Assembly: GCA_035645145.1 (NCBI GenBank)
Contig: DASQNC010000073.1
Span: 62,001-126,000, forward strand
Length of the DNA stretch: 64,000 bases
Source: Azospirillaceae bacterium
Lineage (GTDB): Bacteria > Pseudomonadota > Alphaproteobacteria > Azospirillales > Azospirillaceae
Reading direction: 5' to 3'
Made by a program: the position numbers and the translations under genes. The notes below the pieces were generated by a model, which saw nothing but the letters and a program-made list of their open reading frames with translations, was not told where the DNA came from and made no database searches. Below are positions 1-64,000 of this stretch, piece by piece. Each line of letters begins with the position of its first letter. Positions within the stretch are counted from its first letter, which is position 1.

Positions 1-1746
1 CGCCAGTTCCGGCGTCCCGCCCTTTGCCGTCGCCATGCCGGCGAGGCGCCGGACCAGCGGGTGGCCGGCATTGATCTCCAGGATGCGCTTGGCCGCGGTG
101 TCGAGCTGCTTGTGCTGCTTCAGCAGCCGTTCCAGGTGCATGTCCATGTCGCCCTCGTCCGCCACCAGGCAGACGGCGCTGTCGGTCAGGCGCTCGGACG
201 GGCGGACGTCCTTGACCGCGTCGCCCAGCGTCGCCTTGAACAGGCCGATCAGGTTGGCGACGTCCCCTTCCGCCGTTGCCTCCGGCTTCGGCGCCTCGTC
301 CGTCGTTTTGATCCGGCCGAGGTCGGCGCCGCCGCGCGTGACGGACTTGAAGGGCTTTTCCTTGTACGAGGCGACGACCGGGACCCAGAACTCGTCCACC
401 GGGTCGGTCAGCAGCAGAACCTCCACGCCCCGGGCGCGGAAACCTTCCAGGTGCGGGCTGCGCAGCAGGGCCGCCGGATCGTCGCCGGTGATGTAGTAGA
501 TGGCGTCCTGGCCCTCCTTCATGCGGCCCAGGTAGTCCTCCAGCGACACCAGCCCGTCCGCACCCGTCGAGCGGAAGCGCACCGCCTTCAGCAACGGGTC
601 GCGGTGCTCCTGGTCCTCGTACAGGCCTTCCTTGAGGACGGCACCGAAGGCATTCCAGAAGGCCTCGTAGTTGCCGTCCGCATCCTCGGCCTTGCGCGCG
701 ATCTCCTGCAGCACGCGGCGGGTCACGCCGCTCTTGATGCGCGCCAGCATCGGATTGTGCTGGAGCATCTCGCGGCTGATGTTCAGCGGCAGGTCCTCGC
801 TGTCCACCACACCCTTGATGAACCGCAGATAGGCCGGAAGCAGCCCTTCCGCCTCGTCGGTGATGAACACCCGGCGCACGTAGAGCTTCACGTTGTGGCG
901 CCGGCGCGGGTCGAACAGGTCGAACGGGCGCATCGTCGGGACGAACAGCAGCGCCGAATATTCGATCTTGCCCTCGGCCCGCCAATGGATGGTCAGCCAC
1001 GGGTCGTCGAAGGCGTGGGCGGCGTGGTGGTAGAACTCCTTGTACTCCGCCTCCGACACCTCGGACTTCGACCGCGTCCACAGGGCCGACGCGCGGTTCA
1101 GCGTGGGCGCGTCGTCGCCGGTGCCGAACCGGATCGGCAGCGCGATGTGGTCGGAATAGCGGCGCACGATGTGGGACAGGCGCGCCTGCTCCAGGAACTC
1201 GTCCTCGCCGTCCTTCAGGTGCAGCACGATGCGGGTGCCGCGGGCCACGTCGGCGGCCTCCGACACGGAGAACCCGCCCTTCCCGTCCGACACCCAGCGC
1301 CAGCCCTGCGCCTCCCCGGCCTTGCGGGTCAGCACCTCGACCTGGTCCGCCACCATGAACGCCGAATAGAAGCCGACGCCGAACTGGCCGATCAGGGACA
1401 GGTCCTTCTTGGCGTCGCCGGTCAGGTTTTCCAGGAACCGGGCGGTGCCGGACCGGGCGATGGTGCCCAGGTTCTCGACCAGCTCGTCCCGGTTCATGCC
1501 GATGCCGGTGTCGGCGACGGTCAGGGTCCGCGCCTCCTTGTCCACCAGCAGCCGGATCCCGAGGTCGGGATTGTCGGACAGCAGTTCGGGCTGGGTGATG
1601 GCGGCGTAGCGGAGCTTGTCGCAGGCGTCCGACGCGTTGGAGACCAGCTCGCGGAGGAAGACCTCCTTCTCGCTGTAGAGCGCGTGGGCGACGATTTCCA
1701 GCAGACGGGCGACGTCGGACTGGAAGTTCAGACGTTCCTCGGTCAT
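1..1746 (-). CDS. htpG: Molecular chaperone HtpG (Hsp90), C-terminus cut by the window edge
   Basis: ATP-dependent cytosolic chaperone of the Hsp90 family. The visible 582 codons run from the ATG at 1746 to the window edge. The GHKL ATPase domain comes first: an N-terminal stretch with SNASDACDKLRY (the ATP-binding Asn/Asp region), then DTGIGM, then GQFGVGFYSAFM. The middle domain follows, including NISREMLQ, and then the start of the C-terminal dimerisation domain. Family proteins are about 620-640 residues, so only a few dozen residues are missing. It stands alone on its strand, 168 bp from the GH17 gene. An RpoH-like promoter is visible upstream. The identification is very secure. Confidence 0.97.
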   Translation of the reverse strand, partial: MTEERLNFQSDVARLLEIVAHALYSEKEVFLRELVSNASDACDKLRYAAITQPELLSDNPDLGIRLLVDKEARTLTVADTGIGMNRDELVENLGTIARSGTARFLENLTGDAKKDLSLIGQFGVGFYSAFMVADQVEVLTRKAGEAQGWRWVSDGKGGFSVSEAADVARGTRIVLHLKDGEDEFLEQARLSHIVRRYSDHIALPIRFGTGDDAPTLNRASALWTRSKSEVSEAEYKEFYHHAAHAFDDPWLTIHWRAEGKIEYSALLFVPTMRPFDLFDPRRRHNVKLYVRRVFITDEAEGLLPAYLRFIKGVVDSEDLPLNISREMLQHNPMLARIKSGVTRRVLQEIARKAEDADGNYEAFWNAFGAVLKEGLYEDQEHRDPLLKAVRFRSTGADGLVSLEDYLGRMKEGQDAIYYITGDDPAALLRSPHLEGFRARGVEVLLLTDPVDEFWVPVVASYKEKPFKSVTRGGADLGRIKTTDEAPKPEATAEGDVANLIGLFKATLGDAVKDVRPSERLTDSAVCLVADEGDMDMHLERLLKQHKQLDTAAKRILEINAGHPLVRRLAGMATAKGGTPELA

Positions 1747-1810
1747 TGGCAGCTCACAGGGACGGTTCACCGGGACCGCAAACCCTTGGTCGGGTTCGCG
1801 TTTTCGCGGC

Positions 1811-1841
1811 TGATATGGACAAGCGCCGTCCCGTGCGCAAG
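1811..1841 (-). promoter_or_regulatory. Possible RpoH (sigma-32) promoter of htpG
   Basis: Read on the minus strand there is CTTGCGC (1841-1835), 16 bases, then CCATATCA (1818-1811), about 65 bp before the htpG ATG. This resembles the heat-shock consensus CTTG ... CCCATnT. An rpoH gene lies elsewhere in the window. The match is imperfect and no start site is known. Confidence 0.4.
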
Positions 1842-1871
1842 CCGGGGCGTGCGCCGCATTGAACGCATGGG

Positions 1872-1908
1872 GAGTAGAAACGCACCCGTCCCGCGCGTGG
1901 GACGGGTG
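1872..1908 (-). terminator. Rho-independent terminator of the GH17 gene
   Basis: A perfect 10-bp stem (1883-1892 with 1899-1908, 6-base loop) lies just past the leftward GH17 stop. On the minus strand it is followed by a T-rich tract (CGTTTCTACT). Confidence 0.65.
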
Positions 1909-1914
1909 GAACGC

Positions 1915-3786
1915 CTAGATCTGCCCGTCCCAGCCGCGGGCGTCGCGGGCATTGCCTTCGACCGCTTCCACATGCGGCTCCAGCGCGCCCGCCTGCACAT
2001 GGCGCACCAGCGCGAAGAAGGGCACGGCCAGCATCGATTGCAGCACGACCCAGGCCAGCGCTTCCCAATTGATGCCGTTCGTGGCGAGGGTGGCGAAGCC
2101 GGCCTCGTGCACGACGCGGGGGATGGCGTGCCAGTCCAGGCCCTGAAGCCACACTTCGCGCAGGGTGACACCGATGGCGCCGATCCCCGAGCCCACGACC
2201 ACCAGGGTCGCCAGAGGAACCCGGCGCGCGGCCTGCCCGAAGGACATGGCCGAACCCAGCGCCACCGGCCGGGCTGGGCCGAGCAGGTGGCCGAAGCTGA
2301 AGCACGACCACCAGGGCGCACCCGCCGGCCGGTCGAACCAGCGCAGCAGGCCCAGCGCGAACAGGCCCAGCGACGGCACCAGGAAATCGGGCACCGGGAA
2401 GTTGCGGTAGCGGCCGTCCACGATCAGCGCCAGGCTGGCGTACACGCCCCACAGCGCCATCGCCAGCGCCGCCGTCTCGCCCAACCGCTGCAGGAGATTG
2501 CCACCGAGACCCGCAGTGCCCGGGAGCGGCCCCCACATCAGGCTGTGGCCGGCCCGGTAGCGCGACGTGGGCGGCCGCGGAACGCCGGAAACGGCATCGG
2601 CGGCGGCCTGCATGACGGCGGCCGCCACCACGACTTGAAGGACGAACAGCGCCCAGGCTTCGGCGATCTGGTAGACGACGAAGTTCTGGCTGACCACCAC
2701 CAGCAGCGACGCCACCAACCCGCTCCCCATCACCTGCGCAAGTGCCGCCAGCGCCACGAAGCCCCCGACGGGGATGCGCCGTCCGCGGGTGGCCAGGATC
2801 AGCATGATGAGGGCGCCCAGCGTCGAGATCCCGGCGTACAGCCGCCAGTCGGGCTCCTCCACCACCGGGCCGCCGTCGAAGGTGAACTTGTACTTCCGGC
2901 TGGCGGTCATCAGGCCCCACTTGGCGCCGACCGTGCCCTCCAGCCGCTCCTTCCAGCGCTGGTCGAAGGCTTCGATGATGTTGTAGTCGAAGCCTTCCTC
3001 GCCGGCCAATTTGGCGAAGCGCTGGATGAACAGCGCCTTGTTCACGCGGCCGGGCTCGGCCGGGCCACGGCTCCGGCCGGCGGTCGGCCAACCGGTTTCG
3101 CCGATCATGATCGGCTTGTTCGGCCAGCGCTCCTTGATCTGCCGGTAGGCCCAGCGGATGTGGTCCTCCACATGCTCGATGCCGCCCGGGATGTCCTCCC
3201 AATAGGGCAGGATGTGGATGACCAGGTAATCCAGCTCGTCGACGATCGCCGGGAAGCGGATGAAGTTCTCCCACACGTCGGCGTAGCCGACCGGCTGCTT
3301 CACCTCGGCCTTGACCCGGCGGATGTACGGGATCAGCTGCTCCAGGGTGCGGTCCTTGCGCAGCAGCACCTCGTTGCCGACGATCACCCGCTGGACGACG
3401 TCGGGATGGGCGTTGGCGGAGCGGATCAACTGCTGAACCTCCGCCTCGTTCAGGGTGGGCAGCACGCCGATCCAGGCGCCGGCCGTGACCTTCAGCCCGT
3501 ATTTGCGCGCAAGTTCCGGCACGTCCTCCATGCCTTCCAGGCTGGTGTAGGTCCGCACCCCCTGCACCTGGCGGGCCAGAAGCCGCAGGTCCTCCTCGAT
3601 CTGGTCGCGCGAGGGATAGACCCGCACCAGCGGGCTCTGCCCGTCGCGGAAGGGGGCGAACGACACGCTCTGCAGACGGCCGCCCGGAATCGGCGGCACC
3701 TCGACCGGGCGGTTCGGCCACCACCAGACGGCGAAGTTCACAAGACCGACGGCGGCCAGGACGGCGAGGACGAGAAACTTACGCAT
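1915..3786 (-). CDS. Membrane-anchored GH17 family glucan hydrolase/transglycosylase
   Basis: 623 residues. An N-terminal membrane anchor (about 4-23) is followed by a GH17 TIM-barrel domain (about 40-310). The family's two catalytic glutamates are visible: the acid/base in VGNEV (E139) and the nucleophile in IGETGWP (E230). From about residue 312 to the end there are roughly eight to ten hydrophobic segments. GH17 enzymes act on beta-1,3-glucans; in rhizobia and Bradyrhizobium, GH17 domains linked to membrane modules take part in cyclic beta-glucan synthesis. No GT2 glycosyltransferase is fused or adjacent here, so hydrolysis or transglycosylation of a periplasmic glucan is inference. The ATG at 3786 precedes a good signal anchor. 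Confidence 0.85.
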   Translation of the reverse strand: MRKFLVLAVLAAVGLVNFAVWWWPNRPVEVPPIPGGRLQSVSFAPFRDGQSPLVRVYPSRDQIEEDLRLLARQVQGVRTYTSLEGMEDVPELARKYGLKVTAGAWIGVLPTLNEAEVQQLIRSANAHPDVVQRVIVGNEVLLRKDRTLEQLIPYIRRVKAEVKQPVGYADVWENFIRFPAIVDELDYLVIHILPYWEDIPGGIEHVEDHIRWAYRQIKERWPNKPIMIGETGWPTAGRSRGPAEPGRVNKALFIQRFAKLAGEEGFDYNIIEAFDQRWKERLEGTVGAKWGLMTASRKYKFTFDGGPVVEEPDWRLYAGISTLGALIMLILATRGRRIPVGGFVALAALAQVMGSGLVASLLVVVSQNFVVYQIAEAWALFVLQVVVAAAVMQAAADAVSGVPRPPTSRYRAGHSLMWGPLPGTAGLGGNLLQRLGETAALAMALWGVYASLALIVDGRYRNFPVPDFLVPSLGLFALGLLRWFDRPAGAPWWSCFSFGHLLGPARPVALGSAMSFGQAARRVPLATLVVVGSGIGAIGVTLREVWLQGLDWHAIPRVVHEAGFATLATNGINWEALAWVVLQSMLAVPFFALVRHVQAGALEPHVEAVEGNARDARGWDGQI

Positions 3787-3998
3787 GCGGGTCAGGCACC
3801 CTTCTCCGGGTCGCAGTGTCCGGGGTCATGGCATCCGGGGTGGACGGCCCCCGGTCCGGCCCGGGGTCGGGGGGCGGCAGGCGCAGAACAGATCGGCGGG
3901 TCCGGTGGCGGACGCAAGATCCATCGACGCCCACAAACACGCGGGCGCCACGTTTCTTCCCGCCCTCTGTCGTCCACCCCTTCGACGACGGACGGGTG

Positions 3999-4595
3999 TC
4001 AATAGGTCGAGAAGCCCGACAGGGCGCTGCGGAAGCCTTCCTCAAGCCGCGTGTTGAGGTCTTCCACCATCCGCTGCACCAACTCGTGCATCAGCTTTTC
4101 CCGGTCGGCCAGGGTCGCGCCCTCGCCGATGGTGCGCGACCGTTCGACCTGGGTCTCGTACGTGGCGGCGTTGCCGCCCTTCTCGGCTTCCAGGCGAACG
4201 GCGATGCGGCCGTTGTAGCGCTCGGTCTGGTCCTGGGCCACGAGCCCGCGCACACCCTCCGTGCGCGGCAGGCTGACCTCCTCGATCCGGCCGTCCAGGA
4301 TCACCACCCGCAGCCGCCCGTCGGTGCCGGTCCGGCGCAGACGATGGTCGACCCATCGGCGGACCGCGTTCACCGGCGTGGTCGGTGCGAAATGCTCGAC
4401 ATTGGGCTCCGCCATCGGGGCCACGTACTCGTTCACCACGTCGATCTGCGCGACGTTGACCGGGATCTCGCCGAATTGGGCGAAGCCGATCTCGGGCAAC
4501 GTGGTTTGCGGGCGGGACGGGGCGCAGGCGGTCGCGGCGAGGGCCGTGACGGCCAGGGCGGCAAGGGCGGCGAAGCGGGCGCGCAGACGGCGCAT
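3999..4595 (-). CDS. Putative lipoprotein, unknown function
   Basis: 198 residues beginning with a typical lipoprotein signal: charged MRRLRAR, a hydrophobic alanine-rich core and a lipobox ending LAATAC, so Cys24 should be lipidated. The mature part is acidic and soluble and ends in a likely amphipathic helix. It resembles conserved alphaproteobacterial lipoproteins of undefined role, and I cannot name a domain. It stands alone between the GH17 gene and a divergent secreted protein, and has its own promoter at 4620-4647. Confidence 0.8.
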   Translation of the reverse strand: MRRLRARFAALAALAVTALAATACAPSRPQTTLPEIGFAQFGEIPVNVAQIDVVNEYVAPMAEPNVEHFAPTTPVNAVRRWVDHRLRRTGTDGRLRVVILDGRIEEVSLPRTEGVRGLVAQDQTERYNGRIAVRLEAEKGGNAATYETQVERSRTIGEGATLADREKLMHELVQRMVEDLNTRLEEGFRSALSGFSTY

Positions 4596-4619
4596 GGGCG
4601 GACCTCCGGTTGCGCGGCG

Positions 4620-4647
4620 CTATAACATGCCGCTTGCGAGCCCTCAA
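4620..4647 (-). promoter_or_regulatory. Sigma-70-like promoter of the lipoprotein gene
   Basis: On the minus strand: -35 TTGAGG (4647-4642), 16-bp spacer, -10 TTATAG (4625-4620). The lipoprotein ATG follows 24 bp downstream. Confidence 0.45.
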
Positions 4648-4745
4648 GGCGGGCGCCCCCTCGGATGGGGCATGCCGAGAGGAATACAACACCGGTCCGG
4701 GCGACGGGCAGGGCAAGTTTCGGCCGGTTGTGCTATGATGCCGTC

Positions 4746-5255
4746 ATGGCACGGTCCACGCGTTCACGCCCGGGAACCCGCCGGGCGCTGGTTGTCTTTC
4801 TCGCCTGCATCCTCGCCGCGTTGGATGCGGCCGGGGCGCCGGACGCCCTGTTGCGCACCCACCCGGACCATCTGCGGCCCGCCGATCCGACGCCCGAATC
4901 GCCGACGGAGTCGCGCATGTCCCGCCCGCAGGCGCCCCGGGATCGCACGGTGTACCGCCTGCCCTGGCGGCGGGACGAGATGGCCAAACGCGGGGCACGG
5001 CTGGACCGCGACCTTTCCGCCCTGTGCCGGCGCGGGCGTTTCCTGCAGAAGACCGACGGCATGTTCCGGGCGTCGCTGGCCGACGGATGGGTCGGCTTGG
5101 CCTTCGCCGATGGTCGTAATCTCAAAGATGATGCAGCCGCGGCCCGGCCGGGTGTGGCTTACCTGTTCGAACAGCAGGATACCAGCGCCTGTACGGTGTG
5201 GACGGTCCGCGCCCAGACGATCGAGCAGTATCAGTCCGGCGCACGCCGGCCGTAG
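4746..5255 (+). CDS. Small secreted protein, unknown function
   Basis: 169 residues. A basic N-terminus (MARSTRSRPGTRR) leads into a hydrophobic segment (VVFLACILAALDAAGA) that looks like a signal peptide. The mature part carries a Cys at SALCRR and a Cys near the end (DTSACTVW) that could form a disulfide. No family is recognised. I chose the ATG at 4746 because it places the signal peptide at the N-terminus; an in-frame start at 4665 would add 27 residues. A TATGAT sequence lies only 7 bp before the ATG, so if that is a -10 element the transcript would be nearly leaderless. It ends 24 bp before the next gene and may be co-transcribed with it. Confidence 0.65.
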   Translation: MARSTRSRPGTRRALVVFLACILAALDAAGAPDALLRTHPDHLRPADPTPESPTESRMSRPQAPRDRTVYRLPWRRDEMAKRGARLDRDLSALCRRGRFLQKTDGMFRASLADGWVGLAFADGRNLKDDAAAARPGVAYLFEQQDTSACTVWTVRAQTIEQYQSGARRP

Positions 5256-5279
5256 GCGCCAGCCGGAAGGAATTGCGAA

Positions 5280-5798
5280 ATGCTCAAGCGATCGACCCTC
5301 GTCGCATCGGCCGCCGCCGCTTGGCTGACCGTCGTACCGGTGGGTGCCGGGGCCCAGGGCCTCGGCAGCATCGGCGACGCCTGCCAAGGCCTCGGCTGGG
5401 GCCGCATCCTGGGCGGCGTCGCGGGTGCGGTGGGCGGCGGGCTGCTCGGCAAGGAAGTGATCGGGGGCACGCTGGGAACCATCGTCGGCGGTGCCGCGGG
5501 CGCGTTCGGCGGCCAATACCTGGGCAAGGAACTGGACCCATCCGATTGCCACGCGGCCAGCCGGTCGCAGCAGCGCGCCTTCGACGACGCCGAGGTCGGC
5601 CAGACCATCGAGTGGGACAACCCCCGGACCGGCCGGCGCGGCTCCATCACGCCCGTGCGCGATGGAACGGACCGGCAGACCGGCCAGCGCTGCCGGCAGT
5701 TCGAGCAGGACGTCTATATCGACGGCCGCCGCCAGACCGCCACCGGCGTCGCCTGCCAGCAGTACGACGGGACCTGGCGGATCGTCAGCGGGGATTGA
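5280..5798 (+). CDS. Glycine-zipper surface protein (17-kDa surface-antigen-like)
   Basis: 172 residues. A signal peptide (cleavage near GAGA-Q26) is followed by a glycine-zipper membrane hairpin (about 40-85, with IVGGAAGAFGGQYLGKEL). A polar C-terminal domain (about 95-170) follows, with Cys residues at QRCRQF and VACQQY and the pattern of RT0821/Lpp0805-type surface proteins. Such proteins usually sit in the outer membrane or periplasm of alphaproteobacteria; no enzymatic role is known. It converges on hslO, with a hairpin between the two. Confidence 0.8.
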   Translation: MLKRSTLVASAAAAWLTVVPVGAGAQGLGSIGDACQGLGWGRILGGVAGAVGGGLLGKEVIGGTLGTIVGGAAGAFGGQYLGKELDPSDCHAASRSQQRAFDDAEVGQTIEWDNPRTGRRGSITPVRDGTDRQTGQRCRQFEQDVYIDGRRQTATGVACQQYDGTWRIVSGD

Positions 5799-5824
5799 GG
5801 GGCGGGGATCGAGGGCGGCCCGGC

Positions 5825-5855
5825 GCCGGCCTGGAACCAAGGTGTCCAGGCCGGC
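5825..5855. terminator. Hairpin between convergent genes
   Basis: A perfect 11-bp stem (5825-5835 with 5845-5855, 9-base loop) sits between the stop of the surface protein and the stop of hslO. It has no T-run and may act on both strands. Confidence 0.45.
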
Positions 5856-5867
5856 GGCCGCGGGTGG

Positions 5868-6782
5868 TCACAACGCCTTGATGTCGTCCTCGGTGAAGCG
5901 GTAGGCGCTGGAGCAGAACTGGCAGGTGGCGGTGATCACGCCATCCACCTTCATGTGCTCCACGTCCTCGGCCGGCATCGCCTTCAGCACCGTTTCCACC
6001 CGCTCGCGCGAGCAGCGGCAGGCGTGGCGCATGTGCACCGGCGCGAAGACGCGCACCCGCTCCTCGTGGAACAGGCGGAACAGGAGCTGGTTGGCCGTCA
6101 GGTTCGGGGCGACCAGCTCGTCCGGGGTCACCGTGCCCATCAGCATCATGGACCGGCGCCAATCGTCCTCGTCCGCGCTGCCCGGATTGAAGGCCGCATC
6201 CTCGTTGGGCAGGCGCTGGAGCATCAGCGCCCCCGCGCGCCATTTGCCGCCCACCTTCTCGGCCTTCACGGCAAGCCCGGTGACGAGCTGCTCGGACTGC
6301 CGGAAGTAGTACTGGGCGCAGTCGGCGATGGTGGCACCCTTCAGCTCCACGATGCCCTGGTAGCGCTCGGTGTGCTCGCCCTGGTCCACGGTGAAGGCGA
6401 GATACCCCTTGCCCTGGAGTGCCCGGATGTCGGCCAGCGCCATCTCCCCGGCCGGCAGCGCGGCGATGGCGTCGGCGTCGTACTGGGCGTAGCCGCGCAG
6501 GTCGCCGGTCGAGGTGACGTCCGCCACCAGCAGCGTGACCGGCCCCTCGCCCTTGGTCTGCAAGGTGAAGATGCCCTCGTACTTGAGGGCAGCCGACAAG
6601 GCCCCGGCGAGCACCAGCGCCTCGGCCAGAAGACGGGCCACCGGCTCGGGATAGTCGTGCTTGCCCAGGATCTCGTCCAAGGTCCCGCCGAGCCGCACAA
6701 GCCGCCCGCGGAAATTGGACACGTCGAGCTGAAAGGGTTGGATCAGATCGTCGTCGAGTGCGATGTGCGAATTCTGCGTCAC
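5868..6782 (-). CDS. hslO: Hsp33 redox-regulated chaperone HslO
   Basis: 304 residues. Cytosolic holdase switched on by oxidation. The C-terminal zinc switch is visible as C255-x-C257 (ACRCSRE) and C287-x2-C290 (CQFC). The GTG start at 6782 is chosen because it overlaps the argF stop by four bases (GTGA) and begins directly at the folded domain; a longer frame upstream lies antisense or overlapping within argF. It is the third gene of an argD-argF-hslO operon, an order found in other alphaproteobacteria. There is no obvious functional link between arginine synthesis and the chaperone beyond co-transcription. Confidence 0.96.
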
Positions 6783-7687
6783 TGTCCCATGCACCAGGTG
6801 AGGATGCCCTTCTGAGCGTGCAGGCGGTTTTCCGCCTCGTCCCAGACCACGCTTTGCGGCCCGTCGATCACGCCCGCGGTCACCTCCTCGCCGCGGTGGG
6901 CGGGGAGGCAGTGCATGAATATGGCATCGCCCTTCGCCAACCGCATGAGGCGCTCGTCCACGCGGAAGGGGGAGAGGAGATTGTGCCGCGACCCGGCATC
7001 GGCCTGGTTCATGGAGACCCAGGTGTCGGTGACGACACAGTCCGCCCCGCGCACCGCGGCCTCCGGGTCGGAGGTGACCGATACGCGCCCGCCATTGTCC
7101 CGCGCCCATTGGATGAGCGCGGGCGCCGGCTGCAACGGCTCCGGACAGGCCATGCGCAGCTCGAAGCCGAAGCGGACGGCGGCGTGCACCCAGCTTTCGG
7201 CGACGTTGTTGCCGTCGCCCGACCAGGCCACCACCCGCCCCTCGATGGGCCCGCGGTGCTCCTCGTACGTCAGCACGTCGGCCATGATCTGGCAGGGGTG
7301 CGACTTGTCGGTCAGGCCGTTGATGACCGGCACCGTCGCGTGCGCCACCAGTTCGCGCAGGCGGTCCACCGCGGTGGTGCGGATCATGATGGCGTCGACA
7401 TAGCGCGACAGCACGCGCGCGGTGTCGGCCATGGTCTCGCCGCGGCTGGACTGCATGTCGCCCTTGCTCAGGACGATCACGTCGCCGCCCAACTGCTTCA
7501 TGCCGGCCTCGAACGAGACGCGGGTCCGCGTGGACGGCTTCTCGAAGATCATGGCCAGCAGCCGCCCTTCCAGCGGCTTCGGCCCCGTGCGCCCGGCGCG
7601 CTTCAGCCCCGCCGCCCGGTCCAGGATGCCGCGCAGGGTGCCGCCGTCAAGCTGGTCGAGGTCCAGGAAATGCCGCGGCGTGGTCAT
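6779..7687 (-). CDS. argF: Ornithine carbamoyltransferase
   Basis: 302 residues. Makes citrulline from ornithine and carbamoyl phosphate in arginine biosynthesis. The carbamoyl-phosphate loop STRTR (52-56), the HPCQ motif (130-133) and the ornithine-binding HCLP motif (259-262, C260) are all present. The length is normal for the anabolic enzyme. The start overlaps the argD stop (ATGA, 7684-7687) and the stop overlaps the hslO start, so all three genes look translationally coupled. Confidence 0.97.
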
Positions 7688-8865
7688 GACGCCAACTCGG
7701 TGCAGGTCTTGTCGATGATCGCGATGGCCTCGTCCACATGGCCCTCGTCGATGATCAGCGGCGGCAACAGGCGCACGACATTGTCGGCGGCGGCCACGAC
7801 CAACAGGCCGTTGTCGCGCAGACGGTTGAGGAAGTCACTGTTGGGTCCGACGGTCTTCAGGCCCAGCATCAGCCCGGCGCCGCGCACCTCGGCCAGGACC
7901 TTGGGGTGGCGCTCGACCGCCCGGGACAGCTTGCGCCCCAGCACGCCGCCGATCCGTTCGACATGCTCCAGGAAGCCCGGCGCCAGCACCACGTCCAGCA
8001 CCGCATTGCCCACCGCCATGGCAAGCGGGTTGCCGGCATAGGTCGAGCCGTGGGTGCCGGGGGTCATGCCCTTGGCGGCTTCCGCCGTCGCCAGGCACGC
8101 GCCCAGCGGGAAACCGCCGCCGATGCCCTTGGCCACCGCCATGACGTCGGGGGTGATGCCGGCCCATTCGTGGGCGAACAGCTTGCCGGTGCGGCCCACG
8201 CCCGTCTGGATCTCGTCCAGGAACAGCAGCAGCCCGAACTCGTCGCAGATCTCGCGCACGGCGCGCAGGTAGTCCAGCGAGGCCGCACGGATGCCGCCCT
8301 CGCCCTGGATCGGCTCGATGTTGATGGCCGCGGTCTCGGGCGTGATGGCCGCGCGCAGCTCGTTCAGATTGCCGAAGGCCACCTGGTCGAAGCCATCGAT
8401 CAGCGGGCCGAAGCCCTTGACCATCTTTTCCGACTTCGCCGCCGCGATGGCGGTCATGGTGCGGCCGTGGAAGGCACCGCCGGCGGTGATGATGCGGTAC
8501 TTCTCCGGGTGGCCGTTCTCGTAGTGGTACTTGCGCACCACCTTCACGCCGCACTCCCATGCCTCGACGCCGGAGTTGGTGAAGAACACCGTGTCGGCGA
8601 AGGTGGCGGCGGTCAGCCGCTCGGCCAGCCGCTCGCCATCGGCGATCCGGAACAGGTTGGAGGTGTGCCACAGCTTCTGCGCCTGGTCGGTCAACGCCTT
8701 GACAAGGTGCGGGTGCCCATGGCCCAGCAGGTTCACCGCGATGCCCGCGGCGAAGTCCAGGTATCGTCGGCCTTCCGTGTCGAAGAGGTACACGCCCTCT
8801 CCCCGCTCGAACACCACGTCGATCCGGGCGTACGTCGGCATGACAGCGGAAATCACGTCGTCCAT
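7684..8865 (-). CDS. argD: Acetylornithine/succinyldiaminopimelate aminotransferase
   Basis: 393 residues. PLP class-III aminotransferase acting on N-acetylornithine in arginine synthesis and often on succinyl-diaminopimelate in lysine synthesis. The PLP lysine is K246 in AVAKGIGGG, and the cofactor Asp lies in FLDEIQTG (D217). The ATG at 8865 gives the usual family length; the open frame continues upstream only into DNA antisense to scoAB. It is the first gene of the argD-argF-hslO operon, with a promoter at 8924-8952. Confidence 0.95.
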
Positions 8866-8923
8866 CCTGCGGCAGCCGGTTCCACGGGACGGCCCGATGC
8901 CACCCGCGTCCGGAAAAATGCCG

Positions 8924-8952
8924 ACTATCCGGACCGGAAAGCCGCGTGTCAA
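8924..8952 (-). promoter_or_regulatory. Sigma-70 promoter of argD-argF-hslO
   Basis: On the minus strand: TTGACA (8952-8947), exactly 17 bp, then GATAGT (8929-8924), 58 bp upstream of the argD ATG. This is the closest match to consensus among the promoters noted here. Confidence 0.65.
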
Positions 8953-9006
8953 CGGCCACCCCCCGCACCCCATCCATGCGGCGCCCGCGGCCGACCGGGT
9001 GCGGCG

Positions 9007-9036
9007 TTGACTCGTGCGCCTGCCGGCCTCTAGATC
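9007..9036 (+). promoter_or_regulatory. Sigma-70-like promoter of scoAB
   Basis: TTGACT (9007-9012), an 18-bp spacer, then TAGATC (9031-9036), 45 bp before the scoA start. It faces away from the argD promoter in the same divergent intergenic region. Confidence 0.5.
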
Positions 9037-9081
9037 ACCGAAGGGAGTTCTCACAATCAAGAACGGGGAGCCGCACGAACC

Positions 9082-9786
9082 ATGCGCAAGGTCTACCAGG
9101 ACGCCACTTCGGCCCTTGCCGGCCTGCTTCGCGACGACATGACGATCATGTCGGGCGGGTTCGGTCTGTGCGGCGTGCCGCAAACGCTGATCGACGCGAT
9201 CAAGGCGTCGGGCGTCAAAGGCCTGACGGTCATCTCCAACAATGCCGGCGTGGACGGCGCGGGCCTCGGCATCCTGCTGGAGACCCGCCAGATCAAGAGG
9301 ATGATCAGCTCGTACGTGGGCGAGAACAAGCTGTTCGCCCAGCAGTTCATGTCCGGCGAGCTGGAGCTGGAATTCAATCCGCAGGGCACGCTGGCCGAGC
9401 GCATCCGTGCCGGCGGCGCCGGCATCCCGGCCTTCTACACCAAGACCGGCGTGGGCACGCTGGTGGCCGAGGGCAAGGAGGTGCGCGAATTCAATGGCGA
9501 GCCGTACGTGATGGAACGGGGGCTGTTCGCCGACCTCGCCATCGTGAAGGCCTGGAAGGGCGACACCGAAGGCAACCTCGTCTACCGGAAGACCGCACGG
9601 AACTTCAATCCGCCCATGGCGACCGCCGCCAAGGTGACGGTGGCCGAGGTGGAGGAGATCGTGGAGCCGGGCCAGCTCGACGCCGACCACATCCATACGC
9701 CGGGGATCTTCGTGAAGCGGATGATCCTGTCGGCCTACAAGGAAAAGCCCATCGAGCAGCGCACCGTGCGCAAGCGCGCGGCCTGA
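9082..9786 (+). CDS. scoA: Succinyl-CoA:3-ketoacid CoA-transferase subunit A
   Basis: 234 residues. The A subunit of the enzyme that moves CoA from succinyl-CoA to acetoacetate, used for ketone-body or polyhydroxybutyrate breakdown. It opens with the glycine-rich CoA-binding motif [11 protein letters not shown] (about 22-32) and carries the [12 protein letters not shown] segment typical of the family. A GGGGAG ribosome site precedes the ATG. scoB follows after 24 bp, as expected for a heteromeric enzyme. Confidence 0.95.
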
Positions 9787-9810
9787 GGACGGCGGAGAAG
9801 GAGAGAGCAC

Positions 9811-10476
9811 ATGGCCTGGACCCGCGAAGACATGGCCGCCCGCGCAGCCAAGGAACTGCGCGACGGCTTCTACGTGAACCTCGGCATCGGCATCCCGACG
9901 CTGGTGGCCAACTACATCCCCGAAGGCATGCACGTGGTGCTGCAATCGGAGAACGGGATGCTGGGCATGGGCCCGTTCCCGTACGAGGGCGAAGAGGACC
10001 CCGACCTCATCAACGCCGGCAAGCAGACCATCACGCAGCTGCCGAGCTCGTCCTTCTTCGACAGCGCGCAGTCGTTCGGGATGATCCGCGGCGGCCACAT
10101 CGACCTGTCGATCCTGGGCGCCATGCAGGTGGCCGAGAACGGCGACCTGGCGAACTGGATGATCCCGGGCAAGATGGTCAAGGGCATGGGCGGCGCCATG
10201 GACCTGGTGGCCGGCGTCAAGCGCGTGGTCGTGGTGATGGAGCACACCGCCAAGGATGGCGAGAAGAAGCTGCTGCACCGCTGCGCCCTGCCGCTGACCG
10301 GCGCGGGCGTGGTGGACATGGTCATCACCGACTTGGCCGTCTTCACCATCGACAAGAAGGGAACCGGCGGCATGACCCTGGTCGAACTGGCGCCCGGCGT
10401 CACGCTGGACGAGGTGAGGGCGAAGACGGAAGCCACCTTCAAAGTGTCACCGGACCTGGCCACCGGGGCGGCATAG
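9811..10476 (+). CDS. scoB: Succinyl-CoA:3-ketoacid CoA-transferase subunit B
   Basis: 221 residues. The B subunit carries the catalytic glutamate in the SENG motif (E47), which forms the glutamyl-CoA thioester, followed by [12 protein letters not shown] (23-30) is the expected N-terminal signature. A GGAGAAGGAGAG ribosome site lies upstream. A strong hairpin terminator follows the gene, so scoA-scoB appears to be a two-gene transcript. Confidence 0.95.
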
Positions 10477-10485
10477 GATCGCGGG

Positions 10486-10512
10486 ACGGGGCCGGCGCCC
10501 GGCCCCGTTTCC
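10486..10512 (+). terminator. Rho-independent terminator of scoAB
   Basis: A perfect 10-bp GC-rich stem (10486-10495 with 10499-10508), a 3-base loop and a short TTT tail start 10 bp after the scoB stop. Confidence 0.75.
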
Positions 10513-10651
10513 CCCGTGCAACCGTTGCCCCGGATTCGATCCGGGGGGCCCTTTGCCCGGCCCTGGCCGGAGCCTTCCAGGGGCCCACGCGCCGTTCGGC
10601 GCCGGGCCCGACCGCCAGCCGCAGCGTCCCCGCCATCCCGGACATCCCTTC

Positions 10652-11524
10652 ATGGCCATTCTCCTCGGCCTCACGGCCGCACTCGCGTGGGGTGTCAGCG
10701 GCTTATTCGCGCGCGAGGTCAGCAGTGCGCTGGGCGCCTGGCGCGGATTGTTCACCACCCAGCTCTTCGGACTGCTCGTCCTGATGGTGCCGCTGATCGG
10801 CGCCATGGCCGGCCCGGGCCTGGATGCCGATCTCGCCGCCGCCCCCGCCCAGGCCTGGGTCGTGGCCGGGATCGCCGCCCTGGCGAACACGACCGCCACC
10901 CTGTCGCTGTACCAGGCCTACCGCAGCGGCTCGCTCGCACTCGCCGTCCCGATCTCGTCCAGCTACGGCGTGCTCACGACCGCCTTCGCCGTGCTGGCGG
11001 GAGAGGCGTTGGCGATGGTCGAGGCCGTCGGCATCGCATTGGCCGCGGGCGGTCTGGCACTGGCCGGCGTGCGCGGCCGGAATCCCGCGGCCGGGGACGC
11101 CCATCTCGCCAGCATCGGATGGGCCCTGCTGGCCTCGGCGCAGTACGGTTTCGTGTTCTGGTCCATGGGGTTCTTCGTGGCCCCCCATCTGGGCGGGCTG
11201 GTGCCGATCGTCATCACCCGCGCCCTCGCGGTTCTGGTGCTGGGCGGCATCGGATGGATGCGCGGCCTGGGCATGGGCCTGCCGCACGGCCCGCTGTGCC
11301 GCCGGGCCGCACTCGTGGGCCTTCTCGATGCCATCGCCTTCGTCAGCCTGACCCTGGGTCTCGGCCTGGGTACGGACACCGTGGGCGTGGTGACCGTTCT
11401 GGGCTCGCTCTACAGCGCCGTGGGCGCCGTGCTGGCCTTCCTCGTCCTGCGCGAACGGCTGGCGGTGCACCAGTGGAGCGGGGTCGCGGCCATCATCGCC
11501 GGCGTCGTTGCGCTAAACCTGTGA
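10652..11524 (+). CDS. EamA/DMT-family membrane transporter
   Basis: 290 residues with about ten hydrophobic segments in two similar halves, the plan of the drug/metabolite transporter (EamA) superfamily. The first half opens with LGLTAALAWGVSGLFARE and the second contains LGLGLGTDTVGVVTVLGSLY. Members export amino acids, metabolites or drugs; the substrate here is unknown. The ATG at 10652 starts directly at the first helix; a longer in-frame start at 10553 would add a proline-rich stretch unlike a membrane protein N-terminus. Confidence 0.85.
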   Translation: MAILLGLTAALAWGVSGLFAREVSSALGAWRGLFTTQLFGLLVLMVPLIGAMAGPGLDADLAAAPAQAWVVAGIAALANTTATLSLYQAYRSGSLALAVPISSSYGVLTTAFAVLAGEALAMVEAVGIALAAGGLALAGVRGRNPAAGDAHLASIGWALLASAQYGFVFWSMGFFVAPHLGGLVPIVITRALAVLVLGGIGWMRGLGMGLPHGPLCRRAALVGLLDAIAFVSLTLGLGLGTDTVGVVTVLGSLYSAVGAVLAFLVLRERLAVHQWSGVAAIIAGVVALNL

Positions 11525-11637
11525 CGCGGGGACATTCTGTCCGGCATGGACGGAATCCGAGCGATACGCACTCGCCATCCCGCAAGCCCGCACGTTATCG
11601 TTCCTTGCCCGACTCGCAACCAAGGGATTAACCCGTG

Positions 11638-12792
11638 ATGACCGCCTCGCTCCGGCCCACTGCCGAACACCTTTCCGAAAGCCGGATCGCCCAGGTCGCA
11701 ATCTATGGACGCGGTCGGGCCGGGCTGATTCCGTTGTGGTTCGGCGAGGGCGACGTGCCGACGCCCGATTTCATCGCCGATGCCGCCCATCAGGCCATGC
11801 GCGACGGCTTCGTCTTCTACAGCGACAACCGCGGCCTGCCCGACCTGCGCGAGTCCCTGGCGCGCTATCTGGGCCGGGTCCATGGCAAGCCCGTGGACGC
11901 GGAACGGATCGTCGTCACCTCGTCCGGCATGGCGGCCATCATGATGGCCTTCCAGGCGATCCTCGATCCGGGGGACGAGGTGGCGATCGTCGCGCCCGTC
12001 TGGCCGAATGCCTTCGCCGCCGTGGAAGTCATGAACGGCAAGCCGGTGGAAGTGCCCCTGACCCTGGGCAACGCCGGCTGGACGCTGGACCTGGAGCGCC
12101 TGTTCGCCGCCTGCGGCCCGCGCACGCGCGCCATCTTCATCAACACGCCCGGCAACCCGACGGGCTGGGTCATGCCCCTGGCGGACATGCGCCGGGTCCT
12201 GGATTTCGCGAAGTCGCGCGGGATCTGGGTGATTTCGGACGAGGTCTACAGCCGGATCGTCTACGACCGGCCGGCCGCCCCGTCGTTCCTGGAGTTCGCC
12301 GAACCCGACGACCCGCTGATCGTGGTGAACAGCTTTTCCAAGAACTGGTGCATGACCGGCTGGCGCATGGGCTGGTCCGTGGCGCCCGCCCACCTGACGC
12401 CGGTCTTTGCGAAACTGATCCAGTTCAACTACTCCGGCACGCCCCCCTTTGTGCAGAAGGCCGGCGTGGCGGCCATCGAACAGGGCGAAGGGGTGATCAC
12501 GGACCTGGTTGACCGCTGCCGGCGGGGCCGGGCCATCGTGCAGGCGGCCCTGGAGCGGTTGCCGCGGGTGCGGCTGGCCCCCATGGACGGCGCCTTCTAC
12601 GCCTTCTTCCAGGTGGAGGGCATGACCGACAGCCTGGAGTTCGCCAAGCGGCTGGTGGACGAGGCGGGCGTGGGCCTGGCGCCGGGATCGGCGTTCGGCG
12701 CATCGGGCGAGGGCTGGCTCCGCCTGTGCTTCGCCAGCTCGCCCGCGCTGCTGGAAGAGGCGATGGCGCGCCTGTCCCGCGCCCTCGCCTGA
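11638..12792 (+). CDS. Class I/II PLP aminotransferase (aspartate aminotransferase-like)
   Basis: 384 residues. Cytosolic PLP enzyme of fold type I. The Schiff-base lysine is K235 in SFSKNWCMTGWRMGW, with the PLP-contacting motifs NTPGNPTG (about 169-176) and SDEVYSR (200-206). The substrate is not determined; the subgroup includes enzymes annotated as aspartate or aromatic aminotransferases. A GTG at 11635 sits directly before the ATG at 11638, and an AAGGGA site serves either. The following GNAT gene starts 2 bp after the stop, so the pair is probably co-transcribed. Confidence 0.88.
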   Translation: MTASLRPTAEHLSESRIAQVAIYGRGRAGLIPLWFGEGDVPTPDFIADAAHQAMRDGFVFYSDNRGLPDLRESLARYLGRVHGKPVDAERIVVTSSGMAAIMMAFQAILDPGDEVAIVAPVWPNAFAAVEVMNGKPVEVPLTLGNAGWTLDLERLFAACGPRTRAIFINTPGNPTGWVMPLADMRRVLDFAKSRGIWVISDEVYSRIVYDRPAAPSFLEFAEPDDPLIVVNSFSKNWCMTGWRMGWSVAPAHLTPVFAKLIQFNYSGTPPFVQKAGVAAIEQGEGVITDLVDRCRRGRAIVQAALERLPRVRLAPMDGAFYAFFQVEGMTDSLEFAKRLVDEAGVGLAPGSAFGASGEGWLRLCFASSPALLEEAMARLSRALA

Positions 12793-12794
12793 CG

Positions 12795-13574
12795 ATGGCC
12801 GGGGATCTCGACCAGCTCCACCGGATCGAGACCACCCTGCGGACGGCGGCGCAATCCACGCGTGATGTGCAGTCCTGCGGGCCGTTTCACCTGCTGATTT
12901 GGCCCGGCAGCGCCCTGCCCTATGTGAACTACGCCACGCCGGCCGGCGCCTGCCCGGACTGGGACGGCGCGGTTGCGGCCCTGCGGGAGGCGTTCCAGGC
13001 GCACCGCCGGCAACCGCGGGTCGAGCTGTTCCCCGGCCTCTGGCCCGAAGCCGATGCCGCATTGGCGCGGGCCGGCTGGCGCCTGGAACGGGAGTCGCCC
13101 GTGATGGTCGCCACGGCGGCCGACCTGCGCCCTGCCGCGGCCCCGCCGGAGGTGGAAGCGCGCGTCCTGTCCCCGGACGATCCCGACGTTCTGCTGGACG
13201 CGTTCCTGCGCGTCCAGGCCGCCGCCTTCGCCTTCCCGCCCGAGGATCTGGGACCGACCCGTGTGGCCGAACTGCGCCGGGAACTGGCGGCTGGCGGCTC
13301 GATTGTCATTGCCCTGGCCGAGGGCGCACGGGTGCGCGGCGGCGCCACCGTGCTCGGGCACCCGCCGATCGCCGAACTGGCCGGCGTGGGGGTCGAACCC
13401 GGCGCGCAGAGGCGGGGTCTGGGCGCCTATGCCTGCACCGTCGCACTGCAACGGTTCTTTGGCGGGGGCGGGGAGACGGCGTGGCTGGGGGCCGGTGACA
13501 CGGGATCGGAATCCCTCTACCGACGCCTGGGTTTCCGCACCATCGGCGTCCAGCGCATTTACGTCGGGGCCTGA
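12795..13574 (+). CDS. GNAT-family N-acetyltransferase
   Basis: 259 residues. The C-terminal GNAT domain (about 120-258) shows the acetyl-CoA loop pattern in GVEPGAQRRGLGAYA (the Q/RxxGxG/A site) and ends with LYRRLGFRTIG, the usual last strand. The N-terminal 110 residues are less conserved and may form a second, degenerate GNAT fold. The substrate is unknown. The start at 12795 lies 2 bp after the aminotransferase stop, which suggests a shared role, possibly acetylation of an amine or amino acid. Confidence 0.85.
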   Translation: MAGDLDQLHRIETTLRTAAQSTRDVQSCGPFHLLIWPGSALPYVNYATPAGACPDWDGAVAALREAFQAHRRQPRVELFPGLWPEADAALARAGWRLERESPVMVATAADLRPAAAPPEVEARVLSPDDPDVLLDAFLRVQAAAFAFPPEDLGPTRVAELRRELAAGGSIVIALAEGARVRGGATVLGHPPIAELAGVGVEPGAQRRGLGAYACTVALQRFFGGGGETAWLGAGDTGSESLYRRLGFRTIGVQRIYVGA

Positions 13575-13589
13575 ACGCCCCGGCCATGC

Positions 13590-13653
13590 TGCACCGCACA
13601 ATACGCAGGTGCACCGCACCGGCGGGAAGGCGGCCGTTCCCTGCCGGTATAAC
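13590..13653 (+). promoter_or_regulatory. Candidate activator-dependent promoter of the DUF1127 gene
   Basis: Two exact copies of TGCACCGCAC lie 20 bp apart (13590-13599 and 13610-13619). They are followed by a -10-like TATAAC (13648-13653) with no recognisable -35 at 13625-13630. Direct repeats two helical turns apart just upstream of a weak -35 are typical of activator sites. The regulator is unknown. Confidence 0.3.
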
Positions 13654-13800
13654 GTTGCACCCGCGCCACTATTCCCGCCCGCCGTCATTCCCAGTCGTGA
13701 TGGCTCGCATGCAACGCGTGCGTTTGCCGTCCCACATCCACCAAAGGTACATTTTGCACCTGCGAAGACGCCGACCGGTTCACGGCCGGCACCACCGGGA

Positions 13801-14013
13801 ATGCAAACAATGGCCATGACCTTCGAAGGCGCCGCCGGCCGCCCCACCCTGTCGATCGACCTGCGCGGCAGCCTTGCCCGCCTCGTCCGGGGTTTGGTTG
13901 TCCGCGCGCACTCGCCCCGGCGCCTGTCGGACCTGAACGAGCACCTGTTGCGCGACCTGGGCCTGACCCGCGCGGACGCGTCCACGGTGTCGAACAAGCC
14001 GTTCGGGCGGTAA
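13801..14013 (+). CDS. DUF1127 domain small protein
   Basis: 70 residues. The C-terminal half carries the DUF1127 pattern: RRLSDLNEHLLRDLGLTRAD (about 43-62), an arginine-rich amphipathic helix pair. Short DUF1127 proteins are common in alphaproteobacteria; some bind RNA or affect small-RNA turnover and phosphate or stress responses. The start could instead be the ATG at 13816. It has a long upstream region with direct repeats and stands alone. Confidence 0.75.
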   Translation: MQTMAMTFEGAAGRPTLSIDLRGSLARLVRGLVVRAHSPRRLSDLNEHLLRDLGLTRADASTVSNKPFGR

Positions 14014-14072
14014 GCCGCGGGCCGCACCCGCCTCCCCGATCGCGACCACAACCTGTCCCCGCGGCAGATGCG

Positions 14073-14246
14073 ATGGCCGGTCGAGCCCGCGACAAAGCGA
14101 ATATCCGGCCCCTTCATGACCGAGGCAGCGACGGCAACGTCGGCGCGAACGAGGTTGGTCTGATTGGCACGGCCCTGTTTGCGTCCGACCTCGACACATT
14201 GCTGACCACGAATATCCTGTTCCAGGTGGCGACCGGCGCCATTTGA
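14073..14246 (+). pseudogene. Orphan C-terminal remnant of a DUF4214/nonapeptide-repeat gene
   Basis: A 57-codon open frame whose translation aligns with the last ~60 residues of the genes at 14520 and 17487. DKANIRPLHD matches DEANIWFVHD, GNVGANEVGLIGTA matches GNIAVNEVSLVGVT, and DLDTLLTTNILF matches DLDTLLTSNFLF. Everything upstream of this point (the DUF4214 domain, strand-rich core and repeats) is absent. A degenerate copy of the family's GGGGCG hairpin follows at about 14260-14290. It has no promoter of its own that I can see. It is best read as the tail of a deleted paralog, though it remains open and starts with ATG. Confidence 0.75.
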
Positions 14247-14441
14247 GTGGAGCCAGGGGAGGGGCGTGTCCGTCAGGCCGCGCCCTTTTCAATTCCGGCC
14301 GTCTCTTGCGCCCGGCCCGCGGGGCGGGCTTGCCCCCGTCCCCATGCACACGACCGCAACTTGCCATCGCAGCATCTGTCGCTGCACCGAACGGTGCGGA
14401 ATGACCTCCAGAGGCGCCATCGCCTGCTTGGGAACAGCGGC

Positions 14442-14484
14442 GTTTGACACCTTTTGGATGGGTGTATAGTAACTATCTAACCAC
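14442..14484 (+). promoter_or_regulatory. Conserved promoter block of the first full DUF4214 gene
   Basis: TTGACA (14444-14449) and TATAGT (14465-14470) lie 15 bp apart, with further conserved sequence (AACTATCTAACCAC) downstream. The same block recurs at 17412-17454 before the third gene with only a few changes. Conservation between paralogous upstream regions supports function even though the spacer is short. Confidence 0.6.
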
Positions 14485-14519
14485 CCCCGGTGGCCCCGAT
14501 CCCCAGGAAGCCGCTCGCC

Positions 14520-15908
14520 ATGACCATCCAATCCGATCTCCAGAAGCTCTACATTGCCTTCTTCAACCGCCCCGCCGACCCGGGTGGCTTGGCGTGGTGG
14601 GAGCAGAGGGTATCCGAGGCGGGTGGCAACCTCGCCGCCGTCGTCAACGCCTTCAGCGCCGCGCCGGAGTACAAGGCCCTGTACGACGGCCTGAGCAACG
14701 CGCAGGTTGTCAACCAGCTCTACCGCAACCTGTTCGGCCGCGACGCCGAGCCGGCCGGCCTGGACTTCTGGACCGGCGCGCTGGAAGGCGGCGTGGTCAA
14801 CGTCGGCAACATCGCCTACACGATGACGAACGGCGCCCAGGGCGACGACGCCAAGGTGATCGCCAACAAGGCCAAGGTGGCCGAGGCGTTCACCGCCGCA
14901 CTCGACACCACCACCGAGGTCCTGAGCTATTCCGGCCCCGCCGCCGCCGTGAATGGACGCGCACTCCTGTCGCAGGTGGACGCCACCGCGGCCTCGGTCG
15001 ACGCGGCGTTGGCGGCGATCCCGGACCGGATCAAGGAAATACGTGGCCCTCAGGACTGGGTGTCCCAAACCGTCACACTGACGGGCGACGTGGACGCCAT
15101 CAGCCTTGATCCGGGCACCGCGTTTCTGCACCTGAAGGTGCTGCAGGACAGCACCGTTTCCAGCATCCCCGGCGACTCGCTGCAGATGCTGTACGTGACG
15201 GGTCCCGGTGCATTGACCGTCACCAGCGTCGGCGCCTCCGTCCGCTCCGTGAGCGCCTTCCAGGCGGAGGACGCGATCACCATCGACCTGACGATGACAA
15301 GTCCGGCCACCATGCTGGGCGGCTGGGGCGACGACGTGCTCACCGGCGGCGCCGGTGCCGACTTCATCGCTGGCGCCGCGGGCAACGACACGCTGAGCGG
15401 CGACGCTGGCGCGGACACCTACGGGTTCGCGACGTCGGGGGCACTCAACGGCACCGACACCATCACGCTGGTGGCGGGCACGGGCGGCGACATCCTGGAC
15501 TTCGGCCCGTTCCTCAACCAGGGCAGTGTCGAGCAGCATGGCGCCACGGGCACGGCGATCCACGCGTTCACGTCCGCCGACAAGGGTGACGTGAACATCA
15601 CGAACAAGGTGGCGCTGTATTCGGATGCCGCCGAGGCCAACATCGACAACCCCAACGAGATCGCCGAGCTGATCAACGGGACCGGCGACGCGTTCCGCCT
15701 GACGGCCGGCGGCAAGGCGGTGCTGATCACCGGCGATGCCGGCGGTGCCAACGACGAGGCGAACATCTGGTTCGTCCACGACTGGGACGGCAACGGCAAC
15801 ATTGCGGTGAACGAGGTGAGCCTGGTCGGCGTGACCTCGTCCGCCTTCGACCTCGACACCCTGCTCACCTCGAACTTCTTGTTCGGTCACGTCACCGGGG
15901 ATGTGTGA
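14520..15908 (+). CDS. Secreted DUF4214 / calcium-nonapeptide-repeat protein, full-length paralog 1
   Basis: 462 residues. Two DUF4214-like units occupy the N-terminus (about 8-30 with LYIAFFNRPADPGGL and 67-90 with LYRNLFGRDAEPAGL). An alanine-rich helical linker (about 115-170) and a strand-rich region with TGPGALTVTSVGASVR (about 185-260) follow. RTX-type nonapeptides GGWGDDVLT-GGAGADFIA-GAAGNDTLS lie at 267-300, and an acidic/hydrophobic tail ends DLDTLLTSNFLF. There is no Sec signal peptide. That architecture matches calcium-binding proteins exported by type I secretion and surface-layer-like proteins; the export route is inference, since no T1SS genes are in the window. The ATG at 14520 follows an AGGAAG ribosome site. 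Confidence 0.85.
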   Translation: MTIQSDLQKLYIAFFNRPADPGGLAWWEQRVSEAGGNLAAVVNAFSAAPEYKALYDGLSNAQVVNQLYRNLFGRDAEPAGLDFWTGALEGGVVNVGNIAYTMTNGAQGDDAKVIANKAKVAEAFTAALDTTTEVLSYSGPAAAVNGRALLSQVDATAASVDAALAAIPDRIKEIRGPQDWVSQTVTLTGDVDAISLDPGTAFLHLKVLQDSTVSSIPGDSLQMLYVTGPGALTVTSVGASVRSVSAFQAEDAITIDLTMTSPATMLGGWGDDVLTGGAGADFIAGAAGNDTLSGDAGADTYGFATSGALNGTDTITLVAGTGGDILDFGPFLNQGSVEQHGATGTAIHAFTSADKGDVNITNKVALYSDAAEANIDNPNEIAELINGTGDAFRLTAGGKAVLITGDAGGANDEANIWFVHDWDGNGNIAVNEVSLVGVTSSAFDLDTLLTSNFLFGHVTGDV

Positions 15909-15947
15909 TCGAAGGCCGGAACGCCTTCGCCAACGCCTTCTCGGAAA

Positions 15948-15987
15948 ATGGAAAGGGGCGTGTCCTTCGGGGCACGCCCCTTTCCAT
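15948..15987 (+). terminator. Family hairpin terminator after paralog 1
   Basis: A perfect 14-15-bp stem (15948-15962 with 15973-15987, 10-base loop) built from GGAAAGGGGCG and its complement. Closely related hairpins follow the other array genes at 17324-17359 and 18922-18952. Confidence 0.7.
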
Positions 15988-16180
15988 GTCCGGCCGGTTC
16001 CCGCCCCGACTTCGGCAGCTCCCCCCCCGCGCACGTGACCGCAACCTGTCATCGTGCCGGCTGTTGGTGCGCCATTGGTGCGACACGCCATCCGGGGATT
16101 GCGGCCGCACACCGGTGCACGGTGCCGGATAGGGCCGTCCGGCCAAGCTGCCGACACAAATCCAGGGGACGCCACTGACC

Positions 16181-17278
16181 ATGTCCATCCCGTCCGACAT
16201 CCAGGAGCTCTACATGGCCGTCTTCAACCGCTTCGCCGACCCGGCGGACCGGGAGCGCTGGGAACGGCAAGTTGCCGAGAACGTCGGCAACCCGGCCGCG
16301 GTCGCCGACGCCGCGCGGGACGCACGCGCCTTGTTGTCGGGAGTGGACGCTGCCATGGCCACGGTCGATGCGGCGCTCGCCGCCATCCCGGCGCAGATCG
16401 AGCGCATGCACGGTCCCCAGGACGAGACACGCCAGACCGTCACGCTGACAGGGGATGTGGACACCCTCCGGGTCGATCCGAACACCCTGCTTTTGAGCCT
16501 GGTGGTGCTGGAAGACAGCACCGTCGCCAACCTGTCCGGTGCCTCGCTCGACATGCTCTACATCACCGGCCCCGGCGCCCTGACCGTCACCGACGTCGGT
16601 GCAACCGTCCGGGCCGTGAGCGCCTCCGAGGCGGAGGGCGCGGTCAACATCGACCTGACGACGACCGACACGGCCCGCATGCTGGGCGGCCGGGGGGACG
16701 ATGTGTTCACCGGCGGTGGCGCCGCCGACTTCATCGCCGGCGGCCGGGGCGGCGACACGCTGGACGGCGAGGCCGGCGCGGACACCTACGAGTTCGCAAG
16801 CTCGGGCGATGAGAACGGCACCGACATCATCATGCTGGAGGCTGGTCCCGGCGGCGACGTCCTGGGCCTTGGCGGCTTCTTCCTCGGCCCGGCGGGTGTC
16901 GAGCGGAACGGCGCCACGGGGACGGCGATCAACGCGTTCACGGCGGCCGACAAGGGCGACGTGAACATCACGAACAAGGTCGCGCTGTATTCGGGCTCGG
17001 AGGTCGGACTCGACCCGCACGAGGTCGTCGCCGGCCTGATCAACGGGGCGGACGACGCGTTCCGCCTGACGGCCGGCGGAAAGACGGTGCTGGTCACCGG
17101 CGATGCCAGCGGAACGTCCCAGGAGGAAGCGCTGATCTGGTTCATCCACGACATGGACGGGAACGGCGCCGTGGCCGCCGACGAGGTCAGTCTGGTGGGC
17201 CTCACCTCGTCCGCGTTCGATCTGGACACGCTGACGACCACGAACTTTTCGTTCGATTTCGCGACCATCGCGCTTTGA
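16181..17278 (+). CDS. DUF4214/nonapeptide-repeat protein with internal deletion, paralog 2
   Basis: 365 residues. It aligns end to end with the 462- and 464-residue paralogs except that about 97 residues are missing in frame after residue ~45. Residues 1-45 (MSIPSDIQEL...PAAVADAA) join directly to ALLSGVDAAMATVDAAL, so the second DUF4214 unit and most of the helical linker are gone. The strand-rich core, nonapeptides (GGRGDDVFT, GGGAADFIA, GGRGGDTLD) and C-terminal tail (FDLDTLTTTNFSF) remain. No TTGACA block like that of the neighbours is visible upstream. It is intact and could be expressed from the upstream gene or a weak promoter. Confidence 0.8.
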   Translation: MSIPSDIQELYMAVFNRFADPADRERWERQVAENVGNPAAVADAARDARALLSGVDAAMATVDAALAAIPAQIERMHGPQDETRQTVTLTGDVDTLRVDPNTLLLSLVVLEDSTVANLSGASLDMLYITGPGALTVTDVGATVRAVSASEAEGAVNIDLTTTDTARMLGGRGDDVFTGGGAADFIAGGRGGDTLDGEAGADTYEFASSGDENGTDIIMLEAGPGGDVLGLGGFFLGPAGVERNGATGTAINAFTAADKGDVNITNKVALYSGSEVGLDPHEVVAGLINGADDAFRLTAGGKTVLVTGDASGTSQEEALIWFIHDMDGNGAVAADEVSLVGLTSSAFDLDTLTTTNFSFDFATIAL

Positions 17279-17323
17279 GGGACGGGCGAAACGCCGCGTC
17301 GCCACCTCTGTGGATCGAAAACC

Positions 17324-17359
17324 GGAAAGGGGCGCGTCCTGCGGGGCGCGCCCCTTTCC
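17324..17359 (+). terminator. Family hairpin terminator after paralog 2
   Basis: A 13-bp perfect stem (17324-17336 with 17347-17359, 10-base loop), nearly the same sequence as the hairpin at 15948. Confidence 0.7.
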
Positions 17360-17411
17360 ATGTGAGGGCCGCACCCGGTTCTCCCTTCCCGACTCACCGG
17401 AACGAAGGTGG

Positions 17412-17454
17412 GGTTGACACACTTTCGAAGGGTGTATAGCAACCATCTAACCAC
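17412..17454 (+). promoter_or_regulatory. Conserved promoter block of full-length paralog 3
   Basis: TTGACA (17414-17419), 15 bp, TATAGC (17435-17440), then AACCATCTAACCAC. It is the counterpart of the block at 14442-14484. Confidence 0.6.
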
Positions 17455-17486
17455 ATCACCGATGCAGGCCGGGAAAGCCTCCTCCA

Positions 17487-18881
17487 ATGTCCATCCAATC
17501 CGACATCCAGAAGCTCTACCTCGCCCTCTTCAACCGCCCTGCGGACCCGGCCGGCTTGGCGTACTGGGAGCAGCAGGCGGCCAAGAACGGCGGCCGCCTC
17601 GACGCCGTCCTCAACGCCTTCGCCGCCTCGCCGGAGTACAAGGCGCTGTACGACGGCAAGAGCGCCGTTGAGACCGTCAAGCAGTTCCACCTGAACCTGT
17701 TCGGCCGCCCCGCCGAGCCCGAAGGCGTGGCCCACTGGGCCGAGCTTTTGGGCCGTGACTCCGCCGGGGCCGGCAGCATTGCGTTCGCCATGCTCTCGGG
17801 CGCCACGGGTGACGACGCCAAGGTTGCCGCCAACAAGCTGAAGGTGGCCGAAGCCTTCACCGCGGCCCTCGACACCGATGCCGAGATCCAAAGCTATGCC
17901 GGCACGGCCGCCGCCCTGGACGTGCGCTCCGTCCTGTCGACGGTGGACGGCACCGCGGCCTCGGTCGAAGCGGCGATCGGCGCAATCCCGGCGCGGGTCG
18001 AGAAATTGGTGGGGATCCAGGACTGGAAGGCCCAGACGATCACGTTGAAAGGCGATGCGGACATCGTCCTGATCGATCCGGAAGCTTCGCTCCTGCATCT
18101 GAAGGTCCAAGAGGACAGCACCGTCACCGACCTTTCCAGCGCCTCGCTGGACATGCTCTACATCAGCGGCCCCGGCGCCCTGACCGTCACCAACGTCGGT
18201 GCAACCGTCCGGGCCGTGAGCGCCTTCGAGGCGGAGGGTGCGGTCCGCATCGACCTGACCACGACCGACACGGCCCGCATGCTGGGCGGCCGGGGGAACG
18301 ATGTGTTCACCGGCGGTGGCGCCGCCGACTTCATCGCCGGCGGCCGGGGCAGCGACACGCTGAACGGCGAGGCCGGCGCGGACACCTACACGTTCGAGAA
18401 ATCGGGGGACGAGAACGGCACCGACATCATCATGCTGGAGGCTGGCGCGGGCGGCGACATCCTGGACTTCGGCGCGTTCTTCCTCAATGCAGCCGCCGGC
18501 GTCGAGCGGAACGGCGCCACGGGGACGGCGATCAACGCGTTCACGGCGGCCGACAAGGGCGACGTGAACATCGCGAACAAGGTCGCGCTCTATTCGGGAA
18601 CCGCCGAGGTCACCATCGACCCGGCCGGGGAGATCGCCGGGCTGATCAACGGGGCGGGCGACGCGTTCAGCTTGGCCGCAGGCGGCAAAGCGGTGCTGGT
18701 CACCGGCGATGCCGGCGGCGCGGACCGGCCCGCGAGCATCTGGTTCGTCCACGATACGGACGGCAACGGCATCGTCGCCACGGACGAGGTGAAACTGGTC
18801 GGCCTCACCTCGGGCGGGCTCGACATCGACACGCTGGTCACCACGAACTTCACGTTCGATTTCGTGACCATCGTAATCTGA
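17487..18881 (+). CDS. Secreted DUF4214 / calcium-nonapeptide-repeat protein, full-length paralog 3
   Basis: 464 residues with the same order as the gene at 14520: two DUF4214-like units (LYLALFNRPADPAGL, LNLFGRPAEPEGV), helical linker, strand-rich region with SGPGALTVTNVGATVR, nonapeptides (GGRGNDVFT, GGGAADFIA, GGRGSDTLN) and a tail ending DIDTLVTTNFTFDF. Its central region is almost identical at DNA level to that of paralog 2 (about 16560-16850 versus 18170-18450), whereas the N-terminal part is closer to paralog 1. That points to gene conversion within the array. Function in adhesion or a surface layer is a guess from the domain types. Confidence 0.85.
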   Translation: MSIQSDIQKLYLALFNRPADPAGLAYWEQQAAKNGGRLDAVLNAFAASPEYKALYDGKSAVETVKQFHLNLFGRPAEPEGVAHWAELLGRDSAGAGSIAFAMLSGATGDDAKVAANKLKVAEAFTAALDTDAEIQSYAGTAAALDVRSVLSTVDGTAASVEAAIGAIPARVEKLVGIQDWKAQTITLKGDADIVLIDPEASLLHLKVQEDSTVTDLSSASLDMLYISGPGALTVTNVGATVRAVSAFEAEGAVRIDLTTTDTARMLGGRGNDVFTGGGAADFIAGGRGSDTLNGEAGADTYTFEKSGDENGTDIIMLEAGAGGDILDFGAFFLNAAAGVERNGATGTAINAFTAADKGDVNIANKVALYSGTAEVTIDPAGEIAGLINGAGDAFSLAAGGKAVLVTGDAGGADRPASIWFVHDTDGNGIVATDEVKLVGLTSGGLDIDTLVTTNFTFDFVTIVI

Positions 18882-18921
18882 GGGGCGGGCGGACCGCCCT
18901 CGCCGCCCATTGCCGGATTGC

Positions 18922-18952
18922 AAAGGGGCACGCTCTCGGGGCGTGCCCCTTT
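18922..18952 (+). terminator. Family hairpin terminator after paralog 3
   Basis: A 12-bp perfect stem (18922-18933 with 18941-18952, 7-base loop) containing AAAGGGGC, the same core as the two preceding hairpins. Confidence 0.7.
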
Positions 18953-19204
18953 CCATTTCAATCCAGTGAACCGGGGCGACACACGAGCCCGACGGTCACC
19001 AACGGTTCGGCTGCATGCCGCACGCTTTTCGTCGGCACCGGAATTGCCATGGATGGCGAAAGGACCCGGTCCGCACCGTCTTCGGCGCGCGATCAAGCCA
19101 CCCGACTCCCTTTCTGACCAAAGGACGTTCGAACGGCCGGTCGCATCCCTACACACCAAACCACCGGTGCCAGACCGGTGGCCTAGGAAGGGAACCGCGC
19201 CCCA
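18953..19204. other. Intergenic stretch before the mini-gene
   Basis: No gene is recognisable. The only feature is an inverted repeat at 19161-19181 (CCACCGGT, 5-base loop, ACCGGTGG), followed by an AGGAAGGG ribosome site for the mini-gene. The TTGACA block of the other array genes is absent. Confidence 0.5.
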
Positions 19205-19384
19205 ATGTCCGCCCGCACCGAAATCCAGAAGCTCCACATCGCGCTCTTCAACCGCCCCGCTGACCCGGACCGTCTGGACCGATGGGAGCAGGACGAGGTG
19301 GAGCTGGTCGGGATCACCTCGACGGCGTTCGACCTCGATACGCTGCTGATCACCAACTTCTCGTTCCAGGGCTTTCGGATTTGA
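19205..19384 (+). CDS. 59-residue DUF4214 mini-protein made of the family's two termini
   Basis: Residues 1-29 (MSARTEIQKLHIALFNRPAD...DRWEQ) match the first 29 residues of the full paralogs. Residues 30-59 (DEVELVGITSTAFDLDTLL...) match their last ~30. About 400 internal codons are missing and the frame is kept across the join. A good ribosome site (AGGAAGGG) precedes the ATG. It may be a deletion relic, but the retained start, stop and ribosome site leave expression possible. Part of the array at 14073-19384. Confidence 0.7.
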   Translation: MSARTEIQKLHIALFNRPADPDRLDRWEQDEVELVGITSTAFDLDTLLITNFSFQGFRI

Positions 19385-19465
19385 TGCCCATCCGAGGCAT
19401 TCGAACCGGGGCGAGGGGAAAATCCCGCTCGTCCCGGTGGCGCACAGCCCTGCGTCGGAATGCGG

Positions 19466-20764
19466 TCAGCCTGCCGCCCGACGCAGCGTCGGCAGCGACA
19501 CGAAGAAGCCGATGCTGCGCGCGCCCATGAAGGCGGAGAACGCGATCCATACCCCGTGGTTGCCGACCCACCCCGGCAGGATCCAATAGCCGGCGGCATA
19601 GATCACCAGTGCCAGGACCAGGGTGTTCCGCAACAGCCCCGTCAGCGCCGCGCCGATCGCCGCCCCGTCCAGTTGGAACGAGGGTACCGCGACCAGGGGC
19701 AGGATCGCGGCATAGGGCAGATACTCCCGCGCGGTCATCCGCACCGACTCGATGGGGGTCAGGGCATCGATGAAGACGCCGCCGCACAGCATCATGACCG
19801 CCGCACAGAACACCGCCGCCCAGACGGACACGTTCGTCGTGACACGTATGGCGCGGACCACCCCGTCGGGATCCCGGGCACCGACGGCACTGCCCACCGT
19901 GGCCGAGGCGACCTGGCTGAACGCGCTCAGAATGTAGGACACCAGCAGGTACAGGTTCATCAGCAGGGCATTGGCCGCCAGCGTCGTGTCGCCGAAGGCG
20001 CCGCTTCCGGCGGTGAAGCCCAGGAAGGCCAAAAGCAGGCACTGGCTTCGGATGAACAGGTCGCGGCTGACCTCCATCACCCGCCGGAACGGCCGCCATG
20101 CGAAGGCCTGGCGCCAGGACCAGGGCGACCGGTCGGCCCGCCACATGCGCCATCCGGCCACCAGCGCGACGGCCAGGGCCACATGCTCGGCCAGGGCGGC
20201 AGCGAAGGCCACACCCTCCACGCCATAGCCAAGGCCGCGCACGATGACGATGCCCAATGCGACGTTGGCCGCGGAGCGCAACACCTCGATCGCCGTACTG
20301 AGCGCCATGCGCCGCTGCGCCAGGAACCACCCCATCAGCGCATAGTTCAGGAAGGCGGCCGGCACGCTCCAGATGCGGGCGAGGATGTAGAGGCGCGCGT
20401 TCTCCTCCACCTCCGGGCTGGACGACAGGGCATGGGCCGCCGGGCCGACCAGCAGGGCCGCGGCTAAGGCGATCACCCCGCCCAGGCCCAACGCCAGCAC
20501 GCACCCGCGCACCAGCACCAGCTTCACCTCCACTGGATCGCGCGCACCCCAGGCCTGTGCGGCGAGGCCGGCGGTGCTCATCCGCAGGAACGCGAACGCC
20601 CAATAGCAGTAATTGAACATCATGGTGCCGACGGCGACCGCGCCCAGGTAGTAGGTCTCGGGCAGGACGGCGACGACCCATGTGTCGAAGAGGGACAGAA
20701 TCGGGGTAAGGGCCCCTGCCAGCATCAGCGGCGTGGCCAGTCGCAGCGTGCGCGCCGTGGTCAT
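19466..20764 (-). CDS. MATE-family (DinF-like) multidrug/toxin efflux protein
   Basis: About 432 residues and twelve hydrophobic segments in two halves, the MATE fold. TPLMLAGALTPILSLFDTWVV at the N-terminus and SQVASATVGSAVGARD at the start of the second half are typical of the DinF-like subgroup. These are Na+ or H+ antiporters of the inner membrane; the substrate is unknown. The ATG at 20764 puts the first helix at the N-terminus; an in-frame ATG at 20833 would add 23 polar residues. It faces the DUF4214 array tail to tail, with no operon partners. Confidence 0.87.
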   Translation of the reverse strand: MTTARTLRLATPLMLAGALTPILSLFDTWVVAVLPETYYLGAVAVGTMMFNYCYWAFAFLRMSTAGLAAQAWGARDPVEVKLVLVRGCVLALGLGGVIALAAALLVGPAAHALSSSPEVEENARLYILARIWSVPAAFLNYALMGWFLAQRRMALSTAIEVLRSAANVALGIVIVRGLGYGVEGVAFAAALAEHVALAVALVAGWRMWRADRSPWSWRQAFAWRPFRRVMEVSRDLFIRSQCLLLAFLGFTAGSGAFGDTTLAANALLMNLYLLVSYILSAFSQVASATVGSAVGARDPDGVVRAIRVTTNVSVWAAVFCAAVMMLCGGVFIDALTPIESVRMTAREYLPYAAILPLVAVPSFQLDGAAIGAALTGLLRNTLVLALVIYAAGYWILPGWVGNHGVWIAFSAFMGARSIGFFVSLPTLRRAAG

Positions 20765-20961
20765 CTCGCCACCCGGCGGCGCCACCGGTCGGGCCGGACC
20801 GGAGCCGTGCCGGTCGGCGGTTTCCGCGTGCATGCTCAGGGGGGCTCCGGCAGGGCGGGACGGGCGACCCCGAAACTATCGGGGAGGCCCGGCCGTCCGA
20901 CCATGCGCGCGCTTGCGGAGCAGACCTGCGTAAAACGCAGGCGTGCCCGATGCGCCCCTGC

Positions 20962-22089
20962 TCAGATGTAGTGCGCCTGCAACGGGGCGAAGCCGTTGAA
21001 GGCGACCGCGCTGTAGGTGGTGGTGTAGGCGCCCGCCGCCCGGATCTGCAGCTTGTCGCCGACCTTCAGGTCCGCGGGAAGGCGGTAGTCGGCCTTCTCG
21101 TAGAGCACGTCGGCGCTGTCGCAGGTGGGGCCGGCAAGGATCACCGGCTCGGCGTTCCCCGTGCGGTCGGAGACGATGGGATACTGGATCGCCTCGTCCA
21201 TGGTTTCGGCGAGACCACCGAATTTGCCGATGTCGAGATAGACCCAACGCCGGTTGTCGTTGGCCGACTTCTTCGAAATCAGGACGACTTCGGTCTGGAT
21301 CACGCCGGCATCGCCCACCATGCCGCGGCCGGGCTCGACGATGGTGACCGGGATCTTGTTGCCGAAGTGCCGGGTCAGCGAATTGTGGATCGCCAAGCCG
21401 TACTGGCCGGGCGACGGCACGTCGGTGCGGTAGCGGCTGGGGAAGCCGCCGCCCAGGTTCACCATGCCCAGGACCACGCCTTCCTGCTCCAGTTCCCGGA
21501 ACAGCCGGGCGACGGCCGCGATGGGTGCGTCCCACTGGGCCGGATCCTTCTGCTGGGACCCGACATGGAACGACACGCCCCAGGGCTCGACCCCCATGCG
21601 GGCCGCGGCCCGCAACAGGTCCTTGGCCATGGGCAGGTCGCAGCCGAACTTGCGCGACAGCGGCCACTCGGCCCCTTCGCCCGTCGTCAGGATGCGGCAG
21701 AACACGCGGCTGCCGGGGGCGCTTTCGGCGATCTTGCGCAGCTCGGCGTCACTGTCGAAGGCGTACAGCCGCACGCCCAGCGCATAGGCCCGCGCAATGT
21801 CGGACTGCTTCTTGATGGTGTTGCCGTAGCTGATCCGCTCGGGCGAGGCACCGGCCGCCAGCGCCATTTCGATCTCGGGCACGCTGGCGCAGTCGAACGA
21901 GGCGCCCAGACCGGCGAGCAGGCGCAGGATCTCGGGCGCGGGATTCGCCTTGATCGCGTAGTAGATGAGCGCATCCGGCAAAGCGCTGTTCAGGGCGTGG
22001 AAGTTCTCTTCGACCACGTCCAGATCAACCACCAGGCACGGTGTCGCGGGGCGGACTTCGTCGAGAAAGCGATCGATCTTGGCAGTCAT
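20962..22089 (-). CDS. Ornithine decarboxylase (PLP fold-type III)
   Basis: 375 residues. Decarboxylates ornithine (possibly also lysine) to putrescine. The PLP lysine is K47 in YYAIKANP. The glycine-rich phosphate loop is NLGGGFPS, EPGRGMVGDAG binds the PLP phosphate, and the active-site cysteine is C323 in GPTCDS. It is the short eukaryote-like form common in alphaproteobacteria and ends in the usual GFAPLQAHYI-type tail. The ATG at 22089 gives the standard length. A long upstream leader with an internal ORF and alternative hairpins (22090-22360) suggests post-transcriptional control. Confidence 0.93.
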   Translation of the reverse strand: MTAKIDRFLDEVRPATPCLVVDLDVVEENFHALNSALPDALIYYAIKANPAPEILRLLAGLGASFDCASVPEIEMALAAGASPERISYGNTIKKQSDIARAYALGVRLYAFDSDAELRKIAESAPGSRVFCRILTTGEGAEWPLSRKFGCDLPMAKDLLRAAARMGVEPWGVSFHVGSQQKDPAQWDAPIAAVARLFRELEQEGVVLGMVNLGGGFPSRYRTDVPSPGQYGLAIHNSLTRHFGNKIPVTIVEPGRGMVGDAGVIQTEVVLISKKSANDNRRWVYLDIGKFGGLAETMDEAIQYPIVSDRTGNAEPVILAGPTCDSADVLYEKADYRLPADLKVGDKLQIRAAGAYTTTYSAVAFNGFAPLQAHYI

Positions 22090-22370
22090 TGGCGTCGGAG
22101 TTCCCTGGGCCCGGACGTGGTGTGCGGGCCTTTTGAAAAGCGGACGGCGAAGGCGGTGCCGCCAAGGCACCGCGACGATGCGGGGTCAGCTTTGACTGGG
22201 TTCGGGAAGCCCGGAGCGGAGGCCAAGACGAGCACGACCGGTCTTGGCGCAGCATTCGCCAAGACGACGACCGGAGCGAGTCCGGCCGGAATGGAGCCGG
22301 AGTGTGTGGCGACGGGCGGCGGGCACGCGCCCACCGGTGTGAACAACATTCAACATCGTAGCCTCCAAAC
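22090..22370 (-). promoter_or_regulatory. Structured leader of ornithine decarboxylase with alternative hairpins
   Basis: Read on the minus strand, three related segments occur in order: GTCTTGGCG (22265-22257), CGCCAAGAC (22249-22241) and GTCTTGGC (22229-22222). The middle one can pair with either neighbour (9 bp or 8 bp) but not both. A further perfect 8-bp hairpin (22173-22166 with 22160-22153) lies between this and the start codon. Alphaproteobacterial ornithine decarboxylase genes are known to carry the speF RNA motif; whether this leader matches it could not be tested. Confidence 0.5.
22186..22356 (-). CDS. Possible leader peptide ORF upstream of ornithine decarboxylase
   Basis: 56 codons starting at an ATG with a near-ideal ribosome site (GGAGG five bases upstream). 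The product is strongly arginine-rich (13 Arg) with His residues (RVPAARRHTLRLHSGRTRS). The ORF overlaps all three alternative-pairing segments, as an attenuation leader should, and its stop lies 96 bp before the decarboxylase ATG. In Enterobacteria a leader peptide senses ornithine upstream of speF. Extending that idea here is inference; no sequence identity with the enterobacterial peptide is claimed. Confidence 0.4.
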   Translation of the reverse strand: MLNVVHTGGRVPAARRHTLRLHSGRTRSGRRLGECCAKTGRARLGLRSGLPEPSQS

Positions 22371-22562
22371 GCCGCCTTGCTTAAGGGACGGACGGAAGTA
22401 CGCGTTGCGTCGTTACATAACCGCGAAGGGCCAGTGGCACGTGCGCTGCGACTGGGGACCGATATAAGTCGAACGGGGCGCAGCGAAAAGAGGAAAATTT
22501 GACCCGCCGGACCACGGCCACGAGCCGCCCGCGATCAACGCCCGGCCATCAATATCCGGCCG
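22371..22562. other. Intergenic stretch upstream of the decarboxylase leader
   Basis: No gene is recognisable. A TTATAT/TATATC sequence on the minus strand (near 22464-22469) could be a -10 element for the leader transcript, but no convincing -35 is present. Confidence 0.3.
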
Positions 22563-22940
22563 TCACCGCCACGAGCGTTCGGTCGGGCGACCGCCGGGCT
22601 TGGGCGCCTGTTCGTCCAGCCAATCCATGACACCCCGGCGCCCGCCATCGTCGGTGGCGCCGCCGGCGGCCCGGCGGCCCATGGTGCGCAACAGGTTCAG
22701 CACCCCGCCATCGGACCGGCGGAGCTGGTAGGCGAGCTGCGTCGCGTTCTCGCCCAGCGCATGGCGGGACTTCGACGGAAGCCGGCCGAACAGGGCGCGG
22801 GCCGCGTCCCAGCTTTCCTGGGACCGGTTCGCGGAGAACTCCCGAAGGGCCCGGGTGGCCGGTGCATCGTCGCCGATCGACGCGCTCATCGCGGCGATCA
22901 GGACCGAAACCGCCTGCATGTCAATTTCGTCGAAGCGCAT
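22563..22940 (-). CDS. Hypothetical protein, 125 residues
   Basis: Soluble and helix-rich, with no signal peptide or membrane segment. It starts MRFDEIDMQAVSVLIAAM and ends in a polar, proline-rich tail. Coding character is supported by the strongly GC-rich third positions and by the lack of a better frame on either strand. I recognise no family. It lies between the AruH-like aminotransferase and the ornithine decarboxylase leader on the same strand, 100 bp from the former. Confidence 0.6.
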   Translation of the reverse strand: MRFDEIDMQAVSVLIAAMSASIGDDAPATRALREFSANRSQESWDAARALFGRLPSKSRHALGENATQLAYQLRRSDGGVLNLLRTMGRRAAGGATDDGGRRGVMDWLDEQAPKPGGRPTERSWR

Positions 22941-23040
22941 CGGCGCACCTGTCCAGACTGTTGACCCACTTTGGCGCGGGGACGTCGGGCGATCAAGAAG
23001 ACTATGGACAAACCGCCCGGTGCCCGCCCCGCCCCCGGAC

Positions 23041-24222
23041 CTACGCGTCGTCGCGCAGGCGGCGCGCAAGCCGGGCGATGCGGTCGGCGGCATCGGCCAG
23101 CTTGTCGTCGTCCGCCGCGAGCGAGACGCGCAGGTGTCCGGCCGCGCTGGCCCCGAAACCGTCGCAGGGCAGCACCGCGACCCCCTCCTCCTCGAGAAGC
23201 CGCTCACCGAACGCGAAGGCCCCCAGGCCGGTGCCGCGGATGTCCAGCATCACGAACATCCCGCCCTCGGGCGGCACCGCCCGCAGGCCCGGCTGGTTGG
23301 CCAGCCGCTCCACGAACAGGGACGCCCGCCGCCGGTACGCGTCGCGCATGATCCCCACCTCGGGGAGATCGAGGGTCAGCGCCGCCAGCGCGGCGTCCTG
23401 CACGAAGGGCGGACCGCCGTACAGCGAGCACAGCAGGACGTTGCCCAGGTGCGCCGCGGCCTCCTTCGGCGCCACGATCCAGCCGAACCGGTAGCCGGAC
23501 ATGGCATGCGACTTGGACAGCGAGGAGACCACGACCGTCCGCCCGGCCATGCCGGGCAGGCTGCAGGGGCTGACGTGCGGCCGGTCGAACACCATCCGCT
23601 CGTACACCTCGTCCGACAGCACCCACAGGTCGTGGCGGCGGGCGAGGTCGCAGACGAACGCCACCTCCCCGGCGGTCATGACGGCGCCGCTCGGGTTGTG
23701 GGGTGTATTGATCCAGATGACGCGGGTGCGCGGCGTGACGGCACGGGCCAACGCCTCCAGATCCAGGTGGAAACCCGTCTCGGGCCGCAGGGGGACGTTG
23801 ACCAGCGTGGCCCCCGTGGCGCCCACGACCGCCTCGTAGGTCGCATACATCGGCTCGGGCACGATGACCTCGTCGCCGGGCCCGGCCAGGCATTGCAGGG
23901 CGAAGAACACCCCGGGCTGCGCCCCCGGAACCAGCACCACGTTCTCGGCCGTCGTCGGCACGCCGTGGGCGGCCTGGTGGCGGGCCGCGACGGCAGCACG
24001 CACCTGGGGCTCGCCACTGATCGGGGAATAGTGGGTGCGTCCCGTGCGCAGTGCGGTCACGGCGGCCTCGGTGACCGGGGCGGGCGCATCGAAATCCGGA
24101 TCCCCGACCGTCAGGAACAGGATCGCCCTGCCCTGCGCCTGCATCTGGCGGGCACGGACGTGCAACGCCCAGGCCTCGGCGCCGCTGCCCGCGACCCGGT
24201 TTACGAGAGGGGCGAATCGCAT
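23041..24222 (-). CDS. Class I/II aminotransferase resembling arginine-pyruvate transaminase AruH
   Basis: 393 residues. PLP fold-type I. The Schiff-base lysine is K237 in SSLSKSHAMSGYRFGW, with TVGDPDFDAPAPV (38-50), NTPHNPSGA (172-180) and SDEVYERM (203-210). The arrangement and wording of these motifs closely follow Pseudomonas AruH, which starts the arginine transaminase catabolic route. Specificity cannot be proved from sequence, and a generic aspartate or aromatic aminotransferase role is possible. It lies near ornithine decarboxylase, so a shared link to arginine/ornithine metabolism is reasonable. Confidence 0.8.
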   Translation of the reverse strand: MRFAPLVNRVAGSGAEAWALHVRARQMQAQGRAILFLTVGDPDFDAPAPVTEAAVTALRTGRTHYSPISGEPQVRAAVAARHQAAHGVPTTAENVVLVPGAQPGVFFALQCLAGPGDEVIVPEPMYATYEAVVGATGATLVNVPLRPETGFHLDLEALARAVTPRTRVIWINTPHNPSGAVMTAGEVAFVCDLARRHDLWVLSDEVYERMVFDRPHVSPCSLPGMAGRTVVVSSLSKSHAMSGYRFGWIVAPKEAAAHLGNVLLCSLYGGPPFVQDAALAALTLDLPEVGIMRDAYRRRASLFVERLANQPGLRAVPPEGGMFVMLDIRGTGLGAFAFGERLLEEEGVAVLPCDGFGASAAGHLRVSLAADDDKLADAADRIARLARRLRDDA

Positions 24223-24824
24223 GTTCCAACCTTTTCCGTTTCAGCGGCTCCGGAAGCGGTCCACCCGGACCGCGCCGCCGCCCGGGCGGGCGCCAGGGCC
24301 CGTCGATTCGAGGGCACGGACACCCCGAACCTGCCGGCCCGACCCATGGGAAGACGCTTCGGCCGGCGGGGGAGGGGGGTCGTGGGGACGTCCGCTTCCG
24401 GTCGCGGACCCACTCTAAAGGGGCTGCTTCCCCTTATCCAGGGCCGGGCGTCGGGGATTAATCCACAGATCATAACTACACGATTTCGTATGGCCGATCA
24501 GCCAGTTGGCGAGTCAGGCTCGCATCACGGTTGAAATTTTTTGGGCGCCGGTTCAAAGTTTCGCCACTTTCTCTGGTAAGTTAACGTTCCAGGGGAAGAC
24601 CTCCTCAGCCATCGTCAAGGGCGCCGGTACGAGCGCTCCGGCTGTCCCCGAAAAAAGCGACCCGGCCCCGGTTCGCTTCCCAGCCAGGCCCCGGCTGGAT
24701 CTGCGGCCACCGCAAAGCCCCCCGCGGTGGCCGTTTCTTTTCCGGCCAGGGCGTCGGCCCCTTTTCCATGGCCCTTTTCTATGAGGCGACACCGGCCCGT
24801 GCTATAGCGGGCCGCCCCTCAACC
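24223..24824. other. Long intergenic region holding a rightward terminator
   Basis: 602 bp without a recognisable protein gene. The middle (about 24450-24600) is noticeably more AT-rich than its surroundings and contains TTTTTTGGG and TTAACG tracts. A 14-codon ORF (24490-24534) is too short to judge. A strong plus-strand terminator at 24704-24741 implies that something upstream is transcribed rightward. A perfect 7-bp hairpin (24793-24799 with 24808-24814) enclosing TGCTATAG lies just before ccmA. Confidence 0.5.
24704..24741 (+). terminator. Rho-independent terminator with no annotated gene upstream
   Basis: A perfect 10-bp stem (24704-24713 with 24724-24733, 10-base loop) is followed by TTTCTTTT. 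The T-tract makes it a plus-strand terminator, upstream of ccmA and downstream of a leftward gene. It could end a small RNA or control read-through into the ccm operon. Confidence 0.7.
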
Positions 24825-25511
24825 ATGCCGGACCCCGATCGGATGCCCGAACTCGCCGCCGAAAACCTGGCGTGCCTGCGCGGGGAACGGATCGTCTTCG
24901 CTCGGCTGGGGTTCGTGGCCGGACCGGGCGACGCCCTCGTGCTCCTGGGGCCGAACGGCAGCGGCAAGTCGAGCCTGTTGCGCCTGCTGGCCGGCTTCGG
25001 CCGCCCGTTCCACGGCCGCCTGCTTTGGGACGGGGACGAGGACGCCGCCCGCCTCCGCGGGGCCGCGGCCTATGTCGGGCACCTCGACGCGGTCAAGCCG
25101 GTGCTGACGGCCGCCGAGATGCTGGCCTTCTGGGCGGCGTTGGGCGGCGCGCCGGATCCCGCCGCCGCCGCCGCCGCCGCCCTCGACCGCATGGGCATCG
25201 CCCATGTCGCGCGGGTGCCGGGCCGATACCTGTCGGCCGGGCAGAAGCGGCGTGTGAACCTGGCCCGGCTCGTCTGCACGCCGCGACCCTTGTGGCTTCT
25301 GGACGAACCCACCGTGGCGCTCGACCGGGACTCGGTCGGCCGGGTCGAGGAGATGGTGGCGGATCACCGCAGGGCCGGCGGAATCGCCGTCGTCTCCACC
25401 CACGCCGACATCGACCTGCCCGGCGCGGGCGCGTTGCACTTGGATGCGTTCGGCGTGGACGGCGCTGCCGCCCCGGGGACCGTCGATGGGGCCGACGGCG
25501 AGGCCGCATGA
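24825..25511 (+). CDS. ccmA: Heme exporter ATP-binding protein CcmA
   Basis: 228 residues. ATPase of the CcmABCD complex that releases holo-CcmE during cytochrome c maturation. Walker A is GPNGSGKS (42-49). The ABC signature is LSAGQ (136-140), the CcmA-typical variant with Ala in place of Gly. Walker B is LWLLDE (D160, E161). The start at 24825 is chosen over an in-frame ATG at 24843 by length. It is the first gene of the ccm operon and overlaps ccmB by four bases. Confidence 0.95.
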   Translation: MPDPDRMPELAAENLACLRGERIVFARLGFVAGPGDALVLLGPNGSGKSSLLRLLAGFGRPFHGRLLWDGDEDAARLRGAAAYVGHLDAVKPVLTAAEMLAFWAALGGAPDPAAAAAAALDRMGIAHVARVPGRYLSAGQKRRVNLARLVCTPRPLWLLDEPTVALDRDSVGRVEEMVADHRRAGGIAVVSTHADIDLPGAGALHLDAFGVDGAAAPGTVDGADGEAA

Positions 25512-26173
25512 AAGTGTTCCTGCGTATCGTCGGACGCGACGTGCACCTGGCCCTCCGCCAGGGCAGCGATGCCGTCACAGCCGTCATGTTCTTCCTCCTG
25601 GTCGCCATGCTGTTCCCCTTCGGGGTCGGGCCGGAACCCAACACCCTGGCCCGCATCGCCCCGGGCGTGATCTGGGTCGCGGCCCTGCTGGCGGCACTGC
25701 TGTCGCTCGACCGGCTGTTCCAGGCCGACTACGAGGACGGATCGCTGGAACTTCTGGCCCTGTCCCCCGCCCCGCTCGAGACGGCGGTGTTGGCGAAGGC
25801 CGCCGCCCATTGGATCGTCACCGGCCTGCCACTGATCGCCGCCGCACCGGTGCTGGCGCTGGCGTACGGCCTGGATGCGGACGGGCTGGGGGTGCTGCTG
25901 GGCAGCCTGGCCCTGGGCACACCGACGTTGAGCCTGCTCGGCGCCGTGGGGGCGGCCCTGACACTCGGCGCGCGGCGGTCCGGCGTACTGACCGCCTTGC
26001 TGGTCCTGCCGATCGAAATCCCGGCCCTGATCTTCGGGGTCGGCGCCGTCGATGCCGCCCTGATGGGCCTGGAGGCGCGGCCGCACCTTCTGCTGCTGGG
26101 CGGCCTGCTCACGGGCGCGCTGCCGCTCGCGCCGCTCGCCGCGGCCGCCGCCGTCCGGGCGGCATTGGAATAG
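25508..26173 (+). CDS. ccmB: Heme exporter membrane protein CcmB
   Basis: 221 residues with six hydrophobic segments, the membrane partner of CcmA. MFFLLVAMLFPFGVGPEP, the DYEDGSLELLALSP loop and VLPIEIPALIFGVGAVDA are typical of the family. The last ~26 bp of the gene, including the stop, are repeated immediately downstream (26150-26175 and 26180-26205, period 30), so the end of the gene has been tandemly duplicated. Confidence 0.95.
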   Translation: MKVFLRIVGRDVHLALRQGSDAVTAVMFFLLVAMLFPFGVGPEPNTLARIAPGVIWVAALLAALLSLDRLFQADYEDGSLELLALSPAPLETAVLAKAAAHWIVTGLPLIAAAPVLALAYGLDADGLGVLLGSLALGTPTLSLLGAVGAALTLGARRSGVLTALLVLPIEIPALIFGVGAVDAALMGLEARPHLLLLGGLLTGALPLAPLAAAAAVRAALE

Positions 26174-26205
26174 GCGTCCGCCGTCCGGGCGGCGTTGGAG
26201 TAGGC
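26150..26205 (+). repeat. 30-bp tandem duplication over the ccmB stop
   Basis: Two copies of a ~26-bp sequence (26150-26175 and 26180-26205) beginning CCGTCCGGGCGGC and ending TAGGC differ at only two positions. Both encode AVRAALE followed by a stop. Confidence 0.85.
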
Positions 26206-26303
26206 CGCCGCAGGCGGAGCGGCTGCGTCCTCTCGCGGACGGACCGCCCGCCCACCACTTGTGTGGGATGAAATGTTGGGTGAAACGCACCCGAAGGAAC
26301 CCC

Positions 26304-26633
26304 ATGCGGACTTTGGCAGCGGCGATGGCCGCCCTGGCGCTTTCGGCCGGTTCGGCCGCGGCGCAGATCGATCTCCGGTTCAACCTGGGCGCTGATGGCC
26401 CCTGTCTGGACACCGCGCGGGCGGCGCTCGCCCGCAACGGCGTGGCCGCGGCCGACATCCGGGTGATCTACGACATGCCGCGTTACGCGGGATCCAGTCA
26501 GGTGCTCCAGGGCTGGGACGTGTGGGCGCGCCTGCATTCCTGCGACGGCGCGGTGGTCGTGTCCACCCTGGAGAACTGCTATATCCAGCAGGTCTACGCA
26601 CGCGGCGGGTGCCGGGTCACCGGCGTCCGCTGA
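26304..26633 (+). CDS. Small secreted cysteine-containing protein inside the ccm operon
   Basis: 109 residues. A signal peptide (MRTLAAAMAALALSAGSAAA-Q) exports it to the periplasm. The mature part has four cysteines (GPCLDT, HSCDG, ENCYIQ, GGCRV) that could form two disulfides. A GAAGGA ribosome site precedes the ATG. No family is recognised. Its position between ccmB and ccmC, on the same strand with 32 bp to ccmC, suggests co-transcription. A role in thiol or heme handling is an open possibility, but nothing in the sequence shows one; there is no CxxCH or CxxC motif. Confidence 0.75.
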   Translation: MRTLAAAMAALALSAGSAAAQIDLRFNLGADGPCLDTARAALARNGVAAADIRVIYDMPRYAGSSQVLQGWDVWARLHSCDGAVVVSTLENCYIQQVYARGGCRVTGVR

Positions 26634-26665
26634 GACTTGGCCCCCTGGAGACGACCGGCCCCCAG

Positions 26666-27412
26666 ATGACCGGCAGCACCGTCGGCGTGTTCAACCGCTT
26701 CGCCAATCCGGCCCGCTTCCAGCGGCTGGCCGACGCCGTCCTGCCCTGGCTCGCCGGCGCCGCGGCCGTGCTGCTGGCGGTCGGGCTCTATCTGGGGCTG
26801 GTGGCGTCGCCACCCGACTACCAGCAGGGCGACACGGTGCGGATCATGTACGTGCACGTGCCGTCGGCCTGGCTGGCGCTGTTCGCCTACACCAGCATGG
26901 CCGCCGCCTCGGCCGTGGGGCTGGTGTGGCGGCACCCGCTGGCCGAGGTGTACGCCAAGGCCGCCGCCCCCGTCGGCGCCGCGTTCACCGCGGTGTGCCT
27001 GGCCACCGGATCGCTCTGGGGCGAGCCCATGTGGGGCACCTGGTGGAAATGGGATGCGCGGATGACCAGCGTGCTGGTGCTGCTGTTCCTCTATGTCGGG
27101 TACATCGCGCTGGTGAACGCGTTCGACGAGCCGGCACGCGGCACCCGGGCGGGTGCGATCCTGCTGATCGTGGGCGTGGTCAACATCCCCATCATCAAAT
27201 TCTCGGTGGAATGGTGGAACACGCTGCACCAGCCGGCCAGCGTCTTCCGCCTGGACGGGCCGACCATCCATGCCAGCATGCTGTGGCCGCTGGGCGTGAT
27301 GGCGCTGGCCTTCACCTTGTTCTTCGCCGCCGTTGTCCTGATCCGGATGAAGGCCGAACTGGTCGAACGGCGGATCCGCGCCCTGCGCATCGCCCAGGCC
27401 GCCGAACCCTGA
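26666..27412 (+). CDS. ccmC: Heme exporter protein CcmC
   Basis: 248 residues, six transmembrane segments. It loads heme onto CcmE. The tryptophan-rich WWD domain is present as WGEPMWGTWWKWDARMTS (about 112-129), flanked by the heme-ligand histidines (HVPSAW; TLHQPAS). The ATG at 26666 sets the first helix in place; upstream in-frame codons overlap the previous gene. Confidence 0.96.
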   Translation: MTGSTVGVFNRFANPARFQRLADAVLPWLAGAAAVLLAVGLYLGLVASPPDYQQGDTVRIMYVHVPSAWLALFAYTSMAAASAVGLVWRHPLAEVYAKAAAPVGAAFTAVCLATGSLWGEPMWGTWWKWDARMTSVLVLLFLYVGYIALVNAFDEPARGTRAGAILLIVGVVNIPIIKFSVEWWNTLHQPASVFRLDGPTIHASMLWPLGVMALAFTLFFAAVVLIRMKAELVERRIRALRIAQAAEP

Positions 27413-27527
27413 GGCCGACCCACGGGGCGCCGGGCGACGCGGCGCCGCACGCGCCACTCTTCCGCTGTGATATGGTCGGGTCCACATTGGACCCGCAACT
27501 TTTGTCGAGTGGGGACCGAACCTCCCG

Positions 27528-27731
27528 ATGGTCGAATTCCTGCGGATGGGCGGATACGCCGCCTATGTCTGGCCGGCCTATGGCCTGACGGCGCTGGCGA
27601 TGGCCGCGCTGGTGGTGGCCAGCGTGCGCGGCCTGCGCGCCCGCGAACGGCTTCTGGCCGGGCTGGAGGCCGTCCGGCCCGGACGCCCGCGCCGCCCCAC
27701 CGCCCCCGGCGAAGCCGAGGCTGCCGGATGA
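27528..27731 (+). CDS. ccmD: Heme exporter protein CcmD
   Basis: 67 residues. A single transmembrane helix (about 11-33) with YAAYVWPAYGLTAL, which matches the conserved aromatic start of CcmD, and a basic cytoplasmic tail. It tethers CcmE to the CcmABC complex. It overlaps ccmE by four bases. The gap from ccmC (115 bp) contains a GGGTCC/GGACCC hairpin and may hold an internal promoter. Confidence 0.9.
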   Translation: MVEFLRMGGYAAYVWPAYGLTALAMAALVVASVRGLRARERLLAGLEAVRPGRPRRPTAPGEAEAAG

Positions 27732-28201
27732 CCCCCCGCAAGAAACGCCGCCTTCACGTCCTGGTCCTGTGCCTTGCGGGCCTCGGCACGGCGACCGGCC
27801 TGACCCTGACGGCGATGCAGGACAATCTGCAATTCTTCCACAGCCCCTCCGACCTGCGGGAACGGTCGGTGGGCGATCGGCCGTTCCGCCTGGGCGGCCT
27901 GGTCGAGGAAGGCACGGTGCGCCGGTCCCCCGACGGCCATACGGTCGAGTTCCGGGTAACCGATCTGGCGAACACCGTGCCCGTCGTCTACGCCGGTGTG
28001 CTCCCCAACCTGTTCCGCGAGGGCCAGGGGGTCGTGGCCGAGGGCCGGTTGCGGCCCGACGGCGTGTTCGAGGCGCGCGAGATCCTGGCCAAGCACGACG
28101 AGACGTACACCCCGCCCGAAGTGAAGGACGCCCTGGCGCGGGCCGGGCATCCGTCCGGCCAGGGGCGGGCGGCCGCCGGCATGGAGCGGCAACGGCCATG
28201 A
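27728..28201 (+). CDS. ccmE: Periplasmic heme chaperone CcmE
   Basis: 157 residues. An N-terminal anchor (about 9-28) precedes an OB-fold domain ending in the heme-attachment motif KHDETYTPPE: H123 binds heme covalently and Y127 is the axial ligand. It carries heme from CcmC to CcmF. The start overlaps ccmD and the stop overlaps ccmF (ATGA). Confidence 0.96.
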   Translation: MTPRKKRRLHVLVLCLAGLGTATGLTLTAMQDNLQFFHSPSDLRERSVGDRPFRLGGLVEEGTVRRSPDGHTVEFRVTDLANTVPVVYAGVLPNLFREGQGVVAEGRLRPDGVFEAREILAKHDETYTPPEVKDALARAGHPSGQGRAAAGMERQRP

Positions 28202-30198
28202 TCCCCGAACTCGGCCATTACGCCCTGGTGCTGGCGCTGTGCGTTTCGCTGGTGCAATCGGTCCTGCCCATGGCCGGCGCGCACCGCGGCGACATCGCAT
28301 GGATGGAGTCCGGCCGGCCCGCGGCGCTGGCCCAGTTCCTGTGCGTGGGCACCGCCTTCGCCGCCCTGACCTGGTCCTACGTGGTGTCCGACTTCACGGT
28401 CGTGAACGTGGTCGAGAACAGCCACTCGGCCAAGCCGCTGCTGTACCGGATCAGCGGGGTGTGGGGGAACCACGAGGGCTCGATGGTCCTGTGGGTCCTG
28501 ATCCTGGCCGTGTTCGGGGCGGCGGTCGCCCTCTTCGGCACCAATCTGCCGCCCACGCTGCGGGCACGAGTGCTGTCGGTGCAGGGCCTGATCGCGGTCG
28601 GGTTCCTGCTGTTCATCCTGGTGACCAGCAATCCGTTCCTGCGCGTCTTCCCGCCGCCGCCCGACGGGCAGGACCTGAACCCGCTGCTGCAGGACCCCGG
28701 CCTCGCCTTCCACCCGCCGTTCCTTTACCTGGGTTATGTCGGCTTCTCGATGGCGTTCTCGTTCGCCGTTGCCGCCCTGATCGAGGGGCGGGTGGATCCC
28801 GCCTGGGCCCGTTGGGTGCGGCCGTGGACACTGGCCGCCTGGACCGCGCTCACCGCCGGCATCGTGCTGGGCAGCTTCTGGGCCTACTACGAGCTGGGCT
28901 GGGGCGGCTGGTGGTATTGGGATCCGGTCGAGAACGCCAGCTTCATGCCCTGGCTCCTCGGGACGGCGCTCCTGCATTCGGCCATCGTCGCGGAAAAGCG
29001 CGATGCGCTGAAGAGCTGGACGATCCTGCTGGCGATCCTGACCTTCGCGCTGTCGCTGATGGGCACGTTCCTGGTCCGCTCGGGCGTGCTGACGTCGGTC
29101 CATGCCTTCGCGGTGGATCCCGCCCGCGGCCTCTTCATCCTGGTCCTTCTGGTCGCGGCGACCGGCGGCTCGCTGCTGCTCTATGCCCTGCGCGCGCCGA
29201 CCCTGAAGGCGGGCGGCCTGTTCGCCCCGGTCAGCCGGGAAGGGTCGCTGGTCATCAACAACCTGCTTCTGTCGACGGGCACCGCCACCGTGTTCATCGG
29301 CACGCTGTACCCGCTGCTGCTGGACGCGTTGGGCGGCGGCCGCGTGTCGGTCGGCCCCCCCTTCTTCAACGCCACCTTCGTGCCGCTGATGGTGCCGATG
29401 GTGGCGTTGATGGTGGTCGGACCGCTTCTGGCCTGGAAGCGCGGCGATCTCGCCGGGGCGCTGGGCCGTCTGAAGGTGGCGCTGGGCGTGACGGTGGCGG
29501 CGGTGCTCGCCACGCTATGGCTCCAGGGGTTCAAGCCGGTGATGGCGCTGGTCGGCATCGCCGTCGGCGCCTGGGCCGTCTGCGGCGCCCTGGCCGAAGT
29601 GGCCGAGCGCATCAAGCTGTTCCGCGCGCCCCTGCGGGAAAGCTGGACCCGCGCGGTGAACCTGCCCCGTGGCGCCTGGGGCATGGCGCTGGCCCATGCC
29701 GGCATCGGTGTGATGATCCTCGGCATGGTCGGCTCCGACCTTTGGATGAGCGAACGCATTGCGCTGATGCGACCGGGGGAAACGATGACGGTTGCCGGCC
29801 ACACGCTGCGCTTCGAAAAGGTCGAAACGCGCAACGTGGACAACTACCGGACCGAAACGGGCACCTTCCTTCTGGAGCGGGACGGCCGCCCGGTCACCAC
29901 CCTGCACCCGGAACAACGCTGGTATCCCGTCGCGAAGACCGCAACGGGCGAGGCCGCGATCCACACCACGGTTCGGGGCGACGTCTATGTGGTCATGGCG
30001 GACCGGCGGGACGACGGCGCCTGGACGGTGCGCACCTATGTCCACCCGCTGGTGCCGTTGCTGTGGACGGGCGGCAGCCTGCTGGTCCTGGGCGGCCTGG
30101 TCAGCCTGACCGACCGGCGGCTGCGCGTGGGCGCCCCCGCCGGACGGACAGCGCGCAAGCCGACCGCGCCCAAGTCGGCCCCCTTGGCGGCGGAGTGA
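28198..30198 (+). CDS. ccmF: Cytochrome c heme lyase subunit CcmF
   Basis: 666 residues and about fifteen transmembrane helices. The WWD domain WGGWWYWDPVENASFMPW (about 238-255) accepts heme from CcmE. The C-terminal periplasmic domain has the expected MRPGETMTVAGH pattern. It works with CcmH and CcmI to attach heme to apocytochromes at CxxCH. Confidence 0.97.
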   Translation: MIPELGHYALVLALCVSLVQSVLPMAGAHRGDIAWMESGRPAALAQFLCVGTAFAALTWSYVVSDFTVVNVVENSHSAKPLLYRISGVWGNHEGSMVLWVLILAVFGAAVALFGTNLPPTLRARVLSVQGLIAVGFLLFILVTSNPFLRVFPPPPDGQDLNPLLQDPGLAFHPPFLYLGYVGFSMAFSFAVAALIEGRVDPAWARWVRPWTLAAWTALTAGIVLGSFWAYYELGWGGWWYWDPVENASFMPWLLGTALLHSAIVAEKRDALKSWTILLAILTFALSLMGTFLVRSGVLTSVHAFAVDPARGLFILVLLVAATGGSLLLYALRAPTLKAGGLFAPVSREGSLVINNLLLSTGTATVFIGTLYPLLLDALGGGRVSVGPPFFNATFVPLMVPMVALMVVGPLLAWKRGDLAGALGRLKVALGVTVAAVLATLWLQGFKPVMALVGIAVGAWAVCGALAEVAERIKLFRAPLRESWTRAVNLPRGAWGMALAHAGIGVMILGMVGSDLWMSERIALMRPGETMTVAGHTLRFEKVETRNVDNYRTETGTFLLERDGRPVTTLHPEQRWYPVAKTATGEAAIHTTVRGDVYVVMADRRDDGAWTVRTYVHPLVPLLWTGGSLLVLGGLVSLTDRRLRVGAPAGRTARKPTAPKSAPLAAE

Positions 30199-30202
30199 AC
30201 CC

Positions 30203-30763
30203 ATGCGGCGCCTGCTCGTGATCCTGCCCCTGCTGCTGTTCGTCGGTGTGGCCGGCGCGTTCGCGGTCCAGCTCCTTCGTGGCGCGGATCCGTCCAAGCT
30301 GCCGTCCGCCCTGATCGACCGGCCGGTGCCGGACTTCGCGCTCGACCCCGTGCCGGCCACCGGTATGCCCGGCCTGTCCACCGCCGACCTGCGGGGCCGG
30401 GTCGCGGTCGTGAACGTCTTCGCGTCCTGGTGCGCCCCGTGCCGGGTGGAGCACCCGCTGATCACCCGCCTGGCCGAGCGCGAAGGCATCCCCGTCTTCG
30501 GGTTGAACCACAAGGACGCCGCCGGGGACGCGGCCGATTGGCTGAAGCGTCTGGGCAACCCCTACGCCCGCATCGGCGCCGACCTCTCCGGCCGGGTGTC
30601 GATCGACTGGGGCGTTTACGGCGTGCCCGAAACCTTCGTCGTGGACCACCTGGGCCGCATCCGCCACCGCCATGTCGGGCCGCTGACCCCCCGGGATGTG
30701 GAGGCCACGATCCTGCCGCTGGTCCGCGAACTGCGCCGGCGCGCGGCGGACGGCGTGTCGTGA
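30203..30763 (+). CDS. ccmG: Periplasmic thioredoxin-like CcmG (DsbE)
   Basis: 186 residues. A membrane anchor (about 4-24) and a thioredoxin fold with active site WCAPC (C77, C80) and the GVPETFVVD cis-proline segment. It keeps apocytochrome thiols reduced for heme attachment. It starts 4 bp after ccmF, and its stop overlaps the GTG codon in front of ccmH. Confidence 0.95.
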   Translation: MRRLLVILPLLLFVGVAGAFAVQLLRGADPSKLPSALIDRPVPDFALDPVPATGMPGLSTADLRGRVAVVNVFASWCAPCRVEHPLITRLAEREGIPVFGLNHKDAAGDAADWLKRLGNPYARIGADLSGRVSIDWGVYGVPETFVVDHLGRIRHRHVGPLTPRDVEATILPLVRELRRRAADGVS

Positions 30764-30777
30764 GCAACAGGGGCGCC

Positions 30778-31263
30778 ATGCTCCGGCCGCTGCTTGTGGC
30801 CGCCCTGCTGGCTTGGTCCGGTTTCGCCGGCCCGTCGTGGGCGGTGCAGCCGGACGAGGTGCTGGCGGACCCTGCGCTGGAGGCGCGCGCGCGGAGCATC
30901 GGCGCGGAACTGCGGTGCCTGGTCTGCCAGAACCAGTCCATCGACGAGTCCAACGCGCCGCTGGCCCGCGACCTGCGGCGGCTGGTGCGCGAACGCTTGG
31001 CCGCGGGCGATACCGACGCGCAGGTGCGGGCGTTCGTGGTGGACCGCTACGGTCAATACGTCCTGCTCCGCCCGCCCTTCACCCCGTCCACATACCTGCT
31101 GTGGATCGGGCCGTTTGCGCTTCTGGTGGCCGCGGGTGCCGCGGTGGCGGTGTGGCTGCGCCGCCGGCCCGCCCTGGCCGAAGCCGCCCTGACGGAGGAG
31201 GAGCGCCGGCGGATCGAACGCCTGCTGGCGGACGACAACCGGCCGGCGGCCGAGGGACGCTGA
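30778..31263 (+). CDS. ccmH: Cytochrome c maturation thiol protein CcmH (CycL)
   Basis: 161 residues. A signal peptide (to about A22), then the redox motif LRCLVCQNQS (C47, C50) and one C-terminal membrane helix (about 103-123). It reduces apocytochrome CxxCH and works with CcmG and CcmI. An in-frame GTG at 30760 overlaps the ccmG stop as GTGA and would add six residues; the ATG at 30778 has the better ribosome site (AGGGG). Confidence 0.93.
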   Translation: MLRPLLVAALLAWSGFAGPSWAVQPDEVLADPALEARARSIGAELRCLVCQNQSIDESNAPLARDLRRLVRERLAAGDTDAQVRAFVVDRYGQYVLLRPPFTPSTYLLWIGPFALLVAAGAAVAVWLRRRPALAEAALTEEERRRIERLLADDNRPAAEGR

Positions 31264-31267
31264 GGGC

Positions 31268-32671
31268 ATGCTGTTCTGGATCCTTGCCGGCCTGCTGACG
31301 GCCGTTGCCGTCGCCCTGGTGCTGCATCCGCTGATGCGCCGGCAGGGTGTCGCCGAGCGCGCGGCCTTCGACATGGCGGTCTACCGCGACCAGCTGGCCG
31401 AGGTGGACCGCGACCTGAAGCGGGGGCTGATCGCCCCCGAACAGGCCGAAGCGGCACGGGCCGAGATCGGCCGCAGGCTCCTGCGGGCCGACGCGGCCCG
31501 GACGGCGTCCGACGCCGCAGGGGCGGCCCCCCCCGGCCGGAGCGCACGGATCGCGGCATTGGCGGTCGTGGTCGCGGTGCCCCTGCTGGCCTTGGCCGTG
31601 TACCTGCCGACCGGGCGCTGGGACGTGCCGGCGCGGCCGTTCGCCGAGCGCCCCGTGGCCGAACGCGGACCGCCGATCGAGGTGCTGACGGCCCTGGCCA
31701 ACCTGGAACGGCACCTGGAAGAGGATCCGCGCGATCTCCAGGCGTGGATCCTGGCCGCCAACACCTATTCCCGCATGGGCCGGTTCACGGAGGCGGCCGA
31801 GGCCTTCCGCCGGGCCGCGGGCCTTTCGGACGGCGCGCCCGAGTTCCTGTCCGGCATGGCCGAGGCCCTGATCCAGGCCAACCGGGGTCAGGTGACCGAC
31901 GAGGCCCGCCGCGCGTTCGAGGCGGTGCTGTCGCGTGAGCCCGCCGATCTCCGCGCCCGGTATTATCTGGGCCTCGCGCACGCCCAGGACGGCGATGCGC
32001 GCGGCGCGCTGGAACGGTGGGCGGCGCTCCTGGAGTCGTCGCCGCCGGACGCCCCCTGGCTGGACGAGATCCGCGGCCGCATCCACGAATTGGCCCGGCG
32101 GTCGGGCATCGACGCCGGGGCCTATCTGCCCGACCCGAAGGGGGTGGTGGCGCCCCCCGCCGCCCCGGCCGGCATCCCGGACGAGATGGCCGGGCGGATC
32201 GCGGGGCTGCCACCGGACCAGCGGGCGCAGGCGATCCGCGGCATGGTGGAAGGACTCCAGGCCCGCCTGGAAACCGCCCCCGACGATGCCGACGGCTGGC
32301 TCCGGCTTGGCCGCGCGTGGCGTGTGCTGGGGGACGCGGCGCGGGCCGAGGCCGCACTCGAGCGGGCAATCCAGGCGGCCCCGGATCGACCCGACACGCA
32401 TCTGGCGCTGGCGGACCTGCTGCTCGCCGACCAGGCGCCGACACCGCAGGGCGAGGGCGGCCTGCCCGCGCGGGCGGTCGAAGCGCTGACGGCGGTGTTG
32501 CGGTTGGAGCCGGACAGCCCGCCGGCGCTCTGGTGGCTGGGCGTGGACGCCGCCCGCCAAGGGCGCCGGGCCGAGGCCGAGGCGTTGTGGCGGCGCCTGC
32601 TGGGCGGCATGGCGCAGGACACCCCCGCCCGGCGCGAGGTCGAGGAGGCGATCCGGGGCTTGGCGGGCTGA
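31268..32671 (+). CDS. ccmI: Cytochrome c biogenesis protein CcmI (CycH)
   Basis: 467 residues. Two N-terminal membrane helices (about 1-20 and 95-115) flank a coiled-coil-like cytoplasmic segment with VYRDQLAEVDRDLKRGLI, followed by a periplasmic TPR domain (about 140-460). It binds apocytochromes and delivers them to the heme lyase. It is the last gene of the operon, and its stop codon lies inside a 21-bp palindrome. Confidence 0.93.
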   Translation: MLFWILAGLLTAVAVALVLHPLMRRQGVAERAAFDMAVYRDQLAEVDRDLKRGLIAPEQAEAARAEIGRRLLRADAARTASDAAGAAPPGRSARIAALAVVVAVPLLALAVYLPTGRWDVPARPFAERPVAERGPPIEVLTALANLERHLEEDPRDLQAWILAANTYSRMGRFTEAAEAFRRAAGLSDGAPEFLSGMAEALIQANRGQVTDEARRAFEAVLSREPADLRARYYLGLAHAQDGDARGALERWAALLESSPPDAPWLDEIRGRIHELARRSGIDAGAYLPDPKGVVAPPAAPAGIPDEMAGRIAGLPPDQRAQAIRGMVEGLQARLETAPDDADGWLRLGRAWRVLGDAARAEAALERAIQAAPDRPDTHLALADLLLADQAPTPQGEGGLPARAVEALTAVLRLEPDSPPALWWLGVDAARQGRRAEAEALWRRLLGGMAQDTPARREVEEAIRGLAG

Positions 32672-32713
32672 GCGTATTCCACTCAGGCGGTTCCGCCTGA
32701 GTGGAATACGCTC
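32670..32713. repeat. Perfect 21-bp-stem palindrome at the end of the ccm operon
   Basis: GAGCGTATTCCACTCAGGCGG (32670-32690) is followed by two T bases and its exact complement (32693-32713). It includes the last bases of the ccmI stop. Such long perfect palindromes are typical of dispersed REP-like elements or bidirectional terminators. A shorter related sequence (ATTCC..CAGGCGG) occurs at 54470-54484. Confidence 0.8.
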
Positions 32714-32727
32714 TGTCAAACAAGCAG

Positions 32728-32768
32728 ATAGAGCACGACCGCTCGATCCATGGGATCGAGCCGTGCTC
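32728..32768. repeat. Second large inverted repeat after the ccm operon
   Basis: GAGCACG and GCTCGATCC pair with GGATCGAGC and GTGCTC around a CATGGG centre, with one or two unpaired bases. It starts about 15 bp after the first palindrome. Together they could terminate ccm transcription or form a mobile-repeat pair. Confidence 0.6.
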
Positions 32769-32827
32769 TCAGCGACGGGCGACCCGCCACCGGTCGGATC
32801 ACGCCACCATCGGTACCCCCGCGCCCA

Positions 32828-32856
32828 TTGGCACGCCCGCGCGGCGCGGCTATGGT
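32828..32856 (+). promoter_or_regulatory. Sigma-70-like promoter of malonyl-CoA synthetase
   Basis: TTGGCA (32828-32833), 17 bp, TATGGT (32851-32856). The GGAGG ribosome site and the GTG start follow within 30 bp. Confidence 0.5.
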
Positions 32857-32882
32857 CGTGGCCAGTTTTCGGAGGCACGCCC

Positions 32883-34412
32883 GTGAGCGAGAACCTTTTC
32901 GACCTGTTCCGTGACCGTTTCCCGGCCGACATGGCCCAGCCGTTCATCGAGCATGCGGAAAAGGACCGGATCTGGACCTACGCCGACCTCGACGCGACGT
33001 CGGCGCGGTACGCCAACCTTCTGGTGGCGGTGGGCGTGCAGCCGGGCGACCGGGTGGCGGCGCAGGTGGACAAGTCGCCCGAGGCCATTTTCCTCTATCT
33101 CGCCTGCGTGCGGGCCGGGGCGGTGTACCTGCCGCTCAACACCGCCTACAAGCCGGACGAGATCGACTATTTCCTGAGCGACGCCGAACCCGCGGTCGTG
33201 GTCTGCCGCCCCGGCACCGAGGGTTGGGTGGGCGAACTGGCGGAGAAGTACGGTGTGCTCCAGGTGCTGACCCTGGGGCAGAACGGCGACGGCACGCTGC
33301 CCGAGATGGCGGCGGAACAGCCGGACGGGTTCGAGACGGTGGAGACGACCTGGCACGATCTGGCCGCGATCCTCTACACGTCCGGCACCACCGGCCGCTC
33401 CAAAGGCGCCATGCTGAGCCATTGGAACCTGGCCTCCAACGCACTGTCGCTGCACGAGATCTGGGGATTCGGGCCGGACGACGTGCTGCTGCACGCGCTG
33501 CCCATCTTCCACACCCACGGCCTGTTCGTGGCGACCAACTGCGTGCTCCTGAACGGCACGAAGATGCTGTTCATGCCGAGCTTCGATCCCATCACCGTCC
33601 TGCGCTGCCTGCCGCAGAGCACGGTGTTCATGGGCGTCCCGACCTTCTACACCCGGCTGCTGGAACACAACGGCCTCACCCCGGCCCGGTGCGGGAACAT
33701 GCGCCTGTTCATCTCGGGCTCCGCACCGCTGCTGTCCGAAACGTTCAAGGCGTTCGAGGTCCGCACCGGCCACCGGATCCTGGAACGGTACGGCATGACC
33801 GAGACCGGCATGAACACCTCGAACCCGCTGGACGACGAACGGCGCCCCGGCACCGTCGGCTTCCCGCTGCCGGAGGTCGAACTGCGCGTGTGCGACGACC
33901 AGGGCAACGAACTTCCCCAGGGCGAAGTGGGCATCCTGGAGGTGCGCGGGCCCAACGTGTTCCTGGGCTACTGGCGCAATCCCGAGAAGACCGCGCAGGA
34001 ATTCCGCGAGGACGGGTTCTTCATCACCGGCGACGTGGCGAAGATCGACGAGGACGGGTACGTCCACATCGTCGGCCGCGCCAAGGACCTGATCATCTCC
34101 GGCGGGTACAACGTCTACCCGAAGGAGATCGAGACCGTGCTCGACGCCTTCTACGGCGTGGGCGAAAGCGCGGTCTTCGGCGTTCCGCACCCGGACTTCG
34201 GCGAGGCCGTGGTGGCGGTGATCAAGCCGAAGCCCGACACCGTCACCCCGGGGCCCGACGACATCATCGAAGCGGCCAAGAAGCGCCTGGCCAACTACAA
34301 GGTGCCCAAGCGCGTCTTCTTCGTGGAAGACCTGCCCCGCAACGCCATGGGCAAGGTCCAGAAGAACGTCCTGCGCCAGCACTTCGCCGACCTGTTCACG
34401 AAGAAGGGCTGA
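32883..34412 (+). CDS. matB: Malonyl-CoA synthetase (MatB-like acyl-CoA ligase)
   Basis: 509 residues. Adenylate-forming enzyme that makes malonyl-CoA from malonate, ATP and CoA. The AMP motif is YTSGTTGRSKG (165-175), followed by LPIFHTHGLFVATN, ERYGMTETGMN and the C-terminal ISGGYNVYP and PRNAMGKVQK (catalytic Lys near 493), all arranged as in MatB. The GTG start at 32883 has a GGAGG site. No malonate transporter or decarboxylase is adjacent. A related dicarboxylate-CoA ligase activity is the main alternative. Confidence 0.87.
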   Translation: MSENLFDLFRDRFPADMAQPFIEHAEKDRIWTYADLDATSARYANLLVAVGVQPGDRVAAQVDKSPEAIFLYLACVRAGAVYLPLNTAYKPDEIDYFLSDAEPAVVVCRPGTEGWVGELAEKYGVLQVLTLGQNGDGTLPEMAAEQPDGFETVETTWHDLAAILYTSGTTGRSKGAMLSHWNLASNALSLHEIWGFGPDDVLLHALPIFHTHGLFVATNCVLLNGTKMLFMPSFDPITVLRCLPQSTVFMGVPTFYTRLLEHNGLTPARCGNMRLFISGSAPLLSETFKAFEVRTGHRILERYGMTETGMNTSNPLDDERRPGTVGFPLPEVELRVCDDQGNELPQGEVGILEVRGPNVFLGYWRNPEKTAQEFREDGFFITGDVAKIDEDGYVHIVGRAKDLIISGGYNVYPKEIETVLDAFYGVGESAVFGVPHPDFGEAVVAVIKPKPDTVTPGPDDIIEAAKKRLANYKVPKRVFFVEDLPRNAMGKVQKNVLRQHFADLFTKKG

Positions 34413-34415
34413 ACC

Positions 34416-34450
34416 GCCGGGCGCATGGGTCCATGCGCCCGGCTTTTGTT
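34416..34450 (+). terminator. Rho-independent terminator of malonyl-CoA synthetase
   Basis: A perfect 12-13-bp stem (34416-34428 with 34431-34443) is followed by TTTTGTT, 4 bp after the stop. Confidence 0.8.
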
Positions 34451-34486
34451 CCGTTCCCCACGCCCCGGCGGCATGGGACCGGTTCC

Positions 34487-36094
34487 CTACGGCGACGGCA
34501 TCCGCGGGGACGCCGGGGCGCCCCCCCGCGGCACGGCGGACAGGCACTTGCCCGTGACCGTGGCGGCGCAGCCGCCGCGCGCGGTGCAGCGCAGGTCGGA
34601 GTGCATCTTGCCCGCGACCTCCACGGTGGCGGCGACCATGTCGTCGAAGGACAGGACCGCGTCGAACCCGGCCAGCACCGCCTGACAGGCGGAAAACACG
34701 TGGGCCACGCCGGCAATGTTGCGGGCATGGCACGGGATCTCGACCTCGCCACCCACCGGGTCGCAGACCAAGCCCAGCGTATTCATCAGGCACATGGCGG
34801 CTGCGGCGAAGGCCTGGTCCGCAGTGGCGCCGTAGACGTGGGCGACCCCGGCCGCAGCCATCGCCGCGGAGGCGCCGGTCTCCACGGAGCACCCACCGAC
34901 CTCGGCGGCGAAGGTGCTGCGCGCCGCGAAGACGGCCCCGACCAGGGCCATCACCTGCAATGCGTCCACCAGCGCCGCCCGCGGCACGCCCTGGCATTCC
35001 AGGGCGTACAGGCAGCCGGGCACGACGCCGGCACTGCCGGCCGTGGGCGCGGCGCACACCACCTCGCGGTTGCCGCTCTGCTCCATCGCGGCCAAGGCAC
35101 CGGCGATGGCCTGCCGCAGCACGTCGCCGCCAAGCCCCGGTGGCAGGTTGGCTGCGGCAACGCGACGGGCGGTCGGCTTGAGGAACCGCATCCGGTTGTC
35201 GGCCGGGTCCAGGGACAGCCCGCTGCGGACCGATGCCAGCATCACGTCCAGCCGCTCCTCGAACCAGCCGCGGGCCGTCGCGGTCGTCACGCCGAGGCGC
35301 CGGGCCTCGTGGTCCAGGGCCAGGCCGGCGAGGTCGTCCCCCCGTTCCGCCAGTTCGCGGAGCACACGGTCGGCCCCCTCGAACAGCACCTCACCCGATG
35401 CCACGGGATATTGCCGGGCGGCGCACCAGCGCACGCGTTCGGCCCCCAGCACGTCGCGCAGGCGGGCGCATGTCCGGGGGTCGGCGGGATGGCCGATCTC
35501 CAACACCCAGGTGCCGGGCCCGGCCGCGGTGCACGTCGAGACGGTGTGGCCGGCGGCCTCCACGGCCGCGGCCACGGCCGCACTGTCGGCCGGGCCGCCC
35601 TCGACCACCAGCCCGTGCGCCGTCCCGGTGAAGGGAAGCGGCCGGCCGTCGAGCGCATCGACGGCGAACATCCCGCCGCCCGTGGACACCCCTTCGAACA
35701 GATCGGTGCGATCACGGCCCGCCGCGTCCCGGACCGTCAGCCGGAGTTCCACCCGGTTCGGGTGGTCGGCGCGGCGCAACCGCCCGACTTCGATGTCGAA
35801 GGCGAAACCTTCCCCCGCCCCGAGCCGCGGCAGGATGTGCCGGTAGTCGGGTGACGTCAGCTCCACGCCCCAAAGCCCGGCGGCGAACCCCTCGTCGCTG
35901 CCCTGGTTGGCATAGACCTGCGCGAACGAACCGGACGGGTCGAACCGGACAAGGGCAGCGACCAGCGTCTCGCCCTCCCCCAGCGCCAGTTCCCGCGCGG
36001 TCCGGGCTATCATGTACGGGGCCGCGGAATGGGAACTGGACGGGCCACGCATCACCGGCCCGATGATCGAATTCAGAAGACTGATGTCCTGCAC
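34487..36094 (-). CDS. L-serine ammonia-lyase (iron-sulfur), single chain
   Basis: 535 residues. Converts serine to pyruvate and ammonia. The N-terminal beta domain opens with SLLNSIIGPVMRGPSSSHS. The C-terminal alpha domain carries PTAGSAGVVPG and cluster-ligand-type cysteines in GGCSVE, LVCDPVGG and IPCHARN. Both domains are fused as in SdaA rather than split. It is somewhat longer than the 455-residue E. coli enzymes. The GTG start at 36094 lies directly before DISLLNS; the open frame further upstream overlaps the next gene. It stands convergent with malonyl-CoA synthetase. Confidence 0.9.
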   Translation of the reverse strand: MQDISLLNSIIGPVMRGPSSSHSAAPYMIARTARELALGEGETLVAALVRFDPSGSFAQVYANQGSDEGFAAGLWGVELTSPDYRHILPRLGAGEGFAFDIEVGRLRRADHPNRVELRLTVRDAAGRDRTDLFEGVSTGGGMFAVDALDGRPLPFTGTAHGLVVEGGPADSAAVAAAVEAAGHTVSTCTAAGPGTWVLEIGHPADPRTCARLRDVLGAERVRWCAARQYPVASGEVLFEGADRVLRELAERGDDLAGLALDHEARRLGVTTATARGWFEERLDVMLASVRSGLSLDPADNRMRFLKPTARRVAAANLPPGLGGDVLRQAIAGALAAMEQSGNREVVCAAPTAGSAGVVPGCLYALECQGVPRAALVDALQVMALVGAVFAARSTFAAEVGGCSVETGASAAMAAAGVAHVYGATADQAFAAAAMCLMNTLGLVCDPVGGEVEIPCHARNIAGVAHVFSACQAVLAGFDAVLSFDDMVAATVEVAGKMHSDLRCTARGGCAATVTGKCLSAVPRGGAPASPRMPSP

Positions 36095-36168
36095 GTCCGT
36101 TCCGCCTGCCTGGTCACTGCCACGGACGGAGCTTGGGGAACGGGGCGGCGCGAGGCAAGCCCGTCCGC

Positions 36169-36672
36169 TCAGGCCGCGCGGGTCGCCATCAGCCGGCAGG
36201 CGTCGGCGACGGTGATGTTGTTGGAATAGGCCATGTAGGGCTCCAGCGCCGCCAGCTTCAGGTCGAAGTCGCGCAGCCGCGCACCGGCACGGTGGAAATT
36301 GGCCTCCCGCTCGCGCCGGGCGCGCAGCAGATCCTGCCAGGTGGCATGGGCGAACAGGACGTACTTGTAGCCGCCGTCGTCGGTCGGCACCGCGAGCGCC
36401 GCCGGCGGCTCCAATCCCGGCAGCAGGGGCGTCATGTCGCGGAGGGCGCCGTCGTCCCCGGCATCCTCCGGGCGCCGCCCCTCCGACGTCGCCTCGCGCA
36501 TCACGTCCTTCACTTCGCGGCGCAGGGCCAGCTCCAGAAGCCGCTCGCGCTCCGCGGCCAGCTCTTCGGCATAGCGCCGCCGCACCGCCCGAATCACCTC
36601 GTCGATGGAGCACGGCCCTTGACGCAGCAGGTCGTCACGGGTCTTCCGCAGAAGGGCGCTGATCCGGTTCAT
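36169..36672 (-). CDS. Hypothetical protein, 167 residues
   Basis: Soluble, mostly helical and rich in arginine and glutamate (RRRYAEELAAERERLLELAL, about 31-50), with a possible small globular part at residues 100-160 (YKYVLFAHATWQDLLRAR). No signal peptide or known domain is recognised. The ATG at 36672 is preceded, within 18-36 bp, by a 7-bp inverted repeat (CATGTTG...CAACATG) that overlaps a possible promoter. The neighbours are serine dehydratase downstream and the divergent SRPBCC gene. Confidence 0.65.
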   Translation of the reverse strand: MNRISALLRKTRDDLLRQGPCSIDEVIRAVRRRYAEELAAERERLLELALRREVKDVMREATSEGRRPEDAGDDGALRDMTPLLPGLEPPAALAVPTDDGGYKYVLFAHATWQDLLRARREREANFHRAGARLRDFDLKLAALEPYMAYSNNITVADACRLMATRAA

Positions 36673-36689
36673 GGGCGATCCCGTTTCTA

Positions 36690-36720
36690 CATGTTGTAGC
36701 CCAACATGAAACCGGAACAA
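36690..36720 (-). promoter_or_regulatory. Possible promoter with overlapping operator
   Basis: On the minus strand: TTGTTC (36720-36715), 16 bp, TACAAC (36698-36693). The -10 lies inside an inverted repeat CATGTTG/CAACATG (36690-36696, 36702-36708), a typical arrangement for a repressor site. The regulator is unknown. Confidence 0.35.
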
Positions 36721-36886
36721 CAAGTGGGGTTCGACGTTCCCGAACACCCTCCGGGAGAGAGCGAAAATCGGCGCTTCCGGCCATGGCAGGGCTCGACGCC
36801 CAAGCCCCGGCGCCCCCACGTCCGGCGGAACGCCCTGGGCGCCCCCCTGTTGCAGCGGCAGACAGTGCCTTGGCGGGAGGGACCCG

Positions 36887-37633
36887 GTGACCAATACAAC
36901 CGATTTTGCCTCGCGCGCGGGTGCCTTTGCCCCCGGTGCCGTCGGCGGCACCGCACGGGGGGCGGCGTTGCTGGGCGGTGCCGCCCTGGCGTTCGCAGGC
37001 TTCCGGCGCGGCGGAACCGTGGGCTGGACCCTGGCGGCGGCCGGCGGAGCCCTCGCCTTGGCCGGCTTGACAGGGGAGACCGCCATCCGGCAGGCCGGCC
37101 AGGTTCTGCCGCCGCCCCGGCGGGAGGCCGACGAGCGTTCGCCGCGCACGGTGGCGACGGTCACCATCTTCCGTCCGGCGTCCGAGGTCTACCGGCTGGT
37201 CCGCGACTTCGCCATGTGGCCCCACTTCATGGAGCACCTGGAGAGCGTCGAGGTGCAGGACGAGATCCGGTCCACCTGGACCGCCAAGGGACCGGCCGGC
37301 ACCCGCGTCACCTGGGAGTCGGAGGTGGTCGAGGACCGACCCGACCGCAGTATCGCTTGGCGGTCGGTCGCGGGCTCGCGGGCACCCAACAGCGGTTGGG
37401 TCGAAATGCGCGAGGCGCCGGGCGGCCGGGGGACCGAGCTCCGGGCCGAAATGCGGTACGAGGTGCCGGGCGGACGCCTGGGCGAGGTGGTCGCCGCATT
37501 TGCCGGCCGCAGTCCGGCGGAGGAACTGCGCAACGGACTGCGCCGACTGAAGCAGCTGATCGAGACGGGGGAGGTTCCGACCACCGAAGGCCAACCCCAC
37601 GGGACCCGCAGCCGCTGGAGCATCGCACAATGA
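36887..37633 (+). CDS. Membrane-anchored SRPBCC-domain protein
   Basis: 248 residues. The N-terminal 70 residues hold two alanine/glycine-rich hydrophobic segments. An SRPBCC (polyketide cyclase/START-like) domain follows (about 85-225) with VYRLVRDFAMWPHFMEHLES and AWRSVAGSRAPNSGWVEMR. Such domains bind hydrophobic ligands; the function is unknown. The GTG start has a GGGAGG site. Its stop overlaps the start of the alcohol dehydrogenase (ATGA), so the two are translationally coupled. Pairs of this kind occur in stress-related clusters of alphaproteobacteria. Confidence 0.82.
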   Translation: MTNTTDFASRAGAFAPGAVGGTARGAALLGGAALAFAGFRRGGTVGWTLAAAGGALALAGLTGETAIRQAGQVLPPPRREADERSPRTVATVTIFRPASEVYRLVRDFAMWPHFMEHLESVEVQDEIRSTWTAKGPAGTRVTWESEVVEDRPDRSIAWRSVAGSRAPNSGWVEMREAPGGRGTELRAEMRYEVPGGRLGEVVAAFAGRSPAEELRNGLRRLKQLIETGEVPTTEGQPHGTRSRWSIAQ

Positions 37634-38802
37634 AGGCCCTGTGCTGGAACGGCGTGAATGATCTGCGCGTCGAGAACGTCCCCGACCCGTCGATCCTGAA
37701 CCCCCGCGATGCCATCGTCGAGGTCACGCTGTCGTCGGTGTGCGGGTCGGACCTGCACCTGATCGACGGCTACGTCCCGACCATGCAGCCGGGCGACATC
37801 ATCGGGCACGAGTTCATGGGAACCGTGGTCGACACCGGATCCGAGGTGCGCCGGCTGAAGAAGGGCGACCGGGTGGTCGTGATTTCGATCATTGGATGCG
37901 GCGAATGCTGGCACTGCAAGCAGCAGGAATATTCGCTGTGCGACAACTCCAACCACCAGCCCCAGGCCGAGGAGCTGCTGTTCGGCCAATGCACCGCCGC
38001 CATTTTCGGCTACAGCCACGCGTTCGGCGGCTACGCCGGCAGCCACGCCCAATACATCCGGGTGCCCTTTGCCGACCAGGGGGCCTGCAAGGTGCCGGAC
38101 GGCGTGCGTGACGAACAGGCGGTGTTCGTCTCGGACGCCGCCCCCACGGGCTTCATGGCCGCCGAGATGGCCGCCATCCAACCGGGGGATGTCGTGGCGG
38201 TGTGGGGGGCCGGCGGCGTCGGCCAGATGGCCATGCGCATCGCTTGGCTGATGGGGGCCGAACGGGTCATCGCCATCGACCGGCTGCCCGACCGGCTGTC
38301 CCTGGCCCGCACGGGCAGCAAGGCCGAGACGTTGGACTACACCCAGGTCAACGTCTACGACGCGCTTCTGGAGATGACCGGCGGCCGCGGCCCCGACCGC
38401 TGCATCGACGCGGTCGGGATGGAGGCCTACGCCCCCACCGCCGACTATTGGTACGACCGCGCCAAGCAGATGGCGAAGCTGTCGTTGGACCGGGTCTCGG
38501 TGCTGCGCCAGATGGTCCAGTGCTGCCGCAAGGGGGGCACGATCTCGATCGTCGGCGTCTATGCCGGCCTGATCGACAAGTTCCCCATGGGTGCCGCCAT
38601 GAACAAGGCGCTGACCTTCCGCATGGGCCAGCAGCACGGGCAGAAGTTCGCCCCGCAACTGTTCGAATGGATCCGCGAGGGCCGGCTGGAGACGGCCGAC
38701 ATACTCACCCACCGGATGTCCCTGGACGCCGGTGCGGAAGGCTACCGGATGTTCAAGGAAAAGCGGAACGACTGCATGCGGGTCGTCTTCGCCCCGCACT
38801 GA
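37630..38802 (+). CDS. Zinc-dependent alcohol dehydrogenase (formaldehyde dehydrogenase-like MDR)
   Basis: 390 residues. Catalytic zinc ligands appear as C38 in SSVCGSDLHL and GHEF (H60, E61). The structural-zinc cysteines are in the GCGECWHCKQQEYSLC loop (about 92-107). The Rossmann fold motif is WGAGGVGQMA. The insertion and C-terminal pattern (DAVGMEAY) are those of glutathione-independent formaldehyde-dehydrogenase-like MDR enzymes. The substrate is uncertain. A hairpin (38812-38840) follows. Confidence 0.88.
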   Translation: MKALCWNGVNDLRVENVPDPSILNPRDAIVEVTLSSVCGSDLHLIDGYVPTMQPGDIIGHEFMGTVVDTGSEVRRLKKGDRVVVISIIGCGECWHCKQQEYSLCDNSNHQPQAEELLFGQCTAAIFGYSHAFGGYAGSHAQYIRVPFADQGACKVPDGVRDEQAVFVSDAAPTGFMAAEMAAIQPGDVVAVWGAGGVGQMAMRIAWLMGAERVIAIDRLPDRLSLARTGSKAETLDYTQVNVYDALLEMTGGRGPDRCIDAVGMEAYAPTADYWYDRAKQMAKLSLDRVSVLRQMVQCCRKGGTISIVGVYAGLIDKFPMGAAMNKALTFRMGQQHGQKFAPQLFEWIREGRLETADILTHRMSLDAGAEGYRMFKEKRNDCMRVVFAPH

Positions 38803-38811
38803 CCGCGGCGA

Positions 38812-38840
38812 CCCACTCCCGGGTGCGGCACGGGAGTGGG
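38812..38840 (+). terminator. Hairpin terminator after the alcohol dehydrogenase
   Basis: A perfect 10-bp stem (38812-38821 with 38831-38840, 9-base loop) with a weak pyrimidine tail, 9 bp after the stop. Confidence 0.5.
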
Positions 38841-38958
38841 CTTCGGGCCTGCCCGCACCTCCCGCCAGCCCCCCTGGCCGCCTGCTCCCCTGGCCGCGGC
38901 CACGGTCTTGGGCTAAACGGTCGGAAACACCAACGAAGTGCCGGGAGGAAAGCCGAGC

Positions 38959-40356
38959 ATGCACCCCAACGTCGCGCCGGTCCTGGACCGGATCGAGCAA
39001 ACCTTCGACCAGTCGGTCGCCCGCCTGTGCGACCTGTTGCGCATCCCGTCGGTGGGCACCGACCCCCAGTACGACGCCGACACCCGGCGTGCCGGCCAGT
39101 GGCTGGTGGACCAGTTCAAGGCCATGGGCTTCGAGGCGGGCCTGCGCGAAACCGGCGGCCAGCCCATGGTGATCGCCCATTACCAGGGCCCCGAGGGCTA
39201 CCAGGGCCCGCACCTGATGTACTACGGGCACTACGACGTGCAGCCGCCGGAGCCCCTGGAACTGTGGACCTCGCCGCCGTTCGAACCGACGATCGTCGAG
39301 GCCGAACGCGGCAAACGCGTGGTGGCCCGGGGGGCCGTCGACGACAAGGGCCAGGTGATGACCTGGGTCGAGGCGTTCCGCGCCTGGCACGCCGTGCACG
39401 GCAGCCTGCCCGCACGCATCACTGTGATGATCGAGGGCGAGGAGGAGTCGGGCTCGAAGAGTCTGCTGCCGTTCCTGCTGGCCAACAAGGACGAGCTGAA
39501 GGCCGACATCTGCGTGGTCACCGACACCGGAAGCTGGGACGTCGAGACCCCGGCCATCACCTACATGCTGCGGGGGCTGGTCTACACCGAGCTGACCCTG
39601 CACGGGCCCAGCCACGACCTGCATTCGGGCATGTACGGCGGCACGGTGCTGAACCCGAACCACGCCCTCGTCAAGATCCTGGCGGACCTGCACGACGACC
39701 AGGGCCGGGTGCAAATCCCCGGCTTCTACGACGACGTGGTCGAGCCCGGGGCCGAAGAGCTGGCCATGTGGCGCTCGCTCGACTTCAACGAGGCCGACTG
39801 GATGGCCGGCGTGGGCATGAAAACGCCGTGGGGCGAAGCCGGACGCATGGCGCTGGAGCGCATGTGGTCGCGGCCGACCTGCGACGTGAACGGCATGTGG
39901 GGCGGCTACACGGGCGCGGGCTCGAAGACGGTCATCCCGGCCCAGGCCTCGGCCAAGATCTCGTTCCGGCTGGTCGCCAACCAGGACCCGAAGAAGGTCT
40001 TCGACGGCCTGCGCACCTTCATCGCCGACCGCTGCCCGCCGGACTTCCGGTGGGAACTGCAGGACTTCGGCTCATCGCCGGCGCTCCGCGTGCCGACCGA
40101 CTCGCCCTATCTGCGGGCGGCCATGGGCGGTCTGGAGGACATCTACGGGAAACCGCCGGTGCTGATCGGCTCCGGCGGCTCGATCCCGATCGTCGGCGAC
40201 ATCCAGAAGGTGCTCGGCTTCGACAGCCTGCTGGTCGGCTTCGGGCTGGAGGACGACCGGGTTCATTCCCCGAACGAAAAGTTCGAGCTGGTCTGCTACC
40301 GCAACGGCATCCGCTCCCACGCGGCCATCCTGGCCCGGCTGGCGGAGACCCGCTGA
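38959..40356 (+). CDS. M20 family metallopeptidase (dipeptidase)
   Basis: 465 residues. A di-zinc exopeptidase with the family metal-binding motifs YYGHYDVQPP (His/Asp), ARGAVDDKGQ (bridging Asp), EGEEESGS (general base Glu and ligand Glu) and a late His in HSPNEKF. The lid/dimerisation insert (about 200-330) makes it a CNDP/DapE-like dipeptidase rather than a short DapE. Cytosolic, with no signal peptide. A GGAGGA site precedes the ATG at 38959. It stands alone, ended by a large GC palindrome at 40361-40402. Confidence 0.9.
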   Translation: MHPNVAPVLDRIEQTFDQSVARLCDLLRIPSVGTDPQYDADTRRAGQWLVDQFKAMGFEAGLRETGGQPMVIAHYQGPEGYQGPHLMYYGHYDVQPPEPLELWTSPPFEPTIVEAERGKRVVARGAVDDKGQVMTWVEAFRAWHAVHGSLPARITVMIEGEEESGSKSLLPFLLANKDELKADICVVTDTGSWDVETPAITYMLRGLVYTELTLHGPSHDLHSGMYGGTVLNPNHALVKILADLHDDQGRVQIPGFYDDVVEPGAEELAMWRSLDFNEADWMAGVGMKTPWGEAGRMALERMWSRPTCDVNGMWGGYTGAGSKTVIPAQASAKISFRLVANQDPKKVFDGLRTFIADRCPPDFRWELQDFGSSPALRVPTDSPYLRAAMGGLEDIYGKPPVLIGSGGSIPIVGDIQKVLGFDSLLVGFGLEDDRVHSPNEKFELVCYRNGIRSHAAILARLAETR

Positions 40357-40360
40357 ATTC

Positions 40361-40402
40361 GCCGGCCGGGGCGGGGCACCGGTGCCCCGCCCCCGGCCGG
40401 TC
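40361..40402 (+). terminator. GC-rich palindrome after the M20 peptidase
   Basis: A nearly perfect inverted repeat (GGCCGGGGCGGGGCACC with its complement, one unpaired base) 5 bp after the stop, with no T-run. Confidence 0.45.
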
Positions 40403-40454
40403 TGCAATTGGGACTTCGGATCGACCCCGCGGAAGAGCCGCGCGGCCACCGGCC

Positions 40455-41126
40455 TCAGCCGTACCGCTGCTCCTTCCAGGGGTCGCCCTCGTTGTGGTAG
40501 CCGCGCTCCTCCCAGAAGCCGCGCCGGTCCTCGGCCAGGAACTCGATGCGCTTGAGCCACTTCGCGGACTTCCAGAAATAAAGGCGCGGCACCACCATCC
40601 GCACCGGGCCGCCATGCTCACGGGGGATGGGCTTGCCCTCCCAACTGTGGGCGAGCATCACATTGTCCTCGGCCACCCGCTCGATCGGCAGGTTGGCCGT
40701 GTAGCCGTCGTGGCTGTGGAACAGGACGAACCGGGCCTCCGGCGTCGGGCGGACGACCGAGAGCACATGCGCGGCCTTCACGCCCTCCCACCGGTTGTCG
40801 TAGCGCGACCAAGCGGTGACGCAGTGGATGTCGGAGATGCTGGTCGCGGCCGGCTGGGCCAGGAAATCCGTCCAGCGCCAGACGACCGGGTTCTCCACCA
40901 GCCCGTCGACCGTCAGTGACCAGTCCTCGGGCTTGATGTCGGGCTGCACACCCAGATCCAGCACCGGCCAGTTCTTCACCAAGCGTTGGCCGGGAGGAAG
41001 ACGTTGCTCGGGTTCGGCCGTCGCGCCGGTCAGGTGGCGCCCCTCCCGGGCCCACTTTTCCTTGCTGTCGATCAGGCGCTGCTTGTACTGGCCGCCCGGA
41101 TCCCCGTCCTGCATTCCACCCCCCAT
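40455..41126 (-). CDS. Molybdopterin-dependent oxidoreductase (sulfite-oxidase fold, YuiH-like)
   Basis: 223 residues, a single oxidoreductase molybdopterin-binding domain. The molybdenum cysteine is in DIHCVTAWSRYDNRWEG, and the substrate/pterin residues are in HSHDGYTANLP and REHGGPVRMVVPRLYFWKSAKW. There is no signal peptide, heme domain or dimerisation domain, unlike SorA at the right edge of the window. The natural substrate of this short group is unclear. The start could also be the ATG at 41114. Confidence 0.87.
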   Translation of the reverse strand: MGGGMQDGDPGGQYKQRLIDSKEKWAREGRHLTGATAEPEQRLPPGQRLVKNWPVLDLGVQPDIKPEDWSLTVDGLVENPVVWRWTDFLAQPAATSISDIHCVTAWSRYDNRWEGVKAAHVLSVVRPTPEARFVLFHSHDGYTANLPIERVAEDNVMLAHSWEGKPIPREHGGPVRMVVPRLYFWKSAKWLKRIEFLAEDRRGFWEERGYHNEGDPWKEQRYG

Positions 41127-41177
41127 CCCATCGCGCCTGAAGCCGCGGACCCCCGCCGGCCGGCAGGGTCGTCCGTT

Positions 41178-41828
41178 TCACTTCGTGCCGAACATCCGGT
41201 CGCCGGCATCGCCGAGGCCGGGAACAATGTAGGCATTCTCGTCCAAATGGCTGTCCAGCGCGGCGGTGTAGACCTTCACCTCCGGATGCGCGGCCTGGAA
41301 CACCCGCATGCCTTCCGGGGCCGCCACCAGGGCCATGAACCGGATCCGGTCGCCCGCCGCGCCATGGCGCTTCAGCACGTCCACGGCATGGACCGCGGAG
41401 TGGCCGGTCGCCAGCATCGGGTCCACCACGATGAACATGCGCCCTTCCGCATCGGGCAGCTTCACCAGGTATTCCACCGGCCGCCTGGTCTCGTGGTCGC
41501 GGTAAAGGCCGATGTGGCCCTCGCGCGCCAGGGGCACAAGCTGGACCAAACCTTCGGCCATCACCAGGCCGGCCCGCAGGATCGGCACGACGGCCAGCTT
41601 CTTGCCCTCGATCACCGGGGCATCCATCGGCTCCAGCGGCGTTTCGATCCGCTCCTTGGTCAGCGGCAGGTCGCGCGTGATCTCGTAGCCCATCAGCAAC
41701 GAGATCTCCTTCAAAAGGGCCCGGAACTGGCCGGTCGAGCGCTGCCGGTCCCGCATCTTGGTCAGCTTGTGCTGAATCAGCGGATGGTCGACGACGTACA
41801 GGGAAGGGAATTCGGGGTGCGAGCGCAT
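41178..41828 (-). CDS. upp: Uracil phosphoribosyltransferase
   Basis: 216 residues. Salvages uracil to UMP. The PRPP-binding motif is [21 protein letters not shown], with [12 protein letters not shown] upstream and the uracil-binding tail [17 protein letters not shown]. The length is usual. A promoter (TTGGCG-17-TATAGA) lies 43 bp upstream of the ATG. The molybdoenzyme follows after 51 bp on the same strand and could be co-transcribed. Confidence 0.96.
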
Positions 41829-41870
41829 CGGCGGCGGTCCGGGGCTGTCGGACGGGAACGAGGATCGGAG

Positions 41871-41899
41871 TCTATAAAGCCCGCCTTGGGCGGCGCCAA
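41871..41899 (-). promoter_or_regulatory. Sigma-70-like promoter of upp
   Basis: On the minus strand: TTGGCG (41899-41894), exactly 17 bp, TATAGA (41876-41871). Confidence 0.5.
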
Positions 41900-41946
41900 G
41901 CCCTCTGGAACCGGCTCCAGGCACGCAGGCGGACGTCATGCCGTGT

Positions 41947-42369
41947 TCACGGGGTGATCCCGGGGCCGCGGGTCTTCAGCAGATCGCGGATTTCCGCGAG
42001 AAGCCGCACCTCCTCCCGGGGCGCCGGCTTGGCGGTGCCCCACAGGCGGTTGACCTGGCGGACCAGCAGGAAGACGGCGAGGGCGACGATCAGGAACTGG
42101 ATCAGCGCGTTCAGGAACTTGCCGTACGCGATGGGGGCCGCCCCCGCTTCGCGCGCCTGCTCCAGGGTGGCGTAGGTGCCGCCGTCCAACGGGATGAAGT
42201 AGTTGGAGAAATCGACGCCCCCGATCAGGACGCCCAGCGGGGGCATCAGGATGTCATTGACCAGGGAATTGACGATGCCGGTGAACGCCGCCCCGATGAT
42301 GACGCCGACCGCAAGTTCGACGACGTTGCCGCGCGCGACGAACCCCCGGAATTCCCTCAGGAAAGACAT
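41947..42369 (-). CDS. mscL: Large-conductance mechanosensitive channel MscL
   Basis: 140 residues. Two transmembrane helices (about 14-40 and 72-97) around a periplasmic loop. The pore motif [20 protein letters not shown] and the C-terminal helix [13 protein letters not shown] are typical. It opens under hypo-osmotic shock. An AAGGAGG ribosome site precedes the ATG. Confidence 0.96.
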
Positions 42370-42618
42370 TCCGCCTCCTTTCCACCCGCCGATGGTCCCC
42401 GGTTCCCCGGCCGACGCCCCAACCTGTCGCAGGCGCCGCTTCGCAGGCAACCGGCGGGATTGGGGGAGCGTCCACAAACGCCGGACTCGGGACGCACGGG
42501 CACGCCTCACCCGTTGGGGGTAAATCCAAGGCCTCCAATCCGTGGCGAACGCCTGCTAGGGTGCACCGCGCAAGGGATCCGGCCCCGACCCCGGGACTCC
42601 ACAAGGAACGAGACCGTC

Positions 42619-44241
42619 ATGACGTTGAAGCTCGCGTTGCGCGCCGGCGCCGCCGTAATCGCGCTGGGTGCCGCCGCCCCCGCCTTTGCCCAGGACTATA
42701 CGCTCTCCATCATCCACACGAACGACGTGCATTCGCGCGTCGACCAGGTGACGGCGCAGGGCAGCTTCTGCACGCCCAAGGACGCGCAGGAGAACAAGTG
42801 CTTCGGCGGCTATCCCCGCCTGATCGGCAAGATCCGCGAGTTGCGGCAGGCGCAACCGAACCCGCTGGTGCTGGACGCCGGCGACGTGTTCCAGGGCTCG
42901 TTGTTCTACACGCTCCTGAAGTCCGACGCGGTCAAGCCGTTCGTGGAGATGGCCGGCTACCATGCCATGACGATCGGCAACCACGAGTTCGACGACGGCC
43001 CGGCGGAGCTGGCCAAGTTCCTGGACGGGCTGAAGACGCCGGTGGTGACGTCGAACATCGACACGAGCCGCGAGCCGCGCCTTCAGAACAAATGGAATGC
43101 CTACCGGGTCGTCGAGATCGGCGGCCAGCGGATCGGCATCATCGGCCTGACCACCAGCGAAACCACCATTTCCTCCAGCCCCGGCCCCACCGTGTCGTTC
43201 GGCGACCATGCCGAGGCGCTGCGACGCAATGTGCGCGAATTGCAGGGCCAGGGTGTCAACAAGATCATCGCCCTGACCCATGTGGGCACGGCCGTGGACC
43301 GTGAACTGGCCAAGCAGGTGGACGGCATCGACGTGTACGTGGGCGGGCACAGCCACTCGCTGCTGCACAACGGCGAGGACCGCCGCAAGGAAGGCCCCTA
43401 CCCCATCGTCGAACGCACGCCGTCGGGAGCGCCGGCGCTGGTGGTCCAGTCCTATTACGCGGGGATTTTCCTGGGCAACCTGCAGGTCACCTTCGACAAG
43501 GACGGCGTGCCGGCCAAGTGGCAGGGCGACACCATCCTGATGGACTCCAAGGTGCCCCAGGACGCCCAGGCGCAGGAGCTGGTGCAGAAGATGGCCGGCC
43601 CGCTGGCCGAACTGCGGGCCCGCCAGATCGGCACCGCGGCGGTGGCGCTGGACGGCGACCGCGTGGCCTGCCGCCACGGCGAATGCACGATGGGCAACCT
43701 GATCGCCGACGCCATGCTGGCCGCCGCCAAGGAGCAGGGCGCCCAGATCGCCATCCAGAACGGCGGCGGCATCCGCACCTCCATTCCCCAGGGGCAGATC
43801 AGTTTCGGCCAGGTGCTGGAGGTCCTGCCCTTCTCCAACGCACTGGCCACCTTCAAGCTGACCGGTTCGGAAGTGGTCGAAGCCCTGGAAAACGGCGTCG
43901 GCCGGGCCGAGAACCCGCAGAACGAGGGCACCGGGCGCTTCCCACAGGTGGCGGGGCTCCGCTTCACCTGGGACGCGTCCAAGCCCACCGGCCAGCGCAT
44001 CGACAAGGTCGAAGTCCGGCAGGCGAACGGCACCTTCGCGCCTCTGGACCGGAACGCCACCTACACCGTCGTGACCAACGACTTCATGCGCAAGGGCGGC
44101 GACGGCTACGCGGTCTTCCGCGACAAGGGCAGGAACGCCTACGACGCCGGCCCGAACCTGGAAGACGTGCTGGCGGCGTACATCCGCCAAACCGGCACCG
44201 TCGAACCCAGGATCGAGGGGCGCATCACCCGGGCGAACTGA
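42619..44241 (+). CDS. Periplasmic 5'-nucleotidase / UDP-sugar hydrolase (UshA-like)
   Basis: 540 residues. A signal peptide (to about A25) leads to a calcineurin-like metallophosphoesterase domain with IIHTNDVHSR (Asp/His), LDAGDVFQGS, TIGNHEFDDG and GGHSHSLLH. The C-terminal 5'-nucleotidase domain (about 330-535) has QNGGGIRTS, FSNALATFKLTGSE and the substrate loop NDFMRKGGDGY. It hydrolyses external nucleotides to nucleosides and phosphate. The start at 42619 has an AAGGAACGAG site; the terminator follows at 44259. Confidence 0.95.
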   Translation: MTLKLALRAGAAVIALGAAAPAFAQDYTLSIIHTNDVHSRVDQVTAQGSFCTPKDAQENKCFGGYPRLIGKIRELRQAQPNPLVLDAGDVFQGSLFYTLLKSDAVKPFVEMAGYHAMTIGNHEFDDGPAELAKFLDGLKTPVVTSNIDTSREPRLQNKWNAYRVVEIGGQRIGIIGLTTSETTISSSPGPTVSFGDHAEALRRNVRELQGQGVNKIIALTHVGTAVDRELAKQVDGIDVYVGGHSHSLLHNGEDRRKEGPYPIVERTPSGAPALVVQSYYAGIFLGNLQVTFDKDGVPAKWQGDTILMDSKVPQDAQAQELVQKMAGPLAELRARQIGTAAVALDGDRVACRHGECTMGNLIADAMLAAAKEQGAQIAIQNGGGIRTSIPQGQISFGQVLEVLPFSNALATFKLTGSEVVEALENGVGRAENPQNEGTGRFPQVAGLRFTWDASKPTGQRIDKVEVRQANGTFAPLDRNATYTVVTNDFMRKGGDGYAVFRDKGRNAYDAGPNLEDVLAAYIRQTGTVEPRIEGRITRAN

Positions 44242-44258
44242 CCGCGAATCCTGTGGCA

Positions 44259-44293
44259 GCCCCGTGCCCCTCGGCGGCACGGGGCTTATTCTT
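44259..44293 (+). terminator. Rho-independent terminator of the nucleotidase gene
   Basis: A 10-bp perfect stem (44259-44268 with 44276-44285) followed by TTATTCTT. Confidence 0.75.
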
Positions 44294-44514
44294 CCACCCC
44301 CATGCTCCAACGCTTGCCTGTCCCTGCCGGATGTGACGTGGTCCCGGACGCACGTTGTCGCGGCAGCGGGCCATGACAAGCGGCCTCGCGCACCGCCTTT
44401 CCCCCGCTTCAGCCCAAACCACCCAACTTGCGCCTGTGACGGCAAAGCAGAAATCGCATAAGAATGCGGTACGTCCCCCACCCGTTTGGAAGCTGCGACC
44501 GAAAGGACCAGTCC

Positions 44515-47500
44515 GTGACCGCCGTCCAGGCTACCCCGTTTGATACGCGATTTCTTGCAGGCGGTGGAAAATCCGGGGAGCTCATTGCCGCACACGATTG
44601 GGCCGCCACACCGCTTGGGCCGATCGAAAATTGGCCGGCATCGCTCCGGATCGCGCTGGGGATGATTCTCAATTCCGGGTTCCCCAGCTTCCTGGCATGG
44701 GGGCCGCAACTCATCAGCTTCTACAATGACGCCTACCGGCCGTTCCTGGGCAGCAAACCCGAAGGGATCGGGCGTCCCCTGCCCGAGGTATGGGCGGAAA
44801 TCTGGGACGAGATCGGCCCGATCACGGCCCGGGGGATGGCCGGGCATGCGAGCTTCCACGAGAACGAACCCCTGCTCGTGCCGAACGACTCGGCCGGCAA
44901 GCAGATCTGGCGGACCTTCTCGTGTTCGCCGGTGCGCAACGAGGACGGCACGGTGGGCGGCGTGCTCTGCACCATCCTTGAGACGACGCCGACCGTTCTT
45001 GCGGAACGACGCCTCCGCTTCCTGGTGGAACTGGGGGACACATTGCGTGCGGCCGAAGGTCCGGTCGCCATCACCCAGGCGGCGGCGGCGGCTCTAGGCC
45101 GTTACCTGGGCGCGAACCGGACCGGCTACGGTGAATTCGATCCGTCCGGCGAGGTGGTTTCGGTCAAACGCGATTGGACCGACGGGACCGTGGCCTCGCT
45201 TGCGGGCGAGACGCGCACGATCATGGCATTCGGACCGGCCCTGGTCTCCGAGCTGCGCGCCGGACGCACCCTGGTGGTCGAGGACTGCCATACCGACCCG
45301 CGGACCTCCGATCCGAGTCATCAGGCCGTATGGGACCGCACCGGCGTGCGGGCCGCCATTGTCGTCCCATTGATCCATGGCGGGCGGCTGAGTGCCGCCC
45401 TCTACACCCATTCCTCCCTGCCACGGACATGGACTGCGGCCGAAGTGGCGCTTGCCGAGGATGTGGCGATGCGCACCTGGGCCGCTTATGCCCAGGCCCG
45501 GGCCGAGGCCGACCTGCGCGAGAGCGAGGCGCGCATGGAGCTCGCCGTGTCCGCGTCCGGAGGCGGCATCTGGGACTGGGATCTGCTGACCAACCGCTTC
45601 ACCTGTTCGCCCCGGGCCAAGGCGATCTACGGCTTCGCCCCGGACCAGGAGGTGACCTACAAGGGTATCCGCAGGGTCATCCACCCGGAAGATCTCCCGC
45701 TTGTGGCTGCCGCGGCCCGGCGTGCCCTGGACCCCGCCATCCGGGCCCAGCCCATCTTCGAGTACAGGATCGTGCGGCCGGACGGGGCCGTGCGCCATGT
45801 GGTCGCGCACGGCAAGGTGGTTTTCGCCCTGGTCGACGGCCAGGAACGCGCGGTCCGGTACGCCGGCAGCTTGCAGGACATCACCGAGCGCTGGTGGTTG
45901 CAGCAGGAGCGGGTCGCCAACGAGGCGCGCCTGCGGCTTGCGCTCGGCGCCGGCCGGATGGCGGCCTGGGAAGCCGACATGGAGACGGGCGCGCTGGTCG
46001 GCACGCCGGAACTCAAGCGGCTGCTCGGCTTCGCCGACCACGAGAATCCGACCGTTTACGACGTGATGAACCGCTATTACCCCGGCGAACGGGAGCGGCT
46101 CCAGGCGGTCGGCAAGGCGGCCCGGGAGCGGGGCGAACAGTTCGCGGAGGCCGAGTTCCGATACGTCCGGCCCGACGGCTCGCTTCGTTGGATGCTGCTG
46201 CGGAACCAAGCGGTTCTGGACCCGGAAGGACGGATGTTAAGGGCGGTCGGTGTCCTGATGGACATCACCGAGCGCAAACGGATCGAGGAGGTTCTGCGCG
46301 AGCAGGAGCGCCGGCAGGCGTTCCTGCTGGAACTCGGCGACAACCTGCGCAAGCTGACCGAACCCGCGGCAATCATGGGGGCCGCGGCCGAAGCGCTGGG
46401 CCGGCATCTCGGGGCCTCGCGGGTCGGCTACTGCGAAGTGGAGCCCGGCCAGGTCCACTTCACGGTTCCGAGGGATTGGACCGACGGCACGGTGGTCAAC
46501 CTGACCGGCCGCTTCCGCATGGACGACTTCAGCCCCTTGCTGGCCGCGGAGATGATGCACGGCCGAACCGCGGCCCAGGACGACGTCGCGACCCACCCGC
46601 TGACGGCCGGCGCCAAGGATTCGTTCGCCGCCATCCAGATCCGGTCGAATCTTGCCGTCCCGCTGATCAAGGGCGGCATCCTGACCGCGATGATGTTCGT
46701 GAACTATCGCGACACCCATGCCTGGACCACCGACGAAATCTCGCTGGTCGAGGATGTGGCCGAGCGCACATGGTCGGCCGTGGAGCGCGCGCGGGCCGAA
46801 TCGCTGCTGAAGGAAAGCGAGGCCCGATTCCGCGGCGTGTTCGAATCCGACCTGATGGGCTTCAGCATCCTCGACACGCGCACGGGCGAGACGCTTGCCA
46901 TCAATGACAGCCTCCTCCGGATGACAGGCTACACCCGCGCCGACTTCGAAGCGGGACGGGGCGACCGGCGGGCGTTCACGCCCGAGGAATACCGGGCCAT
47001 CGACGAGGCTGCGATCGCCCTGGCACGCAGCCGCGGCTGGTGGGATCCCTACGAAAAGGAATATCTCCGGCCGGACGGCACCCGCCTGCCGGTCCGTGTC
47101 TCGTCCGCCCCCCTGCCCGGCGAACCCGGCCGCGTGGTGGTTTCGGTCCAGGACATAACCCAGGAGCGGGCCGCGCTCGCGGCGCTGCGGGAGTCGGAGG
47201 AGCGTTTCCGCACCATCGCGGACTCCGCCCCCGCGCTCATCTGGATGACCGACACCGAGGCGCAGGTCACCTTCGCCAACACCCACCATGAGCGGAAATT
47301 CGATCTTCCGCCCGAAGCGATCCTGCGGAACGGTTGGCGCCAGGTGGTCCATGCCGACGACGTGGAGGCGTTCTCGGCCCTGTTCGCCAACGCCATCCGA
47401 ACGCGAAAGCCGTTCGTCTCGGAAATCCGCGTCTGGGACAAGAAGGGACGCCTGCGCTGGTTGAGCTGCCAGGGCGTGCCCCGCTTTGACGGTGCGGGCA

Positions 47501-48834
47501 CCTACCTCGGCCATACGGGTACCAATGTCGACATAACCGAGGCCAGGATCGCCCGCGACGAGCTCGAGCGGCTGATCGAGGAGCGCACCGCCGAACTCGC
47601 CGCCGCCAATCGGCAGCTCGTGGGGCAAATCGAGGAGCGGGAGAAAGTCGAGGCCACCTTGCGCAAGATGCAGCGGCTGGAAGCGGTGGGCCAGCTGACA
47701 TCCGGCGTCGCGCACGACTTCAACAACCTGCTCACCGTGGTGCTCGGCAATATCGGCTTCGTCGAGCGCGCCGTCGCCAAGGCGGGCGTGGACGACAAGA
47801 TCCTCGACCGTCTCGGCTACATGCGAACCGCCGCCGAGCGCGGGGCCACCCTGACCGCACAGCTCCTCGCCTTCTCCCGCCGCCAGCGGTTGGAGGCGAA
47901 ACCGGTCGACCTCAACGAAACCGTCGCCGGAATGCGCGATCTGCTCCAAAGTTCGATGGGCGGATCGGTGCAGTTGCAGACCGTCCTGGAGCCGGGGCTC
48001 TGGCCTGCGCTGGTCGACCCGACCCAGATCGAACTCGTGATCCTGAACCTCGCCATCAATGCGCGCGATGCCATGGAGGTGGGCGGCTCACTGACGGTGG
48101 AGACGGAAAACGTCACCCTGGGCGAGCCCATCCGGCCCGAAGAGCCGCCGCCGGGCGATTATGTGATGGTGTCGGTTGCCGACACCGGCACCGGCATGAC
48201 GGACGAGGTTCTGGCCAAGGCCTTCGAACCGTTCTTCACCACCAAACCGGTGGGCAAGGGCTCGGGCCTGGGCCTGGCCCAGGTCTACGGCTTCGCCAAA
48301 CAGTCGGGCGGCGGTGTGCGGATCGAGACCCGCCTCGGCGCGGGCACCACGGTAAAGGTGTTCCTGCCGCGCGCGGCCCAGCCGAACGCGGTCGCGCGCG
48401 AGACGGAGACCTTCGATTCCGGCGACCGCATTGAGGGGCCTCCGCGCCGCGTGCTGCTCGTCGACGACGACAACGCCGTGCGGGAGGTGACCGCGATCAT
48501 GCTGCAGGACCTCGGCTGCGAAGTGGTGGAAGCCGGGAGCGGCGGAGCTGCGCTGGACATCATCGAACGGGACCCGCAGCCCTTCGATTTGATGGTCGTC
48601 GACTTCGCGATGCCCGGCATGAACGGGGCGGAGGTGGCCCGCGAGGTTGCCGTGCGCCGGCCGGGCCTGCCGGTTCTGTTCGTCACCGGGTACGCCGACC
48701 TGACCGCATTGGGCGACGTCGCAGAGGACCGCATCGTGCAAAAGCCCTTCCGCGGGGACGTGCTGACGGCGAAGGTGCGCCGCCTTCTCGGCGTTGCGGA
48801 ACGGATGATCGATGCCGTTCCGCTTTCACGCTGA
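44515..48834 (+). CDS. Hybrid sensor histidine kinase with repeated PAS and GAF domains
   Basis: 1439 residues with no transmembrane segment. Order: an N-terminal PAS-like domain (about 15-150, with [13 protein letters not shown]), GAF (165-325), PAS (335-458), PAS (462-587), GAF (595-758), PAS (765-882), PAS (892-1008), coiled coil, HisKA with H1067 in [10 protein letters not shown], HATPase (1162-1288, DTGTGMTDE and [12 protein letters not shown]) and a C-terminal receiver (1312-1435, D1363 in [11 protein letters not shown]). The two GAF domains are clearly duplicates of each other. The GTG at 44515 has a GAAAGGA site; an in-frame ATG at 44464 would add 17 residues. It is soluble and so senses a cytoplasmic signal, possibly light or redox through PAS/GAF. 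Confidence 0.93.
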
Positions 48835-48838
48835 ACCT

Positions 48839-48864
48839 CCGCCGGCGGGGCATTCGGCCGGCGG
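48839..48864 (+). terminator. Weak hairpin after the hybrid kinase
   Basis: An 8-bp perfect stem (CCGCCGGC with GCCGGCGG, 10-base loop) just past the stop, with no T-run. The rest of 48865-49114 holds no gene I can recognise. Confidence 0.35.
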
Positions 48865-49114
48865 GCTCCAGCGCGGCAATCCGGTGCAACGCACAATGGT
48901 GTACCTCGAATGAGCAGATCCGCCGGCTTGCCGCCCGTGCTGGCGGAAACCCCAGGATCCCCAACAATGCCCGGCCAATTCGGCAGCAAACCGCGAGGAA
49001 AGCCGACTATCAAAAGGGTTGCTGAGTCCCCCCTTCCGTCTGCTATCCAGCCTTGGAGAACATGCGGCACCCCGAATATTCACGTCGGGGAAATTCCATC
49101 GGGGTTTTCCTAAA

Positions 49115-49669
49115 ATGCAAAACAACAAGCCTGCCCGGAATGCCGTTTCGGAATTGGACCTGCCTCTGGAAAGGGATGTGTTTCTGCGATCCCTGATCCG
49201 CGAGCTCGCCGGGACTTTGGAGGGCGTGGTCGGGATTGACGAAGCCTCGGGCTACATCAGCGTGGTTGGCAGTGTCATTGGCGAGCAGATCAACAACCAC
49301 TACCGGAACGCGCTCGCCGTGGAGGGCTTGTCCCGCGACCAGGTGCGGGATGTTCTGGTCGACCTGAAGCGCCGGATCCAGGGCGACTTCTACGTCGTCG
49401 AGGAGACGGAGGACAGGATCGTGCTCGGCAACAGGGCCTGCCCCTTCGCCGAAAAGGTCATCGGCCGTACGTCCATGTGCATGATGACGTCCAACGTGTT
49501 CGGCCGCATCGCGGCGGACAACCTCGGTTATGGCAAGGTGGAGCTGCGCCGCACCATCGCCGCGGGGCACCCGGGGTGCACCGTGGTGGTCTATGTCAAG
49601 CCGACCGAGGAGGCCTTGGCGGCGGAGGGGCGCGAGTACGTCCGAGCCGACGAGCCGGACGGCGCGTAA
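49115..49669 (+). CDS. MetOD1-type (methanogen output domain 1) protein
   Basis: 184 residues, one domain (about 15-170) with FLRSLIRELAGTLEGVVG, GQINNHY-like helices and cysteines in NRACPF, SMCMMTSNVFG and GHPGCTVVV. This fits the MetOD1 output domain found in bacterial and archaeal signalling proteins; three of the cysteines could bind a metal or cofactor. It occurs here as a stand-alone protein 11 bp ahead of an HWE-type kinase, so it probably serves as that kinase's sensor or partner. Family assignment is from memory of the pattern. Confidence 0.7.
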   Translation: MQNNKPARNAVSELDLPLERDVFLRSLIRELAGTLEGVVGIDEASGYISVVGSVIGEQINNHYRNALAVEGLSRDQVRDVLVDLKRRIQGDFYVVEETEDRIVLGNRACPFAEKVIGRTSMCMMTSNVFGRIAADNLGYGKVELRRTIAAGHPGCTVVVYVKPTEEALAAEGREYVRADEPDGA

Positions 49670-49680
49670 GCAAGCGCCCG

Positions 49681-51102
49681 ATGACCGTTTCGCCCCAAGT
49701 CGTCATCGACCTGTTACCCGAACCTGTCCTGCTCTTGAGCCGGGAGGGCGTCGTCCTCCATGCGAACGACGCGTTCGAACGCGCGACCGGCGGGCGCCGG
49801 CCGGTGGTTGGGCACCACCTCCAGGACATGGTCGTCACGCCCGCCGACGATGTGGCCGCCTTTCTCCGGCGCTGCGCGGGTTCCCTGCAACCCGTGCCCG
49901 GTGGCCTGACGTTCGCGGTGTCCGGTCAGCCGCCGGTTCGTATGCGGTGCGACGGCGCAACGGTCAGACGGGACGATGGCGGACCGGGCCCGATCATGCT
50001 GCGGTGCATTGCCCACCGGCAGGCCGTCTCCGAGTTCCAGATCCTGACGGAAAAGGTGAAGCAGCTCAGTCAGGAGGTGCTCCGGCGCAGGCAGACCGAG
50101 AAAATGCTGCGGGCCAGCGAGGAAAGGCTGCGCCTGGCGGTCGATGCGGCGGAAATGGGAACCTGGGACTTCGAGGTCCGGTCGCGGAAACTGGAGATCT
50201 CGCCCCGCCTGAACGAATTCCTCGGACTTTCCGCCGATACCGAGGCCGGGTACGAGGACATCCTTCCTGCGATCCACCCCGAAGACCGCGAACGGGTCGA
50301 TCGGTTGATCCGGTCCGCACTCGCATCGCCCGGAACGGGTTCGTACAAATTCGAATTCCGCACGCACGGCGGCATGGGCGGCACGGAAAGATGGCTTTCC
50401 GCCAAGGGCCGGACGATGTTCGAGGGTGGGCGCGCCATCCGGTTCACCGGTGCCGTGCTCGATGTGACGGAGCGCCGAAGGTCGGCGGAACACCAGAAGC
50501 TCCTGATCAACGAGCTCAACCACCGGGTCAAGAACACGCTTGCGACGGTGCACTCCATCGCGGCGCAGACCCTGCGCCACTCCGATTCGCTCGATGCGTT
50601 CGGCCGTGCCTTCATCGACCGCGTCATGGCCCTGTCGCAGACCCATAATCTGCTGACCCAGGCCAAATGGCGGGGAATGGAGCTCCGCAAGTTGCTGGAA
50701 GCCGAACTCCGCCCCTACGGGAACATCGACGGGCACCGCCTCTCCCTGCGCGGCGGCCCGGTTCATGTCGGCCCGAAGGCGGCAGTCGCCCTCGGCCTGT
50801 CCATCCACGAGCTGGCGACCAACGCCGCCAAGTACGGCGCGCTTGCCACCGCGGACGGTCGGGTGGAGGTGGATTGGCGGGTGGAACCGGGGGGCCCCAC
50901 CGGCGCCCGCCTGCTGCTGGAATGGCGGGAGCGGGACGGGCCGCCGGTTGCACCACCGCAACGCAGGGGCTTCGGCTCGCGTTTGATCGAGCGCGGACTG
51001 GCGTACGAGCTGGGCGGGGAAGTGCGGTTGCTGTTCGACCCCGAAGGGGTGCGATGCCTGGTGTCGCTCTCGGACTGGATGCTGGAGCAGAGTGGGGAAT
51101 GA
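49681..51102 (+). CDS. PAS-domain HWE/HisKA_2-type sensor histidine kinase
   Basis: 473 residues, soluble. An N-terminal PAS (about 5-120), a short coiled coil (120-150), a second PAS (about 150-265), then the HWE/HisKA_2 phosphoacceptor block ELNHRVKNTLATVHSIAAQT (H281) and a GHKL domain with LSIHELATNAAKYGAL and GFGSRLIERGL. Such kinases usually pair with small receivers or drive general stress responses in alphaproteobacteria. Its stop overlaps the start of the receiver gene (ATGA). Confidence 0.92.
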   Translation: MTVSPQVVIDLLPEPVLLLSREGVVLHANDAFERATGGRRPVVGHHLQDMVVTPADDVAAFLRRCAGSLQPVPGGLTFAVSGQPPVRMRCDGATVRRDDGGPGPIMLRCIAHRQAVSEFQILTEKVKQLSQEVLRRRQTEKMLRASEERLRLAVDAAEMGTWDFEVRSRKLEISPRLNEFLGLSADTEAGYEDILPAIHPEDRERVDRLIRSALASPGTGSYKFEFRTHGGMGGTERWLSAKGRTMFEGGRAIRFTGAVLDVTERRRSAEHQKLLINELNHRVKNTLATVHSIAAQTLRHSDSLDAFGRAFIDRVMALSQTHNLLTQAKWRGMELRKLLEAELRPYGNIDGHRLSLRGGPVHVGPKAAVALGLSIHELATNAAKYGALATADGRVEVDWRVEPGGPTGARLLLEWRERDGPPVAPPQRRGFGSRLIERGLAYELGGEVRLLFDPEGVRCLVSLSDWMLEQSGE

Positions 51103-51494
51103 TGGACGTTGAGCCACGCCAGGTGCTGGCAGGCCGCCGCATCCTGGTGGTCGAAGACGAGGCGCTGGTGGCCATGCTGATCGAACACGCGCTTCTCGCC
51201 CTGGGCTGCGAGGTGGTGGGGCCGGTGGCGAGCACGAAGGAAGCGATCAGCCTGATCCAAGCCGGCCGGGTGGATGCCGCCACGCTCGACATCAATCTTT
51301 CCCGCGAGGAGGTCTATCCCGTCGCCGAGGTCCTGGAAGCCCGGGGAATCAAGTTCATACTCATCACGGGATACGACGAGGAGAACGTCCTGCGACGCTA
51401 CGGCCGGTGGCCGTTGATGCAGAAGCCGTTCACCGACGAGCGCCTCGCCGCACTTCTCGCCTGCGTCGTTTCCGAACCCCGCGGCTCCGCTTAG
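51099..51494 (+). CDS. Single-domain response regulator
   Basis: 131 residues consisting only of a receiver domain: acidic pocket VVEDEA, phosphoacceptor D64 in TLDINL, then TGYDEE and the conserved Lys in MQKPFTD. No output domain. The ATG at 51099 overlaps the kinase stop; a second ATG follows immediately at 51102. It is almost certainly the partner of the upstream HWE kinase, passing phosphate on or acting by protein binding. Confidence 0.93.
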   Translation: MMDVEPRQVLAGRRILVVEDEALVAMLIEHALLALGCEVVGPVASTKEAISLIQAGRVDAATLDINLSREEVYPVAEVLEARGIKFILITGYDEENVLRRYGRWPLMQKPFTDERLAALLACVVSEPRGSA

Positions 51495-51619
51495 GGACGT
51501 GCGTTCGGACGGCCCAGTGCCTCCGCAACGAGCCAGCGACATCCTTCATGCCAAGGTCGGGGGCGCGGCCATGCCTCGACCTTCCTTGTGGCGGCCAAAG
51601 GCAGCCACCCCCGTGGTCA

Positions 51620-53254
51620 TCAGCGCCGTTCGCCGTCCACCCGGAACCAACGGTAGGCATAGCCGTCCAAGCGGAGCGGATCGGAAGCCGGCCGGATCCG
51701 GTACGCGTCGGTGTCACCGAACAGGGGAGCAAGGCGGGTCGCCCCGTCGAGGCGCGGCCTCGCCTCGACCGGCCGGTCGGACAGGTTGTGCAGTGTCAGC
51801 ACCGTGTTGCCCCGCCATTCGTACGCGAGCCCCAGCACCTTGTCGGCGCCGGTGTCCACCAGCCGGAACGCCCCCCACCCCACTTCGGGACAGGCCCGGC
51901 GGGTGCGGATCAACCGCTGCATGCGCCCCATCAGGGCGTCCATCCGCTCGCGTTGCGCCGCGACGTTGACGTCCTGGAAGCGGAAGCGGCCGTCGGACAC
52001 CACGGGGCGGATCAGCCGGTCCGCCGGGGCTTTGGAAAATCCGGCGTTCGGCTCGTCGGCCCACTGCATGGGTGTGCGGACCGGCATCCGCTCCGGCAGC
52101 GAGAGGTCCTCGCCCATGCCGATCTCCTCGCCGTACCAGAGCACCGGCGTGCCCGGCAGGGCGAACATCAGGCTGTAGGCCATCATCAGGCGCCGCTCGT
52201 CGCCGCCGAGCATGGGCGGCAGGCGGCGGCGGATGCCGCGGCGGTACAGGCGCATGCCCTCGTCCGGTGCGAAGGTGGCGAAGACCTCGGCCCGCTCGGC
52301 GTCGGACAGGCGGCCAAGGTCCAACTCGTCGTGGTTGCGCAGGAAGGCCGCCCATTGGGCGTTGCCCGGAATGCGGGGCATTGCCGCCAGGGTTTGCGCG
52401 ACGGGGGCCGGATCCCCGCGGGCAAGGGCCAGGAACGTGTGCTGGTTGAGCATGAAGTTGAACATCATGTGCAGCCGGTCGCCGCGGCCGAAATATTCAT
52501 CCGCCTGGTCGAAGGGGATGTTCGCCTCCGCCAGCAGGATTCCCTCGGCCTTGCGCCAGGAGATGAACTCCCGCATCTCGGTCAGGTAGGCGTGCGGATC
52601 CTCGCGCCCCGGTGGCACGTCCACACCCTCGTACTCGATGAGGAAGGGCACGGCGTCGACGCGGAAACCCGACACGCCGAGCTGCAGCCAGAACCCCATG
52701 ATGCTCTCGATCTCGTCGCGCACCGCGGGGCAGGCGATGTTGAGATCCGCCTGATGCTCGTAAAAACGGTGGTGGTACCAGGCACCGGCCACCTCGTCGT
52801 ACGTCCAGGTGCTGTCCTGGACGCCGGGAAACACCACGCCCTCCTCGGCATTGGCCGGTTTCTCCGTCGCCCACACGTACCAGTCGCGGTACCGGGACGC
52901 CGGGTCGCACCGCGCCGCCTGGAACCAGGGGTGGTCGATCGAGGTGTGGTTGACCACGAGGTCGATGATGATGCGCAGACCCCGGTCGCGCGCCGCATGG
53001 GTGAAGCGGACGAAGTCGCCCAGGGTGCCGAGGCGCGGGTCGACGCCGTAGAAGTCGGTGATGTCGTAGCCGTTGTCCCGGTTCGGGCTGGGGTAAAACG
53101 GCAGCAGCCAGATGCAGGTGGCGCCCAGCGCCTCCACATGGTCCAGCCGGTCGGTCAGGCCCTGGAAGTCGCCGATGCCGTCGCCGTCGGAGTCCATGAA
53201 GGTCTCGACGTCCAGGCAGTAGACGACGGCGTTCTTGTACCAGAGGTCGGCCAT
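51620..53254 (-). CDS. GH13 alpha-amylase family enzyme (trehalose synthase-like)
   Basis: 544 residues, cytosolic. The catalytic triad is visible: nucleophile D200 in GFRVDAVPF, acid/base E243 in LLAEANI and D309 in LRNHDELD. The N-terminal WYKNAVVYCLDVETFMDSDG and the GIGDFQGLTDRLDHV pattern place it in the TreS/alpha-glucosyltransferase subgroup that interconverts maltose and trehalose. It lacks the maltokinase domain, and no GlgE or GlgB gene is adjacent. The ATG at 53254 is preferred over one 9 codons upstream because homologues start there. Confidence 0.86.
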   Translation of the reverse strand: MADLWYKNAVVYCLDVETFMDSDGDGIGDFQGLTDRLDHVEALGATCIWLLPFYPSPNRDNGYDITDFYGVDPRLGTLGDFVRFTHAARDRGLRIIIDLVVNHTSIDHPWFQAARCDPASRYRDWYVWATEKPANAEEGVVFPGVQDSTWTYDEVAGAWYHHRFYEHQADLNIACPAVRDEIESIMGFWLQLGVSGFRVDAVPFLIEYEGVDVPPGREDPHAYLTEMREFISWRKAEGILLAEANIPFDQADEYFGRGDRLHMMFNFMLNQHTFLALARGDPAPVAQTLAAMPRIPGNAQWAAFLRNHDELDLGRLSDAERAEVFATFAPDEGMRLYRRGIRRRLPPMLGGDERRLMMAYSLMFALPGTPVLWYGEEIGMGEDLSLPERMPVRTPMQWADEPNAGFSKAPADRLIRPVVSDGRFRFQDVNVAAQRERMDALMGRMQRLIRTRRACPEVGWGAFRLVDTGADKVLGLAYEWRGNTVLTLHNLSDRPVEARPRLDGATRLAPLFGDTDAYRIRPASDPLRLDGYAYRWFRVDGERR

Positions 53255-53337
53255 GTCGGACGCTCCATCGGCGAGACGCACCCGAACACGTCAACAAGAC
53301 CGATGGATTTCCGACACGGCCCCGGGGCCGGCCGGCC

Positions 53338-54423
53338 CTATGCCTTCCAGGTGCGCTCCAGCACCGAAACCCAGTTCCGCCAGCACAGCTTTTCCAGCGT
53401 CGCGTCGTCGTAACCGTGGCGGCGCAAGGCCTCGATCAGGCGGGGCAGGCCGGCGACGTCCTTGATCTCCGCCGGGATCTGCGCCCCGTCGAAGTCGGAC
53501 CCGAAACCGACCCCGTCCACGCCCACGCGCTCCACCAGGTAATCGACGTGGCGGACCATCTGCTCCAGCGGCGTATCGGTGTCGACGCGCCCGTCGGGGC
53601 GGATGAAGCAGGTGGCGAAGTTGACGCCGACCATGCCCCGGCTTTCCCGGATCGCGGCCAATTGCTTGTCGGTCAGGTTGCGCGCATGGGTGCACAGCGC
53701 ATGCGCGTTGGAATGGGTGGCCACCAGCGGCGCGTTGGTGATCCGCGCCACGTCCCAGAAGCCCTGTTCGTTGATGTGGGACAGATCCACCATGATCCCG
53801 CGCGCATTGCAGGCGCGCACAATGGCCTTGCCCGCCTCGGTCAGGCCGGGACCGATGTCGGGGGTGGACGGGAAGCGGAAGGGCACGCCGTGGCCGAAGG
53901 CGGTCGGACGGCTCCACACCGGCCCGATGGACCGCAGGCCCGCCTGGTACAGCACTTCGAGCGCGTCGAGGTTGGTGTCGATGGCCTCGGCCCCCTCGAA
54001 GTGCAGGACCGTCGCCAGCACCCCGGTCTCGATGCACTGGCGCAACTCGGCGGCCGTGCGGCAGACCTTCACCCGGCCCGCCGACGCGCGCTCGATCCGG
54101 AACAGGATGGCGGACATGGCCAGCGCCGCTTCCTGCGCCTCGCCGAGCGCCAGCGGGGGCGGCAGCGGCACGTCGTATTCCGGCCGCTTCATCATCTCGT
54201 CGACGCGGGCGAAATCCTCCTTGGACGGCACGAACACCGCGAACATGCCGCCGGCGAACCCGCCCTGGCGCGCCCGCGGCAGATCGAGCTGGCCGCCGTC
54301 GCCGCCCTCCAGGAACGAGGCGGCGGGATCGCGCTCCGCACGGCGCCGCCAGACGCGCAGCAACACGTCGTTGTGGCCGTCGAAGACGGGAATGTGCGGG
54401 CCGTTTGGGGAGGCGTCGGTCAT
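53338..54423 (-). CDS. Membrane dipeptidase (M19, renal dipeptidase-like)
   Basis: 361 residues. A di-zinc dipeptidase of the amidohydrolase fold. Metal ligands lie in FDGHNDVLL (His, Asp), HFEGAEAI (bridging Glu) and ATHSNAHALC (His), with VDLSHIN supplying another His and FGSDFDGA the substrate Asp. There is no signal peptide, so it is probably cytosolic despite the family name. It acts on dipeptides, possibly D-amino-acid-containing ones. Confidence 0.92.
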   Translation of the reverse strand: MTDASPNGPHIPVFDGHNDVLLRVWRRRAERDPAASFLEGGDGGQLDLPRARQGGFAGGMFAVFVPSKEDFARVDEMMKRPEYDVPLPPPLALGEAQEAALAMSAILFRIERASAGRVKVCRTAAELRQCIETGVLATVLHFEGAEAIDTNLDALEVLYQAGLRSIGPVWSRPTAFGHGVPFRFPSTPDIGPGLTEAGKAIVRACNARGIMVDLSHINEQGFWDVARITNAPLVATHSNAHALCTHARNLTDKQLAAIRESRGMVGVNFATCFIRPDGRVDTDTPLEQMVRHVDYLVERVGVDGVGFGSDFDGAQIPAEIKDVAGLPRLIEALRRHGYDDATLEKLCWRNWVSVLERTWKA

Positions 54424-54469
54424 CGGGGCGGGCCGTCGTGGAAAGGAGGGGAGGGCCAGCCTAAAGCAA

Positions 54470-54487
54470 ATTCCGGCCAGGCGGAAT
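54470..54487. repeat. Short inverted repeat related to the ccm-end palindrome
   Basis: ATTCCG, six bases, CGGAAT. The left part, ATTCC followed by CAGGCGG, matches the palindrome at 32670-32713 in 12 of 15 positions. It lies between ubiB and the dipeptidase gene. Confidence 0.4.
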
Positions 54488-54499
54488 CGGCGGACCCCG

Positions 54500-56059
54500 T
54501 CACCAGGCGGCGTACGCCAGGGCGGCCAGCCCGACCATCGTCGCCGCCCACAGCGACCAGTTCAGACGCGCCCGGCGCCGCAGGCTGCCCTCCAGCATCA
54601 GGCGCACCGTGTCCGGGTGCAGCCGCAATCCCCCATGGGCGATCTGGGATGCCGCCACCTCGGCGTTGCGCAGCAGGGCGGGCAGGCGTTCCAGCGTCTC
54701 GATCATGTCGGCGATATGATCGGCGGCGCGCGCTTCGACCCCACGGTTCTCGCGCATCCAGCGCTCGATCAGGGGGCGCGAAAGCTCCCACATGTTCACG
54801 GTCGGGTTCAGGCGCCGCCCCACGCCCTCGGCCGTCAGCATGCTCTTTTGCAGAAGCAGCAGCTGCGGCTGGGTTTCCATCCGGAACTGTTCGGTCACCT
54901 GGAAGAGCTGGGCCAGCAGGCGGCCGACCGAAATCTCGTTCAGCGGTTTGTTCTGCAACGGCTCGCCGATGGCGCGCAGGGCCTGCGTGAACAGGTCCAG
55001 GTCCTGGTCGGCCGGCACGTACCCGGCCACGAAATGCACCCGTGCCGCGCGGCGGTAGTCGCGGCTGAGGAAACCCAGCAGCATGTCGGCCAGGAACCGG
55101 CGGGTGCCGAGGTCGAGCCGGCCCATGATGCCGAAATCGACCACGCCGATGCTGCCGTCCTTCAGCACGAACATGTTGCCGGGGTGCATGTCGGCGTGGA
55201 AGAAGCCGTCGCGGAAGACCTGGTTGAAGAACGCCTCGGACGCGGCGGCCAGGATCGGGTCGAGGTCGATGCCGGCGGCGGTGATCGCCTCCACATCGTC
55301 CACCCGCCATCCGTGCAGACGCTCCAGCGTCATCACCCGGCGACCGGTCAGGTCCCAATCCACCGCCGGAACGCGGAACATCGGATCACCGCGGAAATTC
55401 TCGCGCAGCTCGGCGGCGGCCGATGCCTCCATGCGCAGGTCCATCTCCAGGCGCACGGTGTCGGCCAGGACCTGCACGACTTCCCGCGGCTTCAGGCGCC
55501 GCGCGGCCGGCCACCAGACCTCCACCATCTCCGCCAGCCACAGGAACATGTCGAGGTCGCGGCGGAAGCGGTGCTCGATGCCGGGCCGCAGAACCTTGAC
55601 CGCCACTTCGCGGCCGTCGGCGGTGGTGGCGAAATGGACCTGGGCGATCGACGCGGCGGCCACCGGAACATCGTCGAAGGCGGCGAACAGCTCGCAGAGC
55701 GGCCGGTCGAATTCCGCTTCGATGGTGGCGCGCGCCTGCTCGGCCGGGAACGGCGGCAGCCTGTCCTGCAAACGCGCCAGATCGACCGCGATGGCCTCGC
55801 CCACCAGGTCCGACCGGGTGGACAGCGCCTGGCCCAGCTTGATGAAGCTGGGTCCCAGCTCCGTCAGCGCTTCGGCCAGACGCTCACCGGGGCGCTTGGC
55901 CCCGGTCGCGCCCGGACGGGTGCGGCGGGTGAACAGGCGCGCGAGCCAGCCGAGGCCGGGGGCCACGTCCCCCAATTCCTCGGCGAACAGGGCGTCGTGA
56001 CGGCCCAGCGTGTGGGCGACGCCCACCAGCCGGGCAAGGTTGCGCAGGCTCCGGAACAT
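54500..56059 (-). CDS. ubiB: Ubiquinone biosynthesis protein UbiB (ABC1/ADCK kinase-like)
   Basis: 519 residues. The atypical kinase fold of the UbiB family, with the hallmark KxGQ motif in FIKLGQALSTRSD, the lysine of VAVKVLRPGI, the ExD-type catalytic DMHPGNMF and VVDFGIMG, and two C-terminal membrane helices. It is needed for ubiquinone synthesis and probably acts as an ATPase aiding lipid intermediates. It lies 18 bp after ubiE, as an operon. Confidence 0.95.
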   Translation of the reverse strand: MFRSLRNLARLVGVAHTLGRHDALFAEELGDVAPGLGWLARLFTRRTRPGATGAKRPGERLAEALTELGPSFIKLGQALSTRSDLVGEAIAVDLARLQDRLPPFPAEQARATIEAEFDRPLCELFAAFDDVPVAAASIAQVHFATTADGREVAVKVLRPGIEHRFRRDLDMFLWLAEMVEVWWPAARRLKPREVVQVLADTVRLEMDLRMEASAAAELRENFRGDPMFRVPAVDWDLTGRRVMTLERLHGWRVDDVEAITAAGIDLDPILAAASEAFFNQVFRDGFFHADMHPGNMFVLKDGSIGVVDFGIMGRLDLGTRRFLADMLLGFLSRDYRRAARVHFVAGYVPADQDLDLFTQALRAIGEPLQNKPLNEISVGRLLAQLFQVTEQFRMETQPQLLLLQKSMLTAEGVGRRLNPTVNMWELSRPLIERWMRENRGVEARAADHIADMIETLERLPALLRNAEVAASQIAHGGLRLHPDTVRLMLEGSLRRRARLNWSLWAATMVGLAALAYAAW

Positions 56060-56077
56060 GGATCGCGGGCGCCGTCC

Positions 56078-56848
56078 CTAGATCCGCCAGGCGGTGTGGA
56101 TCGCGGCGATGCCGCCGGTCAGGTTGGTCCAGCGGGCCCGGTGCAGCCCGGCCGCCTCCATGCGCTTGGCGAGGGTAGGCTGGTCGGGGAACTGGCGGAT
56201 GCTTTCCGCGAGATACCGGTACGCCTCCGCATCGCCCGCCACCATGCGGCCGAGGCGCGGCAGCACGGTGAAGGAATAGGTGTCGTACAGCTCGCGCAGC
56301 AGCGGCAGGCGCACTTGGCTGAATTCCAGGCAGAAGAAGCGGCCGCCGGGCCTGAGGACGCGCCGGGCCTCTTCCAGGGCCGCATCGATACGGGTCACGT
56401 TGCGCAGACCGAAAGCGATGGTATAGGCGTCGACCGAACAGTCCTTCAGCGGAAGCCGTTCCGCATCGCCCACGATGACGTCCAGACCGCACAGGATGCC
56501 GCGGTCGATGGCCCGGTCGCGCCCCACCCGCAGCATCTGTTCGTTGATGTCCACCATGTGGACGTGCGTGCCGTTCCCCCCGGGACCGGTTCCACCGGCA
56601 CGCGCCAGGATGCGCAGGGCCACGTCGCCGGTGCCGCCCGCCACGTCGACGAACGTCTCGCCGGGGCGCGGGCGCACCTGGGCGACCAATTGGTCCTTCC
56701 ACAGGCGGTGGATGCCGCCCGACATCAGGTCGTTCATCAGGTCGTACTTCGGCGCGACCGCGTCGAAGACCTGGCGGACGAGGCCGGCCTTCTCGCGGGG
56801 GTCGACCTCGCGGTAGCCGAAGAAGCGGGATTCGGGGTTACGGTCCAT
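56078..56848 (-). CDS. ubiE: Ubiquinone/menaquinone C-methyltransferase UbiE
   Basis: 256 residues. A SAM-dependent class I methyltransferase with motif I VDVAGGTGDVAL, post-I MVDINEQML and the family signatures YDLMNDLMSGG and ITFGLRNV-type AFGLRNVTR. It methylates the ring in ubiquinone synthesis. The ATG at 56848 gives the normal length; the longer frame would begin within the divergent intergenic region. It is the first gene of ubiE-ubiB. Confidence 0.96.
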   Translation of the reverse strand: MDRNPESRFFGYREVDPREKAGLVRQVFDAVAPKYDLMNDLMSGGIHRLWKDQLVAQVRPRPGETFVDVAGGTGDVALRILARAGGTGPGGNGTHVHMVDINEQMLRVGRDRAIDRGILCGLDVIVGDAERLPLKDCSVDAYTIAFGLRNVTRIDAALEEARRVLRPGGRFFCLEFSQVRLPLLRELYDTYSFTVLPRLGRMVAGDAEAYRYLAESIRQFPDQPTLAKRMEAAGLHRARWTNLTGGIAAIHTAWRI

Positions 56849-57020
56849 GGCGCGCACCATAGCGTGCCGCCCCGGCCTCCGCCACCCGCGGCCGCTGTGG
56901 CGCTTTGCAGCGCCCGTCACGTCCGAGCCGTGGGTTTTCGGCCCGCCCGCCCTTTCGCGCTGCGGAATCGCCGCCTACATTCGGTTGCCCGCCCAAGCCC
57001 GAACCGGTTGCCCGCCCCGC

Positions 57021-57890
57021 ATGACCGAAACGCCAGACCCGCAACGCTTCGCCGACATGGGCCGGCCCCGCCGCGTTTGGGCGGTTGCCGCCATCCATGG
57101 CGAGGCGGATCGGCTGAAGGCGCTGCACGGGGCCTTGCGCCCGGCCGTGATCCCCGGCGACCGCATCATCTATTTGGGCAACATGCTGGGCCGCGGCGCC
57201 CAGGTGCGGGCGACGGTGGACGAGCTGCTGGCCTTCCGGCGCGAGGTGATCGCGCAGCCCGGCATGCTGGCGGACGATATCGTCTACCTCCGCGGGATGC
57301 AGGAGGAGATGTGGCAGAAGCTGTTGCAACTCCAGATGGCGCCGAACCCGTCCGAGGTCCTGAGCTGGATGCTGACCCAGGGATTGGATGCGACGTTGGC
57401 CGCCTATGGCGCCGACCCGCGGGAAGGTTTGATCGCCGTGCGCGGGGGGGCCATGGCCATCACACGTTGGACGATGGGCCTACGGGCGGCGCAGCGGGCG
57501 GCGGCGGGACACGACGCGCTCATGACCGCCCTGCGCCGGGCGGCGTTCACTCGACCCGACCAGGGGGCCGACCAGGGGGCCGACCAGGGGGCCAACCAGG
57601 AGGGCGACCCGGGGAACGGTCTCCTGTTCGTGAACGCCGGCCTGGATCCGACCCGCTCGCTGTTCGACCAGGGCGACCGGTTCTGGTGGACGTCCGGCCG
57701 TGCCTTCCAGCGGGTCACGGCCCCGTACGAGGGGTTCGCACGGTTGGTGCGCGGCTACGATCCGGCCCGTGGCGGACTACAGGTCGGCCCAACGGTGGTA
57801 ACGCTCGATGGCGGCTGCGGCTTCGGCGGACCGCTTGCCTGCGGGCTTTTCCATCCGGACGGCGAAGTCATTGAAATCCTGGAGGCCTGA
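57021..57890 (+). CDS. Calcineurin-like metallophosphoesterase-type protein
   Basis: 289 residues. The start (RVWAVAAIHGEADRLKAL) and GDRIIYLGNMLGRGAQ resemble the metal-binding loops of PP1/PP2A-like serine/threonine phosphatases (DxHG, GDxxDRG). Key residues are altered: A-x-H-G in place of D-x-H-G, and GNMLGRG in place of GDMVDRG. The C-terminal VNAGLDPTRSL, DGGCGFGGPL and LFHPDGEVIEI follow the phosphatase fold. A likely pseudo-phosphatase. It contains a 12-bp minisatellite (57558-57602) coding DQGA repeats. The start at 57021 is chosen over 56847. Confidence 0.75.
   Translation: MTETPDPQRFADMGRPRRVWAVAAIHGEADRLKALHGALRPAVIPGDRIIYLGNMLGRGAQVRATVDELLAFRREVIAQPGMLADDIVYLRGMQEEMWQKLLQLQMAPNPSEVLSWMLTQGLDATLAAYGADPREGLIAVRGGAMAITRWTMGLRAAQRAAAGHDALMTALRRAAFTRPDQGADQGADQGANQEGDPGNGLLFVNAGLDPTRSLFDQGDRFWWTSGRAFQRVTAPYEGFARLVRGYDPARGGLQVGPTVVTLDGGCGFGGPLACGLFHPDGEVIEILEA
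57558..57602 (+). repeat. 12-bp in-frame minisatellite in the phosphoesterase-like gene
   Basis: The unit GACCAGGGGGCC occurs three times in tandem, then a partial, altered copy (AACCAGGAG). It encodes DQGA-DQGA-DQGA-NQEG in a surface-loop-like position, so copy-number change would keep the reading frame. Confidence 0.85.
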
Positions 57891-57942
57891 GCCTCCATCC
57901 CGTTGCTCCCGCAGGCCCATCCCCTCGGCCCGGGGCCCCTGC

Positions 57943-57965
57943 CGGCGCGGTGATCCACCGCGCCG
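57943..57965 (+). terminator. Hairpin between the phosphoesterase-like gene and rpoH
   Basis: A perfect 10-bp stem (57943-57952 with 57956-57965) with a 3-base ATC loop and no T-run. It may end the upstream transcript or lie in the rpoH leader. Confidence 0.45.
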
Positions 57966-58052
57966 ACCGGACCGTACAAACCCCCACGAAACGGACCGCA
58001 AGTGTCCCGGCCGGGAGCATCCCCCCGGAGCGGGGGCAGGACGGAGGGGGGC

Positions 58053-58940
58053 ATGGCCCACATCGACGATCCCGAGACGCAGCGCGCCAACCTGTCCTTC
58101 GTCAGGGCGTCCATGCGCGAACCGCTGCTCGCCCGCGAGCACGAATTCGAACTGGCCCGCCTCTGGCGCGAGCACGGGAACGAAAAGGCACTGCACGGGC
58201 TCGTGCGCGCCTACACCCGCCTCGTGGTGGCCACGGCGTCCCGTTTCCGGCACTACGGCCTGCCGGTCGGCGACCTTGTGCAGGAAGGGAACGTGGGCCT
58301 GATGCAGGCCGCCGCACGGTTCGAACCCGACCGCGACGTGCGCTTCTCCACCTATGCGACGTGGTGGATCCGTTCGGCCATGCAGGACTACATCCTGCGC
58401 AACTGGTCGATCGTGCGCACCGGCACCACGGCCGCCCAAAAGGCGCTGTTCTTCAACATGCGCCGGTTGCGCGCCCAGATCGAGGGCGCGGAGGAGAACG
58501 GCCAATTGACCGGGATCGGCCGGGCCAGGATCGCCGAGGCGCTGGGCGTGGGCCTGGGCGACGTGGAGGCGATGGAAATGCGCCTGTCCGCGTCCGACCA
58601 GTCCTTGAATGCCACCGTTGCCGAAGAGGGCGAGGACGAGTGGCAGGACCACCTGCCCGACCAACGCCCCTCGCCGGAGGAGGTGGTGATCGGCATGCGC
58701 GATGCCCACACCCGGTCGCAATGGCTGGCCGAAGCCCTGGGTCAACTGAGCCCGCGCGAACGCACCATCATCAACGCCCGCCGATTGCAGGAGCAGGGCG
58801 CCACGCTCGAGGAGCTGGGCCACGAACTGGGGGTGTCCAAGGAGCGGGTGCGCCAGTTGGAGAGCCGGGCGATGGAAAAGCTCCGCGCCTCCATCCGGCG
58901 CCGGGTGGATGACCACACCGTCCTGCTGCTGGAGGCGTGA
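58053..58940 (+). CDS. rpoH: RNA polymerase heat-shock sigma factor RpoH
   Basis: 295 residues. Sigma-70 regions 1.2, 2 (DLVQEGNVGLMQAAARF, FSTYATWWIRSAMQDYIL), 3 and 4 (LEELGHELGVSKERVRQLE). The RpoH box appears as QKALFFNMRRLRAQ, which separates it from RpoD. It directs transcription of chaperones and proteases under heat stress. The ATG at 58053 has a GGAGGGGG site; an in-frame GTG at 58002 is less likely. Confidence 0.95.
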   Translation: MAHIDDPETQRANLSFVRASMREPLLAREHEFELARLWREHGNEKALHGLVRAYTRLVVATASRFRHYGLPVGDLVQEGNVGLMQAAARFEPDRDVRFSTYATWWIRSAMQDYILRNWSIVRTGTTAAQKALFFNMRRLRAQIEGAEENGQLTGIGRARIAEALGVGLGDVEAMEMRLSASDQSLNATVAEEGEDEWQDHLPDQRPSPEEVVIGMRDAHTRSQWLAEALGQLSPRERTIINARRLQEQGATLEELGHELGVSKERVRQLESRAMEKLRASIRRRVDDHTVLLLEA

Positions 58941-59005
58941 GGCGTGCGGTTGGCCGGGAGAGTTTCCAAACCGGCCTTACGTGAAGATCGAAATCGGACC
59001 ACACG

Positions 59006-60937
<1,932 letters not shown>

Positions 60938-61001
60938 GGGGCGGCGGATTCCTGACGGAGGCATTGCAGTGCGGACCGGAGGGGCAAGCGCACGCCCCGG
61001 G

Positions 61002-61646
61002 CTACAGGGCGGAAGCGGCGGCGAGGAAACGCCGGACCAGGGCCGGGTCCTTGTGCCCGGGCCGGTCCTCCACCCCCGACGACACATCCACCTCCACCGC
61101 TCCGGTGGTGCGGACCGCCTCGACCAGATTGTCCGCGTTCAAGCCGCCCGACAGCATCCAGGGCCTGCCCCATGTCCGTCCCGCCAGGAGCGACCAGTCG
61201 AAGGGGATCCCGTTGCCACCCGGCAGGGCCGCGACCTTGGCCGGCGGGCGGGCATCGAACAGCAGCCGGTCGGCAACGGCCTCGTAGGCCGGGACCTGCG
61301 CCAGATCCCCGGCCGACCCGACCTTCACCGCCTTCATCACCGGAATGCCCCATGCCCCCCGGATCTCCCGGACGCGGGCAGGTGTCTCCTCGCCGTGCAA
61401 CTGGATCAGGTCCAAGGGCACCTGGGTGACCACCCGCTCCAGCCAAGCCTCGTCCGGTTCCACGAACAACCCGACCGTGCGCACGCCGGTGGGCACCATC
61501 CGGGCGAGCTGGCAGGCCAGTTCAGGCCCCACGGCCCGCGGGCTTTTCGGGTAGAACACGAGGCCGATCCAGCGGGCGCCACCCTGGACGGCCGCGTCCA
61601 TCGCCTCGGGCGCGTTTACCCCGCAGATCTTCACACGTACGCTCAT
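61002..61646 (-). CDS. trpF: Phosphoribosylanthranilate isomerase
   Basis: 214 residues. Third step of tryptophan synthesis. The catalytic cysteine is in VKICGVN (C8), the base Asp in LLFDARPP, and the phosphate loops in LSGGLNADN and DVSSGVEDRPGHKD. It starts within the pyrF stop (ATGA overlap 61643-61646), so the two are coupled. trpBA, which often follow trpF, are not here. Confidence 0.96.
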   Translation of the reverse strand: MSVRVKICGVNAPEAMDAAVQGGARWIGLVFYPKSPRAVGPELACQLARMVPTGVRTVGLFVEPDEAWLERVVTQVPLDLIQLHGEETPARVREIRGAWGIPVMKAVKVGSAGDLAQVPAYEAVADRLLFDARPPAKVAALPGGNGIPFDWSLLAGRTWGRPWMLSGGLNADNLVEAVRTTGAVEVDVSSGVEDRPGHKDPALVRRFLAAASAL

Positions 61647-62344
61647 GCCAGCTCCGCGTTGATCCGGGCGGCGGCTTCGGCGGGATCGCCGGCACCGGTG
61701 ATCGGCCGCCCCACCACCAGATAGTCCGCCCCGGCCGCGATTGCCTGTGCCGGCGTCATGACGCGCTTCTGGTCGCCGGCCACGGCCCAGGCGGGCCGGA
61801 TGCCCGGCACCATCAGGACCATGTCCGGCCCCAGGTCGGCCCGCAGCGCCGCCACCTCGTGCGGGGCGCACACGACGCCGTCCATCCCGGCCTCCCGGGC
61901 CAGCGCGGCCAACCGACGCACCTGGTCCGCCACCGGGCCGCGCTGGCCCACGGCCGCGAGATCGCCATCGTCCAGGCTGGTCAGGACGGTGACCGCCAGC
62001 AGCCGCATCCGGGGGCGCCCCATCCGCGCCGCCGCATCGTCGGCGGCGTCGCGGGCGGCGCGCAGCATGTCGGACCCGCCGGCCGCATGCACGGTCAGGA
62101 ACGTCGGGGAAAGCTGGGCGACCGCATTCACGCCGCCGGCGACGGTGTTCGGGATGTCGTGCAGCTTCAGGTCCAGAAACAGCGGCGCCCGGGGGGGCAG
62201 CACGCTCAGCACCCCCGCCGGACCGTTCGCCAGATAGAACTCGAGCCCGAGCTTGACGCCGCCGACCTTGTCGGCCAGCAGCCCGGCCAAGGCGCGGGCG
62301 CGTTCGTGGTCGATGGTGTCGATGGCGGCGAAGATGCGGCTCAT
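61643..62344 (-). CDS. pyrF: Orotidine-5'-phosphate decarboxylase
   Basis: 233 residues. Last step of UMP synthesis. The catalytic DxKxxD motif is LDLKLHDIPN, with VPGIRPAW and VVGRPITGAGDP forming the phosphate site. The ATG at 62344 gives the usual length; the in-frame start at 62380 would add 12 residues. pyrF-trpF pairing occurs in several alphaproteobacteria. Confidence 0.96.
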   Translation of the reverse strand: MSRIFAAIDTIDHERARALAGLLADKVGGVKLGLEFYLANGPAGVLSVLPPRAPLFLDLKLHDIPNTVAGGVNAVAQLSPTFLTVHAAGGSDMLRAARDAADDAAARMGRPRMRLLAVTVLTSLDDGDLAAVGQRGPVADQVRRLAALAREAGMDGVVCAPHEVAALRADLGPDMVLMVPGIRPAWAVAGDQKRVMTPAQAIAAGADYLVVGRPITGAGDPAEAAARINAELA

Positions 62345-62443
62345 GATGGTCTCCGAGGGCCTGCAAGCGAGGCCGGGCATGCGGTATCGGGCTTCAATTT
62401 AGCCCCTATACCCCCATGGACGCGAAGCGCAAACGCCGTGGCT

Positions 62444-62929
62444 TCACTTGCGCAGGAACGGGTTCGTATAGGTGTTCTTCGGCGCGAAATGTTCGGCGAG
62501 GTAGCCGAGGATCCGTTCGCGGTCCTCGCCTTCGAGCCGTTGCATGCCATGGGTGTCGGTCATCCAGGTGATCAGCTGGTCCCAACGCTGACGGCTGAAA
62601 CCCGACCTGCGGATCACCGCGCTCGAGTGGCAGGCGGTGCAGGCATAGAAGGTCTCGTCGCGTCCACGCCCCTGCGGCAGCACGTCGGGGGTTTCCACCT
62701 CGTCCGCGGCAGTGGCGGATGTGGATGGGACCGGCGCCGCCGGGATCGGCGTGGAGGGGGCCGGTGCGGGCGGAGCGGCCGAAGGCGCGGGCCCGCCGCC
62801 GGTCTGGGCCATGGCGGCACCGACCATGCGGGGCGACCGGTCGCGGAGGTGGCCGCCCTTGTCGAGGGCGAGCGTCACGGTGGCCAGGGCCAGCGAAGCC
62901 ATCACAGCCGACGAAAGCGACAAACGCAT
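62444..62929 (-). CDS. Periplasmic c-type cytochrome, SorB-like
   Basis: 161 residues. A signal peptide at the N-terminus (cleavage uncertain, possibly near AMA-Q42), a proline/alanine-rich linker (about 45-75), then a cytochrome c domain with the heme site CTACH and a downstream Met in THGM as probable axial ligand. It follows a SorA-type sulfite dehydrogenase by about 74 bp on the same strand and is the likely electron acceptor subunit. It needs the Ccm system encoded at 24.8-32.7 kb. Confidence 0.88.
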   Translation of the reverse strand: MRLSLSSAVMASLALATVTLALDKGGHLRDRSPRMVGAAMAQTGGGPAPSAAPPAPAPSTPIPAAPVPSTSATAADEVETPDVLPQGRGRDETFYACTACHSSAVIRRSGFSRQRWDQLITWMTDTHGMQRLEGEDRERILGYLAEHFAPKNTYTNPFLRK

Positions 62930-63003
62930 GGGACGAACCGGATGCTCGGGGACATGGGTGCGGGGATGACCGGGGCCGCGCGGCCCCGGTCATCCGGCCG
63001 GCT

Positions 63004-64000
63004 TCAGGACGGGACCAGCACCGCGACCCGGTGAAGGGCGTTCCCGCCATAGCCCTGCGGGTTCCAATTCGCGGCCACGTGGGGCTGCATCACCCCCTCG
63101 CTGTCGGTCGCCCTCACCCAAAGCTCGTAATAGCCACGGGTCGGCAGGTGCACGGAGCCGCGCCAGGACTGCCAGGCGTACTTGTTGGCGGGCTGGCCGA
63201 CCTCCGCCGCCTGCCAGGTCTGGCCGTAGTCGGCGGAAACGTGGACGGCGCGCACCGTCCGCTCCCCCGCCCAGGCATGGCCGCGCAACGGGATCTCGCG
63301 CGTTCCGGCCGGCAGTTCGGTGCCGTTCGGGACATTGGTGATGATCGCCCGGACCGGCATGGATTCCAGGATGCGGAAGCCCTCGCCCTGGCTTTCGCTG
63401 CCGGGAATGATCGGGACCGTCGGCACCCGGTAGGCGGTCCCGGTCATGCCAGGGCCGTCGTGCTCGCGGTCGCGGATCCAGATCCGGCTCAGCCATTTGT
63501 GCGAGGCGGACCCCGCCCACCCCGGCACGACCAGACGCACCGGACCGCCGTGGACATGGGGGATCGGCTCGCCGTTCATGGCGAACGCGACGAGGGTGTG
63601 CTCCTCCATCGCCTTTTCGATGCGCACGCCGCGTGACAGCGGCACGCGCCCGGCTTCGCCCGACAGGTGGGTGTCGGCCCCGTAGTGGGCCGTATAGACC
63701 GCGGATGGCCTCGGGCCCGCCGCCTGAAGCAGGTCCCGCAGCCGCACCCCGGTCCAGCGCGCACAGCCGGCGCCGCCGTTGGTCCACTGGTTGCCCCGCG
63801 CCTGGGGGACAAAGGCGCTGCGGCCGTTGCCGCCGCACTCCAGCATGAGCTGGTAGGTGACGCTGGGGAAGCGGCTCTTCAATTCGCCGACCGTGAGCCT
63901 GAGGGGCGAATTGACCTCACCGTCGACGACCAACTCCCACGCGTCGGGATTGGCGACCGGTTCGGGCGGATTGCCGTTGTTGCGGATGAAGAACCGGTCG
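63004..64000 (-). CDS. Sulfite dehydrogenase (SorA-like molybdoenzyme), N-terminus beyond the window
   Basis: The last 332 codons of a sulfite-oxidase-family protein; the frame is open to the window edge and its start lies outside. The molybdenum cysteine is in LECGGNGRS. Pterin and substrate residues are in RFFIRNNG, HYGADTHLSG and HVHGGPVRLVVPGW. The Mo-co dimerisation domain (about the last 120 residues, DYGQTWQAAEV and WRGSVHLPTRGYYELWVRATD) is complete. Sulfite is oxidised to sulfate in the periplasm, with electrons passed to the cytochrome c encoded next. Confidence 0.93.
   Translation of the reverse strand, partial: DRFFIRNNGNPPEPVANPDAWELVVDGEVNSPLRLTVGELKSRFPSVTYQLMLECGGNGRSAFVPQARGNQWTNGGAGCARWTGVRLRDLLQAAGPRPSAVYTAHYGADTHLSGEAGRVPLSRGVRIEKAMEEHTLVAFAMNGEPIPHVHGGPVRLVVPGWAGSASHKWLSRIWIRDREHDGPGMTGTAYRVPTVPIIPGSESQGEGFRILESMPVRAIITNVPNGTELPAGTREIPLRGHAWAGERTVRAVHVSADYGQTWQAAEVGQPANKYAWQSWRGSVHLPTRGYYELWVRATDSEGVMQPHVAANWNPQGYGGNALHRVAVLVPS

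Follow-up and report, generated by a model that had tools for sequence, protein, structure and literature searches.

A conserved leader reading frame within a divergent ar45/speF-type RNA element upstream of an alphaproteobacterial ornithine decarboxylase: a candidate for control by ribosome position

Main finding

The ornithine decarboxylase (ODC) gene in the stretch of 64,000 nucleotides analysed here (hereafter the window, to which all coordinates refer) is preceded by a leader which, judging from the comparison with related loci, is a divergent member of the ar45/speF type that lies beyond the detection of the Rfam models, and which contains a short reading frame that is open in all close relatives. 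On balance we think it fairly probable that this is a polyamine leader in which an RNA structure gates the initiation of a leader peptide, and in which the position of the ribosome near the leader stop sets the expression of the decarboxylase. This reading starts from what can be read in the aligned DNA itself, namely the conservation of the RNA, the pairing that sequesters the Shine-Dalgarno sequence (SD), the frame of the ORF, the use of its AUG by the enzyme elsewhere and the association with polyamine genes. A broader version is more tentative, and we lean slightly against it: speF/ar45 would then form, over much of the Alphaproteobacteria, the front part of a polyamine sensor based on the ribosome, i.e. 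an RNA-gated leader peptide of a new class, often with an end of the (N)PLSS(I/M) type, controlling ODC, its paralog and homospermidine synthase. The features are located in Table 1.

Table 1. Position of the leader features and of the decarboxylase gene in the window
Feature	Position	Strand	Basis
TATATC, -10-like hexamer directly 5' of the element	22461..22466	-	sequence reading
Whole conserved leader RNA element (5' domain plus SD-sequestering stem-loop)	22342..22452	-	covariance model R2: 52.3 bits, E 1.1e-10
GCACGTGCCACTGGCC, conserved core of the 5' domain	22429..22444	-	pattern in 34/35 same-family genomes; common to ar45-like leaders
Conserved stem-loop holding SD and AUG of the leader ORF	22330..22420	-	model R1 match, alignment, fold
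Anti-SD segment CUUCC	22394..22398	-	pairs with SD in consensus fold and single-sequence fold
SD GGAGG of the leader ORF	22362..22366	-	read in sequence; invariant in 26 aligned relatives
Leader ORF, 56 codons plus stop	22186..22356	-	open in 30/30 closest loci; frame test 44/44
Segment 1 of the proposed switch, GTCTTGGCG	22257..22265	-	present in window; absent from congener L002
Segment 2 of the proposed switch, CGCCAAGAC	22241..22249	-	present in window; absent from congener L002
Segment 3 of the proposed switch, GTCTTGGC	22222..22229	-	present in window; absent from congener L002
8-bp hairpin GCGGTGCC-TTGGC-GGCACCGC, 12 nt after the leader stop	22153..22173	-	single-sequence fold
Ornithine (lysine/ornithine) decarboxylase, fold-type III PLP enzyme, 375 aa	20962..22089	-	Pfam PF02784 and PF00278

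Results and discussion

Ornithine decarboxylase is the first polyamine-making enzyme. The gene downstream of the window leader (start codon at 22089, minus strand) is of the COG0019 type, as in the ar45/speF lineage in its wider sense, and its best solved relatives are lysine/ornithine decarboxylases. On the same strand, 3' of it, lies a gene for a membrane protein of 455 aa (19466-20833, minus), which looks like a MATE exporter by eye and could be co-transcribed with ODC. At the other end of the locus, a TATA-like hexamer is found 8-45 nt 5' of the 5' element in 40/122 leaders, versus 1/122 in a control interval 200 nt farther upstream; this is suggestive of a role of TATATC as a -10 hexamer, in which case the transcript would begin at the 5' domain.

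When orthologous genes and their upstream DNA were compared between relatives, the same leader was found in all 30 closest loci. It consists of GCACGTGCC..TGGCC, a variable insertion and TTATGCAACGACG.AACGCGTA (with CCGTCCCTTAARCAAGGCGGCG in most), and ends with TTGGAGG.TACGATG followed by GTT-rich first codons; 42 columns are invariant in an alignment of 26 sequences of relatives. The most conserved part begins at about 22452, i.e. upstream of the interval 22090-22370 considered in a first-pass annotation of this DNA, where it was missed. In the RNAalifold consensus the pyrimidines that follow ACGCGTA pair with the SD, CGUA pairs with the UACG around the AUG, and CAACG with the UGUUG of the Val codons. 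In this SD/AUG stem 99% of cells are paired, versus 34-68% when the stem is slid, and its inner helix shows compensatory changes (the outer helices, with little variation, are less informative). Since the pairing spans the SD, the AUG and the Val codons, the start of the leader ORF is built into the RNA fold. Model R1 matches the window's own genome at G000:C73:84330-84420; a scan of 385 genomes of the class with R1 matched few families, but as the scoring took in only a few candidates from each genome, families without a match need not lack the element.

The leader ORF itself begins exactly where the first-pass annotation had put it, with GGAGG five bases before the ATG of a 56-codon frame on the minus strand (the spacer CTACG separates GGAGG, at 22366-22362, from ATG, at 22356-22354). 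Its product in the window is MLNVVHTGGRVPAARRHTLRLHSGRTRSGRRLGECCAKTGRARLGLRSGLPEPSQS (56 aa, followed by the stop codon), and the conservation in relatives by which it was to be judged is borne out, the frame being open in 30/30 closest loci, with lengths of 28-56 aa among these 30 relatives. A further argument comes from the C-terminal end of the peptide. A [Ser/Thr/Ile]-Ser-[Ile/Met/Thr] motif (sought as [Ser/Thr/Ile]-AGT-A(T/C), its frame being taken relative to the leader ATG) is in frame with this ATG in 44/44 occurrences; since the loci are related, the strength of the test is not given by the number 44 and comes from the number of different distances to the start codon, which are 12, from 75 to 150 nt, all in frame 0. 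A looser motif gives 33/34 in frame; the remaining one belongs to a locus whose ATG is fused to the enzyme. The peptide ends IGRKNPLSSM, FGRENPLSSQ and IGRKNPLSSI recur from one family to another, their codons showing many third-position changes. The window and its only congener found (L002) do not have the AGTAT form of the motif, which counts against our reading; these two have in common RSGLPEPxxS before the stop, as well as ML.VV at the peptide start, and their last ten codons, which remain in frame despite a length difference of 14 codons, show six synonymous and two replacement differences. From these data we take the leader ORF to be a real gene whose reading frame is selected, as would be the case in a leader-peptide attenuator, and they sustain the earlier description of the region as an ODC leader with a leader ORF, one that is conserved and evidently translated. 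The same description called the ORF arginine-rich, which is true of the window peptide (11 Arg); this richness is not kept in relatives, so that control by Arg codons, in the manner of an amino-acid attenuator, finds no support among them. The C-terminal sequences differ much between clades, a point against our reading in that this is unusual for a strict arrest peptide.

In 12 loci the decarboxylase gains an N-terminal extension, its frame being opened by this same leader ATG, and for this reason the AUG of the element is a working start site whatever comes after it. In one of them, L122, it is the only start codon 5' of the enzyme body. The annotated enzyme starts in these loci (L076, L080, L122, L135, L141, L145, L152, L164, L173, L176, L184 and L218) may be wrong. 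Another ATG, within ATGCAACGACG, was considered as a peptide start (MQRRN..) and rejected on account of single-base indels and varied stops among relatives.

The kinship with speF was the point on which the first-pass annotation looked to Rfam, and by that route it fails: the speF model (RF00518) gives no match at its gathering threshold over the window and none up to E 10 on 21900-22600, and no same-family genome reaches the gathering threshold. Likewise, the ar45 model (RF02347) gives no match at gathering over the window, none on 21900-22600, and none at E 1 among the loci of relatives. The kinship is upheld by R2, a covariance model made from a third group of leaders (other lineages plus copies of the element) without the ODC leaders of the window's family. 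Besides the window, R2 finds nine of ten other leaders of the window's type with E no higher than 4e-7 (the tenth, L028, at just 0.05) and most ar45/speF-like loci at E 1e-5 to 0.16, these values being rough with the calibration used. Rfam itself finds ar45 beside speF, directly 5' of it, in L074, L079 and L088, and R2 detects these loci with E 7e-5, 6e-4 and, weakly, 0.16, respectively; a further Rfam speF locus, L102, is not found by R2. Because R2 recovers the window together with most ar45/speF-like loci, we conclude that the window's group shares common descent with them. A weak R2 match elsewhere in the window (56543-56621, minus; 18.8 bits, E 0.012), in GC-rich DNA, is probably due to chance.

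No conserved ATG ORF was found in the Rfam-positive loci. Several leaders of the Rfam type (L074, L079, L098, L099, L101, L112, L125 and L137) have, about 68-71 nt 3' of the core, a TTG (with an SD) whose position hardly varies; a conserved peptide starting at this TTG was rejected because the ORF lengths range from 3 to 79 codons. The ODC leaders of L092, L123, L132 and L144 have CACGTGCC, with GGTAACGAGGTA(A/T)CG replacing GCAACGACG, and are perhaps a further variant of the element.

A wider set was made of ODC leaders from other alphaproteobacterial families and of 80 named loci from a scan of the genome collection (Azospirillum, Nitrospirillum, Skermanella, Magnetospirillum, Parvibaculum, Vineibacter, Desertibaculum and uncultured lineages). 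The other lineages follow the same plan with a different anti-SD: in their alignment (A3), the closing pairing of the 5' domain is GACGC..GCGTC, and the CGAGAGG of the SD has CUUUUUG as its partner. The 5' element occurs in at least two copies in 28/35 same-family genomes, that of the window included, at positions that agree with ODC and with a decarboxylase paralog of about 35% identity. In the genome of the window, the second copy (contig C24, about 10812-10930, minus; L283, L303) lies before this paralog, has a leader ORF of 11 aa (MVANYERATVR, then the stop) and is nearer to the consensus of the other lineages (109.8 bits with R2). The paralog leaders of relatives are likewise 11-12 aa long (for example MLALHGRALRR, MVASNRRALRR and MLSVHNGATVM, each ending at the stop); they are short and their endings differ from those of the ODC leaders, which counts against the peptide model. 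In Magnetospirillum molischianum a copy (L154, 1201-2604 minus and upstream) precedes homospermidine synthase, with a leader ORF of 17 aa that ends in KSM before the stop. The presence of copies at ODC, at its paralog and at homospermidine synthase points to control of polyamine genes as the regulon of the element. In Rhodospirillaceae bacterium SYSU D60014 one copy (L191) stands before a gamma-glutamyl-cyclotransferase-like gene (PF06094) rather than a decarboxylase gene, and a second copy in that genome precedes ODC (L195).

What follows the leader stop is more variable. The hairpin of the window has no U-run after it and its own sequence is not conserved; it occupies the position of covarying hairpins of another clade. 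In that clade two hairpins come directly after the leader stop, with compensatory changes in 5 pairs and 93% of cells paired, and 0/500 shuffles matched the covariation score; in some members a T-run lies 3' of the second hairpin. In a clade of five members, a stem across the stop codon has two pairs changed on both sides and 86/500 shuffles were as good, so that this stem is suggestive only. Over the 30 leaders taken together, structure around the stop codon exceeds that of shuffles by little (mean z about -0.7); on this weak score a family-wide stop-codon hairpin was rejected, and the small size of the excess counts against our reading.

We would assemble these elements in the following way. 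The RNA opens with a conserved structured domain, and the next stem-loop hides the SD and AUG from which a short ORF is read. The leader peptide evidently made from this ORF is conserved at its C-terminal end, close to the stop. The element would control how often and where ribosomes sit on the leader ORF, according to polyamine or ornithine status, and the position of the ribosome near the stop would decide whether the downstream hairpins form, hence the expression of the decarboxylase. A ribosome held at the leader stop would block the formation of the post-stop hairpins, and it is for this reason that we favour attenuation by ribosome position, with the RNA gating leader initiation. Sensing, stalling and the effect on the decarboxylase are the parts that we infer.

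Alternative explanations

The most serious alternative is a metabolite riboswitch, with the 5' domain as aptamer and the SD stem-loop as expression platform, the ORF being a mere relay (by translational coupling or Rho protection) in which the peptide sequence is irrelevant. Three points speak for this idea: the nucleotides of the 5' domain are very highly conserved, a terminator-like U-run follows this domain in most lineages, and no leader peptide is needed in the loci where the AUG of the element starts the decarboxylase itself. We nevertheless consider it rather unlikely, since a relay would not need the C-terminal motif to stay in frame through indels, as it does, and since the Agrobacterium speF RNA bound none of six compounds (L-ornithine, L-lysine, diaminopimelate, putrescine, cadaverine and spermidine) in published in-line probing (PMC1273637).

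We give much less credit to the attenuator proposed in the first-pass annotation, in which translation of the ORF would choose between two hairpins formed by GTCTTGGCG / CGCCAAGAC / GTCTTGGC. The three segments are indeed in place and the middle one can pair with either side, with almost equal energies in isolation (-14.1 kcal/mol for 1:2 and -13.7 for 2:3, i.e. within 0.4 kcal/mol), and the triple is rarer than expected by chance: when the ORF was shuffled 4000 times with its dinucleotides kept, a perfect 9-bp hairpin with a loop of 3-15 appeared 44 times, and one accompanied by a third copy 0 times. We rejected a dispersed repeat because the palindrome occurs at one site in the genome. However, the triple sits where the leader changes fastest, in the body of the ORF, which is variable; it has no counterpart in L002 or in other relatives, and no terminator or SD is visibly tied to segment 3. 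Its absence from the only congener found leads us to reject it as a conserved switch; with one congener compared, it could be a local device of the window species.

A separate small RNA lying upstream of ODC by happenstance would fit the listing of ar45 as an sRNA in Rfam and the detection of ar45/smrC45 transcripts apart from the speF leader (PMC7717549, PMC2573895), but is very improbable, the element being nearly always, where the sequence sufficed, 5' of one of three genes (ODC, its paralog or homospermidine synthase) and oriented like it, with a conserved stem that extends into the ORF codons. We hardly believe, either, in an incidental ORF whose nucleotides are conserved for RNA structure only: the first codons are indeed kept mainly because they pair with the 5' strand, but the 44/44 frame test concerns a region far outside the stem-loop, the C-terminal motif shows third-position changes, and the enzyme uses the AUG of the element in other lineages.

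Comparison with known systems

We retain attenuation by ribosome position, behind an RNA-gated start, as the reading to be compared with known systems. The speF element (RF00518) was described by Corbino et al. in 2005, who noted unassigned conserved blocks before the start codon (PMC1273637), and later papers still term its function unclear (PMC7717549; PMC11477304). The motif was revised in 2018 (Greenlee et al., RNA Biol 15:377, as cited in PMC7266159), and this revision may already include part of the 5' domain. In the open-access papers searched, we found no account of a leader ORF within the element. The window leader is like speF in its place 5' of the same COG0019 decarboxylase in Alphaproteobacteria, in a conservation that begins near the presumed transcription start, and in the succession of a stem with a large insertion and a long conserved stem-loop; it is unlike speF in that the Rfam model misses the window and its family, and in that the stem-loop of the window type holds the SD and AUG of a conserved ORF. 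It has in common with ar45/smrC45 (RF02347) the halves of the 5' domain, GCACGTGCC..TGG and GCAACGACG, whereas ar45 is annotated as an sRNA whose model does not detect the window, and the window's lineage has a pyrimidine anti-SD in place of the U-run after the 5' domain.

Since its description in 2005, speF has stood as an orphan among regulatory RNAs for which no ligand was found. A leader peptide kept within a divergent form of it, together with homospermidine synthase in the candidate regulon, would provide a testable reason for the failure of aptamer assays, in that the ribosome may belong to the sensor, and homospermidine, which is outside the compounds reported as tested, would be among the first candidate ligands.

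In enterobacteria, pausing of the ribosome at the stop codon of the SpeFL/Orf34 leader has been proposed to alter the downstream RNA fold, and the speF decarboxylase of these bacteria has another fold than the window enzyme. The window leader is similar to SpeFL/Orf34 of Salmonella (PMC6386406) in having a short ORF before an ornithine decarboxylase gene; it differs in its occurrence in other bacteria and in an ORF start that is buried in a conserved RNA element, and by eye we recognised no resemblance of its peptide to enterobacterial SpeFL. If our reading is true, leader-peptide control of polyamine synthesis would have arisen separately from the enterobacterial case.
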